Assembly: GCA_014904845.1 (NCBI GenBank)
Contig: MU119297.1
Span: forward strand, 124,001-188,000
DNA: 64,000 nt
Direction: 5' to 3'
Origin: Acephala macrosclerotiorum
Lineage: Eukaryota > Ascomycota > Leotiomycetes > Helotiales > Mollisiaceae
In this document: piece by piece, positions 1 to 64,000 of the stretch
Position numbering within the stretch: position 1 is the first letter of the stretch
Layout of the letters: each line of letters begins with the position of its first letter
The notes under the pieces: model-generated
Database searches by the model: none
What the model saw: the letters and a program-made list of their open reading frames with translations, nothing else
Told to the model about the DNA's origin: nothing
Translations under genes and position numbers: made by a program

Positions 1-3000
1 TTAAAATTAAGAGTTTATAAGTATATTTAAATTTCATTTTTTCAATTTTTTGATCAATAACGTATTACGAATACAATTTACAGTTTTATTGAGTTTTAAT
101 AACGATTTATTTTCGAAAAAAATTCAAAAAATAAATTACGTATCGAAACAATTAATTAATCAAAAGCGATCATTTGAGAATTCTAACGTTAATACACGAG
201 AAAACGCACTAATATTCTATTAAACGAAGTTCTCGATTTATTAATTACGATTTTCGATTTTTAATCTCGAAATTTTATTTTTTTTACAATTTTTTTTAAT
301 TATTTTTTTCCTATTTAATTATACGCAATTACATTTAATAAATTATTCAAAAATAGTTTGAAATCATTAAAATTATCTCTATAATCAATCTCGAAAATTA
401 CAATTTAATATAAATTGCGCTCGCGATTTCAAAATCGAAAACATTATCGCATTTATACTTTCAAACGCAACGCGTATAATTTATCGATTCAATTAGCGCA
501 ATAATCAACGATTCAATAAAAAATCAATACATATTACAATATTTCGAATATTATTTAATTATTTCAATTTTCAATTTGTATTTAATATTTTTTGCTTTTT
601 ATTTCTTCGTTATATATTATCAAAATAAGATTTTTTTAAATAATCAATTTAAAAAAATATTGAATTTCGATTAATATTAATTAGATATATCTTGAAAAAT
701 AATCAAAAAACAATTATTTGATAAATTATTTTACGATAATTAAATTTTATTCGATATAAAAAAACGAATTTCTATCGATTTTAAATTTAAATAAAATTAA
801 TTACAATATCGATTTATGATTTTTATTCGCAAATATATATTGTATTATACGAAAATCTTAAAAAATTTCAAATATTTCAAAAAGTATTATTTAATAAATA
901 TAATAGTATTTAAAAAATATAACTCGAAATACTTATTATTAATAATAGTCTCGAGAATTTAATTCGAATATATTTTCGAATTTTTTTATAAAATCGATTC
1001 GTATTACGACTCGTTAAAATGCTTTAATTTAAATTGCACATTTTATTATATTGATAAAAATAATAAAGAATTTTCAATTCTAATTTTAGTAAACAAAAAA
1101 TCAAACGAATAAAAATCTAATAATACTTTGAGTTTTATAATTTTCAAATTTAAAAATTAACTTTTGAAAATTACTAATTTAAATTAAATAAAAATCGCGT
1201 ATTTCGAGTTAAATAATATTTAATTTTAATCAAAAATCGATCGAGTAATATTAAACGATTAATTGCATAATATACTTTAAATATTTTTTAATGTGAAATA
1301 TATAGATAGTTTATATGTAAAATATAAATCGTAGAAAGTTTCAATAAATACTTATATTTAGAACTAAATCGAGTATTATTTATAGAAACGTATAATAATA
1401 ATTAGATTGAATTTCGATGATCAAATTGATTTCAATTTCAAAGTATTATTGTATACTTTTAAAGAGAAATATATTTTGTACATAGATTGTAATAGTGTAT
1501 TATATCGGTCGATAAAATCGATTTAATAGTAGAGTGTAAACTTTTGAAAAAATTTAAAGTTCGAGAATAAAACAATAAATATATACAAATTTAAATATCG
1601 AAAGTACAATTTGAAATTTATTATTTATTAGATTATAAAAAAATTGAATTTCTTAGGTCTTATAGTATAGTATTAAAAAAACTGATCAATTTCGATCGAT
1701 TTAATTAATTGACTATAGAATAAATATAATATTCGAAAATAAAAAAAAAATAAAAATTAAATATAGAAAGTACTATTATAAATACAAGTAATCCAAAAGA
1801 GAATCAAAAGGAAATCGAACTCGATCAAATAATTAAAACTGAAAAAACAAATAATATCGAAATAAAACTCGATCGAATAATAGAAATTGAAATTTCTACA
1901 AGTGAAATTTTAATAGTTAAATTTGCGCCGTTTATTGATACAATAAAAAAATCCAATTCGAAAAACGCGAAAACTTTTAAACGCTTGAAAAGTAATTTCG
2001 TAGAGTTTAATCGAGTAATCAAAAAAATTAAAATTAAAAAAGTAAACAAAACGATTATTTTTCAAATAAATTTTAATAAACTCGAAAAATTGATAAAAAT
2101 AGACTTTTTTACGTTTTTAATTATTAAAAAAAAATTAATAGAAAAAAAATGAAAATATTTTTTAAATAAATTGATTAAAATACTATTAAATGTTTTATCA
2201 ATTATTATTGTCGTTAAATAACAAATTCTCGAAAACAAATTACATTTCAAAGTATTCGTACGAAAAAAAAAAAATATATTTTCGTTTATTTTTAATGTAA
2301 AACAATTCAATAAAAAGAAATGCATAAAAAAAATCGAATAATAAAAAAATATTAAAGTTTACTATAAGTAAAAATTACTTGATATAATTATTAGTTTTAG
2401 TAACGTTTGTAAAAAGATTTATAAATTTAATAGAAATTATTTTATTGCGTATTTAATCGCTTTACTTTTTTTTATAATCAATGAAAAATATTTAGTGTTT
2501 TTTAATTTGAATATTAATTCTCGCTATATTTCGTCAATTTATTACGTAGACAAAAATATAGTACGCTTCGAACTTTTTAATAAAATCGAATTATATGCGT
2601 ATTTTCTATTGATCGCGCTTTTTATTCGAATTAAAACTTAAAAATTGATCAATGTTTTGATTATTGTTAATCGAGTAACAAATGCTAATATTCGTACTTT
2701 GAACGAACGATTGAACGAATTAAACAAATTATTACTTTTTTTACTTTTTTTTAAATCGATGAATTCGATAGAAAATGTTACGTCGATTTTAGTATTTATT
2801 GAATAATAGTACAAAATATTTTTTTTTGAGATTATAAATAATATATAAAATCGAGTTTAAAATAATTTTAAAATAAAAAAATTATTAATTAAAAATTTAA
2901 AATTTAAATATTGCGATAATAAAATACATAGACTCATTATTAAAATCGTAATTATAAAATCGAAATAAATCGAATAAATTTGAATTTAAAGAAAACTTTA

Positions 3001-4740
3001 TTGAATACTGAAAATTGTAATTAAATAAATCGAAAAACTATTAATAAATAATAAAATCGATAAAAAATAATAAAAAAAAACTATTGAATTTAAAAAGTTT
3101 TTACGAAAAGTTTAATAAAATCTTTTAATATATCGATTTATAGTACTTTAAATAAATTCGCTCAATTATTTGAACGTTTTACAAGAAATAATACTATAAA
3201 CGTTTTAAAATGTAATTAAAAAAATAGTAATATTATCGATTCTAGTATTCGATAATAAAACTTTTTATAATAATTAATTAGAAATTGATTTTGTATTAAA
3301 ATGCAATATTTTAAAATTTACTATTTATTATTAGAATTTTTATAAGAATTTTTCAATTTTAATAAGTCAAACGAATAAAGCAAATAATATAATCGATTTA
3401 AAAAAACTAATAAAAATCAATATTTTTACAATTGTATTATTTCGATAAAAATTTTTCGATAATTATATCGAATTATAGTATGCAAAAACCAAATAAATAA
3501 ATTATTTATATGATTTCGATTTTTTAAAAAATTTTTACGAGATTTTATTATTCGATTTTTATCGAACTATATAAACTAATTATTTTGACGCACGTTAATA
3601 AATAATAGTAATAGTTTTTTTATTTAATTTTATTTCTCGCTTTTATCAAAGTATAAATAACTATATATAATTATTACGCTAATAATTCGTATTACAATCA
3701 AAGAATTTGTTTTTGTACTCGATTAAAATACGTATTATTAGAAAAAAATAGTAATTGTCCAATATATAAAAGTAGTAAATAAAACTTTGATTATAATTTT
3801 GAACTTTAAAAATAATATTTTTTATAATAGTATATTTTCGAATAAGTAATTACTAATAAACTTATTTAATTCTTTTTATACTTATGTTTTTACTTTGATT
3901 TTGCGTATATACTTTAAAATATATTATATTTATATTAATCGTTTATTCGATTAAATAAATCGATTGTTTATTAAATCTCTATACGTTTAATATTCGTCGT
4001 TAATATTAGTTTCAATCAATATTTTATTAGTTTCTCGCGTATTATTAACGTTACGCAAAACGATTTTATTTACGAATTTATTTACTATTTTTTATTCGAT
4101 CGAAAAAGAATTATAATCAATCGATTAAAGTCTATAGATTGCTTTTACGAGACACGAGATAAAAAAATTGAATGAAATATTGAAAGTATTAATACGTTTT
4201 TTTAATTCGAATAAATCGATTATTATTTACGAGTAAAAATAAGCAATTATAAAAGAATTAAAAAGAATATTGAGAATGCAATTTATACGATTATTATGTG
4301 ATTAATTTGAAATAAGTGTACACTAAACGTTTATAAGACTATTAAATCGTAGAAATTAACGCTTATCGAATTTGATTGCAATATATATAAAAATAATTGA
4401 ATACTATCGAATATAAAGAAATTTCGACGTATAAAAAAAATTATCGCGAAATCGTAATTTAGAAATCGAAGAAATGATAATAGAAATAAATACTAATACT
4501 ATATCGAAAAAAAAATCTATTATTTAAAGTGATTTTAAATCGAGTTTTAATATCGAAAATATAATTGAATTTAAAACCGCGATAAAAGTATAAGAGTAGA
4601 AAAAAAATGCAAATAGTAAATGTATTTAGAGGTAATTATTTGATTTTTAGACTTTTTTTTCTTGATTGTATTAATATTTTTTACTTTGATTACTAAATAT
4701 ACTTTTTCGGTTTTTTCGATGGAAACGCTAACGGATTCGT
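1..4740. repeat. AT-rich RIP-like block, gene-free
   Basis: Extremely AT-rich DNA without a believable coding region; the few open frames are short and of AT-homopolymer composition. TpA is very frequent, CpC is almost absent, and many remaining C residues sit in CpG (TCGA and ATCGAT words recur), although CpA still occurs, so conversion is less complete than in the right-hand block. Composition changes fairly sharply near 4,700-4,760. This is the usual look of transposon remnants worn down by repeat-induced point mutation in Pezizomycotina. The original element cannot be identified by eye. Confidence 0.85.
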
Positions 4741-5863
4741 ATTTTACTTTTTAGATGAGAGTTTACATGGAGAACAGAAGTCAATTACGGACTCGATAGA
4801 GAAATACTAGTAACATGAATTCATTGCATAGTATAGAGAGTAGTTGGATGGTTGCTTACTCGAAGGGGTCTCCGGGTAGTAAGAACAATAGGTGACTGTA
4901 AGGGGTTAGTTTAGTCAGGTGATTTCGGCAAGAATTACTAGTGTAGTGCCGTTGCGTACTTAAAGGCAGTATTTGCTCCGTAGCTTGAAAGAAATTCATT
5001 TCTTCTTTCAATCAAAAAATTGCACTGTTTATTGACCCGCTAGCGATTTCGTTGATCTCTTCTTCCTCTACTACCCAACCGAATACATGGTAACACCGGT
5101 GACGATGGGTAGAGGTGGAACTCCATTTAACTGCATGCCAACACATAACTTGATGAAATGGCAACCTTGTCTAGATTTGACTCGCCACATAATCAAACCC
5201 CCTGAAAATGAAGCTTAACCAAAGATTCAGGAGTGCAGGAACATGTTTTATGATCTGTCCAATCATACTGACTCTTGGACTTCCGCATCAAAACTCCTTC
5301 CATAAGATCATTGAGATGACACGTCAGCAGCGCCAGTCAAAAGCACGTCCGAGATTTGCGGGTACAAATTGATCGGGGTGAAGATACCGAAAACGGCTTC
5401 ATGCGATGTGGCCTTCGACCGAGTAGAACGGGTGGAGTAGGAAAGGCGCAAGGATAAGATCAATATGGGCTCTCTTGGATGTGATAGGGGAGAAAACATA
5501 GACTAGAGTTGGGATTGGAGAGTAATGTTTGCAATTCTTGCAGATGACCTGTAGAATCATGAGACACGTAGTATCCAGAGAATGCAACTGAATTCTCAAG
5601 AAGGGAGTTTTGACATGCAAAAAGAAGGAAATTGTGAACAAAATCACAGATAGGATCTCACGAATGCTGCAGTCTTACCAATTCACTGCTAGAATCAATT
5701 TCCAGATACTCGGAGAAATAAACTTCTTTGAGGATCTCCTCCGTACTCGGAACTTTTTGCTTGCGATCTAGCATATCAGCACTATTTGGGAAAGACAAGA
5801 GCGAAGCAAAGAGTTCCGATACATGTCTCCTGAACATCTCCGCGAAATTTCACCGAAGCGGCT
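4741..5863. other. Intergenic: block edge and upstream region of HET gene
   Basis: The first 250 bases are TAG/TAA-rich, as if mildly mutated. Two short minus-strand open stretches at about 5,308-5,647 have mixed codon content but no recognisable domain and no consistent start; they may be a decayed gene. The last 200 bases would hold the promoter of the HET-domain gene. No TATA box or repeat is obvious. Confidence 0.5.
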
Positions 5864-8248
5864 ATGGATCACTTGCCCACATCCATCGATGGATTACCTG
5901 TCGATGTCCCCTTCTACGCAAGACAGCAGACATTCTGTCCCGATGATTACTTCAAAATCCCACTCGAGTTCGGATACAACGACATTCATAATTTGATGAC
6001 ATGTGGTCTAGATCCAAAGAACAACCAGTCTAAACACCACGAGTTTTTACAGTCATGGCTCTTCTTCGGGCTGCTTTCTCAAGTCCTCGGAACGGAAATA
6101 GACCACGCCGCATTCCTGAATGATCGTGACTGCACGCTGCATACGAAGACGTTGAACTCGTTGCTGGATGAATGGGCTCAAAAAGAGAAGAATGTGGAGG
6201 CGCATGGATCAAAGAAAGATCTCGACCAACAAAAGCATCGATATCTCAAAGCCTCCAGAGCGCTTGGAGAGGCGAGGTGTTTCATCACGAAGTATTGCTC
6301 TGCTAGGCCTCTAGACCGCGAGGGTAGGGATAAGGATTTCCCCGATACTAAGATACAACCTAGCCCTCATCAAGACTCAAATACAATCCAGCTGAACGAA
6401 AAAATGACTTTGTCCTTGGCAGTACTCGGGGAAACTCTTCAGCAAGCACGCCCAGGATTGAATTTTGCTCTGGAGGAAAGCACGAAGTTTTGGAATGACA
6501 CCAGTACAGAGCACAAATATTGGGGGCATAGCAAGTATTCTCGGAACAAAATGATCGAGAATCACTTGTGCAAATTCGATATTTGGCGAATCGAATCAAC
6601 CATGCCTGGAGTTAGCAGCGTCTTCTATGCAAGTTCCATGAAGCCATCTCATACGGGTGCCGACCACTCGGCATGCACGTTCAAGGAGTGCAAGCAGCAA
6701 GAGCTTAGTCCGAACCCGTTTCACATGGCCAAGTGCAAGAAGTCGAAGTGTACTCGGCATGATATACCTGGTGGAGACGCGAAACTTGTTGAGATCATCC
6801 GTAGTGGAAAGACACCATTAGTCACCTGGACAAATCAAGGACGCCTGAAGTGTGAAGGATACGATCTGAAGACAAACAAAGTCAAATTTGGAGCTTTGTC
6901 TCACAGTTGGCAAGAGCAGATTGTGGATAGCGGCAGAGATGCACGAGACAAGAACGATCGACGTATGCATGAATGTCAAATTGAAGAGTTGCAACGAAGC
7001 TTCAACCGGATCTTGAAGGAAGGGAAAGCGGCCAGGGTTATCCCGTTTTGGGTTGACATCCTATGTTTACCCAGACAAGCAACTGTGAAGGACCAAGGCG
7101 TGAACCAGATCAGGGACATCTACAGCAAGGCCGAGGCTGTGCTTGTGTGGGACCGAAAATTGCTTGAGAGGCAACGAACTCCAGAGAAAGATGCAATCGA
7201 GATGAACGTGTTGATTAGAATTGGCGACTGGTCTCGGCGACTTTGGACCCTGCAAGAAGCGGTACTGGCACCAAAAATGTATATTGCTTGCAGAAACGAC
7301 GAAGTCAGCATAGAAGTACTTCAACGTGCTGGAGACAAGGCGAGAGACGACCCTAATGACGAATACCACCATATTTGGAAGGCAGGACATCCATTCAGCC
7401 CAGAGATATGGGCACTTCGGAAAGGCATAACTACAGAAAATCGAGTTCAGCGAGCTTGGCAGGCAGTCCAGTTCCGCCTTGTAACATATCCCGAAGATGA
7501 GACTCTAATTTTGGCCAGCATCCTCGGCTTGGATGTCACAGAAATCCACAAGATTGGCCGAAACGGGTACTCGGGAGAAGGATTCGCGGCTCAGAGAATG
7601 GTACGGTTCCTTAGCATGTTAGATTCCACCCCCGGACTTGGCATACCGGCAGGTATCATCTTCATGCAAACACCTAGGCTGAGTATCGAAGGTGTCAAGG
7701 AGACGAAAGGTTACGGATGGGCGCCTCGAACCTGGCTAAGCAGGAACACTGACGTCTACCCGTTATTCCACACGCCTGGGCAAACTGGTCAAATTATGCA
7801 GCGAGGCCTGCTTGTGAAATTCCCGGGACTGGTACTGCATTGCCCAACTGTGGCAATTGAGAAGCGCAAGTTCTGGGTGCCAGTCTGCCAGAGTGGACAC
7901 AAGTGGTACAAGGTGGTAGTTGATCCACCATCGGACAGAGACTGGAAGATATTTTGGGCAGAAGTCTCCACACTCAGCGAAGTGTCTATCATAATGTCTC
8001 AGTCACTCCCGAGAGAGCGATGGGACATTGGCGTGCTCGTTCACACCAAAGGGAAGCTTACCCAGGGTAGAGTACGATTGGTCGCCATCTTGTGTCGGGT
8101 CTGGATTCGATTGGAGACAAATCCAAATACACTCACAAAACTCCTGAACAACATGCGCGAGAAGAGTGATACCATGCCATTGGGGGAACGATTGGCATCG
8201 GGTACAGAATGGTGCATCGATGGGGGCGATGAACAGGAGACGGCGTGA
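5864..8248 (+). CDS. HET-domain (heterokaryon incompatibility) protein
   Basis: Single open frame of 794 codons without need of an intron, starting at the first ATG in frame (MDHLPTSIDG). The N-terminal third carries the LQSWLFFGLLSQVLG motif usual upstream of HET domains in Leotiomycetes. A Cys/His-rich patch (CTFKECKQQ ... CKKSKCTRH) lies around residues 270-300. The HET domain runs from about residue 341: ALSHSW, then FWVDILCLPR, then QIRDIYSKAEAVLVWD, then RRLWTLQEAVLA near residue 457. HET proteins mediate non-self recognition and programmed cell death on hyphal fusion; whether this one acts that way is inference. It lies next to AT-rich repeat DNA, a common setting for this expanding family. 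No frameshift or stop is visible. Confidence 0.9.
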   Translation: MDHLPTSIDGLPVDVPFYARQQTFCPDDYFKIPLEFGYNDIHNLMTCGLDPKNNQSKHHEFLQSWLFFGLLSQVLGTEIDHAAFLNDRDCTLHTKTLNSLLDEWAQKEKNVEAHGSKKDLDQQKHRYLKASRALGEARCFITKYCSARPLDREGRDKDFPDTKIQPSPHQDSNTIQLNEKMTLSLAVLGETLQQARPGLNFALEESTKFWNDTSTEHKYWGHSKYSRNKMIENHLCKFDIWRIESTMPGVSSVFYASSMKPSHTGADHSACTFKECKQQELSPNPFHMAKCKKSKCTRHDIPGGDAKLVEIIRSGKTPLVTWTNQGRLKCEGYDLKTNKVKFGALSHSWQEQIVDSGRDARDKNDRRMHECQIEELQRSFNRILKEGKAARVIPFWVDILCLPRQATVKDQGVNQIRDIYSKAEAVLVWDRKLLERQRTPEKDAIEMNVLIRIGDWSRRLWTLQEAVLAPKMYIACRNDEVSIEVLQRAGDKARDDPNDEYHHIWKAGHPFSPEIWALRKGITTENRVQRAWQAVQFRLVTYPEDETLILASILGLDVTEIHKIGRNGYSGEGFAAQRMVRFLSMLDSTPGLGIPAGIIFMQTPRLSIEGVKETKGYGWAPRTWLSRNTDVYPLFHTPGQTGQIMQRGLLVKFPGLVLHCPTVAIEKRKFWVPVCQSGHKWYKVVVDPPSDRDWKIFWAEVSTLSEVSIIMSQSLPRERWDIGVLVHTKGKLTQGRVRLVAILCRVWIRLETNPNTLTKLLNNMREKSDTMPLGERLASGTEWCIDGGDEQETA

Positions 8249-9190
8249 TCAGAGATTGGAGGAGGCTGGTGCTATGTACCGACTCTGGGAGGGAATTAAA
8301 GAGGGAGAAAGTCTGGATATTTTGGAGAGGGTATGACGTGGGAATGAACGGTTCTAGAGTAAACATTTTCAGCGATATAGTAAATGAACCTGAGGTAGAC
8401 ATGTTTGCAGTTTGAAATCGATTTCTTTCAGATACGATACAGCTCAAGTGCATACTACACTTCAGCAATCCACCCCAGTAGTGACGCATCTCCTTTCAAG
8501 TTGCAGTGGAATTACGAGGGTTTAGGGAGGACAAGTAGTATTATTGCAACAGGGAGAACCTCAACACCACAGTCACTGCAAAACGCAAGACCAAGTATCA
8601 AATTAAACAATAGTATCACTACTCGAAGAACGGGTACAAAGCAGTACAACATATGTAGAAGTTTTATGGTGAAAGAATTTCAGCGATCGAGTTCGCGGTA
8701 CTTCGTGATCCTCTCGAATACCGATGGTTGAAAGAAGATGCGATGAAAATCGAAGAGAGGAAAGCAAATGTCGGGGACTCGGCATTGAGCGGCCGCATAA
8801 GTAACTGAGAATTTTAACCTCATTTGAAAATTCTGCGGCGCTGCTTGTGTCCATGACTCCTCCCGACTTGCCCTCTCTCGCCCTTCCCTTCCTTTGATCG
8901 ATGCGCTACGAAGCGGTGGTGTTGTGGGTGGCTGCTTGGGTTGGGTCGAGCCTTCTTCTCTTGTCGCCATCTTGGGCCGCAAACCTTCAACGCTATGCAA
9001 TCAACCCCCTACACCCACCACCACGGCGCTTCCTGCCGTGTACAACTCGAGGCGTACTCTTACGAGCCTGGGTTTAAAAGTCTGTGTTTTTTTTATCCCG
9101 GCCCGGCGCTGCGGCCAACATTGCGTCTCGATCGCGAAACATAGACTTAAGTCAATGCTTATATCTCACGATAAAACGGAGGGATAGTTT
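8249..9190. other. Intergenic: 3' region of HET gene, no gene seen
   Basis: Normal base composition. Several overlapping short open frames on both strands at 8,405-9,187 contradict each other and show no domain. CT-rich and GC-rich tracts at 8,860-9,130 (CCCGGCCCGGC near 9,100) lie directly against the AT-rich island and may be a remnant of a mobile element, but nothing is recognisable. Confidence 0.4.
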
Positions 9191-9570
9191 CAATACTTTA
9201 CTATAAGATTTACTACCTTCCATATTCTAATTAAATCTAAATTTTTAAAGATTTTCACCAACGTTTCCTTAATAAAAGTATATTCAAAGTAGTTGATTTA
9301 AGGATATTTTAAAGTTTTTACTAAAATTAAATAAAAAGCAATAAGGTCGCAACGCAGCGAACAAGCTACTTCAGCGAGTCGATCACGATAATCCTACTTT
9401 TAAACTTATCGACTTTTTAAATAATTATAATTATTATTCGATTTAACTTTTTTATAATAATATAATATTTAATATATATATAAAATTAATAAATAAATAA
9501 ATAAAACGTTATAAATAAGCAACTTTTAATTAAATTGATTATAGTAATAATAGTACCTTGGGAAGGCATG
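9191..9570. repeat. Small AT-rich, RIP-like island
   Basis: About 380 bases of strongly AT-rich DNA embedded in normal-composition sequence, with a short GC-richer piece at about 9,345-9,400. It resembles the flanking large blocks and is probably a fragment of a mutated repeat. Confidence 0.55.
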
Positions 9571-10560
9571 GACTTTTGAAACTAGGCTCGTTATAACATG
9601 TGAAATTGACTTCGCGTTCAAAGTCGGCCCGAAAGTCGTTTACTAGAGTATCATCAGAACAAAACGATATCCCTTCAATCGTCCATCGAACCCTGCAAAG
9701 AAAAGGGGTTGTGGCTCGTGCGCTCAGTCTTCATGCTTTCCTCACTCTAACTTCAGCATCGTTCAGCATGCAAATCCCTATCCTATTCCTTCAGTACTTG
9801 AATCGCTAATTTTCATTCAGGGCATCACGACCTCTGAAAACGACAAGGCTGTACGGAGGTACAAGCGGATATGACGAATACTATGCATACAGCACTAGCT
9901 AGGTACATGCGAGATCGAATCAGGCCGATCCTGCACTAACTTCTTAGTGTGCTCCAACATCCCCCCCCCAAAAAAATATGAAAAAGCGGTAGCCAGAGGC
10001 TCTTGTTCTTCTCGCACATTAATGTCTCTTACTTAACCGAGTGAATAATTTCTGATGGATTCATGGTATGAGTAGGCATCTACTCGAAAACATTTACCAA
10101 AACGTTGGCCCGGACTGGGAGAGCTGGATTGGATGGCTATTGCAGGAACTTGTTTTGAGCGAATTCAAGCGCTCCCGGTCTTGATGGACAAGCAATCTCA
10201 CGTACTGTAATAGATGTAGTGGGAAAATAATGATATTTAGGCGCTCTTGGACCACACGCATATTACTTTGGCTTCAAACTGGCAACAAGCTGCATGATTG
10301 AAAAGCCAACTGGTGTCCCGGATGGATGGCGATAATTAGGATTTTAGAGCTGCATATGCAGAGTGGGCCAACTTTGTGGGAGAAGGCCATGCCCAGGAGA
10401 GCTGTGCAATTGGGCGCCGGACTAAGTGATCTCTTACAGTGCGATCTTCGGGAGAAGTTTGTTGAGAGGCATTGGCAGATTGGGGCCATATGGACTGGCG
10501 CTTTGAATGATATCGTGCAATGATGTCTGCACAAGAAGATAATTGCATTCTATGATGCGA
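9571..10560. other. Intergenic, no gene recognised
   Basis: Normal composition with a C9/A6 run at about 9,961-9,976. Short open frames on both strands (10,274-10,548) oppose one another and have no recognisable domain. No gene or repeat can be supported. Confidence 0.4.
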
Positions 10561-10568
10561 TACTATAC

Positions 10569-11182
10569 ATGGTGAGAATTTCTAGGTCCGACCTTTCTCT
10601 TGAGGCCACCACAAAGTTTACCATCTATTCTCTACCATGTAGGCGGTTTCTGGATCGGAAGCGTGCTCTGGCTTTTGCCCTATGGCAGGTACCACAGGCA
10701 GATACAATTTGCATCGATTGTCCGAATGTATTCAAGCAAATGGTCCTCATGAAAGCTTGGGATGAATACAAGCTGCAAACGGATAGGTCCACACGCCTCA
10801 GGAACCATTCGAGCCCGCAAGCCTTCTTCTCGCTTCAAGAAATGCTGGGCTGAGAATATGGCATCTATACCATGGTCAACTTTGTTCTTCATTCTTCACA
10901 GCACAAAAAGATCCGCTACCGAACGACATATACTCCTTTCTTGGTGAACTCCAGTCTCTGAGTCTCGTTATTTACAACGTCCCGGAAGAGCCCCTTATGC
11001 ACAAGCCTATGATCACGGGACTGCGAAAAGTTCTATTGTTGCTCTCGAGCCTGGAAAGTTTATCTGTCAAATTTGCAACTGCCACATACCTACCGCTCAA
11101 CCTGGTACAACTACCTCTAACTTCTCGCTTACATAGCCTCTGGCTCACAGGGATTATTTCAGAGCCTGCTAAACTTTTCTAA
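10569..11182 (+). pseudogene. Decayed gene fragment, leucine-rich segment
   Basis: Three consecutive plus-strand frames look coding-like but do not join. The last (about 10,900-11,182) reads as leucine-rich text (LQSLSLVIYNVP, LRKVLLLLSSLESLSV, LHSLWLTGI), with the spacing of fungal F-box/LRR-type proteins. The upstream pieces at 10,569-10,853 and 10,762-10,947 lie in two other frames. I cannot find introns that connect them, so I read this as a frameshifted remnant. The family name is a guess from the leucine spacing alone. Confidence 0.3.
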
Positions 11183-11260
11183 TTCTTGGAACAGCAAGGA
11201 TGTGCCGTATGAAGCTTATATCTCATGAATTCATTTTATATTCGTACAGCTACACACCAC

Positions 11261-14200
11261 CTATCTCCAACTACTCGACTTCTTAATCCGGTCCAACTTC
11301 TCTCTATCCTTGCCATACTTCTCGTTCGGACGAGTCGAGTAAGTATAACCCGTGGCATCTCGCTCCTTCACAACTTCTCTCCAGGTAGCGGGAGGTACCA
11401 GAACCGAATCTGGAAGCAGCTTGCCGTCAGGGCCAAGAGTCATGTTCTCAAGTCGATCCTCCAAACGATATGTCAGAATCGCATCGCCATCTGCTAGTCC
11501 TGAAGAAGCTTGATCATTCTCCTCCTCTTCTCTTGCCACCTTCTTCTCCTTCAGCTCTCGAAACATTCCGGTAGCATCAACTCCCCGCTTAGACGCCATC
11601 CAATATCTCTCGGGACAAAGCACATCCTCAAACTCCAACAACTCCTCTCCAACAACCACATCCTTCACCATCTCAAAGTCTCTATGCTGCTTAACAAAAG
11701 CCTGCCAAAACCTACCCCCTTGATTCTGCCCAATCCCCTCCCCATTCCCGTACTCGTTCCCACTACCCCTCAACCCAATATCCGCATGTCCGACAACAAT
11801 CCTCAACCCACTAGGCAGCAACAGCGCCTTCTTGTTCCGCTTTACATCTCCCAGTGAACCCCCTTTGGTGGCATTGTTAGTGTAAATGGTAGGAAGGTCA
11901 ATTATTGCGACGGCGGTTTCGGAAGGGTTAAGATGCGGGGAATCGATATGCTCGACGCGGACTTTTTGCAGGCCTTGGGATTTGAGGAATGAACGGATTA
12001 AGGCGACGGAGCGGGGGAAGAAGGTTAGGAGTAGAATGCCGCTTAGTGCTATTCCTGCGGGTGGGAGGGATTTGATGATTTTGGAGATTGTGAGGAGGTT
12101 TTGGAGGTTGAGAAGGGCGTTAGTGCTCTTGATTTGCACACATTGGCCGTCTACCCTTCAAATTAGTATGAACCTTTCGATTTCCAGGAGTTTGGGGACT
12201 TTTAGGTAAGGCTTACCCTTGACGTTAACAAAGACAGAGACTTTGCACTCAGCTGGGCTCTTGGAAAGAAAACCAGCAACCCAATTAACCATGAAAAGAT
12301 GAGTAGCAAAGTTCCTCGCCGATGGAGCATCACAAAGAGTCCAATTCTCCCTCGATGCATTGACAGCAACATTGTATGCATGAGATCTGAAGAAGGCACT
12401 AATATCAGGGTCGGCGTGATACTGTGTATCGAGACGCATGGGCTTGATGCCAGTCTTCATCAAACGAGCAACGGTTGTCTGCTCCAGTTGTCTTCGGAGG
12501 TGGTTTCGTTCTCCTGTGGTGACAAGGGAGACGAGTCCGTCTTCATGGGCGAACAATGCTACTCTTTCCAAGGTTGAAGCGAAGGCGCCACATGCTGCGA
12601 AGACGATGTGGTCTGGTATGCATTCTGCGCTGTCGATGATGAGTGCCCTCGGCCTGAAAGCTTGAAGGAGGCCATTGCTAAAGCTTTCCACTGTTGCAAA
12701 TACGGCTGTTGTCCATCTAGGATATCCCGCAGACGGCAGGACATTATCCAAGAGTAATTGAGGGACCTCCTTTAACCCATTTCGGAGATCTCCCCAGGGC
12801 TTCATGAGTATTTCTGAAAGCCATTCCAAGTCATTGCTAGAGATCGGATCAATAATGACCATTCCACTGGTAAGCTCTTGGGAAACAGCCAAGTCGTTCG
12901 CTGCGCTAATAGAAAGGTCGTGCATTTGTCGAAGATCATCCCGAGACGAAGTGAGCACAAGAACACTCACGCCACCTTCTCTCTCCTGACTTTTGACGCA
13001 AGCAGCACAGAATGTAGAAGCCAACATTGATTTTCCACATCCAGTAGGACTAATGACAATAATAAAAATGGATTTAAAGAGCTCGTCGAATGCTTCCTTT
13101 TGCTCCGCATTCATGCGATCTCTCGCCAGCTCAACGAAAGAATCATTTGCAACGTCCATGCGCTTCTCATGTATGGGTTGGTTTCCGTCTCTGCCCATCA
13201 TGATAGCTCGTATGCGAGGTCTAACCGAATTCATGGTGAGAGGTGAAGATGTTGGGAATAAGACCCCATCCATAGAGTCCAATATATACTGGCAGTACTG
13301 AGGCCGATCTGAGAACTTGAAGAAAGCTCGGTATCCATGCTCCGCCAAGGTATCTATCGAAGGATGACTTGGCGGCTGCAAGATCAAGAAGGCGATGTTG
13401 TACTCAGTTCCAATACCAGGCTCAATCCCAACCACCTCGCCATTCCATGTGTAGTCAAGCTCCTTGAATGAATCTTTCCAGATGATGGTTGCCTGGCATC
13501 CTGGCTCCGGAAGCTTCGCGTCCTCTTGAAAGAACATGATATTCTTAGTCAAGAATACCAGCCACTGGTTGTCAGACGAGCTATTTCCACCAACTTTTCG
13601 ATACAGATACTGGTCTTCTCGTGCCAATGTGTCCAGATGTGCCTTTCGTAGCTCAGATACGAAATGCTCCTCGTACAGAAAAGCGCCTTTCAGGTAGAAC
13701 TCAGCTTGAGCACTTGACATGAAGGCGCGTTTTGATCGGAGTACTGCGGTCTTGCCATCGATGTCTCCAATTGCACATATGGGTTTCGTACGTCCGATGT
13801 CCCAGTCTGACTCTCTCAAAGCCTCCATCTCGTGAAACTCTTCGGAGTCTCTTGGATATCTGGTACATAAGTCGACGGGGACGCTACCCAAATTGCCATC
13901 CCTCAAGATTCTGTACCTCCAGTATTTTACAAGACCTGTTGGGCTTGCAAGGATGTTTCGGTACTTGTATTCCAACGCAGGAAACCACTTGACATCGACT
14001 GTGATCTGTCGCTCGCTGCCCTCCACACCTGAAGCAATCCCGCACACCCTCCTCGCCACTACTAAATCAGGAGCCGGGATATTCATAATTTGACTCAAAT
14101 TGAGAGAGGTTTGGGACTTCGATTTCCAAGAGATGGTGACGACTCGTTCGGCATTCTTCGGATCGGACATCGAATAGTCTTGCCAGCGAAGATCATAAAG

Positions 14201-14768
14201 TTCATCGGTGAAGTTGGTTGGACCAGGCGGGGCAGGACCAATTGCACCCAGATCAACATCTTGTTGCGGAAGAGACGCCACGGGTTTGCGATCAGGGTAT
14301 TTAGATTGTTGAGGATGAGAATCGAAGAAGCTGAATTTGAATCCGAGATTGTTCTGGATGCTCTGGGCGGTGGCAGCGAGTTCGGGGTCTTCAACAATAG
14401 AGAACCGAATCTCAAGGGACGGGTCGTCGGTACCTATTTATGGATTAGAAATGCCCCTGCAGAGAAGGGACAATTGCAAAACTCATTACCTCCTGTGAAA
14501 GAAAGTTTAAGGCGATCGTCATGGTAATCATTGATCTCGATGTCCGGTGAACCTTGGGACTTTACACAAAGTCGAAGGATGGAAGATCTTGCAGGTTGTA
14601 GTCTGTGACGTGTTAGCAAAGCCCAGGCATCAAGGGCAATGAAATTACTCACTGTGATCGGTGAACAGATCTTTGCAATCCTTGCGCGACTCCCCTAGGC
14701 AGGTAAACACTTTGCGCCCAACTCTTCTTACCCTCGAAGGGCCATCTCAAATCCCAATCAGGCGCCAT
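11261..14768 (-). CDS. Upf1-like SF1 helicase-fold protein with degenerate motifs
   Basis: Four exons: 14768-14653, 14602-14490, 14433-12217, 12150-11261, with introns of 50, 56 and 66 nt. Each has GT..AG ends and a CTAAT/CTAAC-type branch site, and phases agree to give 1,111 aa from ATG 14768 (MAPDWDLRWP). The centre carries an SF1-like core: a P-loop variant SPTGCGKS near residue 540, then VLVLTSS, a Walker-B-like ALIIDSAE, GERNHLRRQ in place of motif III, and LDTQYHADPDIS in place of the usual Q-Y-R-M-H-P. The last exon aligns in order with motifs V-VI (VKRNKKALLLPSGLRIVVGH), but the usual T-R-A and arginine are gone. The fold is therefore clear while catalytic motifs are eroded. It may be a non-hydrolysing homologue; the role is unknown. 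Confidence 0.75.
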
Positions 14769-15422
14769 TTTCCAGCGAAGTGCGGTGCATTCAAAAATCG
14801 AAGTATTGTCCAAAGCACTGCTCAGAAATTTGCGTTGATATTGTTGCGCAGCAAAGTATTGTGTTGTCGTGTTTGCAGAAAGTTCGAGGTCGTTGGCGGA
14901 GAGTCTTGAAAGACTCTCGAGTCAATTTCGATGGAGCGAGCGGAGTCTAGTGCCGAAATCAGGTCTCTTTTCTAGGAGGATGTCGCCTTCGGTTGTTTGT
15001 TTTCGCTAAGAGGTTAGGCTAGCTAAAGTTCATAATGTCCAAGGCGTGGAAAGACAATGTGGACAAGGTAAACACCAATTCAACAACGGACAATGACATA
15101 TAGGCCTTAAGTTCCGAACTGTTGCGAGAGACGAATTGGCGCTTGAGCCACTGGTCAAAGCAAAACAATAGCTAACTAGGGAGCTTATGGCCTTGAAAGA
15201 GAAGTGACATGATAAAGTTACAAAAATCAAGGACATTCGGTAGAAATGTTGCCACCAAAGACAGTTTGATGAGCCTGGCAACCATCCGAATGTACCAGAG
15301 ACAGCTAGAACATCAGAGTGGCACCTGAAACATGTGAGATCGGTTGTCCAAGCCAAGTTGGCGATCAAAAACGCTGTTAGCATGTATGAAAGCTGAGGAG
15401 TTGGCCACCTTCATCCCGTATC
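14769..15422. other. Intergenic: promoter side of helicase gene
   Basis: Contains the upstream region of the minus-strand helicase and the 3' flank of the PhzF-like gene. A minus-strand open frame at 15,030-15,383 has no ATG-led domain and is probably chance. Confidence 0.5.
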
Positions 15423-16379
15423 TCAAATCCTCACACTCCCTTCCATAACAACCACAGCCTCACCACTCAACCTCACGCCCTTAACCTTCCCACCCTCATC
15501 AATCTCAACACTCACCCCAATCTCACTCCTCCTCCCCATCTCCACCCCTTGCACAATCTCAAACCTCTTACTCCTCCCCCACTTCACACTTAAATATGCA
15601 CTCAAAGCACTAGCCGCACTACCCGTCGCCGGATCCTCAAGTTTCGCCTCCACCATTCTTGTCCTAATTTTCACCAACCCACTCTCTCCTCCCTCATCCT
15701 CTAAGACGTAAAAATACCTAGTAACAAAACTAGGCGCAAACTCCTGGTCTAGAACCTTGCTGAAATCAGGAGAAAGACCGGTCATTTCTACCCTCCCTAG
15801 TAACTCAATGGATGGGAGTTGAACGAGGAGGAACGTCATTCCTTTGACAATAGAAAATAGGGGAGCTGAAAGTTCCCTATCTCTGATCTCTGGATTTTGA
15901 GATAGTCCGGCAACGGATTTCCCAGCAGTTTTCTGTCCGAGGGTATTGGCGTGGAGGTGCGTATTATGCGGGACGTCTGCTTGTATTCGTCCTCCGCCTT
16001 GAAGGGAAATTGGGATTGAACCAGCTTTTGTGATTAAGACTCCCTTTTCTTTAATGGTGCCTAGCATTCGTAAAGCATAAGTTGCTGAGCCGATGGTAGG
16101 ATGGCCGGCGAATGGTAGTTCGTCATCCGTGGTGAAGATATCGACCTTCCATTCTGGGGTCACTGAGTCGAAGTTCTGAGATTCATGGAAGAAGATCGTC
16201 TCGGAGAGGTTGAATTCCTTGGCTATAGATTGCTTCTGTGTTTGTGTGATGACATCTTTGAGTGATGGAGGGATGCGAACGAGTGCTAGAGGATTGCCAG
16301 TGTAGGGAGTTGAGGTGAAGACGTCAAGAGTAGTGAAGGAGAGAGTTCGATGAGGGGTAGATGAGGGGTCAGACGACAT
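15423..16379 (-). CDS. PhzF-family isomerase/epimerase-like protein
   Basis: Intronless frame of 318 aa, starting at ATG 16379. PhzF hallmarks appear in order: an N-terminal DVFTSTPYTGNPLALV strand, NLSETIFF with the conserved catalytic glutamate near residue 58, FAGHPTIGSA, and the C-terminal DPATGSAASALSAYL. Length fits the family (about 280-320 aa). Members have a diaminopimelate-epimerase fold, and PhzF itself isomerises a phenazine precursor. Most fungal homologues have no known substrate, so only the fold and probable isomerase chemistry are supported. No biosynthetic cluster genes adjoin it. Its 3' end faces away from the helicase promoter, and the upstream 419 bases separate it from the Yvc1-like gene. 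Confidence 0.9.
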   Translation of the reverse strand: MSSDPSSTPHRTLSFTTLDVFTSTPYTGNPLALVRIPPSLKDVITQTQKQSIAKEFNLSETIFFHESQNFDSVTPEWKVDIFTTDDELPFAGHPTIGSATYALRMLGTIKEKGVLITKAGSIPISLQGGGRIQADVPHNTHLHANTLGQKTAGKSVAGLSQNPEIRDRELSAPLFSIVKGMTFLLVQLPSIELLGRVEMTGLSPDFSKVLDQEFAPSFVTRYFYVLEDEGGESGLVKIRTRMVEAKLEDPATGSAASALSAYLSVKWGRSKRFEIVQGVEMGRRSEIGVSVEIDEGGKVKGVRLSGEAVVVMEGSVRI

Positions 16380-16798
16380 TTTGAAGATCCGAGAAGAGTT
16401 TTTGGTGCTGAAATGAAGACAAAAGGAAAGGAATGGATGCTACTTATATGTAGAAATATTCGTTGCGGACAATATTAAGAAGTGGACAGTGGAGGAGAGT
16501 GAGTCAAACAGTCTCGAGTTCAGTCGTTGTCAAAATGTGGGGCGCGCTCGCCAATCTCGATGCGGCTACCTTTCCGAAGGGCGTGGTGGCTTCGAAGGCA
16601 TGTTCCACAATAACTCCGCGTAGTTTCTAACGTCACATAAGGAAGGGAAATTGGGAAAGTTTCAATGGCTATGCGTTTCTTGTTGTCCAACTCAGAATCA
16701 AGACTTTTGTCATTGCATTGACGCCTCCAACAGCCTGCCTCTCGATGCTCGTCCCATATGTACAATATAAGTTCCCTGCTAACATACAATAATCGATT
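16380..16798. other. Intergenic: promoter of PhzF-like gene, 3' flank of channel gene
   Basis: A minus-strand open frame (16,520-16,789) has no recognisable features and is taken as chance. No repeat or RNA gene is seen. Confidence 0.5.
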
Positions 16799-18947
16799 TC
16801 ATTCCTCATTATTAGCGCTCTGCTGCGCCATAATTAAAGCAGTCAACTCCGCGATCTTAAGACTGAGATCCTCCACTTGAGTCTTCAATCCGTCTAATTC
16901 AGGATTGTCCAGCGTAACCGAAGGGCCACCACCCTTCCTGCTCTCCTTGCTGCTCCGTGGAGCCTCATCAAATGGATCGTCACAGCATGGGGCTGGGTTG
17001 TCATTATGTCGTGGATCTGGGAAATGCTGAGATGCTGTGTTCGCTGATGCTCGATTTGACAGAAACGGTCGCGGCTTTTTCCTGGCTATCGTGCTTTCCC
17101 TTGTCAACTGTTCCGAGCCTGGCCCCATGGAGAAAATGGGCGCCTGTCCTCTGACTTTGTCATGAGCAGCCTCGAAAAGCCAAATCGCCCCAATGATCGG
17201 CAGATGCGTAGCTTTGAGGAGAAATATCCGCGTCGTCCGAAGTTGGTCTGCTGGTACGAATAGTCGAAGTGGTCGAATGAATATCAGAGGGATGAGGTTG
17301 AATGGTGGATAGAAATGCGTGAGTCTATTGCTCGTCGAAGCTTCTAGCACATAGACCGAATACACGAATAAGTACTCCTCTCTCGCATGAGCAATAACTT
17401 TCGAGAAGCTGTCACTCAGGATCGAGATCAAAGATGTGATCAGGAGAATGTTCGTCATGGTTACAAAGACCAACATTAACGGGGGACCAAGTACCGGATT
17501 GATGTCGTACATAATATCGAATCCGAGGTAGCTAGATCCAAAGAAGACTTTAATCAGTATCCAACTCATATCGCTCAGCTTGAAGGTGTCTCGAGCCAGC
17601 AGTGTGAATGTCGTCAAGAAGCCAACATATAGCACAGCCACAACGACCATGAATTTGACGAAGTCTTTTGCCATCTCCTTCAAGCAAGGAATCAGTGTCC
17701 CAAAGTACGGGTGCAGACTCAGAAGCGAGCAGATTCGAGGCACCATGAAAAGAGCCTCCAGTGATAAAATATCAAAAGCATGATCGATGATCTGACTATC
17801 GTCCTTGATGAGTCCAATCGCTCTTGTGATCAGAAAGGCGACTCCGATTATTATGATAATCAGATCTGCGCCATTCCATATGTCCACAGCGTAGAATATG
17901 GAGCCAGCATCGATGAACTCGCTGAGTTCGTCGTATGCAAAAGCAGCGAACCAGACATCAAGAGCGATTTCCAAAGGTGTAATATAATATGGATTCCGTT
18001 CCACCAGTACTGCGTAGTAAAGGAATAGGAATGTTGCAAAGAAGAGAACCTCGAAAGTCTTTTGGTATAGCGGCACTCTCAACCGTGTGAAGTAATCTGA
18101 GTGTCTTCTGTTGTAAAACGACGGTTTCTTCTTCGTATGCGCGTTCAAGTCCTGCCAAAATGTGATATCGCCCCTCCAGATTCCATGAACGATTTTCTGT
18201 ACAACCTTCTGGCTAAGGAACTTCTTGCAGTCTGCCACAGCAGCAATTTCAAGGCCGTTAAGTCCTGTAAAGGCCGAAGTTGGATCCCCTTCGTCCTCTT
18301 CCTCGCCTTCTTCTTGTGTAGGTATGCCAATATTCGAGATTGATCGGAGCATTTCGACTCGCTTGCTTCCAGGCCTTGTAACTGGTAAGGTGCTTGGTCG
18401 AAATTGTGGCAGGAGACTCGATCGTTCCGTAACATCGACATTTGTACATGCTTCCACGACTCTAAACGACGGCAATTCGAATAGACAGAAGTCCATCGCG
18501 TCTCGTTCTGATATGCGGGCAAGGAATCGCCATGATACTATCTCGCATGCGTTGGCACGAGTCTCGTTGACTCCGCGGTCGTCTTCCGCGAGGGTGGAGA
18601 AATGCCATTTTAGTGTTCTACCGGATTCAATGAGTGACGTCTACCGGAGGGTGGTGTTGTACTGACAATAGAGCGTTAATCAAGCAAGGATTCGTAACAT
18701 TTGCAACAAGATGGTCCACCAGTATTCGAATCTTATTTCCAGCAGATGTTGTTCGTAATTGTTCGAAAGTTGAAGGTAGTGCAATCTCGTCGACCATGTA
18801 GCTGCATGTCTGTCAGTTCCCCCCAAGATTGACAGGTCTCTGTACTCACTTCGATAATGCCTTCACCACCCTCACAAATGGATCCTTAGGCCCGATCTCT
18901 GGAAATTTCCTGACTTGCTCCACAATGGGAGAGTCTGGAAGGGTCAT
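16799..18947 (-). CDS. yvc1: Yvc1-type TRP cation channel
   Basis: Three exons: 18947-18850, 18801-18667, 18617-16799 (introns of 48 and 49 nt; the second donor is GTCAGT), giving 683 aa. The spliced N-terminus (VRVVKALSNYMVDEIALPST, then KWHFSTLAEDDRGVNETRA) matches the cytosolic domain of fungal vacuolar TRP channels. About six hydrophobic segments lie between roughly residues 260 and 470. The pore-side stretch WILIKVFFGSSYLGFD is followed by a long last helix and a hydrophilic tail ending in a coiled-coil-like heptad region (LKTQVEDLSLKIAELTALI). Yeast Yvc1 releases vacuolar calcium on hyperosmotic stretch. The gene is divergent from the PI31 gene across a 618-bp shared upstream region. 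Confidence 0.9.
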
Positions 18948-19565
18948 CTTGCTGGTAGTGATGAAAAGAGGGTAGGATTTATTGTACGAGTAACATCGGC
19001 CAGTAATGCGGTTGCACGGACAAGGCTACGGTGTAATGATTCACAATTGGAATATAAGTAACGAATATGCCACCTCTTCAACGAGTCCAGACATCATTGA
19101 AGCTTTCGTGAAGTCTCGTCCAAGAAATTCTTTGATGAGCAATCAAGGCACGCTTTTGCAGGGATGAATGCCTGAGATGCGGGGCCCGTCTGATGCAGCG
19201 GAACCACTGAAATGGGCCGCACATGCAAGCTGACAGGGGTTTTGGTGGCTGAAGCTTTGCAGCTCCAGGCATCGCTGACTTCGCGGTCATCAACCCCGCC
19301 ATTGCAGCGACACTTACAAACATAAAGAGAGAAAGAACCATCTCAACTCCACAACCCATCTCAACATCTATTCTCCGGAAAACACACAATAATACCCTAC
19401 TTCACATCTCGGTGCCACGCGTCAGCAATACTTGGAACATTCGGAAGCGGACCGCACCTTGGGTTATTTACCCCACTAAACTCACGATCACCTCACGATC
19501 ACCTCACAACATCTTCGACACATCAAATCTGATCTTTGTACAAACAATATTCACAACCCATCAAG
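18948..19565. promoter_or_regulatory. Shared divergent promoter region, channel and PI31 genes
   Basis: The region separates the start codons of two divergently transcribed genes. A short tandem (TCACGATCACCTCACGATCACCTCAC, given here only by position, about 19,483-19,507) precedes the PI31 start. A minus-strand open frame at 19,078-19,389 starts with TTG and looks spurious. Confidence 0.5.
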
Positions 19566-20747
19566 ATGGCCAACAATCCTTTGAGCACGGAGAGCATTCT
19601 CCAGCACATGGCAGATGCGCTGCCTACACATCCCCAAGGCGAGACTGGTTCAGACCTCAGCAGCTCCTACGAAGCCATTGCACTCTTCGCGCATGCTTGC
19701 ATGACAGCCGTTGGATTTCGATTAGTAGGCTTCGGAGAAGGAAATAAGATGGGTATGTCTATCCGAACGCAGAATGTCTGTATTTCACTAACCTCTCCAA
19801 CAGAAGCAGAATGTACCAGACTTGCTCCACGATTAGCCGCACAGTGGAATTCCTCCTTCGGCTCACATTCCTTCCTCTACGCACATTCACAATCATCGAT
19901 GCAATACGTCGTCAAGGTCGATAGACTGGGTGGAAAGGCAGAGATTCGAGGCATTGGACTGGGAGACGAACGTATCTCTCGATTCGAAATCACAGCCAAG
20001 AACTACGTCTCCTCCGCCACCCTACCTCTACGAATCACACTCAACTCCGGTCAAGAAGACCGCTCCGACCTCCCTGCGAAACTAAAAGAGATCTTCATCT
20101 CACCCTCCCGAATCCAGGACCTAGCATCCGAATTCAAACTCACCATAATTCAAAAGCTGATGCCAGGACTACACAAAGAAGGATACGAAGAAGGTGCCTC
20201 AGCCCAAGAAGACATAGCAGACGAACGAGAAGAAGGCCATGCAAGAAGAAATCCAAGACAAGATCCCCTCCGTGATCCCGGCCTTCCAGAGCCCGCACGT
20301 CCATATCCATTCCAAGATCCCTTGGCCGCCGATCCCCGCCGTCCAGTCCCACAAGGAGATTTCCCACCCCCAGGGTTTGACGATGAGTTGGATCTGAATA
20401 GACCACTTCGAGGCATGGCTCCTCCATTCCCTGGTGCTGGATCACCGTTTAACATCGGGCATGATGATTTGAATCCTCCTGGGTTGGGGCCTCATGATCC
20501 ATTGAGAGGAAGTTTTGTTGGTGGTGGTGGGTATGGTGGGTTGCCAAGACCAGGTGGGATGGGTGGTATGCATCCCACGTTTGATGATCCGTTATTTGGT
20601 GGACAAGGCGGTCAAGGAAGACAAGATCCGAGAGCACCACCGGGGGCGAGATATGATCCTTTGGGACCTGGTGATGGACCGCAGCGTGGAGGTGCGGGAC
20701 GACCACCTAATCCATTTGGTGGCTTTGGCAGAGGGGACTTCATCTAA
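19566..20747 (+). CDS. PI31-like proteasome regulator
   Basis: Two exons, 19566-19752 and 19804-20747, separated by a 51-nt intron (GTATGT, CACTAAC branch, CAACAG); product 376 aa. ATG 19566 is chosen (context CAAGATGG) because the frame upstream lacks an ATG. Residues 1 to about 160 form the PI31 N-terminal (FP-type) domain (SYEAIALFAHACMTAVGFRLVG, WNSSFGSHSFLYAHSQS, YVVKVDRLGGKAEIRGIGLG). The rest is Pro/Gly/Asp-rich and disordered with the family's C-terminal DDPLF and PPGARYDPLGPG motifs, ending GGFGRGDFI. PI31 binds the 20S core and affects proteasome assembly or activity. The intron is a multiple of three with no stop, so retention would add 17 residues without breaking the frame. Confidence 0.92.
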   Translation: MANNPLSTESILQHMADALPTHPQGETGSDLSSSYEAIALFAHACMTAVGFRLVGFGEGNKMGMSIRTQNVCISLTSPTEAECTRLAPRLAAQWNSSFGSHSFLYAHSQSSMQYVVKVDRLGGKAEIRGIGLGDERISRFEITAKNYVSSATLPLRITLNSGQEDRSDLPAKLKEIFISPSRIQDLASEFKLTIIQKLMPGLHKEGYEEGASAQEDIADEREEGHARRNPRQDPLRDPGLPEPARPYPFQDPLAADPRRPVPQGDFPPPGFDDELDLNRPLRGMAPPFPGAGSPFNIGHDDLNPPGLGPHDPLRGSFVGGGGYGGLPRPGGMGGMHPTFDDPLFGGQGGQGRQDPRAPPGARYDPLGPGDGPQRGGAGRPPNPFGGFGRGDFI

Positions 20748-22088
20748 GAGGTCAAGGTTGGGGACTCTTGTACGATTGTAGCAAGTTGGGATATTGGGCA
20801 TACGGAACAGGTACCTTGGGCTGGCGTTCAGTGGGCGGATGTTAGTCTGGAAAGCAGACTCCCCTCTGGTAGGAGAAGATCGCAGAATTGATACTCCAAA
20901 TGTGAGATGTTTTCCACCTTCCAATCTCATTACTTCAAAGTGACTTTCGAACCTTGAATCGCCTGGGGGAGAAAAAAAAAGTAAAATACAAGCGCAGGCA
21001 TTCCTTCACCATTTGTGGCGTGTTCAGAGACGCAACACACCGAAGTACCAGAAGCACAAGGACATTATTCATCATGACTTAAGAACGTGGCAGCTGAGGG
21101 ACCAAATATAATCAGTACTATAATCCTCCGAACTACCTACTCATTAAAGCTTGCTCGAAGTCAAGTCTGGTTTTTCTTCAAACCCCCGGAAAGTGTGGGT
21201 GGGACATTGACATCCTCTGTATTGCTAATTCTGCGGGCTGGGAGGCATTCTCTCTATTAATTCGTATAACATTCAATTCCCTTTTGGAACGGGGACCCAA
21301 AAAGCAACCACGCTTATGCAAATCTCGCTATCATCTCATCAAGGAAATTCGATAACTTTAATTTACTATTATGTTGTACGAGCCGACTGGATCAGAATCC
21401 GAAAACCGCTATCCCACGCCGTAGTTGAAAGGCGTGAACGCTCTCCACGATAGTGGGTGCCTGGGCCACAACCTAATTTCATCCTATTTTGTTTTCTGAA
21501 AGTCAGTTGAATAGCAAACTCCTCCGGTAGTGGGGAAAGGGGTCGAAGCTTTCGTCTGTTGACTATTAGTTTGAGTTTCCGATGAAAGATGAGATGGTAG
21601 TTAGGTTTGTAGCGCGCGGTGACGGGGATTTGATTATTTCAATCTATATGGGAGGAAAGTAAAAGGGAGATAGGAAAGGAAGTGTCTGATCAAATGCACG
21701 AAAAGGAGAAGGAGCTAAGCGAGCTACGAACTCGAAATTGAGGCGAGGAGCAGCGACTCTTTAAGTAGTTCCTTGAAGCTGCTTAGATGTTCGAATATCA
21801 TATACCTCAAACCCTCGAACAAAGCACGCGCAAGAGAAATGTTGGCACGCGCCAAAAGCTTTTCTTTCAGGATCCAAACCAACGTGAGTTCTATGTCTTA
21901 TGAAACCCACGACAAAGAACAAATATCCCCTCAAAGAAAGCTCGTCTCAAGCAAAGCGCATGCTTACCGTCAAGTCCCAGCTCGCCCTCGAGTGGAAGAA
22001 CCTCGTCAACTCAATATTTTTCACTCACACATTACAAACACTTTCTCCTAGCCAATCCACAGCCCGCAAGATACCTACGTACTTCACC
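20748..22088. other. Intergenic, 1.3 kb, no gene recognised
   Basis: Holds the 3' flank of the PI31 gene. No RNA gene, repeat or convincing frame is seen. Open stretches at 21,773-22,051 are short and AT/CT-biased. Confidence 0.45.
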
Positions 22089-22214
22089 ATGAATTCAGCT
22101 CCAGGCTTCATAGATACAATCTTCTTCATCTCGGGTCTGTTGGTCGTGCTCTGGGCTGTTCTCAAAATCGAAAAATTAGCGTTTGGAGGAGAAGATTGGA
22201 TTGAGATGAGCTGA
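22089..22214 (+). CDS. Possible 41-residue single-span membrane peptide
   Basis: ATG 22089 to TGA 22212-22214 encodes 41 residues. A hydrophobic stretch (residues about 7-25, FIDTIFFISGLLVVLWAVL) is followed by a charged, acidic tail (KIEKLAFGGEDWIEMS). This is the composition of a small tail-anchored membrane peptide. It lies alone between the PI31 and ribokinase genes, with a CACC ATG start context. Not recognised as any family; it could be a chance frame. Confidence 0.3.
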   Translation: MNSAPGFIDTIFFISGLLVVLWAVLKIEKLAFGGEDWIEMS

Positions 22215-22517
22215 TATGAGGCTTGGTAATCTGTGGTTGACAGGATTGAGGGGTGAAGGAGAGACGAGAGGAGCAGAGCTTCTGTTTTGATAAAAATGGG
22301 AATATTCATCTCATCCGAGGCCCTAGAATATTGATGGCTTCTTGGATATTCGGTGTTCCTAGGGCATTCAACTTCCCTAGGACATCAATTCAGCTTGGTA
22401 GATCTTACTCATCTCAAACATTCAAACACCCACTATCATCTAAGCTTATTTCCCCCGTGATCCGCAGAGACGTAGACTATGTTCAATCAAGTTATACATT
22501 CGTGTCCAAGGGGTATC
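22215..22517. other. Intergenic, nothing recognised
   Basis: About 300 bases between the small frame and the 3' end of the ribokinase locus. It contains a CCTAGGGC / CCCTAGGAC pair near 22,320-22,385 but no gene. Confidence 0.4.
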
Positions 22518-23695
22518 TCACAACCAATCAATATCAACACACTCTCTCCCTCCCACAGTCCCATTACTCAACCTCAAACTTCCACTCCCCTCCACCAAGT
22601 CATCCACCACAACCCCATCAAACCCATCCCTCTCCCTCTCCAATACCTCACTCCTCCACGGTACACTCTCCAAGCTCCCTAAACTACTTACCGCAATCGC
22701 CCCCGCCATAATCCCCCACTCCATCGCCTTCACAACATCCTCTTTCTCCCCACTCTTTTTCTGCCTCAAAATCTCAACAGCAAAGGCGCCTATAAACGCA
22801 TCACTTGCTCCCGTCTCATCTTTAACTCCTTCTGGGATCTGGAGGGCAGGGTGGTGCGTGATCTTCACTCTGTTGGAACGATGTCTCTCGACTTCTGACG
22901 CGATGGCGCCGCGTTCGCCGAGAGTGATTATCACACAGCGAGCGCCTTCATGGTGGAAATGTCGGCAATCCGCTTCGAAGTCTAGTGGCTTCCTTGCATT
23001 TGCGTCTTTGTTCCCGTGGCCGCGGAGTTTGCAAGCTTGTTGAGCGTTGACGATAAGGTAGTCAACTCAGTAAAGATCTCGAGGTATTTGTGTGCTTGGA
23101 TCTGGAGCTGGTGCTGCGTTGAGTATCACTGGGATAGGAGGCTGCTGGTCTCTGGCGAGTTGGATAGCGCGTTGTACTGTTTCGATGGGAATCTCCAACT
23201 GCAAAAGTAGGAGGTCAAGAGGAGGTGAGAGGTCGGGAATTATATCAGGTGTGACCTTGTCATTAGCTTTCGAATCGCTGATGACAATGGCCTCACCAGA
23301 TCTGTCCACAGTAATATGCGCCGTGCCTGTTGACTCCTTGTCCGTAGCCTTCACTTTATCGATATTGACTCCATTGCGTTTGAGGTCCTCCTTGATACGT
23401 AAACCGTCTTTGTCATCCCTACCATGCCGACCATGTATACTGAGATATCGATGTCGTGAGCATCTGCGTTGGATTGCCTCCTTTCTTGTGTTGACCCTAT
23501 GCTCGCTCGTCTCTCGACTGGCTTATAGCGACTCATGCGTCTGCAGGCCACTGCTTGGTTTCCACCATGCCCGCCTGACATCGTGATGCCTTTGGGTTTT
23601 ATGTGGTCGTGTGGCCGAATGTGGCTAGGAATTTGGTAAATGGAATCCATGTTGAGGGACCCAATTATCATTACCGTAGCTTGAGGTAGCACCAT
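22518..23695 (-). pseudogene. Ribokinase-like gene with a frameshift and an in-frame stop
   Basis: The minus-strand text runs through a whole PfkB/ribokinase: VMIIGSLNMDSIYQIP, then SGGHGGNQAVA, VYMVGMVG, DGLRIKEDLKRNGVNID, LLLLQLEIPIETVQ, VDYLIVN, CVIITLGERGA and TGASDAFIGAF. Two lesions interrupt it. The frame must shift near 23,415-23,420 to pass from VYMVGMVG to DGLRIKEDL. In-frame TGA 23,069-23,067 lies directly before VDYLIVN. No intron with acceptable length and splice sites removes either. The usual G-A-G-D near the C-terminus is G-A-S-D. Total span (about 390 codons) is normal for fungal ribokinases. Either this copy is dead or the assembly has errors; the start is ATG 23695. Confidence 0.75.
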
Positions 23696-24504
23696 CGTGT
23701 TTCACTAGATAAGATAGATGTCGCTCAAGCGGTAGATCTTAGGTCCTTGGATGTGAGGATGTATTGGGTGTCGATGGAGAACTGTTGTGGTCAAGTAAGC
23801 TCGTCATTAACCTGCCCATCCAGAAATAGTTGATAACAAGGCGAGGCGTTATCATCGGCCGAAGAAAGTTGGTAAAGTCTTGTTAACAAAATTGAAAAGT
23901 GGTGACGAGAGGCTGAGAAAAACGTAGAAATAATGCGTGCCAGACGGTTTCAAACCTCCGAAAAGACATCAGGTCAGGCTCCGTCGTACGAATCAGAACA
24001 CCACTTGCGCCCGAGGCAGCCGAGTGACGAATGACGATGACGATACGAGTAAACAGGGAATTAAAAAGATTAGGCCGTGCAGCACGACATGGCAAAAGCA
24101 AAGCCCCACCCTGCCGAGACCTGGGGAAGGGGACAAGGTGGTGTACAGGTCAGGAGACACAAGGCTGCGTCTGAGGGTTACCATTTGACAGCCAACATTG
24201 CTGGAGCGTTTACGATATCTAATGAGTAGCTACAACCATACACCATCTGCGATGGTGAAAAATAGGCAACGCTCCACATTCCAGCGTGGCCACGATGACA
24301 TCGATGCTCGTGCGACATGAAGCTTTTGTCGAATCTTCTAGGCTTCTGGGCATCAGAGCCTTGGTCTTGCGGCTCTATCAGGCTATAATTTGAACATATG
24401 CCCCAAAATAGTGGGCTAAAGTGCTTGAGAGTATTGCAGTCGCTAAAATATACTTAAGGAACTTGCAGATCGGAGGGAGTTTAACTCTTTGCCCCCTTCT
24501 TAAG
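23696..24504. other. Intergenic between two divergent damaged genes
   Basis: Upstream regions of the ribokinase locus (-) and the caspase-like locus (+). Opposed short frames at 23,883-24,188 are not credible genes. No repeat or RNA is seen. Confidence 0.45.
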
Positions 24505-26651
24505 ATGGCAGCGTCACTTTTCACCGCGGCAAATGCCTCTCTAGCGGCACACTTCGCTAGAAGGTCAAATACACACGGGAAAAGATACATCAGCTACAGA
24601 GCTCTCATTCTGACCTGGAAAGATGCCCCGGCTGTCGGAATTGCTGAACTGGATTTAGCGCTTGGGAAAACCTATGGTTTCCAAACTGACGTTTTCGAAC
24701 TGCCCCTTCAAGATACTGGAGAATCCTTGGAAGAGCGACTTCAATTGTTCATCAATGCTGCAAACAACCTGTCATCGCTTTTGCTCGTGTGTTATGTTGG
24801 CAATGCTTGTATCAAAAAGAAGAGACAGATTTGGACTAGGTATTCTTGACCAACTTTCCAACACAAGGACTTTCTGACATGGAGTGGCAGGCCGAGGCAA
24901 GAAATAGACGACTCGGTCGAGATTGACTGGCTTCACTTTCAAGAAAAGCTCGAAATTTGCCAATCTGACGTGATCCTAATCACAGACTGTGAGTATGGTA
25001 CGGATCCAGATCTCCGGGCCTCGTCAGAGAGCAGCGAGCTTGACTTGCAGAAACGAAGGAAAAGGATGGAGATCGTCTCTGCACCTCAAAGAATCCCAGA
25101 GGACAAACAAACTTTCCTAGTGTCATTGAGTCAGGAGCTTAAATCGATTCGAGAACCATCTTTCACTTTGAATCGATTGATCTCAGACTTGGCACAGGCG
25201 ATGATCGCCCTATTACACCAATCTTGGCAGTCCGGACCAGTCTAGCATTGCTCTACTGCGCGCAGATGCCAATAAAGGAACTGCAGTTCATCTCCAAGCC
25301 TCGTTCAAGGATGCTTTCAATGCTGACATAGAAACTCAACTCAAAACTTGGGCGATGAAGGCGCCGTCAACTATCAAGGCAGTTAAGTTTGCCGATCCAA
25401 CTTATGAATACTCGGGTGTAGATCAATCCACAAAAGTTCAAGGCTTCACACTGGTAGTATCGGTTACTAATTCTGAAGATCTTGACCAAGAAGACTTCCG
25501 AAGTTGGATTGGAAAGGGTGCTCTCGCAAGTCTGGCCAGTATTTGCGACGAGGTTCGATCGCCGATCGCAAGCCAGTCCTTCAAGGCCGGAGACAATGAG
25601 GAAATGGAGAAGCACCTCCAAAGTCTCGTAGGGAAACTGAATCAAGACAATGGCTGGCAAAGACTCCAGGACACACGCCATGGGGAGTACAACCGGGTTG
25701 TCGTTCTTCCACTTGTCTGGGATTTTACAGGCTTTGACCCAGAAGATGACATTGAGAAAGACCTGATAGATTTGACGGACATCTTTAGGAAAGACTTCGG
25801 ATTTGCCATTGAGTCAACCTTTCGAATACCAGTCGGGAGAGGTCCTGAAAAGTCGGGGCAGAAAGAGCTGGAGAACAAGATCAAAGAATTAGTAAACGAA
25901 AACAGTAGAAGCAAGTACTCGAGCGGAAGTGCTCTCGGGACAGAAGATCTATTGATAGTCCTCTACAGTGGTCATGGAAAAGATACCTACCCAAGTGGCG
26001 GCAGAGCTGTGTGGTCGTACGTGTGAAACCCCACCTTTTAGCCGATGTAGCTGACGTGCCCACAGCAGCGGGAAACCGAGTGGGGGTGACGCAGAGACAT
26101 TGTCATGGTCTCGTATTGTTGACAATTTGCTTGACACTTCGGAGTGTGACGTCGCGCAGATTCTGGATTGTTGCTATGCCGCAACAGCGGCAAAAGCAGC
26201 CACGGCTAGCAGGAACGAGATCTTGTCGGCGTGCTCCAGGGAACAGACCACTTTCGCTGGTCCGGCCTCATTCACCAAGATAGTCATTGGTGTGTTGAAA
26301 GATCTTGTCAAGAAAGGGAAGCCCTTCTCGTTTCAGAGCCTGGCTCAGGACGTCGATTCAGAAACTGCCCACATTAACGACAGTAGAAAGTTGCTTGACA
26401 GAATACCGACACCGCACTACAACACTCTGGATAGGAGCGTGCCGCCGAATTCGATCATATTGCAGCCACGTCCAGGTGGACTTAGGACGGGTCCAGCTTC
26501 GAATCAGGAGAGTTTAGCCCAAACAGGCAAGCCGGCTGCAGCGTATGTGTATGCTGAGATAGCTGTTGATGACTTGTTACAAAAGGTCAGCACAATCTAT
26601 TTGACAAAAAGGCAGCTTTTAGAGAAATGGGGAGCATCATACGAATCATGA
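24505..26651 (+). pseudogene. Tandem caspase-like (C14 fold) gene with a frameshift
   Basis: Exon 24505-24839, a 51-nt intron (donor GTATTC), then an exon from 24891; the frame breaks near 25,200; the coding text resumes in another frame to 26016; a 49-nt intron follows, then 26066-26651. The first half (from ATG 24505) follows a fungal caspase-like domain: a YRALILTWKD strand, YGFQTDVFELPL, LLLVCYVGNAC where the catalytic G-H-G should be, and VILITDCE where D-C-C should be. Both catalytic positions are therefore lost. The second half keeps LLIVLYSGHG (His) and VAQILDCCYAA (Cys). The architecture is thus a pseudo-caspase domain followed by an apparently catalytic one. Related fungal proteins are linked to cell death; the function here is inferred only. 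A sequencing error at the break is possible. Confidence 0.7.
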
Positions 26652-27299
26652 GGAAAATTATTGGGTATTGAAACATCATTTAGCGTGATGGTTTTCGGAG
26701 TTGTTTGAGATATCGAAGAATGCGGGAAAGAAGGAGTTGAGGGAAGAGTTAGTGAGAATTCGGTCCTTCCTGAAAGCGCGCCAACCATTTTGGGATTAGC
26801 TCACAACTGAGGGTGTCTAATCTGTCCTTACTGAGTACCAATTTTGAGAGGGTAATTTGGAACTTGTAGATATTCAATCTACTTAGGTGATCGAGGAGTT
26901 CTGGACATCGGTTCTGTTCGGGACATTCACAGATCTTGGGATATTGAAGACCTTTAAATCATTCAACCAATTCAAAAACTCTCAGAACGACAAGGACATC
27001 AAGATCTTATTACTACCGATCTTGACCTGACCCAACCCACTTAGATAGCAGTACGCTATGCATGTACATAGAAAGTTCACTAGACTCGCGCCCATCATCA
27101 AGCGTCCAATTCCATAAGTGCAATGCAGTGCAAAGCAGAGGTATCAAATCTAACCAATCTTCTCTCTTCTCCCATCGAATTGTCCATACAAATTATGCAT
27201 CCAATTGCCATCCTCCATCATACAACTAATAAAGAGCCGTGATTTAGAGCCAACACGTTTCGGCTCTTAACCACATCCAGAGGTCGCCACTCAGTTCCT
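26652..27299. other. Intergenic: 3' flanks of two convergent genes
   Basis: The 3' side of the caspase-like locus (+) and of the Sec14-like gene (-). AT-leaning, no credible frame, repeat or RNA gene. Confidence 0.5.
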
Positions 27300-29115
27300 T
27301 TAACTGTGTGCTTTGTCGGCCGCCTCCGCCCCGGCACCAACAGCACTTTCACTGGCATCTTTCTCGGTGACATGCTTGGTAGCGTCCTCGGTCTTCATTT
27401 CACCCTCTCCAACGTGCAAATTCGGATCCAAAAGGTTCGCCGTATTTGTGGTATGCGGGCCCTTCGCCTCTCCATTTGCAACCGCACTTCCATTCGGCAC
27501 ATTCCCTGCCTTCTCGTTCAAATCCAACTTATGCTCACGTTCCGTAGTTGTGACGAACGACACTGGCTCTGGTCTTGAAACAGAAACTACCTCGCCATCC
27601 TGCACCGCATGCTTCTCGCTGTCGGCCTCCGTTGTCGCTACACTCGATGCCCCAGTGCTCGGTGGTTCCGTCTCATCCTCTAGCCCAGTAGGGACAGTCA
27701 AGAATTCCGGTCTCGTCGGCACGATTTCATTGACCTTTTCCGATTCGGTTTGTCCAGCGTGGCCGTTCGCTTTCGCTTCCGCATGAAGCGTAGTGACCAC
27801 GCAGATCTCCTCCTTCCTTTCCTTGCCACCGTCTCTTGTTCCCGCTGCGACCGCCCGAATCTTCTCACTCTTCACTTCGCCAAGTTCCTTCTGTCCGTTT
27901 CCATTAATCCAAAACAACGGCCCGTGGGGGAAGTCCTTGTTGCCATTTTCCCATTCCAATACTGACTTTAAATGAGGATCCAAAACTGGCATGTCCCCAA
28001 ATTCGAACTCGAGTTGTCCTCCATACTTCTTAGGGATGTTCGCGGGATCGATAAAGGATTCGAGGGTCTTTTTCATGTCATGGTGACCGAGGATGAAGAT
28101 TTTGGAGGTGGTGATTGGGTCAAACCATTTCTTGATCCAGCCCCATACCGTTGGGAAGAAAGCGGGTGCGCCGATGATCTGGTAGATGGGACGTTAGCCT
28201 TTATGGTTTGGTCTGGGACGGGGCGGAAGCTGGGACAGGGTGGAAAGCGGTAAAGGAGGGGAAAGAAAACAATGGTCATAAATGACATGACCAAAGGAAA
28301 ATAACCTACAAAGATCCGATCCAAAGTCTCTGGGTAATGCGCTGTAGCAAGAGTACTCGCATCCTGCATATGCCCCCTCAAATTCCAAAATTGCTTCAAC
28401 CCCACCCCAGAAATATCCACTATATTATTACTTTGCGTAATCGGCGTCCGAGGATGATCTCTATCCGTCAAAGCTGAGCAAAGCGGCATTACAAATCGAA
28501 TCAGATTCTCGTAAAGCGCGAAAAGACGTAGTAACTTCGGCGGAGTCTTCCCATCAGTTTTCGCCTTGCTATGTGTTTCCTTCGCGGACTTCTCATATGC
28601 AGCCATAGTCTTCGAGTTCAAGTGCTTAACTTCGAACACATATACAGGTATACCACGTCGATCGCGTCGTCCGGTCCATTGCGGATACTATTGTCTGTAA
28701 GAAATTGGCTGCGAGGTGTATGGAGGTGCTATACCAATCTTCGAGTCTCGTCATAGTGATCTAGGTCTATCGTCTCGTATAATTCATCAATCTGATTTGC
28801 ATGCCGCCATGCCTCTGTGTCTGCGAACTGTTGGTATGCGTCTTGAACGACGAAACGTCTGGCTCGAAGGAAGCGCCTGTAAATGTCAGCAATGAAGTTC
28901 TGGAGGGCTAGATGATCTCACAGTAACGTAGCATCATCGTGGGATGCATGCGTATCTCCTTCTGCTGGCTTGTAGACACCTTTGTCGGCACACAATAGCT
29001 TGAAGTTCTTAAATGCTGCATCTTCCTCTGTAGTAAGGTGCCCTAGATGCCCATTTGGATATCCATACTCAACAACAGCAGACTGAACTCTATGTGCGGG
29101 GCCAGCAGTCGACAT
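27300..29115 (-). CDS. Sec14-like CRAL-TRIO lipid-transfer protein
   Basis: Four exons: 29115-28922, 28876-28735, 28687-28310, 28178-27300 (introns of 45, 47 and 131 nt), 530 aa. The N-terminal CRAL-TRIO-N helices include LLRFLRARRFVVQDAYQQF and end near WRHANQIDELYETIDLD. The lipid-binding domain follows: YPQWTGRRDRRGIPVYVFEV, NIVDISGVGLKQFWNLRGH, ATAHYPETLDRIF joined across the third intron to IIGAPAFFPTVWGWIKKWFD, then IPKKYGGQLEFEFGDMP. A Glu/Ala-rich, disordered tail of roughly 200 residues follows. Sec14-type proteins exchange phosphatidylinositol and phosphatidylcholine and promote Golgi secretion. It is divergent from the CinA-like gene over 823 bp. Confidence 0.93.
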
Positions 29116-29938
29116 GACTCCTTGAAGAGGAAGAAAAGAGGAAAGAGAAAGAGGAAAAGAATAGGACCGTCACGGACTTGAGGACTTGGTGCTGAAGAGG
29201 CTCTGAGGTTCCTCTTGATGTAGATTTTATGCTAGTTCCCACGTCATCCCAAGAATCTCCCAGCTTATGTAATGAGCGAAATGGAGTCTCGGATTAGGGG
29301 ATTGAGCCAAGAATAATCCCTTTGCGCTGACGATGCGGCGAGGAAAATGTTGTGAGGTGGAAAACCCGAGCAGCGAAGTGATAAGCATTATGGAGACTGA
29401 AAGCCACTGCCGGATGCTTCGGCACCCGATGACCAGCTTGAAAGGCATCCGTGATGGCTGACGAAGCATCATGTGTTGAGATGGCGAAGGAGCTGAATGA
29501 TTAGGTAGAGGAGACTGAGAAATACCAAGTTCATGGAAAGAGCACTTGACTTTAGTGGTGCAGTCAGAGGCATGTGCGAGGTGAAGTGAAAGCTTATTGA
29601 CGTTCGATTATCGGCATCCTTGCTGAAACATTGATGAAGCATGTTGGCTGGGAATAATGTCCAGCTTCGAGACCACACAAAATGGAACAATTTCAAGCAT
29701 AATGATCCAGCTTGTGAGAGAGAAGGGAAGACCCTTTTATATGTATTTTTTTTGTGGCCCGTAATCATTCATTTGGACGGTGACATTTCCAGCAGTTCCG
29801 ACACGCTGTTTCCCCTCGTTGTAAGATTCCCTCTGAGCCCCAAAGCCGCGTCCTTGCATCTACCCCACCATCTCGTGTTACTTCCTTTTCCATCAACACA
29901 CGACTTTTCTTGTACCCAATCGGCCAATTCTAGAGCTC
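29116..29938. promoter_or_regulatory. Divergent upstream region, Sec14-like and CinA-like genes
   Basis: 823 bases between two start codons on opposite strands. A T8 run lies near 29,747, and pyrimidine-rich DNA precedes the plus-strand start. Minus-strand open frames at 29,227-29,768 lack domains and are taken as chance. Confidence 0.45.
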
Positions 29939-31174
29939 ATGTTGTCAAGACTTTCTCAAATAGCAAGACACTTCTCTCGTCCTCTTCCCAACTACGCCCA
30001 TAATTCTGCTGCTGCGTTTGCCAGTTCTGCGAGTAGAATCATGACATCATCAACTACAGCAGATGAGAGGAATACAAAGACAATACATACAGCAGCATGT
30101 CTGATCATTGGAGATGAGGTTTTGGGAGGAAAGGTATATCTTGTGGGAGGAAATCTGGCATCTGCTGAACAAATTGGCTAACTTGTGGCTTGTAGACGGT
30201 GGATGTATGTATAATTAAATCTGCAGGGTCAGCAAACAATAACGCGTTGGCAGACCAATTCGGCGTATATGGCCAAGTTCTGCTTCAAGTTAGGAATGGT
30301 ATGAAGCTTCATTCAGTCTCTGCCGGCTAGGCTGACAGTCAGAAAGGCTCTGAAGCGCATCGAGGTCATTGCGGACGATGAGGACGAGATCATCGAAGCT
30401 GTGAGGAGGATGAGCAACAACTATGATTTTGTGGTTACAAGTGGGGGCATTGGACCAACGTATGGCTCTCTCGGACATTCTTGGGGCAAACTGACATCTG
30501 CCAGCCACGATGACATTACCTACCAATCGATAGCCAAAGCCTTCGGTCTGAAGCTCAAGCTTCACCAAGAAGCATACGAAAAGATGAAGAAACTCTCGAA
30601 GCCACACCCAAATCAACCGAACTTCAGCTGGGACGTCGACTCACCAGCGAAGACAGCCAAACTTCGAATGATCGAGCTCCCAACAGACGAAACTCGAGAC
30701 ATCAAGCAGCAGGTGTTGTTCCCAGTCGACGATTTATGGGTCCCAATCGCATGTGTAAATGGCAACATTCACATCTTGCCCGGCGTACCGAGATTATTCG
30801 AGAAGTTATTGGAGGGCATGAAACCATTGCTCCTACCTCGATTGACAGACCCCGATGGCAAGGGGATTCACCGAATCATCATCTCAACGCCATTACCAGA
30901 GAGCGCTGTGGCTCCATACTTGACGGAATTGGCAGGTAGAGTTGAATCTAAAGGCGTCAAGGTCGGCAGCTACCCAAGGTGGGGGAAGAAGCACAACACT
31001 GTGACCCTTGTTGGACGGTATGTAGTCCGGGGTGAGGAGAATTTGCCGTGCTGATGAGCTTGCAGAGATCAAGACCTTCTAGAAAGTCTTGTTGCAGAAG
31101 TCGAGAAGAACGTGGAGGGCAAGCGGGTGAAAGTCGAAGGCGAAGACGACGTTGATGTAGAAGCTAAGGAGTGA
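29939..31174 (+). CDS. CinA/MoCF-type molybdopterin-binding-fold protein
   Basis: Six exons: 29939-30133, 30196-30204 (9 nt), 30254-30298, 30347-30459, 30505-31017, 31066-31174, giving 327 aa. Phases agree throughout. The spliced core reads [33 protein letters not shown], then [37 protein letters not shown] and ILPGVPRLFEKLL, which are the hallmarks of the MoCF_biosynth domain of the CinA/MoaB group. The first roughly 35 residues (MLSRLSQIARHFSRP...) are Arg/Ser-rich without acids, like a mitochondrial presequence; a second ATG follows at 30041. Bacterial CinA-type enzymes act on pyridine-nucleotide damage products, but the eukaryotic role of this branch is uncertain. The fourth intron (45 nt) is stop-free and in frame. 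Confidence 0.85.
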
Positions 31175-33123
31175 GTCGTGTCCATGTGAATTACCTCCGG
31201 CCGTCTCTCTAACACCGTGTGCAGTCAATAACTTCTCGTTGGTCCTCGAGATGCCTTCTTTCTTTCTTAGTCTTCTCCTCCGTCAAACAGCATGGTAGGT
31301 GCAGCATAGCGGTGTGTTATCAAATCGGGCCATTTGCCCGTGCGTTGAAATTGGCATTTACAGCGGGAACCCACCGTGAAGGACGGACGCCACGATGCTA
31401 ATCAGAGTTTAATAACAGGGGGCAGCAAGGTAGTCGTGCCGAATGTTCCATGACCCATCAAAAAGATGCTGTCAAAGATTGCGGTAAAGCTTGGTGCTCG
31501 AGATGCATATTGATCATAGCACCAATACAAAAATCAATCACATCTCAACCGTACAAATCACTTACCAATCACAATTCCCGGAAATTTGCTTCTTCCAGAA
31601 CACGAAGAAACATGTAACGATGTCCTCTTTAGGTCTTGGTGTTACCATCGTCGGTGGGGCAAATTCTGATAAACTTGACCAGGGTCTCTCGATTTCTTTA
31701 TCGGCTGTTTGAACTTCCCCGTACTGGGTGAAACAATTCTAAGATAGCTTGGAAACGGTGAAACGGAAATGACAGCATGTTCCGACAGTGCTCGCAGATT
31801 GTGGAGGACCAGATGAAAAGCATGCACGTGGGATTCGCTGGTGAGAGCGTGCCCCAAAAAGTAATCTGGAATTTTGAGAAGCTTCCATGCATGCTTCGAC
31901 AGCCACGTTCTGTCGTGAGGATTCCTTTTGGGGGCTTCTTGACAAACCATGTGGCTGAAATGTTCCAGTCCCAGCGAAAGAGATGTTTGAATTCTGCCGA
32001 TTAACAGACCTTGCAGGACTCGTGGATGTAGATCGCCCACCATAACGCTCCCTAGACGAGTCAGTCTCGTAGATTGCTGTCTCAACCTCCTCTTTATTGC
32101 GATTTGCTGGAGGGCGGGTGTGCTGATGATATATCATCGGAGCAAATTTGCCCTACCGCCGTCAACTTTGATGGACAAGAGAACATCTGGGTGTCTGGAC
32201 CCTTCAAGACATTTTTTTCCAGCTCCCTTGCCGCCGTCCAAGCCTCGGTGTAATCGTGCGGTAGATGGCGAGCTCTGAATGGGGAGATCATACAGGTCGA
32301 CTGGAGCAAAAGCACCAGAACAGCGTAGAACATGCACAGAATGCGTCTCCCTTGCACAATTTGAATCACAGCCCGACCAGTTGAGGCCTGCCATTGGTGG
32401 TCTGCACACCTTCTGGCCTCCTTTTGGGCTGTTCGCACTCGTGGCTTGCACACGCTGGTACTGGTAACCCATTCAAGACCCTCGAGGACCATCTTCAAAA
32501 AGTGTGGTACTGTATGGCGCGGTACCGTATGGGATGGATGGATGGATGGATGGCAGCTCGGTCGTCTCGCGCATTGGCTTAGTTTACAGTAGTGGATTTG
32601 GCGGTTAGGCCAACGTCCAGAAGCGCACGTCCCAAATGGGGAGTCTGTGCAGCGTCTTCACAACTCAACTCTCTCCAAGAAACATCCGCAACCATCTCGT
32701 CTCACCAGTGAATTCAAAGCGAAAGCTCTCGTCTGTCCATTGAGCTCTGTCCCCATCTGTTATCATCCCGATTGATACGATACAGCACCTACTGAGAACT
32801 CCTGCCGATACCCTTCTCTTCCTCGCACCCGAACCCTTTTTTTCTGCCCTCTTGCACCTGCAGAAACGACCACGACCCTGTCCGTTCCTGCGAATCCGAG
32901 CTGCCTCTCTGCACCGCTCACTGCACCACTGCATTGGATTGCGGAGATCGCTATCCTGACCATCCCGACCAGAACCGTACCCTACTGTACCTTCCATTGC
33001 GAGACGAGACGATTAACGGCCAGAACCTCAGACCTTCTGCCTTGCAGTTTCACCCGACGGCCAACCAACGACCTTTCCCTCGATCGATGAACAGAAGATA
33101 ATCCATCACATACCGACGTAAAG
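31175..33123. other. Intergenic, 1.95 kb, upstream of Ras gene
   Basis: No credible gene. A (GGAT)n microsatellite lies at about 32,532-32,554. From about 32,700 the plus strand is pyrimidine-rich, consistent with a long 5' leader/promoter of the Ras gene. Opposed frames at 31,642-32,137 and 32,094-32,498 show no domain. Confidence 0.5.
32532..32554. repeat. GGAT microsatellite
   Basis: About five copies of a four-base unit in the upstream region of the Ras gene. Confidence 0.85.
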
Positions 33124-33977
33124 ATGGCCTCCAAGGTACGCCGCTCTCAATCATAAGCTGCGAGCGTCTGCAGGATTAATTGCTAATCGTTCTTGGCGGA
33201 TAGTTTCTGAGAGAGTACAAGCTCGTCGTTGTAGGCGGTGGTGGAGTCGGAAAGTCCTGCTTGACGATCCAGTTGATACAGAGCCATTTCGTCGATGAAT
33301 ATGATCCTACAATCGAAGGTTCGTTCCCTTCCTCTCTGTCTCTCAATTCTCATCCCCAAAATCGATGTTACCTGAAAATTGTTTGCTAACGCAATCAATA
33401 CAGACTCTTACCGCAAGCAATGCGTGATCGACGAAGAGGTTGCGCTTCTAGATGTCCTCGATACGGCCGGTCAGGAAGAATACTCGGCGATGAGAGAGCA
33501 ATACATGAGAACGGGTGAAGGATTCCTATTAGTGTACAGCATCACGAGCAGACAGAGCTTTGACGAAATCTTGGTGTTCCAACAACAGATTCTGAGAGTC
33601 AAGGATAAGGATTACTTCCCTATCATTGTGGTTGGCAACAAGTGTGATTTGGAGGGTGAGAGACAAGTTTCAAAGCAAGGTATGTTGTGTCCCATTCCTT
33701 GATCATGAGCACTGGCTGATATAGGGGTGTTATAGAGGGTGAAGCATTAGCTCGTTCTTTCGGATGCAAATTCATCGAGACCTCGGCGAAATCGAGAATC
33801 AATGTCGATAACGCTTTCTACGATATTGTCCGCGAAATTAGACGCTATAACAAGGAGATGGCAGGCTACACGGCAGGTGGTGGCAGTGGGTCGGGAAGCG
33901 GCGGACCAGGAACCAAGATGGAGATCAGCGAAGGCGAGAAGGAGAGAGGATGCTGCGGCGGATGCATAATCATGTAA
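33124..33977 (+). CDS. ras1: Ras1-type small GTPase
   Basis: Four exons: 33124-33135, 33204-33318, 33404-33679, 33736-33977 (introns of 68, 85 and 56 nt), 214 aa. The first exon encodes only MASK. The G domain follows: [16 protein letters not shown] (P-loop), YDPTIEDSY (switch I effector), [15 protein letters not shown] (switch II), VGNKCDLE (NKxD) and IETSAKS. The tail is Gly/Ser-rich and ends [13 protein letters not shown] is a farnesylation CAAX box, preceded by two cysteines suitable for palmitoylation. This matches fungal Ras1 orthologues, plasma-membrane switches for polarity, adenylate cyclase and MAPK signalling. Position 12 of mammalian Ras numbering is glycine, so it is not a constitutively active form. 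Confidence 0.97.
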
Positions 33978-36520
33978 TTGCCTGGTCGCGGTCCAGATTT
34001 CGAGTTTGGGGATGTGGAGGATACACCGAATCTTGCAACAACAGGGCGAGATATGTTTGGCATAGCATGGACGGAGATTAAAAAAATGGGCGGAAGTGGA
34101 TGAACGACAAACGAACGAACGACCTAATTGCACCTCTTATCTACAAGAGGATGATACGCACGCATATTTCGACCTGAGCTTCCGAATCGGAAATACCCAG
34201 AATACAGTCTCTCGACAAAAGTTTCCAGGAGCGCAAATTCGGACAACCCCAAAATTCTTGTGTCTTCTTTTAATTCTCAGTCAATTGGCGAATCGGGTTC
34301 CTATGTCTGGTCTCTGGTTTGAGATCCTCTTACTTGCATCGCTCGCGCATTTTCCGATCACTTCCTTCCATCAGCCAGGGGAGTGACACAGTCACAGTCA
34401 ACGGTCACCAAACATTTTGGTTGTTTCGAGTACAGAAATTCTTTTCATCTTCTTTTTCTTTTCTGTGGTATGGGTAATGGCTAGCTATGCTATGCTTTGC
34501 TGGAGCTGGTGACTATTCACGGCCGCCTTTATATTAAAGTAGTTTGTTTTTAGTATGAATTTGAGATGGATGTGGATGAGGAATATGCCGAGGAAAGGAT
34601 GTATTGGGAGGAGTGATTATGGATGGGGTGTATGTGATAGGGTGGTAAGGGAGGGGGATTGGGAGAGTGAGATGGATGGGTGGATGGGTGGATGGGTGTG
34701 GAATGAAGAGTACGTAAAGTAACTACCTAGATCTGGAATCGAGTCTGCTGTTTTCCTCTCTTGTCCCCTTTTCTTTTGCAGAATTGTCCTGTTGATGGGA
34801 GCTACAGCTGTTTCCCGATGTGTACTTACAACGACATATGGAGGCACGATGACTACACTCTCACGTGCGTCCCAAATGCGTGGCAAGTGCTGCAACCCTC
34901 CCTAAATTTCTATTGTTCTCACAACCTTCAACATTCGCATCTCCAGGATCTTGTTTTTTTCCTGCCTTATCTCAAACTCACCAACCACTCAAGTGTTCCC
35001 CATCCTGCAAGAGACCCACATGTCAGCGCATGTCTGTTTTAGTCCTCCCCGAGTACCAAAAAGCCTCACCTCCCCTACAGCTCGATCAAGCATCGATCGT
35101 CTATGAAGTCCATATATTAAGGTTTTGAGCTATTTATTGCCTTGTCAATACCTGCCTCGCTTAGCATTGAGTACTTGTTCTCTTTGCTTGTTTAGGTTGG
35201 CGTTAAGGGAGCTGGTGATGAGTGGGTTGATCCTGTCGATCATGGATGGTTGTGGAGTTAGATAGTCTCGGATGTGGGGTTCGGCTGTTGTGGAAGAGAA
35301 CCGAGCGAGACTTTAGAGGTGAATAGGGCCGAGGAGACGAGAAAAGTACTCGTATCTTTCCGGAGCCTGGTGATGATTTCTTGTGATGAGAATGCAATTG
35401 TTGGTTTCTCTGCTGTCATTTTACTTTCTTCTCGATTCTCATCCCTCCAAGCTATGCTATCGTACAACATACCTGCGGTTACACAACCTCGTCTCGCAAC
35501 ACTCTCGCTGCTTCCAAGACTCTAGCCACTATTGCACTCTCTAGGAGCTCGTCGATGTTGACCCCAACAAGTTGGTCTAACTATATAGTTCGAGTGATCT
35601 GATTAGATTGGGCATCAACAGCCCCACGCCGTACGCTAGACCACTCCCGTTCCAGCGGGTAGCGGACAACATGTCCGTCATTGGTAGTCTCTACCGGTAT
35701 TCCGTATCGTTTCCTCGAAATTGGCAAGGCTTCCAAGACCAAGGTTGCGGATGAGCTTTCTGGGCGATGTCATGTACATACAAGCTACCGGTAGAGGGAT
35801 TGTGACGTGGGGACCGGGAGCTAGTGCTGCTTCTCCAGGTGAGGTAGCTAGTGTGTTGTGTTGCGAAGGAGCCATTTGGTGTTATTGGTTTTAGGTCGTT
35901 GCTGTTGGTATTTGCGTTCACTTTTTCGAGGGTAGGCCGAGAAAGGAGACTGCAGAGGAAGGACTCGAAGGAGAGAGTCTCCTGGTCAGCTTTGGTTTAT
36001 AAGTGCTTGTTACCTCACAGCTAGCTCAGCAACAGTATTACCTTCAGTAGGAAGAGTCAAAACTCACCCCTCAAACAACCTCAACCACCTTCACGCCCAC
36101 CTTCGCTCTTTCCCCCAACTCATCACCCCCTCAACCACGAGATCGAGCCCAATTCCATCAATATCTCAACAACAATAAAGCCAATCATCTATCCCTTACA
36201 AGTCGAGGATCAGAAGACCATCAAGAAACCGTTCTTCGCTTGGATAAGGGACTGGCTTTATAGTTGTGGTGCGCGGGGGTTGAGAGCGTTATTGAGAGGT
36301 TGTGAGTCGAAGGTGGGGAGTATAGATGTGCAACAAAACTTTAGGATTTCTGAGTCGATGTAGGACATGATGATTTTGGTGGTTGCCGAGTGGCATCAGT
36401 TCTTGCCATCATTCTGCACCGCGGGATTCTTCACACTACACGTGAGGTAGTTCTTCAAGCCAAACTCCCATTCAAAAGCAAGTGCTAACTAAAAATACAC
36501 ATCTGGTACCCTCCACATCA
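33978..36520. other. Intergenic, 2.5 kb, no firm gene
   Basis: Holds the Ras 3' flank, a GGATGGGT-type microsatellite at about 34,670-34,702, and a stop-free plus-strand stretch at about 36,026-36,363. That stretch begins after a TAG, contains no early ATG and ends in a coding-like section (KKPFFAWIRDWLYSCGARG). It could be a lone exon or a remnant; no partner exon was found. Confidence 0.4.
34670..34702. repeat. GGATGGGT-type microsatellite
   Basis: Imperfect tandem copies of an eight-base unit in the 3' flank of the Ras gene. Confidence 0.8.
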
Positions 36521-39500
36521 CTACCTATCATTACCACGATCCTGCTTCACCCATTGCCTACAAATTTTACACCCCCAAACTCCCGATTGCGGATCCTCGA
36601 ACGCAACCAAGCAAGACACGCAAGGTAGTAATCGTGTCGCATCACTAGAATACCCAATAGTCTGCTGCAAGTATTGATTAACAGCAAGAGTCGCCGCCTC
36701 AAAATTATTCAATGATTTTTCCACATGCTCATGACACAACCAACTGTGTCTCAAGGTCGCATAACACTGACATCTCGCCTGCTTCGTCCGTCCCTGGCCT
36801 TCGAGTCCCTGAGCACAAGGCGCACAGACCCAGGATCTCAAATCTCTTCTCACTTTATCGTAGAAGTCTTCGAAGAATTTGGTTTGTTGGGCATGACAAT
36901 GTCGACAATGGAAATACTCGCCCAGATGGTCGGGCCAGTCACACTGTTTCGCGGCGTCGACTTGGCATCTGGGTGCAAAGTCACTTCCGAAGTTCGGGTA
37001 CTCGCGAGCACATCTGCCTATACGCTCATCACAGAGGTTACCTGGTTGGAAACCTTGCGCGTCTGCCAAGGTCCATGGATCTACTTTCCAACTCACTTGA
37101 CCCTCGAAGGGGTTGTTGAGTGGTCCACCGTAAGTGCTTGAGCCGTTCCAAGAGAAGTATGCGAAATTTGGGAATGGCGTATCTGGTATGTTGACCCTTT
37201 GAGCGATGGTGTTGTTGCCAGGAGGAGGCTGGAAGTTGTTCGGTGGTTGAGGTTGAATTTGAGCTGGTAGTTGAGGTTGAATCTGCATGGGCGATCCTTG
37301 TGGACTATCAAGTTCAATTCCATATATTGCTTCGTCGAAAAAGGTCCGTTCAGTCTCGGTTCGCGGTGCAGGATATGATGATGAAAGGTTGGGAGTCCAA
37401 TTCAACTGCGATTCCGCTTCTGCTCGATGTGCTGCAAGTTGTTGGTATGACTCGGATTCTGTAACTGGGGCCGGTCGCGTTGGTGGCATGAAAAGGTTGT
37501 CGAACGAATTCGGCACTGTGGCTGCGCTGAATGCATACGTTCCCAGCTGGAGATCAGGAAGCCCATGGGTCGGTTGCATGTTCTGTCGAAGAAATGGATC
37601 GAATTCCGCATTTTGTGTGACTGACAGTTGTCCGGGCACTATGGTATCAGGGTGGTTACCATTAGGGTCATTAACTCCGTAATTTTCCACGCGTCGCCTG
37701 GTCCTCCGCCTTGGTGGACTGGCATCGTACATATCGTCAAAGTCTGCTGGAGGTTGTGTCTGGGAACCAACATTGTCTTCGGATCTGTCTCTCAGGTTCC
37801 TTCTCGGAGGTGCATAAGCTTGATAAGGATCTTCGGGTCTTTCGGGTGGTGCTGCAGTATATCTCTCAGGATACTGTTGTATGAATACTTCGTTCGTGTT
37901 GTTTGGTCCGGCATTGCAAGTACGTCCAGCTCCTACAGACACACACGGATTCTAAGATTAGCACCTCACAGTCAGTATGATGCTTTCTCGGAGTCCAATG
38001 AGGCGAGCGAGCCATAAAAATTACAAGCTTTGAGAGTAATATCGGTCTTGGGGTGATCGGGAAAGCGAAGAGATAGGACTTACACACGGTGGTCCATTAG
38101 CTCCATTATGGCACCACAGATCGAGTCTTTGACATCTTTCACATCTAGGGCCTCTTCTATCATCAGGACTCCTCGACCAACTGTGACTTCTAACCCTATC
38201 TTCTTCGTCTCGCTCTAGTCTTCTTCCACGCGCCGCAGCTATCTGTCGACCTCTCTGTGTCCGGGCTGGATCTCGGTTTCTCTGTGGCCTCCCTGCGGCG
38301 CCCGGCCCTGTCGGTCTGGGTCTGGGTGCAACTCTTTGTACTCTGTTAGGTCGACTAGGTCGAGGAACGAGAGTGGCTTGATTGACGGACGAAGATGAAG
38401 CTGCAGCTGCTTGTCTGTTTGACGCGTTGTTGAAAGCTGTAGTTGCAGCATGTTGTTGCGCTGCATCAGCTGCTTGGCGCGGGCCATATATGTAACCCTT
38501 ACCATTTACGCACTGGTCACCCACGCCTGCCGTTACGCACTTTGAACACGGGTATCCGTTTGTTTGCAGATCGCACACAGCTCCCTTTTTCATGTACTCA
38601 CATCTCTTGCATCTGTTACTCGGCGGATTTGTTCGAATCCCTGGTGGAAACTGTCCACCCAGCGGTGTATAGCCCAAGTCTCTTATTGTTAAATTCGGAT
38701 TTATAACAGAGGATGATGCAAGAGGGCCGCTGGAAAGCGCAGTTGCAGTAGCACTTCTACCCGGCCTTAAATCTAGCCTTGGTGCGCTGGGGCCTGCGGC
38801 AGCGCCCCTGGGAGGCTGTCTCCTGGGAGGTTCTTTCTTCGTTGGTCTGCTGTAAGGTTCTTTTCTAGCAGATGTAGTTTTTTTCGTTTTCCGAACTCCG
38901 TAAGTGCCATCGTCCGGATTATCTCCATCATCATCATCTTCTTCTTCATCGTCGTCATTATTGTTATCGCCACTGTTGTTCTTTTTATTGCCTCCGCCAG
39001 GAGGGCGGCCACCCCTGAACCCTTTCCCAACTCGCCCTTTCTCATTTACGCAATAGACGTTCATTTTCTCGCATTGAGAGCAAGGATACCAGCCCCTTAT
39101 ATTCAGATCACAATTTGACTTTTTCGTTTTGATGCAATTTTTGCACCTATCGCTCGGTGGATTCGTCTGCTCCCCTTCTGGAAAGTTGCCTGCGGTGGGT
39201 ACAGGGTTCAGGCGCGGAATACCTGGCGGCAAGGAGAGAATCGTTGGAAGTTTGAATCTCCTCGTAAAGGGGGGATACCGCTCGTCACCACTATCTTCTG
39301 GGGCCTCTGGTGTAGCAACTCGTGGTCGCCCTTGTGCTACATCGTAAGCTCTTCGATTCGCGAGAGCAGCAGCACGTCGAGCATCGTTCCTCTGCCTTCT
39401 TTGTTGTTTCTCCTGCCGCCATTGGGCTGTATAGGCCGCATCATAGTTCTTATGGGTTGGATCCATTTTCTCTGCGTGGAGTTTTTCTGCTCTTTTGTGA

Positions 39501-39913
39501 GCATGATGGTCCTGGCTGCGTCTTCTGTGCCAATCGTCTTGCTCCTCGTCCCAAAATCTTTCAAGCCTTGGCCACTCTGGCTTTCTTTCGATTCCCATAG
39601 CCAAGGATGCTCTGTCGATTCTTTGCCATGCCCCCGTTTCCTCCTCATTGTCTCTTTCGGGACCATCATCGTAATAGGGATTATTGTCAGTTGAGCTTTT
39701 CTTCACACCAACTTGATCGGTAAAAACAAGCCCCTGGGTGTATTGTCCTGCTACTGGAAGCGATGAAGACAGTGTCGTAGCAGCAGCTTCTGCATCGACG
39801 TTGTCGTTTTCATCATCGTCTATCAAATCTCCATCCGAATCAGAGAGTTGTGGCTCCGCATCCATGTCAACATCCTCATCCTCGTCATATGGCTGAAGCT
39901 CTTTGGAGGGCAT
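36521..39913 (-). CDS. Large protein with three Zn2Cys6-like clusters and a Cys-rich C-terminus
   Basis: Two exons, 39913-38084 and 37951-36521, with a 132-nt intron (donor GTAAGT, acceptor CTTAG), 1,086 aa. An acidic N-terminus (EDEDVDMDAEPQ) leads to a charged region and then three C6 clusters: CKNC-x7-C-x9-CSQC-x6-C (residues about 252-283), CKRC-x8-C-x8-CSKC-x8-C (about 430-463) and CERC-x6-C-x8-CNPC-x8-C (about 589-625). The third is completed only by splicing, which supports the intron. The first two share a TNPPSxRC lead-in, so they are an internal duplication. A Gln/Pro-rich middle follows, then a Cys/His-rich end (about 920-1,080: CRHCHAQQ, CAPCAQG, CQCYATLRHSWLCHEH, CVSCLVAF, CKIC). 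Probably nuclear and nucleic-acid-binding; no family recognised. Confidence 0.8.
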
Positions 39914-41075
39914 TTTGAGCTACTGCTAACTTCCTTTGGTAGTATTCCCCGACAATTTGGGGTATTTTCGATTGTTGTGGTGTGTGACAGAGGGCTGCTT
40001 GATCGTAATTGGAGCGCAAGGTGTTGATTTGCGCAAACCTGCGCCTATAAAGCATGGCTGCTTTGTTGTGCTCCATGGTTTCGGTCGAGGAATTCATTTC
40101 GTGAAAAAGATGCCGGATCCGGCGAAGTGTCTTTCAAGGAGGAATGGAAAATCTTGGTGCTTTGAACTCAAGTCTTTCGAAGCACTCTCGCAGGTTGTGG
40201 AAGTAAACCATTATTTGTTTTTATCTTTTGAAGCTCTTGCGTTTTGGTGGTCTAGCAATCATCGCTGAGGCCATCATCGCCATATTTCACTCTTTCGCGT
40301 GAAATTGTACTATCGCAACTAGATCAATCACACAGATCCCAAAGAAGATCATGGAACCCGTTTTGAATTTTGAATATAAATTTCTACTTGGCAACGGGAT
40401 TGTAATTGTTGAAATTGTGATGGACGCATGTAACGTTGCTCAAAGCGGAAAACAAGCTTAGGAATGTAGACATTCCGGAGGGGATGTGAACGCGCTGAAA
40501 GACGAATAGGTACAACCAGAGTCTAACTTGAACTTCAGAGGGTGAAAGTTATGATTCTTTGAATATTGAGAAAGATGAGAAGGAAAGTTGTGTGGTAAGG
40601 AGAGGTCGATAGAGATGGGAAGTTCTCACGTGACCATTTAACTAGATATTCGCTCTTTGAGAGCTTTCACGGCCGTAAATGAACCGGCCACTGGTTATCT
40701 CATGCTCTGTTGAGCTTCTCATAGCTTGAAAACCCTTATGAAATGAGTTCGAATACTGGTTTCTCCAGACTTGTCATGTTTGTAGAGTTCTCCACGAGGT
40801 GAGTTTCAATAGATTTGTACCTCTGTCCAAGGAACGGACTATAAAAACTAAGTAATATTCAAAATTCTGGCCTCACAAGCGAAATATAATTAAAAGTGAA
40901 ATCCAAGGCCTGTACCCCTATTCGACTAAAAAGGGGCTCGGAAGACAACCGAATGACGCGACTCCGCAGCCTCCGCTTATCGGTCAGCATGTGGGGTCGC
41001 CAGCTTTATCACCAACGCCCATCTCCGCAACCTTCAACAACAAATCCCACTCTCAAACCACGAAATTTTTCACGC
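39914..41075. other. Divergent upstream region, zinc-cluster and SDR genes
   Basis: 1.16 kb between start codons on opposite strands. No repeat, RNA gene or credible frame. A plus-strand frame at 39,936-40,268 is without features. The SDR frame is open upstream to 40,896, so a longer N-terminus is possible. Confidence 0.45.
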
Positions 41076-42081
41076 ATGCGCATCCCCCGAACCAGTACAC
41101 AATTCCTCCGCACGCTTTCAAGCCTCAAATCCCCCATCTCGAACCTCAATTTCCCGCGACAAACGATTCGAACGATGGCTTCTGCAGCCGCCAAACGCCT
41201 TGAGGGTAAGACGATTCTTATCACTGGCGCTTCATCGGGAATTGGGAGGAGTACGGCGCTTGAGTTTGCGAAGACTTCGCCGAAGAATTTGAAGATTATA
41301 TTGACGGCGAGGAGGATTGATACGTTGAAGGAGATTGCGGCGAGTATAAGTAAGGAAGTGGGGGAGGGGGTTAAAGTTCTGCCAGTGAAGCTGGATGTTA
41401 GCAACGCCGCAGAAGTGAGGGAATTCGTGAAAGGTCTACCAGAAGAATTTAAGGAGATCGATGTCTTGGTGAACAACGCGTGAGTTTATGGCTCTGCAGA
41501 GCGAGATTGGTGCTAATGTTCGGCAGAGGAATGGTCAAAGGTACCGCGAAAGCTCCCGAGATCTTGGAGGAGGACATTAACGTCATGATGTCGACAAACG
41601 TTACTGGATTGATCAATATTACACAAGCGGTTCTGCCGGCAATGATGAAGCGGCCTGATGGTGGAAAGGGAGATATTATCAATATTGGGAGCATTGCTGG
41701 ACGGGAACCCTACGCTGGAGGCAGTATCTACTGTGCAACAAAGGCTGCTGTTAGAGCTTTCACGGACTCTTTGAGGAGAGACTTGATTGCCTCGAGAGTT
41801 AGGGTCATTGAAATTGACCCTGGTGCGGTCGAGACGGTAAGTTACCATGGACACGAAGGTGGGGTAATTACTGACTATACCAGGAATTCTCAATCGTTAG
41901 ATTTGGTGGTGACAAGGCGAAGGCTGACGCTGTCTATGCTGGCTTTGAGCCTCTGACACCAGATGATATTGCCGAGCATGTCGTGTATTGCGCTAGTAGA
42001 AGGGAGAATGTCGTGATTGCGGACTCCTTGGTGTTCCCCAATCAACAGGCTGGATCAGCACCTGCTATTCACAAGAAGTAG
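41076..42081 (+). CDS. Short-chain dehydrogenase/reductase (classical SDR)
   Basis: Three exons, 41076-41479, 41527-41836, 41884-42081 (two introns of 47 nt), 303 aa; from the internal ATG 41175 it would be 270 aa. Rossmann motif ILITGASSGIG, VLPVKLDVSNAA, IDVLVNNAGMVKG (joined across intron 1), INIGSIAG with the catalytic serine, and YCATK with the Tyr-x-x-x-Lys pair. The end (RFGGDKAKADAVYAGFEPLTPDDIAEHVVYCASRREN) is that of YdfG/Ymr226c-like NADP(H)-dependent hydroxy-acid or serine dehydrogenases. Residues 1-33 from ATG 41076 are Arg/Ser/Thr-rich and acid-free, suggesting an optional mitochondrial presequence; two alternative starts could give dual targeting. Confidence 0.93.
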
Positions 42082-43028
42082 GAATAAAGTTACGCAGCAC
42101 TACTTTGTCAATAGATGAGAATAAAAGTGTAAATCATATGACGCGGAACACACAACGTGTATTGTTGCTTCCACGAACCCCTCTCTCTCTCTTGATATAT
42201 ATATTCATCGCGGTGGAGATTTATTCTGTCATGTCGGTATATGGGTCTTCGTACAACATATAGGTCAACAAGTTGCAATACACCGACGCATGTCCTTTCT
42301 TGAGAGTTGCTTTTCCTGAGGAAGTGTGGATATTGTTTGCGGACTGATTCCTGAAAACTGTCGCTGCCGCTTCTGCTCCTACAAGTGTCAAAACCAACTT
42401 GTCCATTTCCTTGAGATGTCTCGGGTGGTTCGGTATAATTTTCCCTTCTATTTCAAATACTTGTGGCGAAAAAGCAGACTAGGCAGGGGAACTCATCGTC
42501 AAATTTGGGTTCACGTGAAACGCCTGCATATTAATCTCTTTGACCAAATATCTGAAACTCAGAAGCACAAGGTACTGATCGGATGCACTTTACTTATGTT
42601 GTGCATCTGGATGAAGAATTCCCGTATGGAGCTATGGATAGAGAGAGAGATGTATATCCACGTGACCCAGACATACCACCTCATCCAAAGGGAGAGATCG
42701 GGAATCAGTGCCTTCCGGCAATACCTCGTAGGTTCTTATAAAGAGCATGACGAGCAGTCGCTCTTCAAGCTATGGAACGGGCTTTGCAATAATGATAACT
42801 TTCTCAAAAGGTATGCTCGCTAAGACTATCAAACCATACAAACTTTACCACCACTCTGGAAGCAACATAATAATCATCAGTACCCGCTACTTTGTTGTCA
42901 TTTTCGTTCTGGTCACTTTTTAGGGTTTGGGTCGCTTAGCCCACTAGTGCACTAAATCTTGCCTAGTCACCGCAAAAACTTCATATTAGCAACACCAACC
43001 AATTCCAAAGGAAATAAAATTAAAAAAT
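42082..43028. other. Intergenic with one orphan open frame
   Basis: The plus-strand frame 42,326-42,823 is open for 166 codons (GTG first; first ATG at 42,415), basic and Tyr/Trp-rich, with no recognised domain. It sits between the SDR gene and tRNA-Cys. A short CT repeat (CTCTCTCTCT) is at about 42,181-42,192. I would not annotate the frame as a gene without expression data. Confidence 0.35.
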
Positions 43029-43033
43029 AAAAA
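43029..43033 (-). terminator. Pol III T-run after tRNA-Cys
   Basis: Five T residues on the transcribed-sense minus strand a few bases after the tRNA 3' end. Confidence 0.6.
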
Positions 43034-43037
43034 GAAA

Positions 43038-43120
43038 AGTCCCGAACGTGGTTCGAACACGTGACCTGAAGATTATAACATTTACTGCAATCTTCCGCTC
43101 TACCACTGAGCTATCGAGAC
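43038..43120 (-). tRNA. tRNA-Cys(GCA) with a canonical anticodon-loop intron
   Basis: The minus strand folds as a complete cloverleaf. The acceptor stem GTCTCGA pairs with TCGGGAC (one G-U), followed by discriminator U73, which is usual for eukaryotic tRNA-Cys. The D arm is GCTC-AGTGGTA-GAGC, the anticodon stem GAAGA/TCTTC and the T arm ACGTG-TTCGAAC-CACGT. The loop reads TTGCAG, then an 11-nt intron (TAAATGTTATA), then A38, so the anticodon is GCA and the intron is at the standard 37/38 site. A and B boxes are intact. Confidence 0.93.
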
Positions 43121-43477
43121 AAGGATTGAAGATGACGAAAAATCGCCTATTTAAATATATAAAGCTATTACGTGGCACCGCGCTTAAAGTCAATATTTGA
43201 CGGAAACTACCCAATTAGAGGAATGAACCGTACCCACTATCCTCGTGACTCACATATATTTCAGCACCACGATCGAAGACCCGAAGCTTTTCTTTTTGCA
43301 CATACTTTGTAAAGTGGGTATTTTGAGTCTTAAATAGTTTTGCGAGATATGGATTTATAGCAAAGCAGAAGTCTATCAAACATTACGACATGTATGCAAG
43401 AGTTGCCTCATTCCCCAGATCTCGTGCCCGTTGCATTATTCGGGTGTAACGCCAGGCTAAACTAAGCACAAAGTATT
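43121..43477. other. Intergenic, nothing recognised
   Basis: About 360 bases upstream of tRNA-Cys and past the 3' end of the thiolase-like gene. No further feature can be supported. Confidence 0.45.
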
Positions 43478-45359
43478 CTACAACTTCCCACTCTCACTAA
43501 ATACAAACGAATTCCTTCCATCATCTCCTGTTCTCACCCACCCACTTCTCCCAATCTGCTCTTTGTGTGTACTCGAAAGTTGTTTCAGCGTATTCTCATC
43601 CCCATGATTCGCAATGAAACGATGCTTGTTTTTCTTCAATCGACCCACGACATGTCCTCGCGAAGGAGTTCCGTCACGATTGAATTCAACGGTATATGTC
43701 TACAAATTCAGCAAAATTCACGATCGAGAAGACGAAGTCTTACCTCGATTACGGCTTCACCTTCGGCCTTTTCATCAATTGTTGGAGCGGGATCTTCGGT
43801 CAAGAGTTCTGGCAAGGGATTGCGGTCGGGATATGGTGAGTTTCGAGGCTTGGACGACAAACAGACGACGTATTGATACGTCACCATCCCACCGTTCGCA
43901 AGCACCAGTCCTCTCTGCACTTCTCCTTTTCTCAATTCCCTTACCATTGCTGTGAGAGCCTGTCTTGTCAGCTTCGCATCGGTAGCAATTTCTATAACTC
44001 ACGTGCATGGAATAATTGTTTCCTGCTCCGCCAAAAGATGTCAGTCCTCCAAGAAGTGTTATGGGTGTACTTTGTTTCGCTAACGGTAGTCCGAGATGTT
44101 CGCATGCGAGCTTTGGTACGATTGGAAAACATCTAGAATTGTCAGCGGCAGTCTGCAAGTGCATGAGTGGGCGTACGAGTAGAAGTCAAAGATATCAATC
44201 TGTTCCTTTCCAAGTCGGGATACTCTCAGCGCTTCATCCAATGATCTTGATATCGCCGGACTCGAGTAGAAGTTCGGCCTTTCCCAAACTACAGAATGTC
44301 AGTCAATGAGGGGGTGGAAACCTCGGGAGACACACAATTTGCAGCGTCACTTGTACCTGCGCCTCCTAAAGGATAGATCCAACGATCCTCTGGGATTCCA
44401 AGTTCTTTCGCATACTCGGTCGAAGTCAACAAACATGTTGCTGCAAGATTTACAGTATTGAATGCATTCATCAGTAACGGATCTGGTGGACATCAGCTCA
44501 GCCCTTAGACCATGCAGAAGCAACTCACATGGAAAGCAGATCATCCTATTCTTCTTCGACACCGCCCCGATGGCTTCCTCGGTAGCAGCAGGCTGGCCAT
44601 AATTCCAAGCCAACTCTGTCTTCTCAGCCACTTTGGCAAAATCGGCGTAGAGTTGAGCAGATTCCTTATTGTTCTGCTCTATCGATTGCCTTCGATGTGC
44701 TCGAAATCCATTCTCATACAATGGATACACATGAATGGGTAACCCGATCGAATGCAATGTCCCCAACCCTATCAAGTTAGTGTTTGCTTCGAGAACGATT
44801 ATAGAAACTCACCTTGGTTCCTCCTGGAAAGATCTGAAACCGACACAGCCGTCCCCCTCTCATCCGGGGCAGTCCAACCTGGAGGAGGCAACTTCCCAGC
44901 AGCAGCACACGCTCCCACTTCACCAAAATTAGCATCGTTCTCTCCTCCCCACATTCCGCAATCAATGCACTCACAAGAAGCCAAAGCTTCCCCGCCAGTC
45001 ACAATCGCCACTTTACTTTCCCCAAATGATATCCTCCTCGCGGCCTCGTCGAATAATTTCGCCGGAGAGTCCCCTCCATGATGGCTCAGAACCTTGTATT
45101 TCGGTTTGATGCCCAGATTGTCAGAGATCAATCCGGGAAGATCGGGGTACAGCCATGTCCATGTATTGACGACTCCCACATGATCAATCTTAGACTGAAG
45201 CTCTATCGCTGCGGTTGATGACAGTTTGGTGTCGTCGAGGGCTTTTTGGGTCGCTTGAAGCATCAGTTTCATGGGCTCGATTGCATCTTCGATTTTTCGC
45301 GAGCGGTTCTTGATGTCTCCTACTCCGACGACGATGGGGACCGCTCTGGTGGGGGCCAT
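43478..45359 (-). CDS. Thiolase-like acyltransferase-fold protein, seven exons
   Basis: Exons: 45359-44813, 44768-44529, 44482-44336, 44288-44177, 44132-44003, 43959-43744, 43699-43478, with six introns of 43-47 nt. All phases agree, giving 537 aa. The start MAPTRAVPIVVGVGDIKNRS follows a thiolase-fold N-terminus (a further in-frame ATG lies at 45506). Later blocks are ISFGESKVAIVTGGEALAS, NAFNTVNLAATCLLTS, WIYPLGGAGTSDAANFWERP, IDIFDFYSCFPIVPKLACEHLGL, LLGGLTSFGGAGNNYSMHALTAMV and a C-terminal extension (YTVEFNRDGTPSRGHVVGRL). It matches fungal SCP2-thiolase/acetyl-CoA acetyltransferase-like proteins. Where thiolases carry the nucleophilic cysteine I see HHGGDSPAKL, so classical thiolase chemistry is doubtful. 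Confidence 0.87.
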
Positions 45360-46837
45360 TTTCAGCTTTTTGGCCTCCAACAAATCGTCCAAAAACTGAT
45401 GTACAAATGTCACACGAGAAGCAAAGAAAACAGTGAGATGGATTATAGATTTTTCAGTATGCCTATCTGATCTACAAATGGGATTATCCCCATGGCCTGA
45501 TCCCATGCAAAGAAGCGGCAGTGATCAAGCCTCGGCATATTGCGGGGTTCTTTGTCGATCCCATTTTTGCCTGCCGAGATGGAGAACATTGACTCTGTTT
45601 CTGGCCATTTGCCGAATTTAGGAATAAGACTTCTTGAGAAAGTATGCTCCTTGATCAAGACGTGGAAGGTTGCACACGACTGCTCGCTAAACCCAGTGGG
45701 TAGATGGCTAGAATCGAAAAAGCAAGTCTGAGACTTGCTACCAAAGATTACCAGAATTTGTCCAGGGTGGACTCGCTTCAGTTGTTCTGGAAGGAAAATG
45801 GAAGAAGCTCCCGCAGTGGGGACGTGGATATGTGGCGCCTTCCCGAACTATGCCCCCAAGTCCCGACAACATCCATTCTCAAATCGACCTCGTTTGTTTC
45901 TTCCTCCTCTCCTGAAACACGACCAGAATGTCACAACTCTCAGAAACTTCAGCATCGCACGTTATAAGAATTCAGTGCGCTTCAGACTGTCCCGAGACCC
46001 AAATATAACTCTGAAAAGAGTTCATTCCGACAGCTTCGGTCCCAAAATACTTCCACATTGGCAGACTGCAATACTTCAGACCACGTCAAAGACCATCAAT
46101 CAAATCCTCAAAGAACAATTAGTAGCACTCAGCATATCACAAATCAAGTTAAGGACTAGCCAGCTTTTCACTTCAGCATGTTTAGAGTTCCGCCAAGAGC
46201 ACCTGTGACGTGGAGGGTTTTGTCACCAACTTCATGCGTAAGACAACATCACTCAGCAACAATCAGCAAAGTCTAGCCACATTTCCCAATGAGACATCGA
46301 CCAGCCACAATTCCGAGTAGATCATCTATAGCATAAGTATTTCTCCGACTCGACAAGTGGACAAATGGACAGGTACCGAAACTCTGATAGTGGAGATATT
46401 CCGAAGGATCACCCTCTCACCCTGTCTCAGCCTTCTCGGTTCTGATTTAAACTCTCAGCAAGCACCATGACGTGGCTTCTGCGCAGTCAAAGTTGGCTTT
46501 GAAACGTCTCTATTTGCATTACAGAGCGACGAGCAGACGCTGAAAGTAACATGTGGCCAAGGCGGTAGCCCAAGTGGGAACAATGGGATGTTTTTGTTCT
46601 CCCCACAGCCGGATTTATTGGCGGCGGCAGTCAGTAAGGTGGTCCCGAGTCTCCAAAAGTGTCCTCCGCAGTTGTTTGTGGACCTCAGTGATAGAGACTT
46701 GATAATGATCAGCCCTACTTTCATCTTCGAGGTCAGATAACTCCAATGCTGCTGGCTATCACTGATTGCTCACAGACAATACTTTCATTTTTACGTGGCC
46801 TCCTGGTGAGAGCTTCATACGATCTTTTATCGTAATC
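45360..46837. other. Intergenic, 1.5 kb, divergent upstream region
   Basis: Upstream of the thiolase-like (-) and MFS (+) genes. Plus-strand frames at 45,540-46,208 overlap each other in different frames and show no domain. No repeat or RNA gene seen. Confidence 0.45.
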
Positions 46838-48904
46838 ATGGAGAAAAATGCTGGAATGGAAGCGGTTGAAGAAAACTTAGGGCGAGTCCAGCTGCGCTCA
46901 GAGTCTGGCGAAATCATTCTGGTCCCAAAACCTTCAAGTGATCCAAATGATCCATTGAATTGGTCTGTAAAATCTCAAAGATCAAGTCGAACAACGTACT
47001 CAGAATATGCAGGTCTCAACCTTTTAAGGTCTACGTCGCCGTCGTGACGTGCTTCGGCATGCTCATGTGCACGTTCCTCGCTGCTGGTCCAACAGTGGCA
47101 CTCGTTCAGATCGCAAAGGATTTCTCGAATGGGAGTCCAAACCTAGAGGCCGTCATTCCACAGGTGGCTTTCTTCTTCACAACCTCGGCGCTCACCCAAG
47201 GTACTGGTAATCTGTTGTGGCAACCTCTCATCAACAAGTATGGACGAAGACCGATCTACATTATCTCCTTCGCTGGGTATTTCGCAACGGCAATATGGTG
47301 TGGTATCACCTCAAACTTCACTTCAGAGCTTGTAGGAAGAATCTTTCTGGGTTTTTTCTCAGGAGCTGGAGAATGTCTGGGCCCAGCCACCATCTCAGAC
47401 ATCTTCTTCCTTCACGAGCGAGGGACTATGATGGCGTAGGTCTCCTGAGCTCATCCCCAGCAGTCGTTGACTTTATCTTCAGGATGTACAACTTCGCTAC
47501 CGGATCTGGGGTATCAATCGGCATCATCATCAGTGGCTTCATCGTCGTGAACAACTCTTGGCGAGTCATCTATACCGTCGGTGCAATCATGATCGGAGTT
47601 CTACTCGTCTTCATCGTCTTCACCATACCAGAGACTGCCTACAACAGATCATACGACGACTCAGAACCGGGTGATATCTTCGATAACAAGAAGAATCCTT
47701 ATAGACTATCCCTCTCCATTATCCTCAATGACGCCGAGAAGGCGAGGGTTCAGCAGTACTATGATGAGAATAATCGACTGGCTGACATGAACAACGTGGA
47801 CGAGAACCCCGCCATTCGGCGATTGGAGGAACGTGTCCGGCGCTTGGAGGCTACTGTTCTTAGCAACCCGCAATACTCTGCGTTGAACCAACCTCTCAAA
47901 AAGTCCTTCTGGAGTAAGCTCTCGTTGTTCACTGGGGAGACGTACACGAAAGACTCGCTTTGGAAGATGTTTATCAGACCTTTCGGCCTGGTTCTTATGC
48001 CTCCTGTGATGTGGGCCACTCTGGTTATGTCCGCAACCATCGGCTTCAGTGTTGCATTGTCATCAACCTGTAAGTACCTGTATCATCACCTAAGATGAAT
48101 GCCCGATATGCTGATGCTGTGCTAGTCGCCAACGACTTCGCTAGAGTCTACAACTTCTCCGCTTTCCAAGCTGGATTAGGCTTCTTCGGGAGTTTGATAG
48201 GAGGAATCATTGCCAGTAAGTCCTCTCATGTACTCTTCAAACCCCTGTACTGATACTGCTCAGTTCCTGCCGGCGGTCCTGTCGGAGAAGCCGTAGCAAA
48301 CTACTTCACAATCCGCAACCGCGGCATCCGCGAACCAGAATTCCGTCTCCCAGCCATGGTCATCTCCATGATAACCGCCCCACTCGCCCTGATCCTCTAC
48401 GGAGTTGGCTTGGAATACAAATTACCGTTCATGGTTCCGATCTTTGGTCTTTCGTTATGTAAGTCATTAACTCTAAGGGAAGAAAATATTAATGGGAAAT
48501 TTGCTGATGAATGAATGCGAAGTGACGTTCTCGATCGGACAAGGGATTAATATCTCGTTTGTTTATACACTTGATGCGTATGGACCCGTCAGAGGAGAGG
48601 TTACGATTGCGCAGCTGGCTTTTAAATGTTCGTCTCTTCCTGTCTTCACTCCCTCCTCCCTCCCTGTTCCCTTCCCTTTCATGAAACTTGCTAATATCGT
48701 GAAGCGGTAATCGGCTTCGGTCTCAGCGCAACGACGAACTCCTGGATCGCTGGATCCGGAGAACTTGTCGCGTTGAGCGAGATGGCTGCGATTTCGTTCT
48801 TTGTGCTGGCATTGTGGGTTCCGATGTTCTTTTGGGGCGCAAGACTTAGGAGGTGGAGTTTGGGGTGGAGGGTCGTGAGTTTTGTAAAGTGGAAGGAGTT
48901 GTAA
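46838..48904 (+). CDS. MFS transporter, DHA1-type drug:H+ antiporter-like
   Basis: Seven exons: 46838-46962, 47013-47435, 47483-48069, 48126-48215, 48264-48458, 48523-48627, 48705-48904 (introns of 47-77 nt), 574 aa. The N-terminal DPNDPLNWSQPFKVYVAVVT is the standard lead into TM1 of fungal DHA1 carriers. The loop 2-3 signature is WQPLINKYGRRPIYI. About twelve hydrophobic segments are split by a long charged cytosolic loop (RRLEERVRRLEATV ... GETYTKDSLWKMFIRPF), and a second half includes FSIGQGINISFVYTLDAYGPVRGEV. The first donor is GTCTGT; the others are conventional. Substrate unknown. No biosynthetic cluster surrounds it. A plasma-membrane location is inferred from the family. Confidence 0.92.
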
Positions 48905-49244
48905 GACTTGGATTGATGGGTGGGCGTTTGAGGCCGGATACGGATACGGGTTATAGGCGGGAGGTTTTGGGGACAGGTACCTAGATATGTTATGATATGA
49001 TGAATTTGTACTTGTTATTGGGAGGGTATGAATGTCTTGGAGTTGGGGGTACATTTTACAATTGAGCAAGTCAAATGGGTATCTACTGTCCATGCTACTC
49101 CACACTAGCGAAAGCAACGCCTAAAACAAACATTTATAGCAACGCCATGTGATGCAATTCCCATATTCCGAGTACTTCTAGGAACCGTTTTCGATATCCT
49201 TCAGGCTCTGAGTGATTCAGTAGAGCCTCGGTACGTAATCATGC
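48905..49244. other. Intergenic between convergent genes
   Basis: The 3' flanks of the MFS (+) and Clr2-like (-) genes; nothing else is seen. Confidence 0.5.
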
Positions 49245-51152
49245 TCATCCATAAAATCCCTGTCCAGCGCCATCAAGATCCATGAACTGCTCAATATCAT
49301 TCGCGCTATCAAGTTGTAATGGAGCCTGGAGCTGTTGCTCATCGGGGAAGACGTTCTCTGAAGGGAGCCCATCTAGTCCTCGACTAACCTTGAAATCGGC
49401 AGGAACAGAGGCTCCGAGAGTATCTCTTCTGTTCTTTCGTCTCTGCTCCGGTACACTGTTGTTGTCTCGTCTACCATTCATCCATTGTCCAACATCGCCA
49501 AACTTGCCAATGCGTTTGTCCTCTTCATATTTGTCGGCTCCACGCAAAATTGGGAGTAACGTTCGCGTTTCGTACCATCGGCCACGGATATCTGCAAGTT
49601 CTTTGCGGGCGGCAGGTTCGAGGAGTCGCCATTCATACCAGCTATTTGCTCCAGCATTGTCTGCAATCTCGTTTCTGAAGCGGAGATCTGCAACCATTCT
49701 AGCAGGTAGGTCTGGAGTTGGCCATTGCGAACGATTAGTATAAGGTGAGGGCATCTGAACGAACTTATAGACGTCGCCAACGAACGTGACTGAAGATCTG
49801 CCTTGAACTGTGCGTTCGATGAGCTTCTGGACGACGAGGACCACGATATCGGGAACGGCCTTCTGAGCAGCAACACGCAAACGAACGGGCTCTCCGGCCC
49901 ATATCTTCTCAGCGCCGAGGAACATTCCATTGTAGTGCACTTCGCCAGGGCCTGCTAATGCGTTTACATTCCGGTCGAATAAGGAGTAGCTGGCGTCGAT
50001 CATCTTTGCTGCCAGAATGCTGCCATCCACGATATAATCCGTCTTGCGACCATTATCGAATTCGCCTCTTACAACGCGTTCCCAAGGGATTGTTTCGAAT
50101 GTTAGGTTGTTTAATTGGGAATTTGTTGTTTGAGGAACGCTCCATGCGAGCCATGGTCGTAGCGAGGTCTCTTGGTCTTTGATCTGCTGTGCTTGATGCT
50201 GTTGAGGGTTGGAAAGTGGTTGAATGAGGTATCGTGGTTGGCCGTTCACCAGTCCTCGTCGTCCAATAATACCAAGTCGCCAATTAGGCTCGTTGTTAAA
50301 CCATACAAGCTCTCCTGGTCGATACAGATATTTGCCATCAGGATCTCCATCAGCTTGTGCTTCTTGTGATCGTCCATTCGCTACTGGAACCGCTTGTGGC
50401 TTCGAAGTAGGTGGTGCAGCTGGCGGAGCTAAGAATGAAGAGGGTACATTCTTAGCAGTTGATGGGAAGCTGGGTGTGGGTTTCGGCTCTTTCTTGATAG
50501 GCGGCTTTGTGTCCTCTGGCTCGGCCTTTGGAGCTTCCTTCGCGCTGTCCTCAGGTGCTTGAACCTCATCTTTCTCTGGAAAGCAGATCTTGCATGAGCA
50601 ATTCATTGGGTCGCCTTCCTTGTCAACCGCAAGCCAAAGTAGATGAGGGAAAAACTCCACAGGGCTCCTAAATCGTTTCTTTCGACCTAGTGGATGACCA
50701 TACAGGTACGCATCTTGTCGTTCATAGATACCGGCTGCGTGTCGACCCTTCTCCTTCTTCTTATCTTCTGTGTCCATTTTTTTCTTGTTATATTTGACGT
50801 GTTCCCACAGGGTATAGCCTTCTGGTAGTTCTTTCACGACATATCGTTTTTCTAAGCTGTCAGTTGGCTGCTGGAAATGGTCGGAGTCGTCAATCATACT
50901 ACTGTGCTCCTTTGAGTCCAGCATCAGAGCCTCTTTGAACATCCCTCCAAGCTTTCTTCTCCAATCTAATGCCTTCTCAGATTCATCCTCGAGCCTCCGG
51001 TAGCAATCAACATTGCCATTGGCATCTGGTGTATCATTCTGTTGTGCTGCGGTGGGCTGGTTGAGCTCTTTTACGCCAGTTCTTGTAATGTGTTCAAGCT
51101 GCCCGTCAGATCTACAGACAACGAGTGGGTAGAGAGACTCCGTTTTCTGCAT
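49245..51152 (-). CDS. clr2: Clr2-like transcription-silencing protein
   Basis: Intronless frame of 635 aa from ATG 51152. The N-terminal region holds LPEGYTLWEHVKY (about residue 108), DAYLYGHPLGRKKRFRSP and EFFPHLLWLAVD (147-175), then CSCKIC (about 185), which together are the Clr2 transcription-silencing domain. A Pro/Lys/Glu-rich linker is followed by YRPGELVWFNNEPNWRLGIIGRR (about 281), a BAH/MBT-like entry of the C-terminal Clr2 domain, continuing through VHYNGMFLGAEKIWAGEPVRLRV and WYEWRLLEP. In fission yeast Clr2 is part of SHREC, the histone-deacetylase/remodeller complex of heterochromatin. The gene is head to head with a SNF2-PHD remodeller, which fits a chromatin role. Confidence 0.85.
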   Translation of the reverse strand: MQKTESLYPLVVCRSDGQLEHITRTGVKELNQPTAAQQNDTPDANGNVDCYRRLEDESEKALDWRRKLGGMFKEALMLDSKEHSSMIDDSDHFQQPTDSLEKRYVVKELPEGYTLWEHVKYNKKKMDTEDKKKEKGRHAAGIYERQDAYLYGHPLGRKKRFRSPVEFFPHLLWLAVDKEGDPMNCSCKICFPEKDEVQAPEDSAKEAPKAEPEDTKPPIKKEPKPTPSFPSTAKNVPSSFLAPPAAPPTSKPQAVPVANGRSQEAQADGDPDGKYLYRPGELVWFNNEPNWRLGIIGRRGLVNGQPRYLIQPLSNPQQHQAQQIKDQETSLRPWLAWSVPQTTNSQLNNLTFETIPWERVVRGEFDNGRKTDYIVDGSILAAKMIDASYSLFDRNVNALAGPGEVHYNGMFLGAEKIWAGEPVRLRVAAQKAVPDIVVLVVQKLIERTVQGRSSVTFVGDVYKFVQMPSPYTNRSQWPTPDLPARMVADLRFRNEIADNAGANSWYEWRLLEPAARKELADIRGRWYETRTLLPILRGADKYEEDKRIGKFGDVGQWMNGRRDNNSVPEQRRKNRRDTLGASVPADFKVSRGLDGLPSENVFPDEQQLQAPLQLDSANDIEQFMDLDGAGQGFYG

Positions 51153-52196
51153 GGTGAGGACAGGCGGACCTGAGGAAGAGGTAAGGGAGAGTGAGGACTA
51201 GCGGAGTCGTAAGTGAGTGTAGAGTGTTGAAGAGTGAAGCTCGTAGAGAGGGAGAGCGGCCTGGGTGGACTGAAGGCCCGAAAACATTTCACGCTAGTGT
51301 ATGAATCACGTGAAGATAAGATAAGACGATGCATCAGATTTTGAGATCAAGTCGGATTAACGCAAAGCAAATTGAAACTTAGCAACTAGACCTTGATTAA
51401 CCTCTAATAGAAGATCATTGGTGAGTCTACAGAATCCCCACGCTGCCATATTATTTGGTTGGGATTATACGAATGAATATCGAGTTTGTAGCACTTCGGT
51501 GTGCCGCGAGCTCGCACTGACAAGGGAAAATATGAGATCATAGCACAGAAAAACACGTAAATGTAGATATTTATGACATCGATCCCTTATATGGGAGAGT
51601 ACAAATCTCAAATCCCAGAGCAAGTCAAATTATCCCGCCATCTCGTCTTTTGCATGGAAGGGAAATGATAAATGGTAGTCGTAATAAATACATGCGTCAA
51701 CTTTAACACAAATGCACAAACAATAACGATCTCATTATATACAGACAATTGATCCTTCGAGATTACTTAGGTACGTTGAAATACTTTAAAATAAAGGTAA
51801 TTCGATGTAGAGTTAAAACTCAGGAGAACTGTTACATTTTTTTGCCCCTCGATCTGAACACGGTCACGCTAGCCCGAAAAGTTGAACGCGGAAAGACGCG
51901 ACTCCCAAAGCGTCGAGAGTGCAGTCAAAAAATCAATGGTCGCCTCCATTCCCAAATTTCGGCCTGACAACACACATTGATGCACATTATTTTACGAAGG
52001 TGAGATTTTGACTTATAACAGAAGTGCACATTCACTTTTAGCAAACCCCAATGGAAAGTCTAGTGGATTGCTGTCCGCCTTTCTTCCTCACAGGCGCGTT
52101 GTCCTGAACGCTTCTCGCTCACCACCAACATCACTGTCGCACTTTACCACCCCTCGCTCTCCGCAGAACACTCAGCTCCATAGAGCCGATCTCGAA
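51153..52196. promoter_or_regulatory. Shared divergent promoter, Clr2-like and SNF2-PHD genes
   Basis: 1,044 bases between two opposite start codons. AT-leaning from about 51,300 to 51,850. The SNF2 frame stays open upstream to about 52,008 without an ATG, so a spliced 5' exon cannot be excluded. No RNA gene or repeat seen. Confidence 0.5.
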
Positions 52197-55100
52197 ATGT
52201 TCAATTCATATCTTCCCCTCGCGCGGAAGCCGAGTCCGCAGGCTCAGGCCCAGCCCCAGCCGCAGGCTTCAATCTCCCAAGCCAACCGCACATCGGCTCT
52301 CCTTGCTCAATTTGGTGTGCGCACCGAACATAAGATGGATATGAAGAATGCCAAGAACCTCAGCCCAATCATACAGACGCCGTCGATGTACGCAGAGTAC
52401 AACTCCTCCCCTCTACCGATGCGAACCCCCCCAAAGCAACAGTATATAACATTGGACGACGGGGAGGATGAGAATACACCCAATCAATCGGCAGCAGACA
52501 AGGACGATGATTCGGTCATTGAATATGCACCCAAGTCTCGGCGATCAGGAAGAGAACGGCGTCCAAATGCCTCTATGCGTGCTCTAGAGAGCAATTACGA
52601 CAATCAAGGTCGATCGAAGAAGGGCAAGAACACCATCTCTGCTCTCTTGGGAGATGATCCTGATCTGACCCCCATGGTCAGTAAGAGAGTTGCCATCAGA
52701 CAAGAGATTGCCAGCAAGACAGCCGCATACAGGGATCAATTCCTCGTAGACAAGAAAGACTTGTGGCTTCCTCTTCTGCCACCCAACAATTACATTCGGA
52801 AGCTGGTGACTCAACATCAACATCTGTCAGCAGCCGAGCGTGCAAAACTCCCTACGATCACACCCTATCAAGAGATCGAGCAGCAACCGCAGGGTGTCAA
52901 AGCTGTTATGAAGCCCTACCAGTTATCGGGTCTTTCATTCCTCATGTACCTGCATCACAATGGTTTGTCAGGCGTCTTGGGTGATGAAATGGGTCTAGGC
53001 AAGACTCTTCAGACATTATCGCTTATCCAATATCTTAAGGAGAATGATCCGAAAGCAGGCACCGGACGATTACAACGACCGTTCTTGATTGTCTGTCCTT
53101 TATCCGTGCTCAGCAGCTGGATGGCAGAGGCGAAGAAGTGGACTCCAGGATTGAAAGCCATTCGATTCCATGGTCCGGTTGCCGAGCGCCAGAGACTGAA
53201 GAAGATTGTTGTAGGGGAAATTGATCACTATGGAAATTTGACCGCACATGCAAAATCGAAGCTGAAGTCAAGACGCAATGCAGCGGGGAAGGAGGTGATA
53301 TCTCTTGACACAGATTCTGAAGACGAACAAGACATTGGTGTGGACTTGGTTGTCACAACCTATGACTGTTTCAGAGCCGAGCAATCATGGTTCAAGACTG
53401 CTTTTGTTTGGCGGTATGTCGTTCTTGACGAAGGTCACACGGTCAAGAATGATGCAAGCTTGATCTCAAAGTCATTGCAGGGTATCAAGGCCGAATACCG
53501 CTTGATTCTCACCGGAACACCACTCCAGAATAATCTCTCCGAGTTGTGGGCATTGTTGCATTGGCTCTATCCCGAAGTCTTTGCTGCCAACACGAATGAG
53601 TTGTTCGACACCTCCTTCAACTTGTCCAAGGGTCAATATTCAAGTACCGTCCTGGATGATGCAAGACGCCTACTTGAACTGATCATGTTGAGACGCATGA
53701 AGAATTCTCCAGGAGTTGATCTAAATCTCCCACCAAAGACGGAAGTCCTCTTGTTCGTGCCATTGACCGAGATGCAGATTTTCTGGTACAAGCGAATGAT
53801 CACAAAGGCTGAACAAAGCTTGCTTGATGAAATTTTCAAAGATGTCAGAGGCAAGGAGGAAGAGAACATGAAGGCGATGAAGCAGATCGAGGCTCAGGAA
53901 ACAGAATTGATGAAACAGGAAGCCGATGCCCTCAAGGTTCTAGAAGACAATGCCTTGATCGGATCATCTGCGTGGAAGGAGACCAAAGCCATCCTTGAGC
54001 AGACAATCCAACGAGAGCAGGAGTTGACGAATTCTGGCGAGCGCAAAAAGTCGGAGTGGCAGAAGCTCATGAATCTACTAATGCAGCTCAGAAAGGTCTG
54101 CAATCATCCATATCAACTCCAACACGCCGAACCAGACCCATACTACACCGGTGATCATGTCATCACGGCGTCTGGCAAGTTCATTGTCCTGGAGAAGCTT
54201 GTCAAGGAACTGGTTGTCAAGCAGAAGAAGAAGATTTTGATCTTTTCTGGCTTCACAAAGATGCTGGACTTGGTCGAAGAATTCTTGCTCTTGAGAGGTG
54301 GTGATGGCACCAGTTTTCGATCAATGCGCATCGATGGTCAAACTGCTAGGGCTCGCAGAAACCTCGGTATCCGAATGTTCAACGATCTCAACAGCGAATA
54401 TCGAGTAATGCTTATCTCGACCCGAGCTGGAGGTCTCGGAATCAATCTTGCCACTGCTTCGGATGTGATCCTTCTTGATCAAGATTGGAACCCACAAATC
54501 ACCCTCCAAGCCGAAGCTCGGGCCCATCGTATTGGCCAGAAGAATCCGGTCACAATCTACAAGTTTATCTCGCAGGGAACAGTGGAAGAGCAAATGATGG
54601 GTCGCATTCAGAAGAAGCTCTACCTATCTGCCAAGGTCACCGAAGCCATGCAAGATATTCACACCAAGTTTGGCGCGGGCAAGAAATCTAGAAAAGGCGA
54701 CTCAGCAGAGGACGATACCATGCCACAATTATCCACCAATCAATTGATGACCTTGCTTCGACGTGGTGCTACTGCTATCTCAAGACCAGAAGTTGATGTC
54801 AATGAGATGCTTAGCTGGTAAGTACTTCATGGCAGTCTATTTGTTCCAAATGCTAACTCGCGATTTAGGGACTGGGAGACTACAGTAGCCAAATGCAAGG
54901 ACAATCCTGCCGATATGGCGGTAAAGCAAGACGCAGTACCAGATGCTAAGATAGACGAAGAAGCTGAACGCAAATGGTTGTCCGAGATGGAGCGTGTCGA
55001 ATCTTCGGTCTTCGAAGGAAAGAAGCTAGCCAAGAGCACGAGAAACGCCAGTAACAAGGATATCGCTCAAGAGTTCTTTAACAGAGCTGATCGACGTGTT

Positions 55101-55877
55101 GGCAAGAACACCACTGTCATGGTTGATGGCTATGCAATCTCGAAGGAGTCCATAAATTGTGCCTGGGGAGAAGCTATTCCAACCATGGCTGGCAAGGATC
55201 CTCGTCTTGCTGAGCCGAAGCGCACCAAGAAATTTGATCTTGAGCCTCAAAGTCACTGTCAAGTGTGCCTCGATGGTGGTGAATTGCATTGCTGCAAGTT
55301 GTGCCCACGAGCCTATCACTATGAGTGCCTTTCTGAGAACTATCAATCCAAGGCCAAGGGTTGGTCTTTCAATTGCCCCCAACATCGATGCTTCGATTGC
55401 GAACAAGGTACCTCGGAAGCTGGTGGTATGCTCTATCGCTGCCGTTGGTGCGAGCGTGCGTACTGCGAGGATTGCTTGGACATTGAGAACACTACCTTGA
55501 TCGGCAACAGCCTCATGGAGTACGAGATGTTGGGCTATCCAGAGATGCAACAGGCATTCTATGTCAAGTGCGCTTCCTGCGCTGACCACCACCTGGAGCA
55601 TCCAGAGGACAAGGAGAAGTGCGATGATATGGCCGAGGGTATTCGTCTAGCCTACGAGGATATGTTCGGTAATGGTTTGAGGGAGATGAGCACGAGCACC
55701 CGACTTGGATCTATGACTGATGCCACGACCATTGAGACCACCGAGGCCAACACTCCCGCTGTCATCGAGGATGACGAGATCGAGATGGCACCCCCCCGCA
55801 AGAGAAAGCCTCAGCTTAATTTCCATAACTCTACACCAAGATCATCCAAGAAGAGCAGAGTCAGCGTTCGAGGCTAA
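52197..55877 (+). CDS. SNF2-family chromatin-remodelling ATPase with C-terminal PHD fingers
   Basis: Two exons, 52197-54817 and 54869-55877 (51-nt intron, GTAAGT / TGCTAAC / TTTAG), 1,209 aa; ATG 52197 is the first in frame. After a disordered N-terminus, the ATPase core has PYQLSGLSFLMYLH, DEMGLGKTLQTL (about residue 262), VVLDEGHTVKND (DEGH, about 410), LTGTPLQNNLSELWALL, then the helicase-C lobe RIDGQTARARR (about 710), STRAGGLGINLATASDVI and EARAHRIGQKNPV. Exon 2 adds a PHD-like C4HC3 array (HCQVCLDGGELHCCKLCPRAYHYECL, CFDCEQ, CRWCERAYCEDC) from about residue 1,002 and a basic tail. ISWI- or Mi-2/Mit1-type remodellers are the closest classes I can suggest. It shares its promoter with the Clr2-like gene. 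Confidence 0.9.
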
Positions 55878-56942
55878 TCATGTGTTTTCATAATTGGACG
55901 GGCGGTTTACGATTTGCTTGCTACTGGGCGTTGGGGGACTACGACAATAATCTGGCGTTCGGGTATGGCTCTTCGTTCTGTGATACCTTTCGGTGACTTT
56001 TCTTCTCAGCGGGGTAGCTGAGCATGGGATACTGCCTTTTAGGGAAGGGCATAATGTATGAATATGATTATGATTTGGCGTTTACAGGGCGAGAAAGGGA
56101 GAGAGGTCCGCGCTAGACAAATGTAGAAATAGAAATACAGGGCTTTGCATGCAAGTTGGCGTCGTTTTTAACTCTCCAACACCTTTACTTTACTACCGAG
56201 TGACATCTTGATACTAATTGTTAGATTTACTTCAGATCCGGGTCGTTGCTGCCCAATTGGGCCCCAAACTTGTCGTGCCATCACGTGCCTGCTATCTTCA
56301 GTTGAACCTTGGGATGTCTTCCGCATCTCACCCGCCCTCAAGATCATATCAAAGCTCACTGCCCCCTCATCGGTAGCAGAGTTTGATTCTCTCCTTAGGA
56401 AGCCTGTGAAGCGGCCTATCAATTTTCGAGGATTTAGATCTAAATGAGCTATAGTAGAGTAACTAGCCTTCATCGCATGTTGTTTGAACGCCCATCTTGG
56501 TGGGTTCCCGGTGCGGTACATTAATGATGATGGGTTAGCAGAGGATGACGCGAGGAAGATGGAGATCAGGCGGTTTCGCAGTGAGCTAAGGGTGAATTGG
56601 ACGCCAAAACAATGTGAGCGGCGAGTGACGCCGAGAACCTGATCCTAGAAGGAAGCAAGGTAGTGAGTGAGCTTTCTCGGATCTACGAAGGCAAATGACG
56701 GAGGGTCTTGCTCTCATGAGGAACCGAGCAATGTAAGCTTTTTAAGGCCAAAGTCGACGGATGGAGAGGTTGGTCATAGTAAGGTATTGTTTTAGGCTCA
56801 GAAACGTGACTTTCATATCACGAGATCTTACGTAAAGGCCACCCTAAAGGTTTTTTTTCCTAGCGCCCGCGAGATGGCCAAAGGCACAAAAAACTTCATC
56901 TGTTATCGATTTTTGCTCAACCTCTCCTGCCCGAACGCCAAG
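55878..56942. other. Intergenic, 1.07 kb
   Basis: 3' flank of the SNF2 gene and upstream region of the CTP synthase gene. Opposed frames at 56,168-56,521 show no domain. No repeat or RNA gene. Confidence 0.45.
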
Positions 56943-59641
56943 ATGAAGTACGTCCTGGTATCAGGAGGTATGTATGCAGTCATTTATTCGTCGAATTTTC
57001 GGCATTAACCTTATACCAGGTGTTATCTCTGGAGTTGGCAAGGGGATTATAGGTACTGCACCAAAAATTTCGAGCCCCCTTACATCCTCACTAACAATAT
57101 GTTTTCAGCCTCCTCGTCTGGCCTACTCCTGAAAACTTTGGGTTTAAAGGTCACTGCTATCAAGATCGACCCGTATCTCAATATCGATGCTGGTATAGGT
57201 GGTTTTCTCATAAGAAGGAGATTGAGGCTAACCTCACAGGTACCATGAGCCCTAAGGAGCATGGGGAATGCTTCGTTCTCAAAGGTAATTCCCTTCACTC
57301 CATCTAGAATACGCACATCGCTTACATGCCCATTGATGGGGGTGAGAGCGACCTTGATCTTGGAAATTATGAAAGGTACATCACTTTGCGTTACTCTGTC
57401 CTCCCGGATGCCGACTAACTCTACAAGGTACCTGGGCCTTAACCTCACGGCGGAGGTCAGTTCTTTCTCTTGAATAAAACTAACGACTCATGCGGCCCTA
57501 TTGACATATATTCCTAGAGCAATATCACAACTGGAAAGATCTACAAGTATGTCTTTCAGCTCGCTCTCCAAGTGGCATCTTTGCTAATATAGGCGTTTGT
57601 CAGCCAAGTGCTATCAGAAGAAAGGAAAGGTACTTACCCACCGCATGTCTCAGAGTGTTGAGTGGTCGCCACTACCAAAGGTGCTAATAATATCAATAAG
57701 GGACGTACTTGGGCAAAACTGTACAAGTTGTCCCCCATATTACAGACGCAATTCAGGGCTGGATCGAACGCGTTGCCAAGGTCCCAGCAGACGATTCTGG
57801 AGAGGAACCAGATGTGTGTATTAGTATGTCTTGTACCTAAAAATCGCAAGAAAAGCACTTTACTGACAGATTTTCTCTAAGTCGAATTGGTATGTGGCCA
57901 CAAACCAAGAAATGGCAGGCAATCTGCTCGGATATGCCCCTCTATCCTTCTGTTCTAGACTTACAGTCTGCTAGGGTGGTACCGTCGGCGATATTGAGAG
58001 TATGCCCTTCGTTGAGGCATTGACTCAGTTTCGGCAAAGGGCAGGCAAAGGAAACTTCGTCAATATCCATGTGTCTTACGTGCCTGTGTGAGTCCAATCT
58101 ATCCTTCAAAGGCCTGATCAAGAGCAAGAATCTTTCCCAAACAATAATTTTGCGAAACCTTCTTTAACAAGTGATTGCTGACTCTCATTGATGGCAGGAT
58201 AAACGGGGAGGAGAAAAGTAAGCCGACGCAACACTCGATTCGTGGCGCACTTCAAGCGTGAGTATTTTCCTCTGCTACTTACCCCTTCCCCCCTCCCCCT
58301 ATCGCTGCCAAGAATTGTTAGTTTCGAGTTCTACCGCGGAAATGAGTCATTCCCCTTGAAATATCTCAGATGTATGGTTGCTGATTAAACTTGTCTTAGG
58401 GGCCTCATCCCAGACTTGGTTAGAACCCAAATTCGATATTAGGGTGGTAGCTGACAGGAGGCAGATTGCGTGTCGTTGCGAGCGTCCCCTTGCCACAGAT
58501 ACAATCCAGAAAATTGCCCGCAGCTGTCATCGAGAGGTTGAGCAGGTGATTGCTGTACGAGACATGCAGACCGTCTATCAGGTGCCGCTCCTTCTTGAAC
58601 AGCAGGGTCTGGTCAATCTGTTGAAGGGGGGCTTGCTACTGGATACACTGACGATTCCCCTAACTCTAGTCAACAAGGGTACAGAGCTATGGAAGTTGTG
58701 GAACAAAACCGTTCTCCCTAAACAAAATCTGGAGCTGGTTGATATTGCCATAGTGGGCAAGTATGTCGAGACTCATGATGCTTACCTTTCAGTCGTTAAG
58801 GCATTGGAGCACTCGGCAATGCGGTGCAACAAGGCACTTCACATCAAATGGGTTGACTCTGAGCATCTGGAAGACTCCACACAAGATAGTGATCCAACCA
58901 AGTATCACCAGGCCTGGAATTCGGTTCAAACTGCAAGTGGTGTCGTGATTCCAGGAGGTTTCGGAGAGCGAGGGGTCGAAGGAATGATCAGAGCAGCGTG
59001 TTGGACCCGGACAAACCGAGTTCCGATGCTGGGGATATGTCTCGGCATGCAAGTAGCCGTAATTGAAGCAGCGCGGAATCTCTGTGGCAACAAGAGCGCT
59101 ACATCAGAGGAGTTCGAAGCTCACTCTGAAGACTCGGTAGTGATTTTCATGCCGGAAGGCAGTAGGACAGAGAAAGGGGGGACGATGAGGCTTGTATACA
59201 ACCCCAGAAGAGTCTCAAAGTCATAGTTACTAACTGGCATCATTTAAGGGATCGCGGCCAACGCACTTTCAGCCTAGCAGCGAACGGAGCAAGCTACGGG
59301 CATTATATGGATATGCAGACACGGTCGAAGAGCGCCACCGACATCGCTACGAAGTGAACCCGGACTATGTGGACCGGTTGGAGCAAGCTGGGCTCAATTT
59401 CATCGGCAAGGACGACACAGGCAAGCGCATGGAGATTGTTGAACTGAAAGATCACCCCTGGTATGTCGGCGTCCAGTTTCATCCTGAATACCAGAGCAAG
59501 GTATTAGACCCGTCACGACCGTACCTAGGCTTCTTCGCCGCCAGTGCAGGATGTCTTGATAAAATCACGAAGGAGCTGCTGCAGCAGCTGCAAGTTACTA
59601 ATGGTCTTCCCGATGGAGTGGGTGAAGCTATACATTTCTGA
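56943..59641 (+). CDS. ura7: CTP synthase, fifteen exons
   Basis: Exons: 56943-56967, 57020-57052, 57109-57192, 57240-57284, 57336-57375, 57428-57455, 57518-57546, 57604-57629, 57701-57823, 57882-57889, 57975-58087, 58198-58257, 58400-58418, 58465-59193, 59249-59641; phases close to 584 aa, the family length. Synthetase domain: [92 protein letters not shown]. Glutaminase domain: [22 protein letters not shown] (nucleophile Cys about 401) and GVQFHPE (about 527-529). The enzyme makes CTP from UTP, ATP and glutamine in the cytosol. Odd: intron 57285-57335 would need a TG acceptor, exon 10 is only 8 nt, and the gene is unusually fragmented for an enzyme this conserved. The symbol follows yeast URA7; a paralogue could exist elsewhere. 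Confidence 0.85.
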
Positions 59642-60712
59642 ACGCATGTTCTGAAAAGGGTCGTAGCAGAATCGCTTGGCAATTTCATTTCATGGGAAAG
59701 GGGCACATTTCATGGGGAAGGGTGCCGAATGAAGATAATTGTCTAACTCGATGTTTGTGACTATTTGCCCATCTTTAGAGAACTTGACAACTTGACTCCG
59801 CGAGGATAAAAAGGGTTTGGGCTCCCAACAATTCCCATGGTTATGCTCTCTTCATTCATGTAGAGAATGGTCGAGACGACATTCCTGGGCTCCATTGGGC
59901 TGCAATGGGGAAATACAGCCACTCAATTCTGAATCACATGCTCCAAAGGACTTTGTGCCTTATGCTTGCTGGAATCTCCGGTCAACCAACTGAATTCAAA
60001 GTATGCAGAGATAGTGCTATTGTTTGCAGGGGGCACCACTCATTGAGGAGGGACATGTCTCAGAGCAAGAGGAGATTCCAATGCACACGTTTACTATGGA
60101 CCGTGAGCAAGGTTTGAACGATATACTCCGCCAGCCTGCGGCATTCATGCATGGTAGTCGACTCGCACTGATGGATAATGGTAGGTTTGCGCTGGAACCT
60201 CGTATGAGATATGGTTTGCCCCTTGAAAGGGGTCAAGGTGCTTTTCACTGTTCGCGAGGTGGCCGACGGAATTGAGAATGCGTAAATAGATCAGAGTATT
60301 CTCGCCGATTTTTAAGGAAGGACATCGAACATTAATCATTGCGTTTTGATTGGTGAGAGTTGGAGTGGCGATTATGAAAGCTTGACAAATAATGTCGAGG
60401 GTTTTGACATGGGCTTTGTACTTCACTAGCGGCTAGACAAGATTGTAACAAAGAGACAAAGGGCATTCAAAATTCCCATTTCAGCTTCGAGTTCTTCTGA
60501 TGTGAAATCACTTTTGCTAGAACTAGCGTCGAAATCGCAATGTACAAAATAGTGAGGCATGAGGATATCCAGTTTATGTTGAAATTCTCGGCTGCTGCAA
60601 GGGGGGCTCGCTTGCCAAGAGCCCACTCCACTTTAGGAAAACTTTTCCCCCACAAATCAAATGCCTGTATAAGTTTGAATATGAAGTTTATCGTCATCCA
60701 ATCAGGACAGCG
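59642..60712. other. Intergenic, 1.07 kb, weak coding-like stretch
   Basis: The plus-strand stretch at about 60,030-60,275 reads with coding-like content (EEGHVSEQEEIPMHTFTMDR), and a short ATG frame at 59,905-60,117 precedes it in another frame. I find no valid intron joining them and no family. The rest is featureless. Confidence 0.3.
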
Positions 60713-60839
60713 TCCGATATGGTGTAATGGTTAACATCTGTGCTTTTCACGCACGAGCTCGGGGTAAGCGTTCCTATTTCCTCATCTTTGTAACAATCTC
60801 GTTCTAACACTGTTAAAGGTTCGATTCCCCGTATCGGAG
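60713..60839 (+). tRNA. tRNA-Glu(TTC) interrupted in the T-arm by a spliceosomal-type intron
   Basis: The acceptor stem TCCGATA (60713-60719) pairs perfectly with TATCGGA (60832-60838), with discriminator G 60839. The D arm GTGT/ACAT and anticodon stem TGTGC/GCACG enclose TTTTCAC, so the anticodon is TTC (60746-60748). The T stem breaks after CGGG: 55 foreign bases (60764-60818) precede the last stem G and loop TTCGATT. Removing exactly these gives T arm CGGGG-TTCGATT-CCCCG and a 72-nt tRNA, the normal size of tRNA-Glu. The A box (TGGTGTAATGG) is intact, and the B box (GGTTCGATTCC) remains intact in the DNA because the insert ends in G. A T6 run follows the gene. It could be active or a recently interrupted copy. 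Confidence 0.85.
60764..60818 (+). other. Intron-like insert inside tRNA-Glu T-arm
   Basis: 55 nt starting GTAAGCG, with CTAAC at 60804-60808 (branch A 60807, 11 nt before the end) and ending TTAAAG. Length, donor, branch site and acceptor match the spliceosomal introns of neighbouring protein genes (43-85 nt in most cases). It is not at the 37/38 site used by eukaryotic tRNA introns and has no bulge-helix-bulge that I can see. It contains no run of four T, so it should not end Pol III transcription. Confidence 0.8.
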
Positions 60840-60845
60840 AAATAC

Positions 60846-60851
60846 TTTTTT
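60846..60851 (+). terminator. Pol III T6 terminator of tRNA-Glu
   Basis: Six T residues beginning seven bases after the discriminator base. Confidence 0.75.
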
Positions 60852-60908
60852 GGTGGCATTCTTCTCGTTTTTATACGTGATTTGGAAGTGATTCACGAAT
60901 ATTTCAAT

Positions 60909-60928
60909 TTCGATTCCCCGTATCGGAG
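60909..60928 (+). repeat. Duplicate of the tRNA-Glu 3' end
   Basis: Twenty bases identical to 60820-60839 (T loop, T-stem 3' strand, acceptor 3' strand and discriminator) repeated 89 bp downstream without the rest of the tRNA. It looks like a tRNA fragment left by a local duplication or an insertion event. Confidence 0.85.
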
Positions 60929-61311
60929 TAATAATTATTTTTTGCGGTTTTATTTTACCATTCTATGGTTCAAATTTCCCTTTTGGTATCCAAAACCTCA
61001 ATTTACGTACCAAGTTATTTTTTTTTTTTTTTGCAAAATCTTGCGTGAGGCACTATTAGGCCCGACAGCCGCTATTTGCCCGAAGGAGTGACTCCGGGAC
61101 CTATTTGTGCCTTTGTCTTTTGTGGCTTTCTTGAACGGGCTCTAACCCCGAGGTTCACCCTGCTACAAAGCATTGTCACGTTATCAATCATTTTCTTTGT
61201 TTGAGAACTGACTTGAACTTTCTCAACTAGACGTCAGATTTGAATATGCAAACATTGTAGCCAAAGTAACCTTGAACCTCCTCGTCAATCGTTCATTATT
61301 ATAGAATTACC
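60929..61311. other. Intergenic, nothing recognised
   Basis: Contains a T15-type run near 61,018-61,032 and the 3' flank of the small membrane-protein gene. No gene seen. Confidence 0.45.
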
Positions 61312-61884
61312 TCATTTCTTAACCACCCCCCTCATCACCTCCCTCCACCCACCCCTCGCCTTCTCCGGCCTCCTCACCTCCTCAACACTCCCCCCTCCCC
61401 CCAACTTCCACATCTCATACTCCTCCTCCTTTCGATTCCAGTTCCACGCCTTCTCCGTCTCCCTCTTCTGCCTCAATCTGTCCCTCTCCAACTTATCCAT
61501 CACTAGCCCGGGAGCAAAGAAGTGAGCATTCCTCTTTGTGATCCTCGGTTTCAGTTGTCGAGATTGTGCTTTTTCAAGTTCGCGACGACGGGCGCGGGCT
61601 TTGGAGCGGCGGCGTTTGATGCAGCAGCAGCAGGTTAGGGTGCAGAGTGTTAGGGTGACGAAGCAGAATATAATGATAAGGAGGATGGCTTTTGTGGAGA
61701 GTTTGGCGGCGTGGATGTAGGTTGATGGTGGGACGTAGCGTTTTGTGAGTGTGGGTGGGGGGATGTTGGATCTTGGGAGGAAGTCGAGATGTGGGATGTT
61801 GAGAGGCATTGAGACGGCAGGTGGGGATAGAGTTGTAAGGACAAGGAGCTCGAGAAGAGGAAGAGAAGGCTTGAACTTTAGCAT
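61312..61884 (-). CDS. Small single-pass membrane protein with a basic tail
   Basis: 190 aa from ATG 61884 (the frame continues upstream only through a TTG). The N-terminus MLKFKPSLPLLELLVLTTL..AVS looks like a signal peptide. After a Pro-rich linker, a transmembrane segment (AILLIIIFCFVTLTLCTL) runs into TCCCCIKRRRSKARARRRE: four adjacent cysteines, likely palmitoylation sites, and a strong stop-transfer basic cluster. The tail is Arg/Lys/Glu-rich and Trp-containing. The pattern fits a type I membrane protein of the plasma membrane or secretory route. No family recognised; it is probably restricted to related fungi. It is the last gene before the right AT-rich block. Confidence 0.6.
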   Translation of the reverse strand: MLKFKPSLPLLELLVLTTLSPPAVSMPLNIPHLDFLPRSNIPPPTLTKRYVPPSTYIHAAKLSTKAILLIIIFCFVTLTLCTLTCCCCIKRRRSKARARRRELEKAQSRQLKPRITKRNAHFFAPGLVMDKLERDRLRQKRETEKAWNWNRKEEEYEMWKLGGGGSVEEVRRPEKARGGWREVMRGVVKK

Positions 61885-62500
61885 ATTGAGAAGGCTGCCA
61901 CTTTGATTCAAGAATTGGAAAGGTGAGAAAATCCAAGGTATGAAAGCTTGTCAAAGAACTACATGGGAACAGTGAGTTGATATCTTTTTCTACCAGCGTA
62001 CTTCTGGTCGCGCGGGGTCAGCCTCAACGCAAGGACTGAGGACATGAGGCGCAATCACGGACTTCCGGCGATTAGTCTCTAGATATTATATGCGAGTTTC
62101 TTGATAGTCATGAACTCATTGGCGTTATGTTGTTGGTCGGTTCGTTTCGGGTGTTGGTGCCTGGAGATTTCGAGTGCGGGGTGGCTGAGCTCGCGCGTCG
62201 TCGCGGCGTAAAAAGCCCCAATGGCAACAATGCAGTCAATTCGCAGCTTGCGAGAAACGCAAATATGAGCAGAGCCCTGTCACTGCTTTTACTACTGTTG
62301 ATTATGTTCTATATTCTTATTTTGCCTTTAACGATAGTTAAAGGTTTCCTGCTAGTGGGAAAAAAGTCTACGTAGAGGACTTGCGGCACGTGTTTGCGCC
62401 AAGAAACGCCAAGATGTGTCGCTTTTAGTATTTAGCGCTCTCCGTAGAGCAGCTTTAGTCTCACGTAAAAGAGATTATAAAAAGAGAACGCTTTTATTCG
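61885..62500. other. Intergenic, edge of the right AT-rich block
   Basis: An 82-codon ATG frame at 62,127-62,375 with a hydrophobic end (SLLLLLLIMFYILILPLTI) is open but its first half looks non-coding; I do not call it a gene. Composition begins to shift at about 62,380-62,500. Confidence 0.4.
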
Positions 62501-64000
62501 CGCCGATAAAATCGATGCAAATAAAAAATCTATATATTAAAAATAAAATATAATATAAAATATGAAAAATATTTTATTTTTATTAATTATTTATTCGATT
62601 TAAAAACTAATATTAATTTTTTTATATGTACGTAATATTAATATTTTTTATAATAAACGATTTCACTCAAATTTAATCGAGATATTTAAATATAGCGATT
62701 TAATTAGTTTATTAAAAAATTTCGTAATTTCGTGATTTTAAATTAATATATAATCGATTTAATAAAAAATATTAAAATTTTAATAAATATACGATTATAA
62801 TTATAAGTTATTTATTAATATAAATTATATAAAAATTGTAAATAAATTGAAATTCAATTAAATATTTTTATATTTTAAATTTTAAATAATTTTATTAATT
62901 TATTATTATGCAAATTAATAAAATATAATTATATTTAATTAAAATAATAATTATTAAATTTTTAAATATTAAAATATTAAAAATTTATTTTACGATTATA
63001 TAATTTTTTAAAAAAAAATTTAAAATTTTTTTTTTTAGTAAATATAATTGTAATAAATATTTATAATTAATAGAATTAATCGTAGTAATTTAATATAAAA
63101 TTTTTTTTTAAAAAGTATTTTTTTAAAAAAAAAATTTTAATATAAAATTCTATTAAAAATACGTTTTTATTTAAAACTCGAAAACTCGAAATTGTAAAAA
63201 TATTTAAAAATTTAATTATATAATTTTCGAGAATAATTTCAAAGAATTTTTTTTTAATAAATAATTTTTTATAATTAATTAAATCGATCGTAATAATTAA
63301 ATATAAAATAAAAATTTAAAAAAAATATTTTTTTAATATAAAATTTTATAATAAATACGTTTTTATTTTAAATATTAAAATATTAATTTAATATTAAATA
63401 TTTTTATAATTATATAATTTTTAAAAAAGATTTTAAAAAGATTTTTTTTAAAATTATATATTAAATAAAATAATTTAAATTAATTAAATCGATTATAATA
63501 ATTTAATATAAAAAACGAAAATTTTAAAAAAAAAATTTAATATAAAATTTTATTATAAATACGTTTTTATTTTAAATATTAAAATATTTTAATATTAAAA
63601 TTATTTTATAATTATATAATTTTTAAAAAAAAATTTAAATTAATTAAATCGATTATAATAATTCGATATAAAAAATAAAAATCTTAAAAAATATTTTTTT
63701 AATAATATAAAATTTCGTAATATATTTTTATTTTAAATATCAAAATTTTTATTAATTTTATCGTTTAATAGAATTTTAAATTATTATTTTATTTTAATAA
63801 TTATATTAATTTCAAATATTTATAAAACGTTTAAATTAAAAGTTTTTAATTTGAAACTTAAAATAAAAATAAATTATTAAAATTAAAAATTTTATAATTT
63901 TTTATAAAAACGTTTTTACGAGATTTACGAAATAAAATATATATCGAATATTAAAAAAAAAAACTCGTTCGTTATTAATTCGTTGAATAAATCGTCGAAC
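62501..64000. repeat. AT-rich RIP-like block in which C survives mainly in CpG
   Basis: Almost pure A+T. Most of the few C residues lie in CpG (ACG, TCGA, TCGT), whereas CpA, CpT and CpC are rare. That is what C-to-T conversion of every context but CpG would leave. No coding frame survives. It continues past the end of the window. Confidence 0.85.
62960..63760. repeat. Degenerate tandem repeat of about 160-200 bp within the AT-rich block
   Basis: The same word order recurs: TTAAATCGATTATAATAATT, then TTTAATATAAAA, then ATAAATACGTTTTTATTTTA, then TATATAATTTTTAAAAAA. ACGTTTTTAT-type anchors occur near 63,161, 63,357, 63,561 and (weaker) 63,718, giving steps of about 196, 204 and 157 bp. A decayed earlier unit begins near 62,960. 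The copies differ by many substitutions, as expected of a tandem array mutated by RIP. Confidence 0.65.

What the first reader, a model, noticed from the sequence alone, without database searches (positions are those of the whole stretch)
60713..60839. tRNA-Glu(UUC) gene split in its T-arm by what looks like a spliceosomal intron
Seen: a full tRNA-Glu is interrupted between T-stem positions 52 and 53 by 55 nt with GTAAGC at the 5' end, a CTAAC branch motif 11 nt from the 3' end, and a terminal AG. Excision at exactly GT..AG restores a five-pair T stem, canonical T loop and a 72-nt tRNA. A box, B box and a T6 terminator are intact and the insert has no TTTT. Known: eukaryotic nuclear tRNA introns sit at 37/38 and are cut by the tRNA endonuclease; spliceosomal introns are known in a few fungal non-coding RNAs (rRNA of some lichen fungi, U6 of some yeasts). 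Inference: a Pol III transcript may be matured by the spliceosome, or this is a freshly interrupted dead copy carrying a new intron. Either is unusual.
Basis: partly seen in the sequence, partly recalled or inferred. Interest (0 to 1): 0.93.

Follow-up and report, generated by a model that had tools for sequence, protein, structure and literature searches.

The report
Spliceosomal-type introns inside fungal tRNA genes
In this fungus a good number of tRNA genes, including both genes found for one essential tRNA, are interrupted by what look like ordinary messenger-RNA introns, so the machinery that splices mRNA probably also has to finish these tRNAs.

Summary
In detail: the window carries a complete tRNA-Glu(UUC), 60713-60839, split at T-stem 52/53 by 55 nt with GTAAGC, CTAAC and a terminal AG. 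It is not a lone oddity. In the same 69.7-Mb genome (a helotialean fungus near Phialocephala subalpina) I read 16 such inserts in 14 tRNA genes, in the D arm, variable loop or T stem. They are 47-59 nt, GT..AG; 15 of 16 have G at +5; CTRAY sits 9-16 nt from the 3' end in 13. mRNA introns of the window share that layout. With the inserts out, ARAGORN calls a tRNA in 13 of 14 genes; with them in, in none. An interrupted and an uninterrupted tRNA-Trp gene have identical 72-nt exons, and the only cut that turns one into the other is GT..AG. Both tRNA-Glu(UUC) genes found are interrupted, although GAA is half of the Glu codons in one frame counted. No insert fits a canonical bulge-helix-bulge of tRNA endonuclease. 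Best reading: spliceosomal introns have colonised tRNA genes and are spliced from their transcripts. RNA evidence is missing. Ten literature searches listed no precedent in nuclear tRNA; U6 and U3 are closest.

The parts
60668..60685 (+). TATA-like upstream element (13 of 18 letters of the element shared by tRNA genes of this genome; below the 14 of 18 used as threshold)
60713..60763 (+). tRNA-Glu(UUC) exon 1 (positions 1-52; anticodon TTC at 60746-60748)
60720..60730 (+). A box region (D arm), uninterrupted in this gene
   Evidence: read by eye from the sequence; box limits recalled
60764..60818 (+). 55-nt spliceosomal-type intron between T-stem positions 52 and 53 (GTAAGC .. AAAG)
60804..60808 (+). 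branch-site motif CTAAC, putative branch A 60807, 11 nt from the 3' splice site
60819..60839 (+). tRNA-Glu(UUC) exon 2 (position 53, T loop, 3' T stem, 3' acceptor strand, discriminator G)
60818..60828 (+). B box GGTTCGATTCC; its first G is the G of the intron's AG, so the box stays intact in the DNA
60846..60851 (+). T6 run, Pol III terminator-like
60909..60928 (+). second, exact 20-nt copy of the tRNA 3' end, followed by its own T run; partial tandem duplicate, probably not part of the gene

Best explanation
The insert is a U2-type spliceosomal intron in a working nuclear tRNA-Glu(UUC) gene, one of a good number of such tRNA genes in this fungus. The gene is transcribed as a unit from a TATA-like upstream element and internal boxes to a T-run, probably by RNA polymerase III. 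The spliceosome recognises GTAAGC, CTAAC and AG and removes 55 nt by the lariat pathway, which restores the T stem; RNase P, RNase Z and CCA addition then act as usual. In sister genes that also have a normal 37/38 intron, the tRNA endonuclease and ligase must act on the same transcript. Shown here: the gene anatomy, the intron consensus, the recurrence, the exact empty-site comparison for tRNA-Trp, and that no uninterrupted tRNA-Glu(UUC) was found. Inferred: actual splicing, the polymerase, the order of steps, and the origin (perhaps reverse splicing into abundant tRNAs followed by reverse transcription and recombination).
For: 16 inserts in 14 tRNA genes, 47-59 nt, GT..AG; GTRNGY in 13 of 16 against 5.5% of GT..AG segments of that length in the window; CTRAY in 13 of 16; G at +5 in 15 of 16. 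GT..AG was asked for when most were found, so it is not independent; +3 to +6, branch site and length are, apart from four inserts that match the CTAAC pattern (without these 9 of 12 have CTRAY, shuffles mean 0.77). With exact excision ARAGORN calls a tRNA in 13 of 14 genes, unspliced in 0 of 14 (anticodon-loop intron up to 40 nt allowed). Trp: exons 72/72 identical with uninterrupted L017, and one cut placement only, GT..AG. Glu(CUC): C73 and C313 are identical over 78 exon letters while introns align at 38/58 and flanks at 61/105 and 46/96; of five genes of this type found, four are interrupted. Glu(UUC): 2 of 2 genes found are interrupted; GAA 29, GAG 29 in one 877-codon frame. mRNA introns of the window: 7 of 14 frame-joining candidates hold CTRAY, median length of the 7 is 51, branch distance 8-16. 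TATA-like element in 13 of 14 interrupted and 25 of 26 uninterrupted genes. Canonical BHB in 0 of 16.
Against: No RNA data. The assembly may lack an uninterrupted tRNA-Glu(UUC), and pattern searches can miss a diverged one. Three of the six D-region inserts lie inside the A box, which should weaken TFIIIC binding unless the upstream element suffices. Two of 16 introns contain TTTT, a weak Pol III stop. The second Glu(UUC) gene (C98, L103) gives no tRNA call after removal of its T-arm intron; its D-loop insert starts GTAAGT but does not end in AG, so at least one interrupted gene may be decaying. The Glu(CUC) introns of C73 and C313 are still somewhat alike (interior 59%, shuffles mean 45%, maximum 60%), so they have not drifted apart fully. 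When all cut positions were allowed, ARAGORN preferred other cuts in most genes.
Confidence: 0.85

Rival explanations
1. The interrupted genes are dead or dying copies: introns landed in redundant tRNA genes, which no longer make tRNA, and other uninterrupted copies do the work.
For: Uninterrupted copies exist for Trp (L016, L017) and for Glu(CUC) (C14, by coordinates). The C98 Glu(UUC) copy lacks an AG at the end of its D-loop insert and gives no tRNA call after its T-arm intron is removed.
Against: 13 of 14 genes give a tRNA call after exact excision. Exons of the two paralogue pairs compared are identical while introns and flanks differ; gene conversion could also do that. Splice and branch motifs are kept. 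No uninterrupted Glu(UUC) gene was found. The promoter element is kept in 13 of 14.
Confidence: 0.08
2. The inserts are ectopic tRNA introns cut by the tRNA splicing endonuclease, as in the red alga Cyanidioschyzon merolae, and the GT..AG look is a coincidence.
For: C. merolae has up to three introns of 11-69 bp per tRNA gene, interrupted A and B boxes and upstream TATA-like sequences (PMC3978253, passages seen); the layout is similar.
Against: None of 16 inserts, in any equivalent placement, forms a canonical bulge-helix-bulge with 4 central pairs plus a flanking helix (random junctions 1.3%). Relaxed forms were not tested. The inserts carry a 5' splice site, branch site and narrow length that endonuclease substrates do not need.
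Confidence: 0.03
3. The interrupted genes are transcribed by RNA polymerase II as part of longer RNAs and spliced like mRNA, the tRNA being released or simply not made.
For: D-region introns interrupt the A box in three genes (positions assigned by eye), which could weaken Pol III recruitment.
Against: The TATA-like element starts at the same median distance, 44 nt before the tRNA, in interrupted and uninterrupted genes. Twelve of the 14 interrupted genes were hits of the pattern, which itself requires a T5 run within 42 nt of the B box. No intron contains T5 (0 of 16; shuffles mean 1.36, so weak evidence).
Confidence: 0.04

Closest known systems
Spliceosomal introns of fungal U6 snRNA genes
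   Same: A spliceosomal intron in a small structured RNA made by Pol III (polymerase recalled); fungi. The papers of Tani and Ohshima 1989 and Canzler 2016 were seen only as references of PMC5832005; the latter is not held.
   Different: Here the host RNA is tRNA, 14 different genes were read, up to two such introns lie in one gene, and a second splicing system must act on some of the same transcripts.
Spliceosomal introns of fungal U3 snoRNA genes (PMC5832005, passages seen)
   Same: GT..AG introns with branch sites in a short non-coding RNA gene; that paper judged them normal spliceosomal introns from sequence.
   Different: [quoted passage not shown] here 47-59 nt, at several sites of the cloverleaf. 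That 2017 paper says U3 and U6 were so far the only small structured RNAs known to be often interrupted.
Ectopic and multiple tRNA introns of Cyanidioschyzon merolae (PMC3978253, passages seen)
   Same: Introns away from 37/38, several per gene, interrupted internal promoter boxes, TATA-like upstream sequence.
   Different: Those are bulge-helix-bulge introns cut by tRNA endonuclease; the ones here fail the canonical form of that test and carry splice and branch sites.
Canonical eukaryotic tRNA introns at 37/38
   Same: Present in the same genome and in several of the same genes.
   Different: Position, length, sequence signals and presumed enzyme differ.

Membership tests
U2-type spliceosomal intron | GT..AG ends | tested here: met
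   16 of 16, but required in the search for most; independently shown for Trp, where the only cut giving the uninterrupted paralogue is GT..AG
U2-type spliceosomal intron | 5' splice-site consensus beyond GT | tested here: met
   +3 R 14/16, +5 G 15/16, +6 Y 16/16
U2-type spliceosomal intron | branch-site motif near the 3' end | tested here: met
   CTRAY 13/16, in the others TTAAC twice and CTAAA once, at 9-16 nt; 9/12 among those not matching the finding pattern
U2-type spliceosomal intron | length and layout like mRNA introns of the same genome | tested here: met
   47-59 nt against median 51 (44-79) for 7 candidate mRNA introns with CTRAY in the window; 7 further candidates of that call had no CTRAY and may be false. 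P. subalpina mean intron length is 80.2 (PMC5148876)
U2-type spliceosomal intron | removal by the spliceosome as a lariat | not testable with these tools
   no RNA data held
Nuclear tRNA gene | cloverleaf after excision, shared upstream element, T-run | tested here: met
   13 of 14 genes after excision, element in 13 of 14, 12 of 14 with B box and T5 run; the window gene meets all but the 14-of-18 threshold for the element
tRNA-endonuclease (bulge-helix-bulge) intron | 4-bp central helix between two 3-nt bulges at the junctions | tested here: not met
   0 of 16 in any equivalent placement; relaxed forms not tested
Canonical eukaryotic tRNA intron | position 37/38 | tested here: not met
Group I or II self-splicing intron | conserved catalytic core | tested here: not met
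   Rfam at gathering scores finds only two tRNAs in the window; 55 nt is far too short (general knowledge)
Introner-like element | introns alike in sequence from recent multiplication | tested here: inconclusive
   best interior identity between tRNA introns 66% by gapped alignment; shuffles of one other pair reached 60%; no clear family among 16, rest of the genome not searched

The most novel reading that the evidence does not exclude
A lineage of fungi has let spliceosomal introns spread through its tRNA gene set, so that a large share of its tRNAs, including the only functional tRNA-Glu(UUC), cannot be made without the spliceosome, and some pre-tRNAs need both the spliceosome and the tRNA endonuclease. 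Protein synthesis would then depend on splicing directly through tRNA supply.
Probability: 0.72. Interest if true: 0.96.

Novelty: new variant of a known kind. Interest (0 to 1): 0.92.

Why it matters
tRNA introns and mRNA introns are treated as separate worlds with separate enzymes. If these are spliced by the spliceosome, that border is crossed on a large scale in one genome. It would show that short, tightly folded RNAs from Pol III-type genes can be routine spliceosome substrates. It also offers natural experiments on intron gain, with filled and empty paralogues having identical exons, and it means that tRNA gene finders undercount or misname tRNAs in such genomes.

Tried and rejected
Genome-wide RF00005 search as a census: rejected; it scored 63 of 2302 candidates and missed the window's own tRNA-Cys, which has 56 bits. 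An unbiased scan of all cut positions scored by ARAGORN (15 inserts) was too loose to fix boundaries, as it tolerates odd variable loops: the GT..AG cut gave the single best product only for the window gene and the Thr D-arm insert, tied for best in the Pro gene, and was beaten or not among the five best in the other 12. I therefore rely on the paralogue comparison. CTAAC before a B box as a genome-wide statistic: 10 places against 9 in the control, no enrichment by itself; useful only to find genes. A first Glu pattern was out of register by one base and is a weak test; one search replaces it. One search was meant to show the bases after the exon, but trailing N are ignored, so I used coordinates. 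One search (TTTC-R before a B box) gave 32 places against 32 in the control. Two of them fall on tRNA-like B boxes that I could not read: C9:388186-388215, at the spacing of an uninterrupted anticodon TTC, with a 3' end CGCTTTCA unlike the Glu genes here; and C249:49596-49638, with a 3' end AGAGGTCA. Neither is among the 44 Glu D-arm matches with up to 3 mismatches, so I do not count them. Of the 11 places, three belong to the two Glu(UUC) genes and the window's partial copy; the other eight I read and judged not tRNA-like. L074 and L099 (tRNA-like, unresolved) are left out of the counts. Introns inside the B box could not have been found by my patterns. No cross-species DNA comparison was possible.

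Full report
What is in the window. A complete tRNA-Glu(UUC) gene lies at 60713-60839 on the + strand; Rfam finds it end to end at 36.9 bits. It is interrupted by 55 nt, 60764-60818, beginning GTAAGC, with CTAAC (branch A 60807) 11 nt before the end and a terminal AAAG. Taking these 55 nt out gives a 72-nt tRNA-Glu(UUC) that ARAGORN scores 120.4; with them in, ARAGORN reports nothing there. The insert has no TTTT, and T6 follows at 60846. The cut can slide over four equivalent placements, one of which is GT-AG.

The host. The genome holding the window has 69.66 Mb in 778 contigs. A SNF2-type protein of the window is 92% identical to one of Phialocephala subalpina, 86% to Mollisia scopiformis, and 81% or less for the other listed hits that span at least 85% of the query (120 listed). 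P. subalpina is in Helotiales, Mollisiaceae, so I take the host to be a close helotialean relative. P. subalpina has 69.69 Mb and 91 annotated tRNA genes (PMC5148876, passages seen); the 92% makes that very species unlikely, but this is inference.

It is not alone. A second Glu(UUC) gene (C98), a Glu(CUC) gene (C313) and a Thr(UGU) gene (C27) turned up with similar inserts. A pattern for B box plus T-run gave 91 rows against 5 in the control. I held the sequence around 29 of its distinct sites (those on contigs C1-C8 and C23-C73; sites on C9-C21 and most beyond C73 were not held). I class 20 as tRNA genes, 2 as unresolved and 7 as not tRNA; 8 of the 20 carry an insert outside the anticodon loop. 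In all I could read 16 inserts in 14 genes: T region of Glu(UUC) window, Glu(UUC) C98, Glu(CUC) C73 and C313, Thr(UGU), Arg(UCG), Pro(CGG), Ala(AGC) and Leu(CAG); variable loop of Trp; D region of Thr(UGU), Ala(AGC), Ala(CGC), Gln(CUG), Gln(UUG) and Phe(GAA). After exact excision ARAGORN calls a tRNA in 13 of 14 genes, and in 0 of 14 unspliced; it names Leu as SeC and Phe as Ser because it places their anticodon-loop introns differently, so those two names, like the position numbers, are mine by eye. The fourteenth is C98: it also has a D-loop insert that begins GTAAGT but has no AG at the end, which is left out of the 16. Thr(UGU) and Ala(AGC) have one insert in each arm plus an anticodon-loop intron of 14 and 20 nt.

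What the inserts look like. Lengths are 47-59 nt, mean 52.2. G is at +5 in 15 of 16, R at +3 in 14, Y at +6 in 16, Y before AG in 12. CTRAY is present in 13 of 16, and its A, or that of the nearest variant in the other three, lies 9-16 nt from the 3' end. GT and AG were asked for when most were found, so they are not independent evidence, and four inserts match the CTAAC pattern. Among the other 12, 9 have CTRAY at 8-17 nt, against a mean of 0.77 and a maximum of 4 in 5000 shuffles. In the window's protein genes, 14 frame-joining GTRNGY..AG candidates were found without asking for a branch site; 7 hold CTRAY, with median length 51 and branch distance 8-16. One is the 51-nt intron of the SNF2 gene itself. 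The tRNA inserts are built like these.

The cleanest comparison. The interrupted tRNA-Trp gene (C108, L105) and an uninterrupted one (C113, L017) have identical 72-nt exons. Of all ways to remove 59 nt in one piece from the former, exactly one gives the latter, and it is GT..AG. For Glu(CUC), two interrupted genes (C73, C313) are identical over 78 letters, including a 7-nt 37/38 intron, while their introns align at 38 of 58 columns and their flanks at 61 of 105 and 46 of 96; the intron interiors are 59% alike, shuffles mean 45%, maximum 60%, and the flanks had no shuffle control. By coordinates and end sequences alone, two more genes of this type, C11 and C144, carry inserts (58 and 53 nt) and one, C14, carries none. 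So exons are held fixed, by selection or by gene conversion, while introns and flanks move apart.

Is the window gene needed? Two Glu(UUC) genes were found, both interrupted. A D-arm-to-anticodon pattern with up to 3 mismatches gave 44 places against 73 in the control; only the window is exact, and none of the other 43 lies within 1 kb of a site. A Glu-type 3' end pattern gave 11 places; the eight outside the two genes and the window's partial copy are not tRNA-like. Two unread tRNA-like sites with TTTC-R before the B box remain (see Tried and rejected). GAA is used as often as GAG, 29 each, in one 877-codon frame. That GAA is read only by the UUC anticodon is general knowledge, not a result here. 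If the assembly is complete, the window gene must work. The C98 copy looks damaged.

Transcription. An element like TATAGATTTAAATAAGCA lies upstream, its start at a median of 44 nt from the tRNA, in 13 of 14 interrupted and 25 of 26 uninterrupted genes examined, at 14 or more of 18 matches; shuffled flanks reach that in under 0.3%. The window gene is the one interrupted gene below the threshold (13 of 18). Introns at 52/53 leave the B box whole in DNA, because the G of AG replaces G52. Three of the six D-region introns lie inside the A box. The upstream element may make up for that, as proposed for C. merolae (PMC3978253, passages).

Why not the tRNA endonuclease. No insert meets a canonical bulge-helix-bulge in any equivalent placement (0 of 16). 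Relaxed forms were not tested.

Mechanism. I take it that the spliceosome removes these introns from what is probably a Pol III transcript, before or beside end processing, and that the endonuclease removes 37/38 introns from the same molecule. Only anatomy supports this; RNA is needed.

Literature. Ten answered searches listed no paper on spliceosomal introns in nuclear tRNA genes, judged from titles, starts of abstracts and passages of five papers opened with 'find' (one more is not held); one search listed 20 of 305. A 2017 paper states that U3 and U6 were so far the only small structured RNAs known to be often interrupted by an intron (PMC5832005, passages). A 2026 review describes tRNA splicing as independent of the spliceosome (PMC13149111, passages). 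The library lacks most subscription papers, so an unseen report is possible. Correction to the sentence above: four papers were opened, not five.

Noticed in passing
window 60909-60928: An exact second copy of the 20-nt 3' end of the tRNA with its own T run, 89 nt downstream; the part before it aligns only loosely with the intron. Looks like a partial tandem duplicate in which only the exon part is still recognisable.
   Followed up: partly
L103 (G000:C98:23610-23796): Second tRNA-Glu(UUC) gene with a D-loop insert that starts GTAAGT and has CTGAT but ends without AG, an 18-nt anticodon-loop insert read by eye, and a clean 47-nt T-arm intron; possibly decaying.
   Followed up: partly
window 43038-43120 (-): tRNA-Cys(GCA) with an ordinary 11-nt intron in the anticodon loop and the same upstream TATA-like element.
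   Followed up: yes
L091 (G000:C23:190271 region): Asp-like tRNA (named by eye) with a long insert of about 57 nt in the anticodon loop, apparently without splice-site signals.
   Followed up: no
L072 (G000:C2:738368-738408): A lone B box and T-run about 30 nt downstream of an intact tRNA-His gene, perhaps a leftover 3' half like the one in the window.
   Followed up: no
tRNA genes of G000 (40 examined): Strong shared upstream element TATAGATTTAAATAAGCA, its start mostly 30-60 nt before the tRNA; tRNA genes here may lean on an upstream TATA box.
   Followed up: partly
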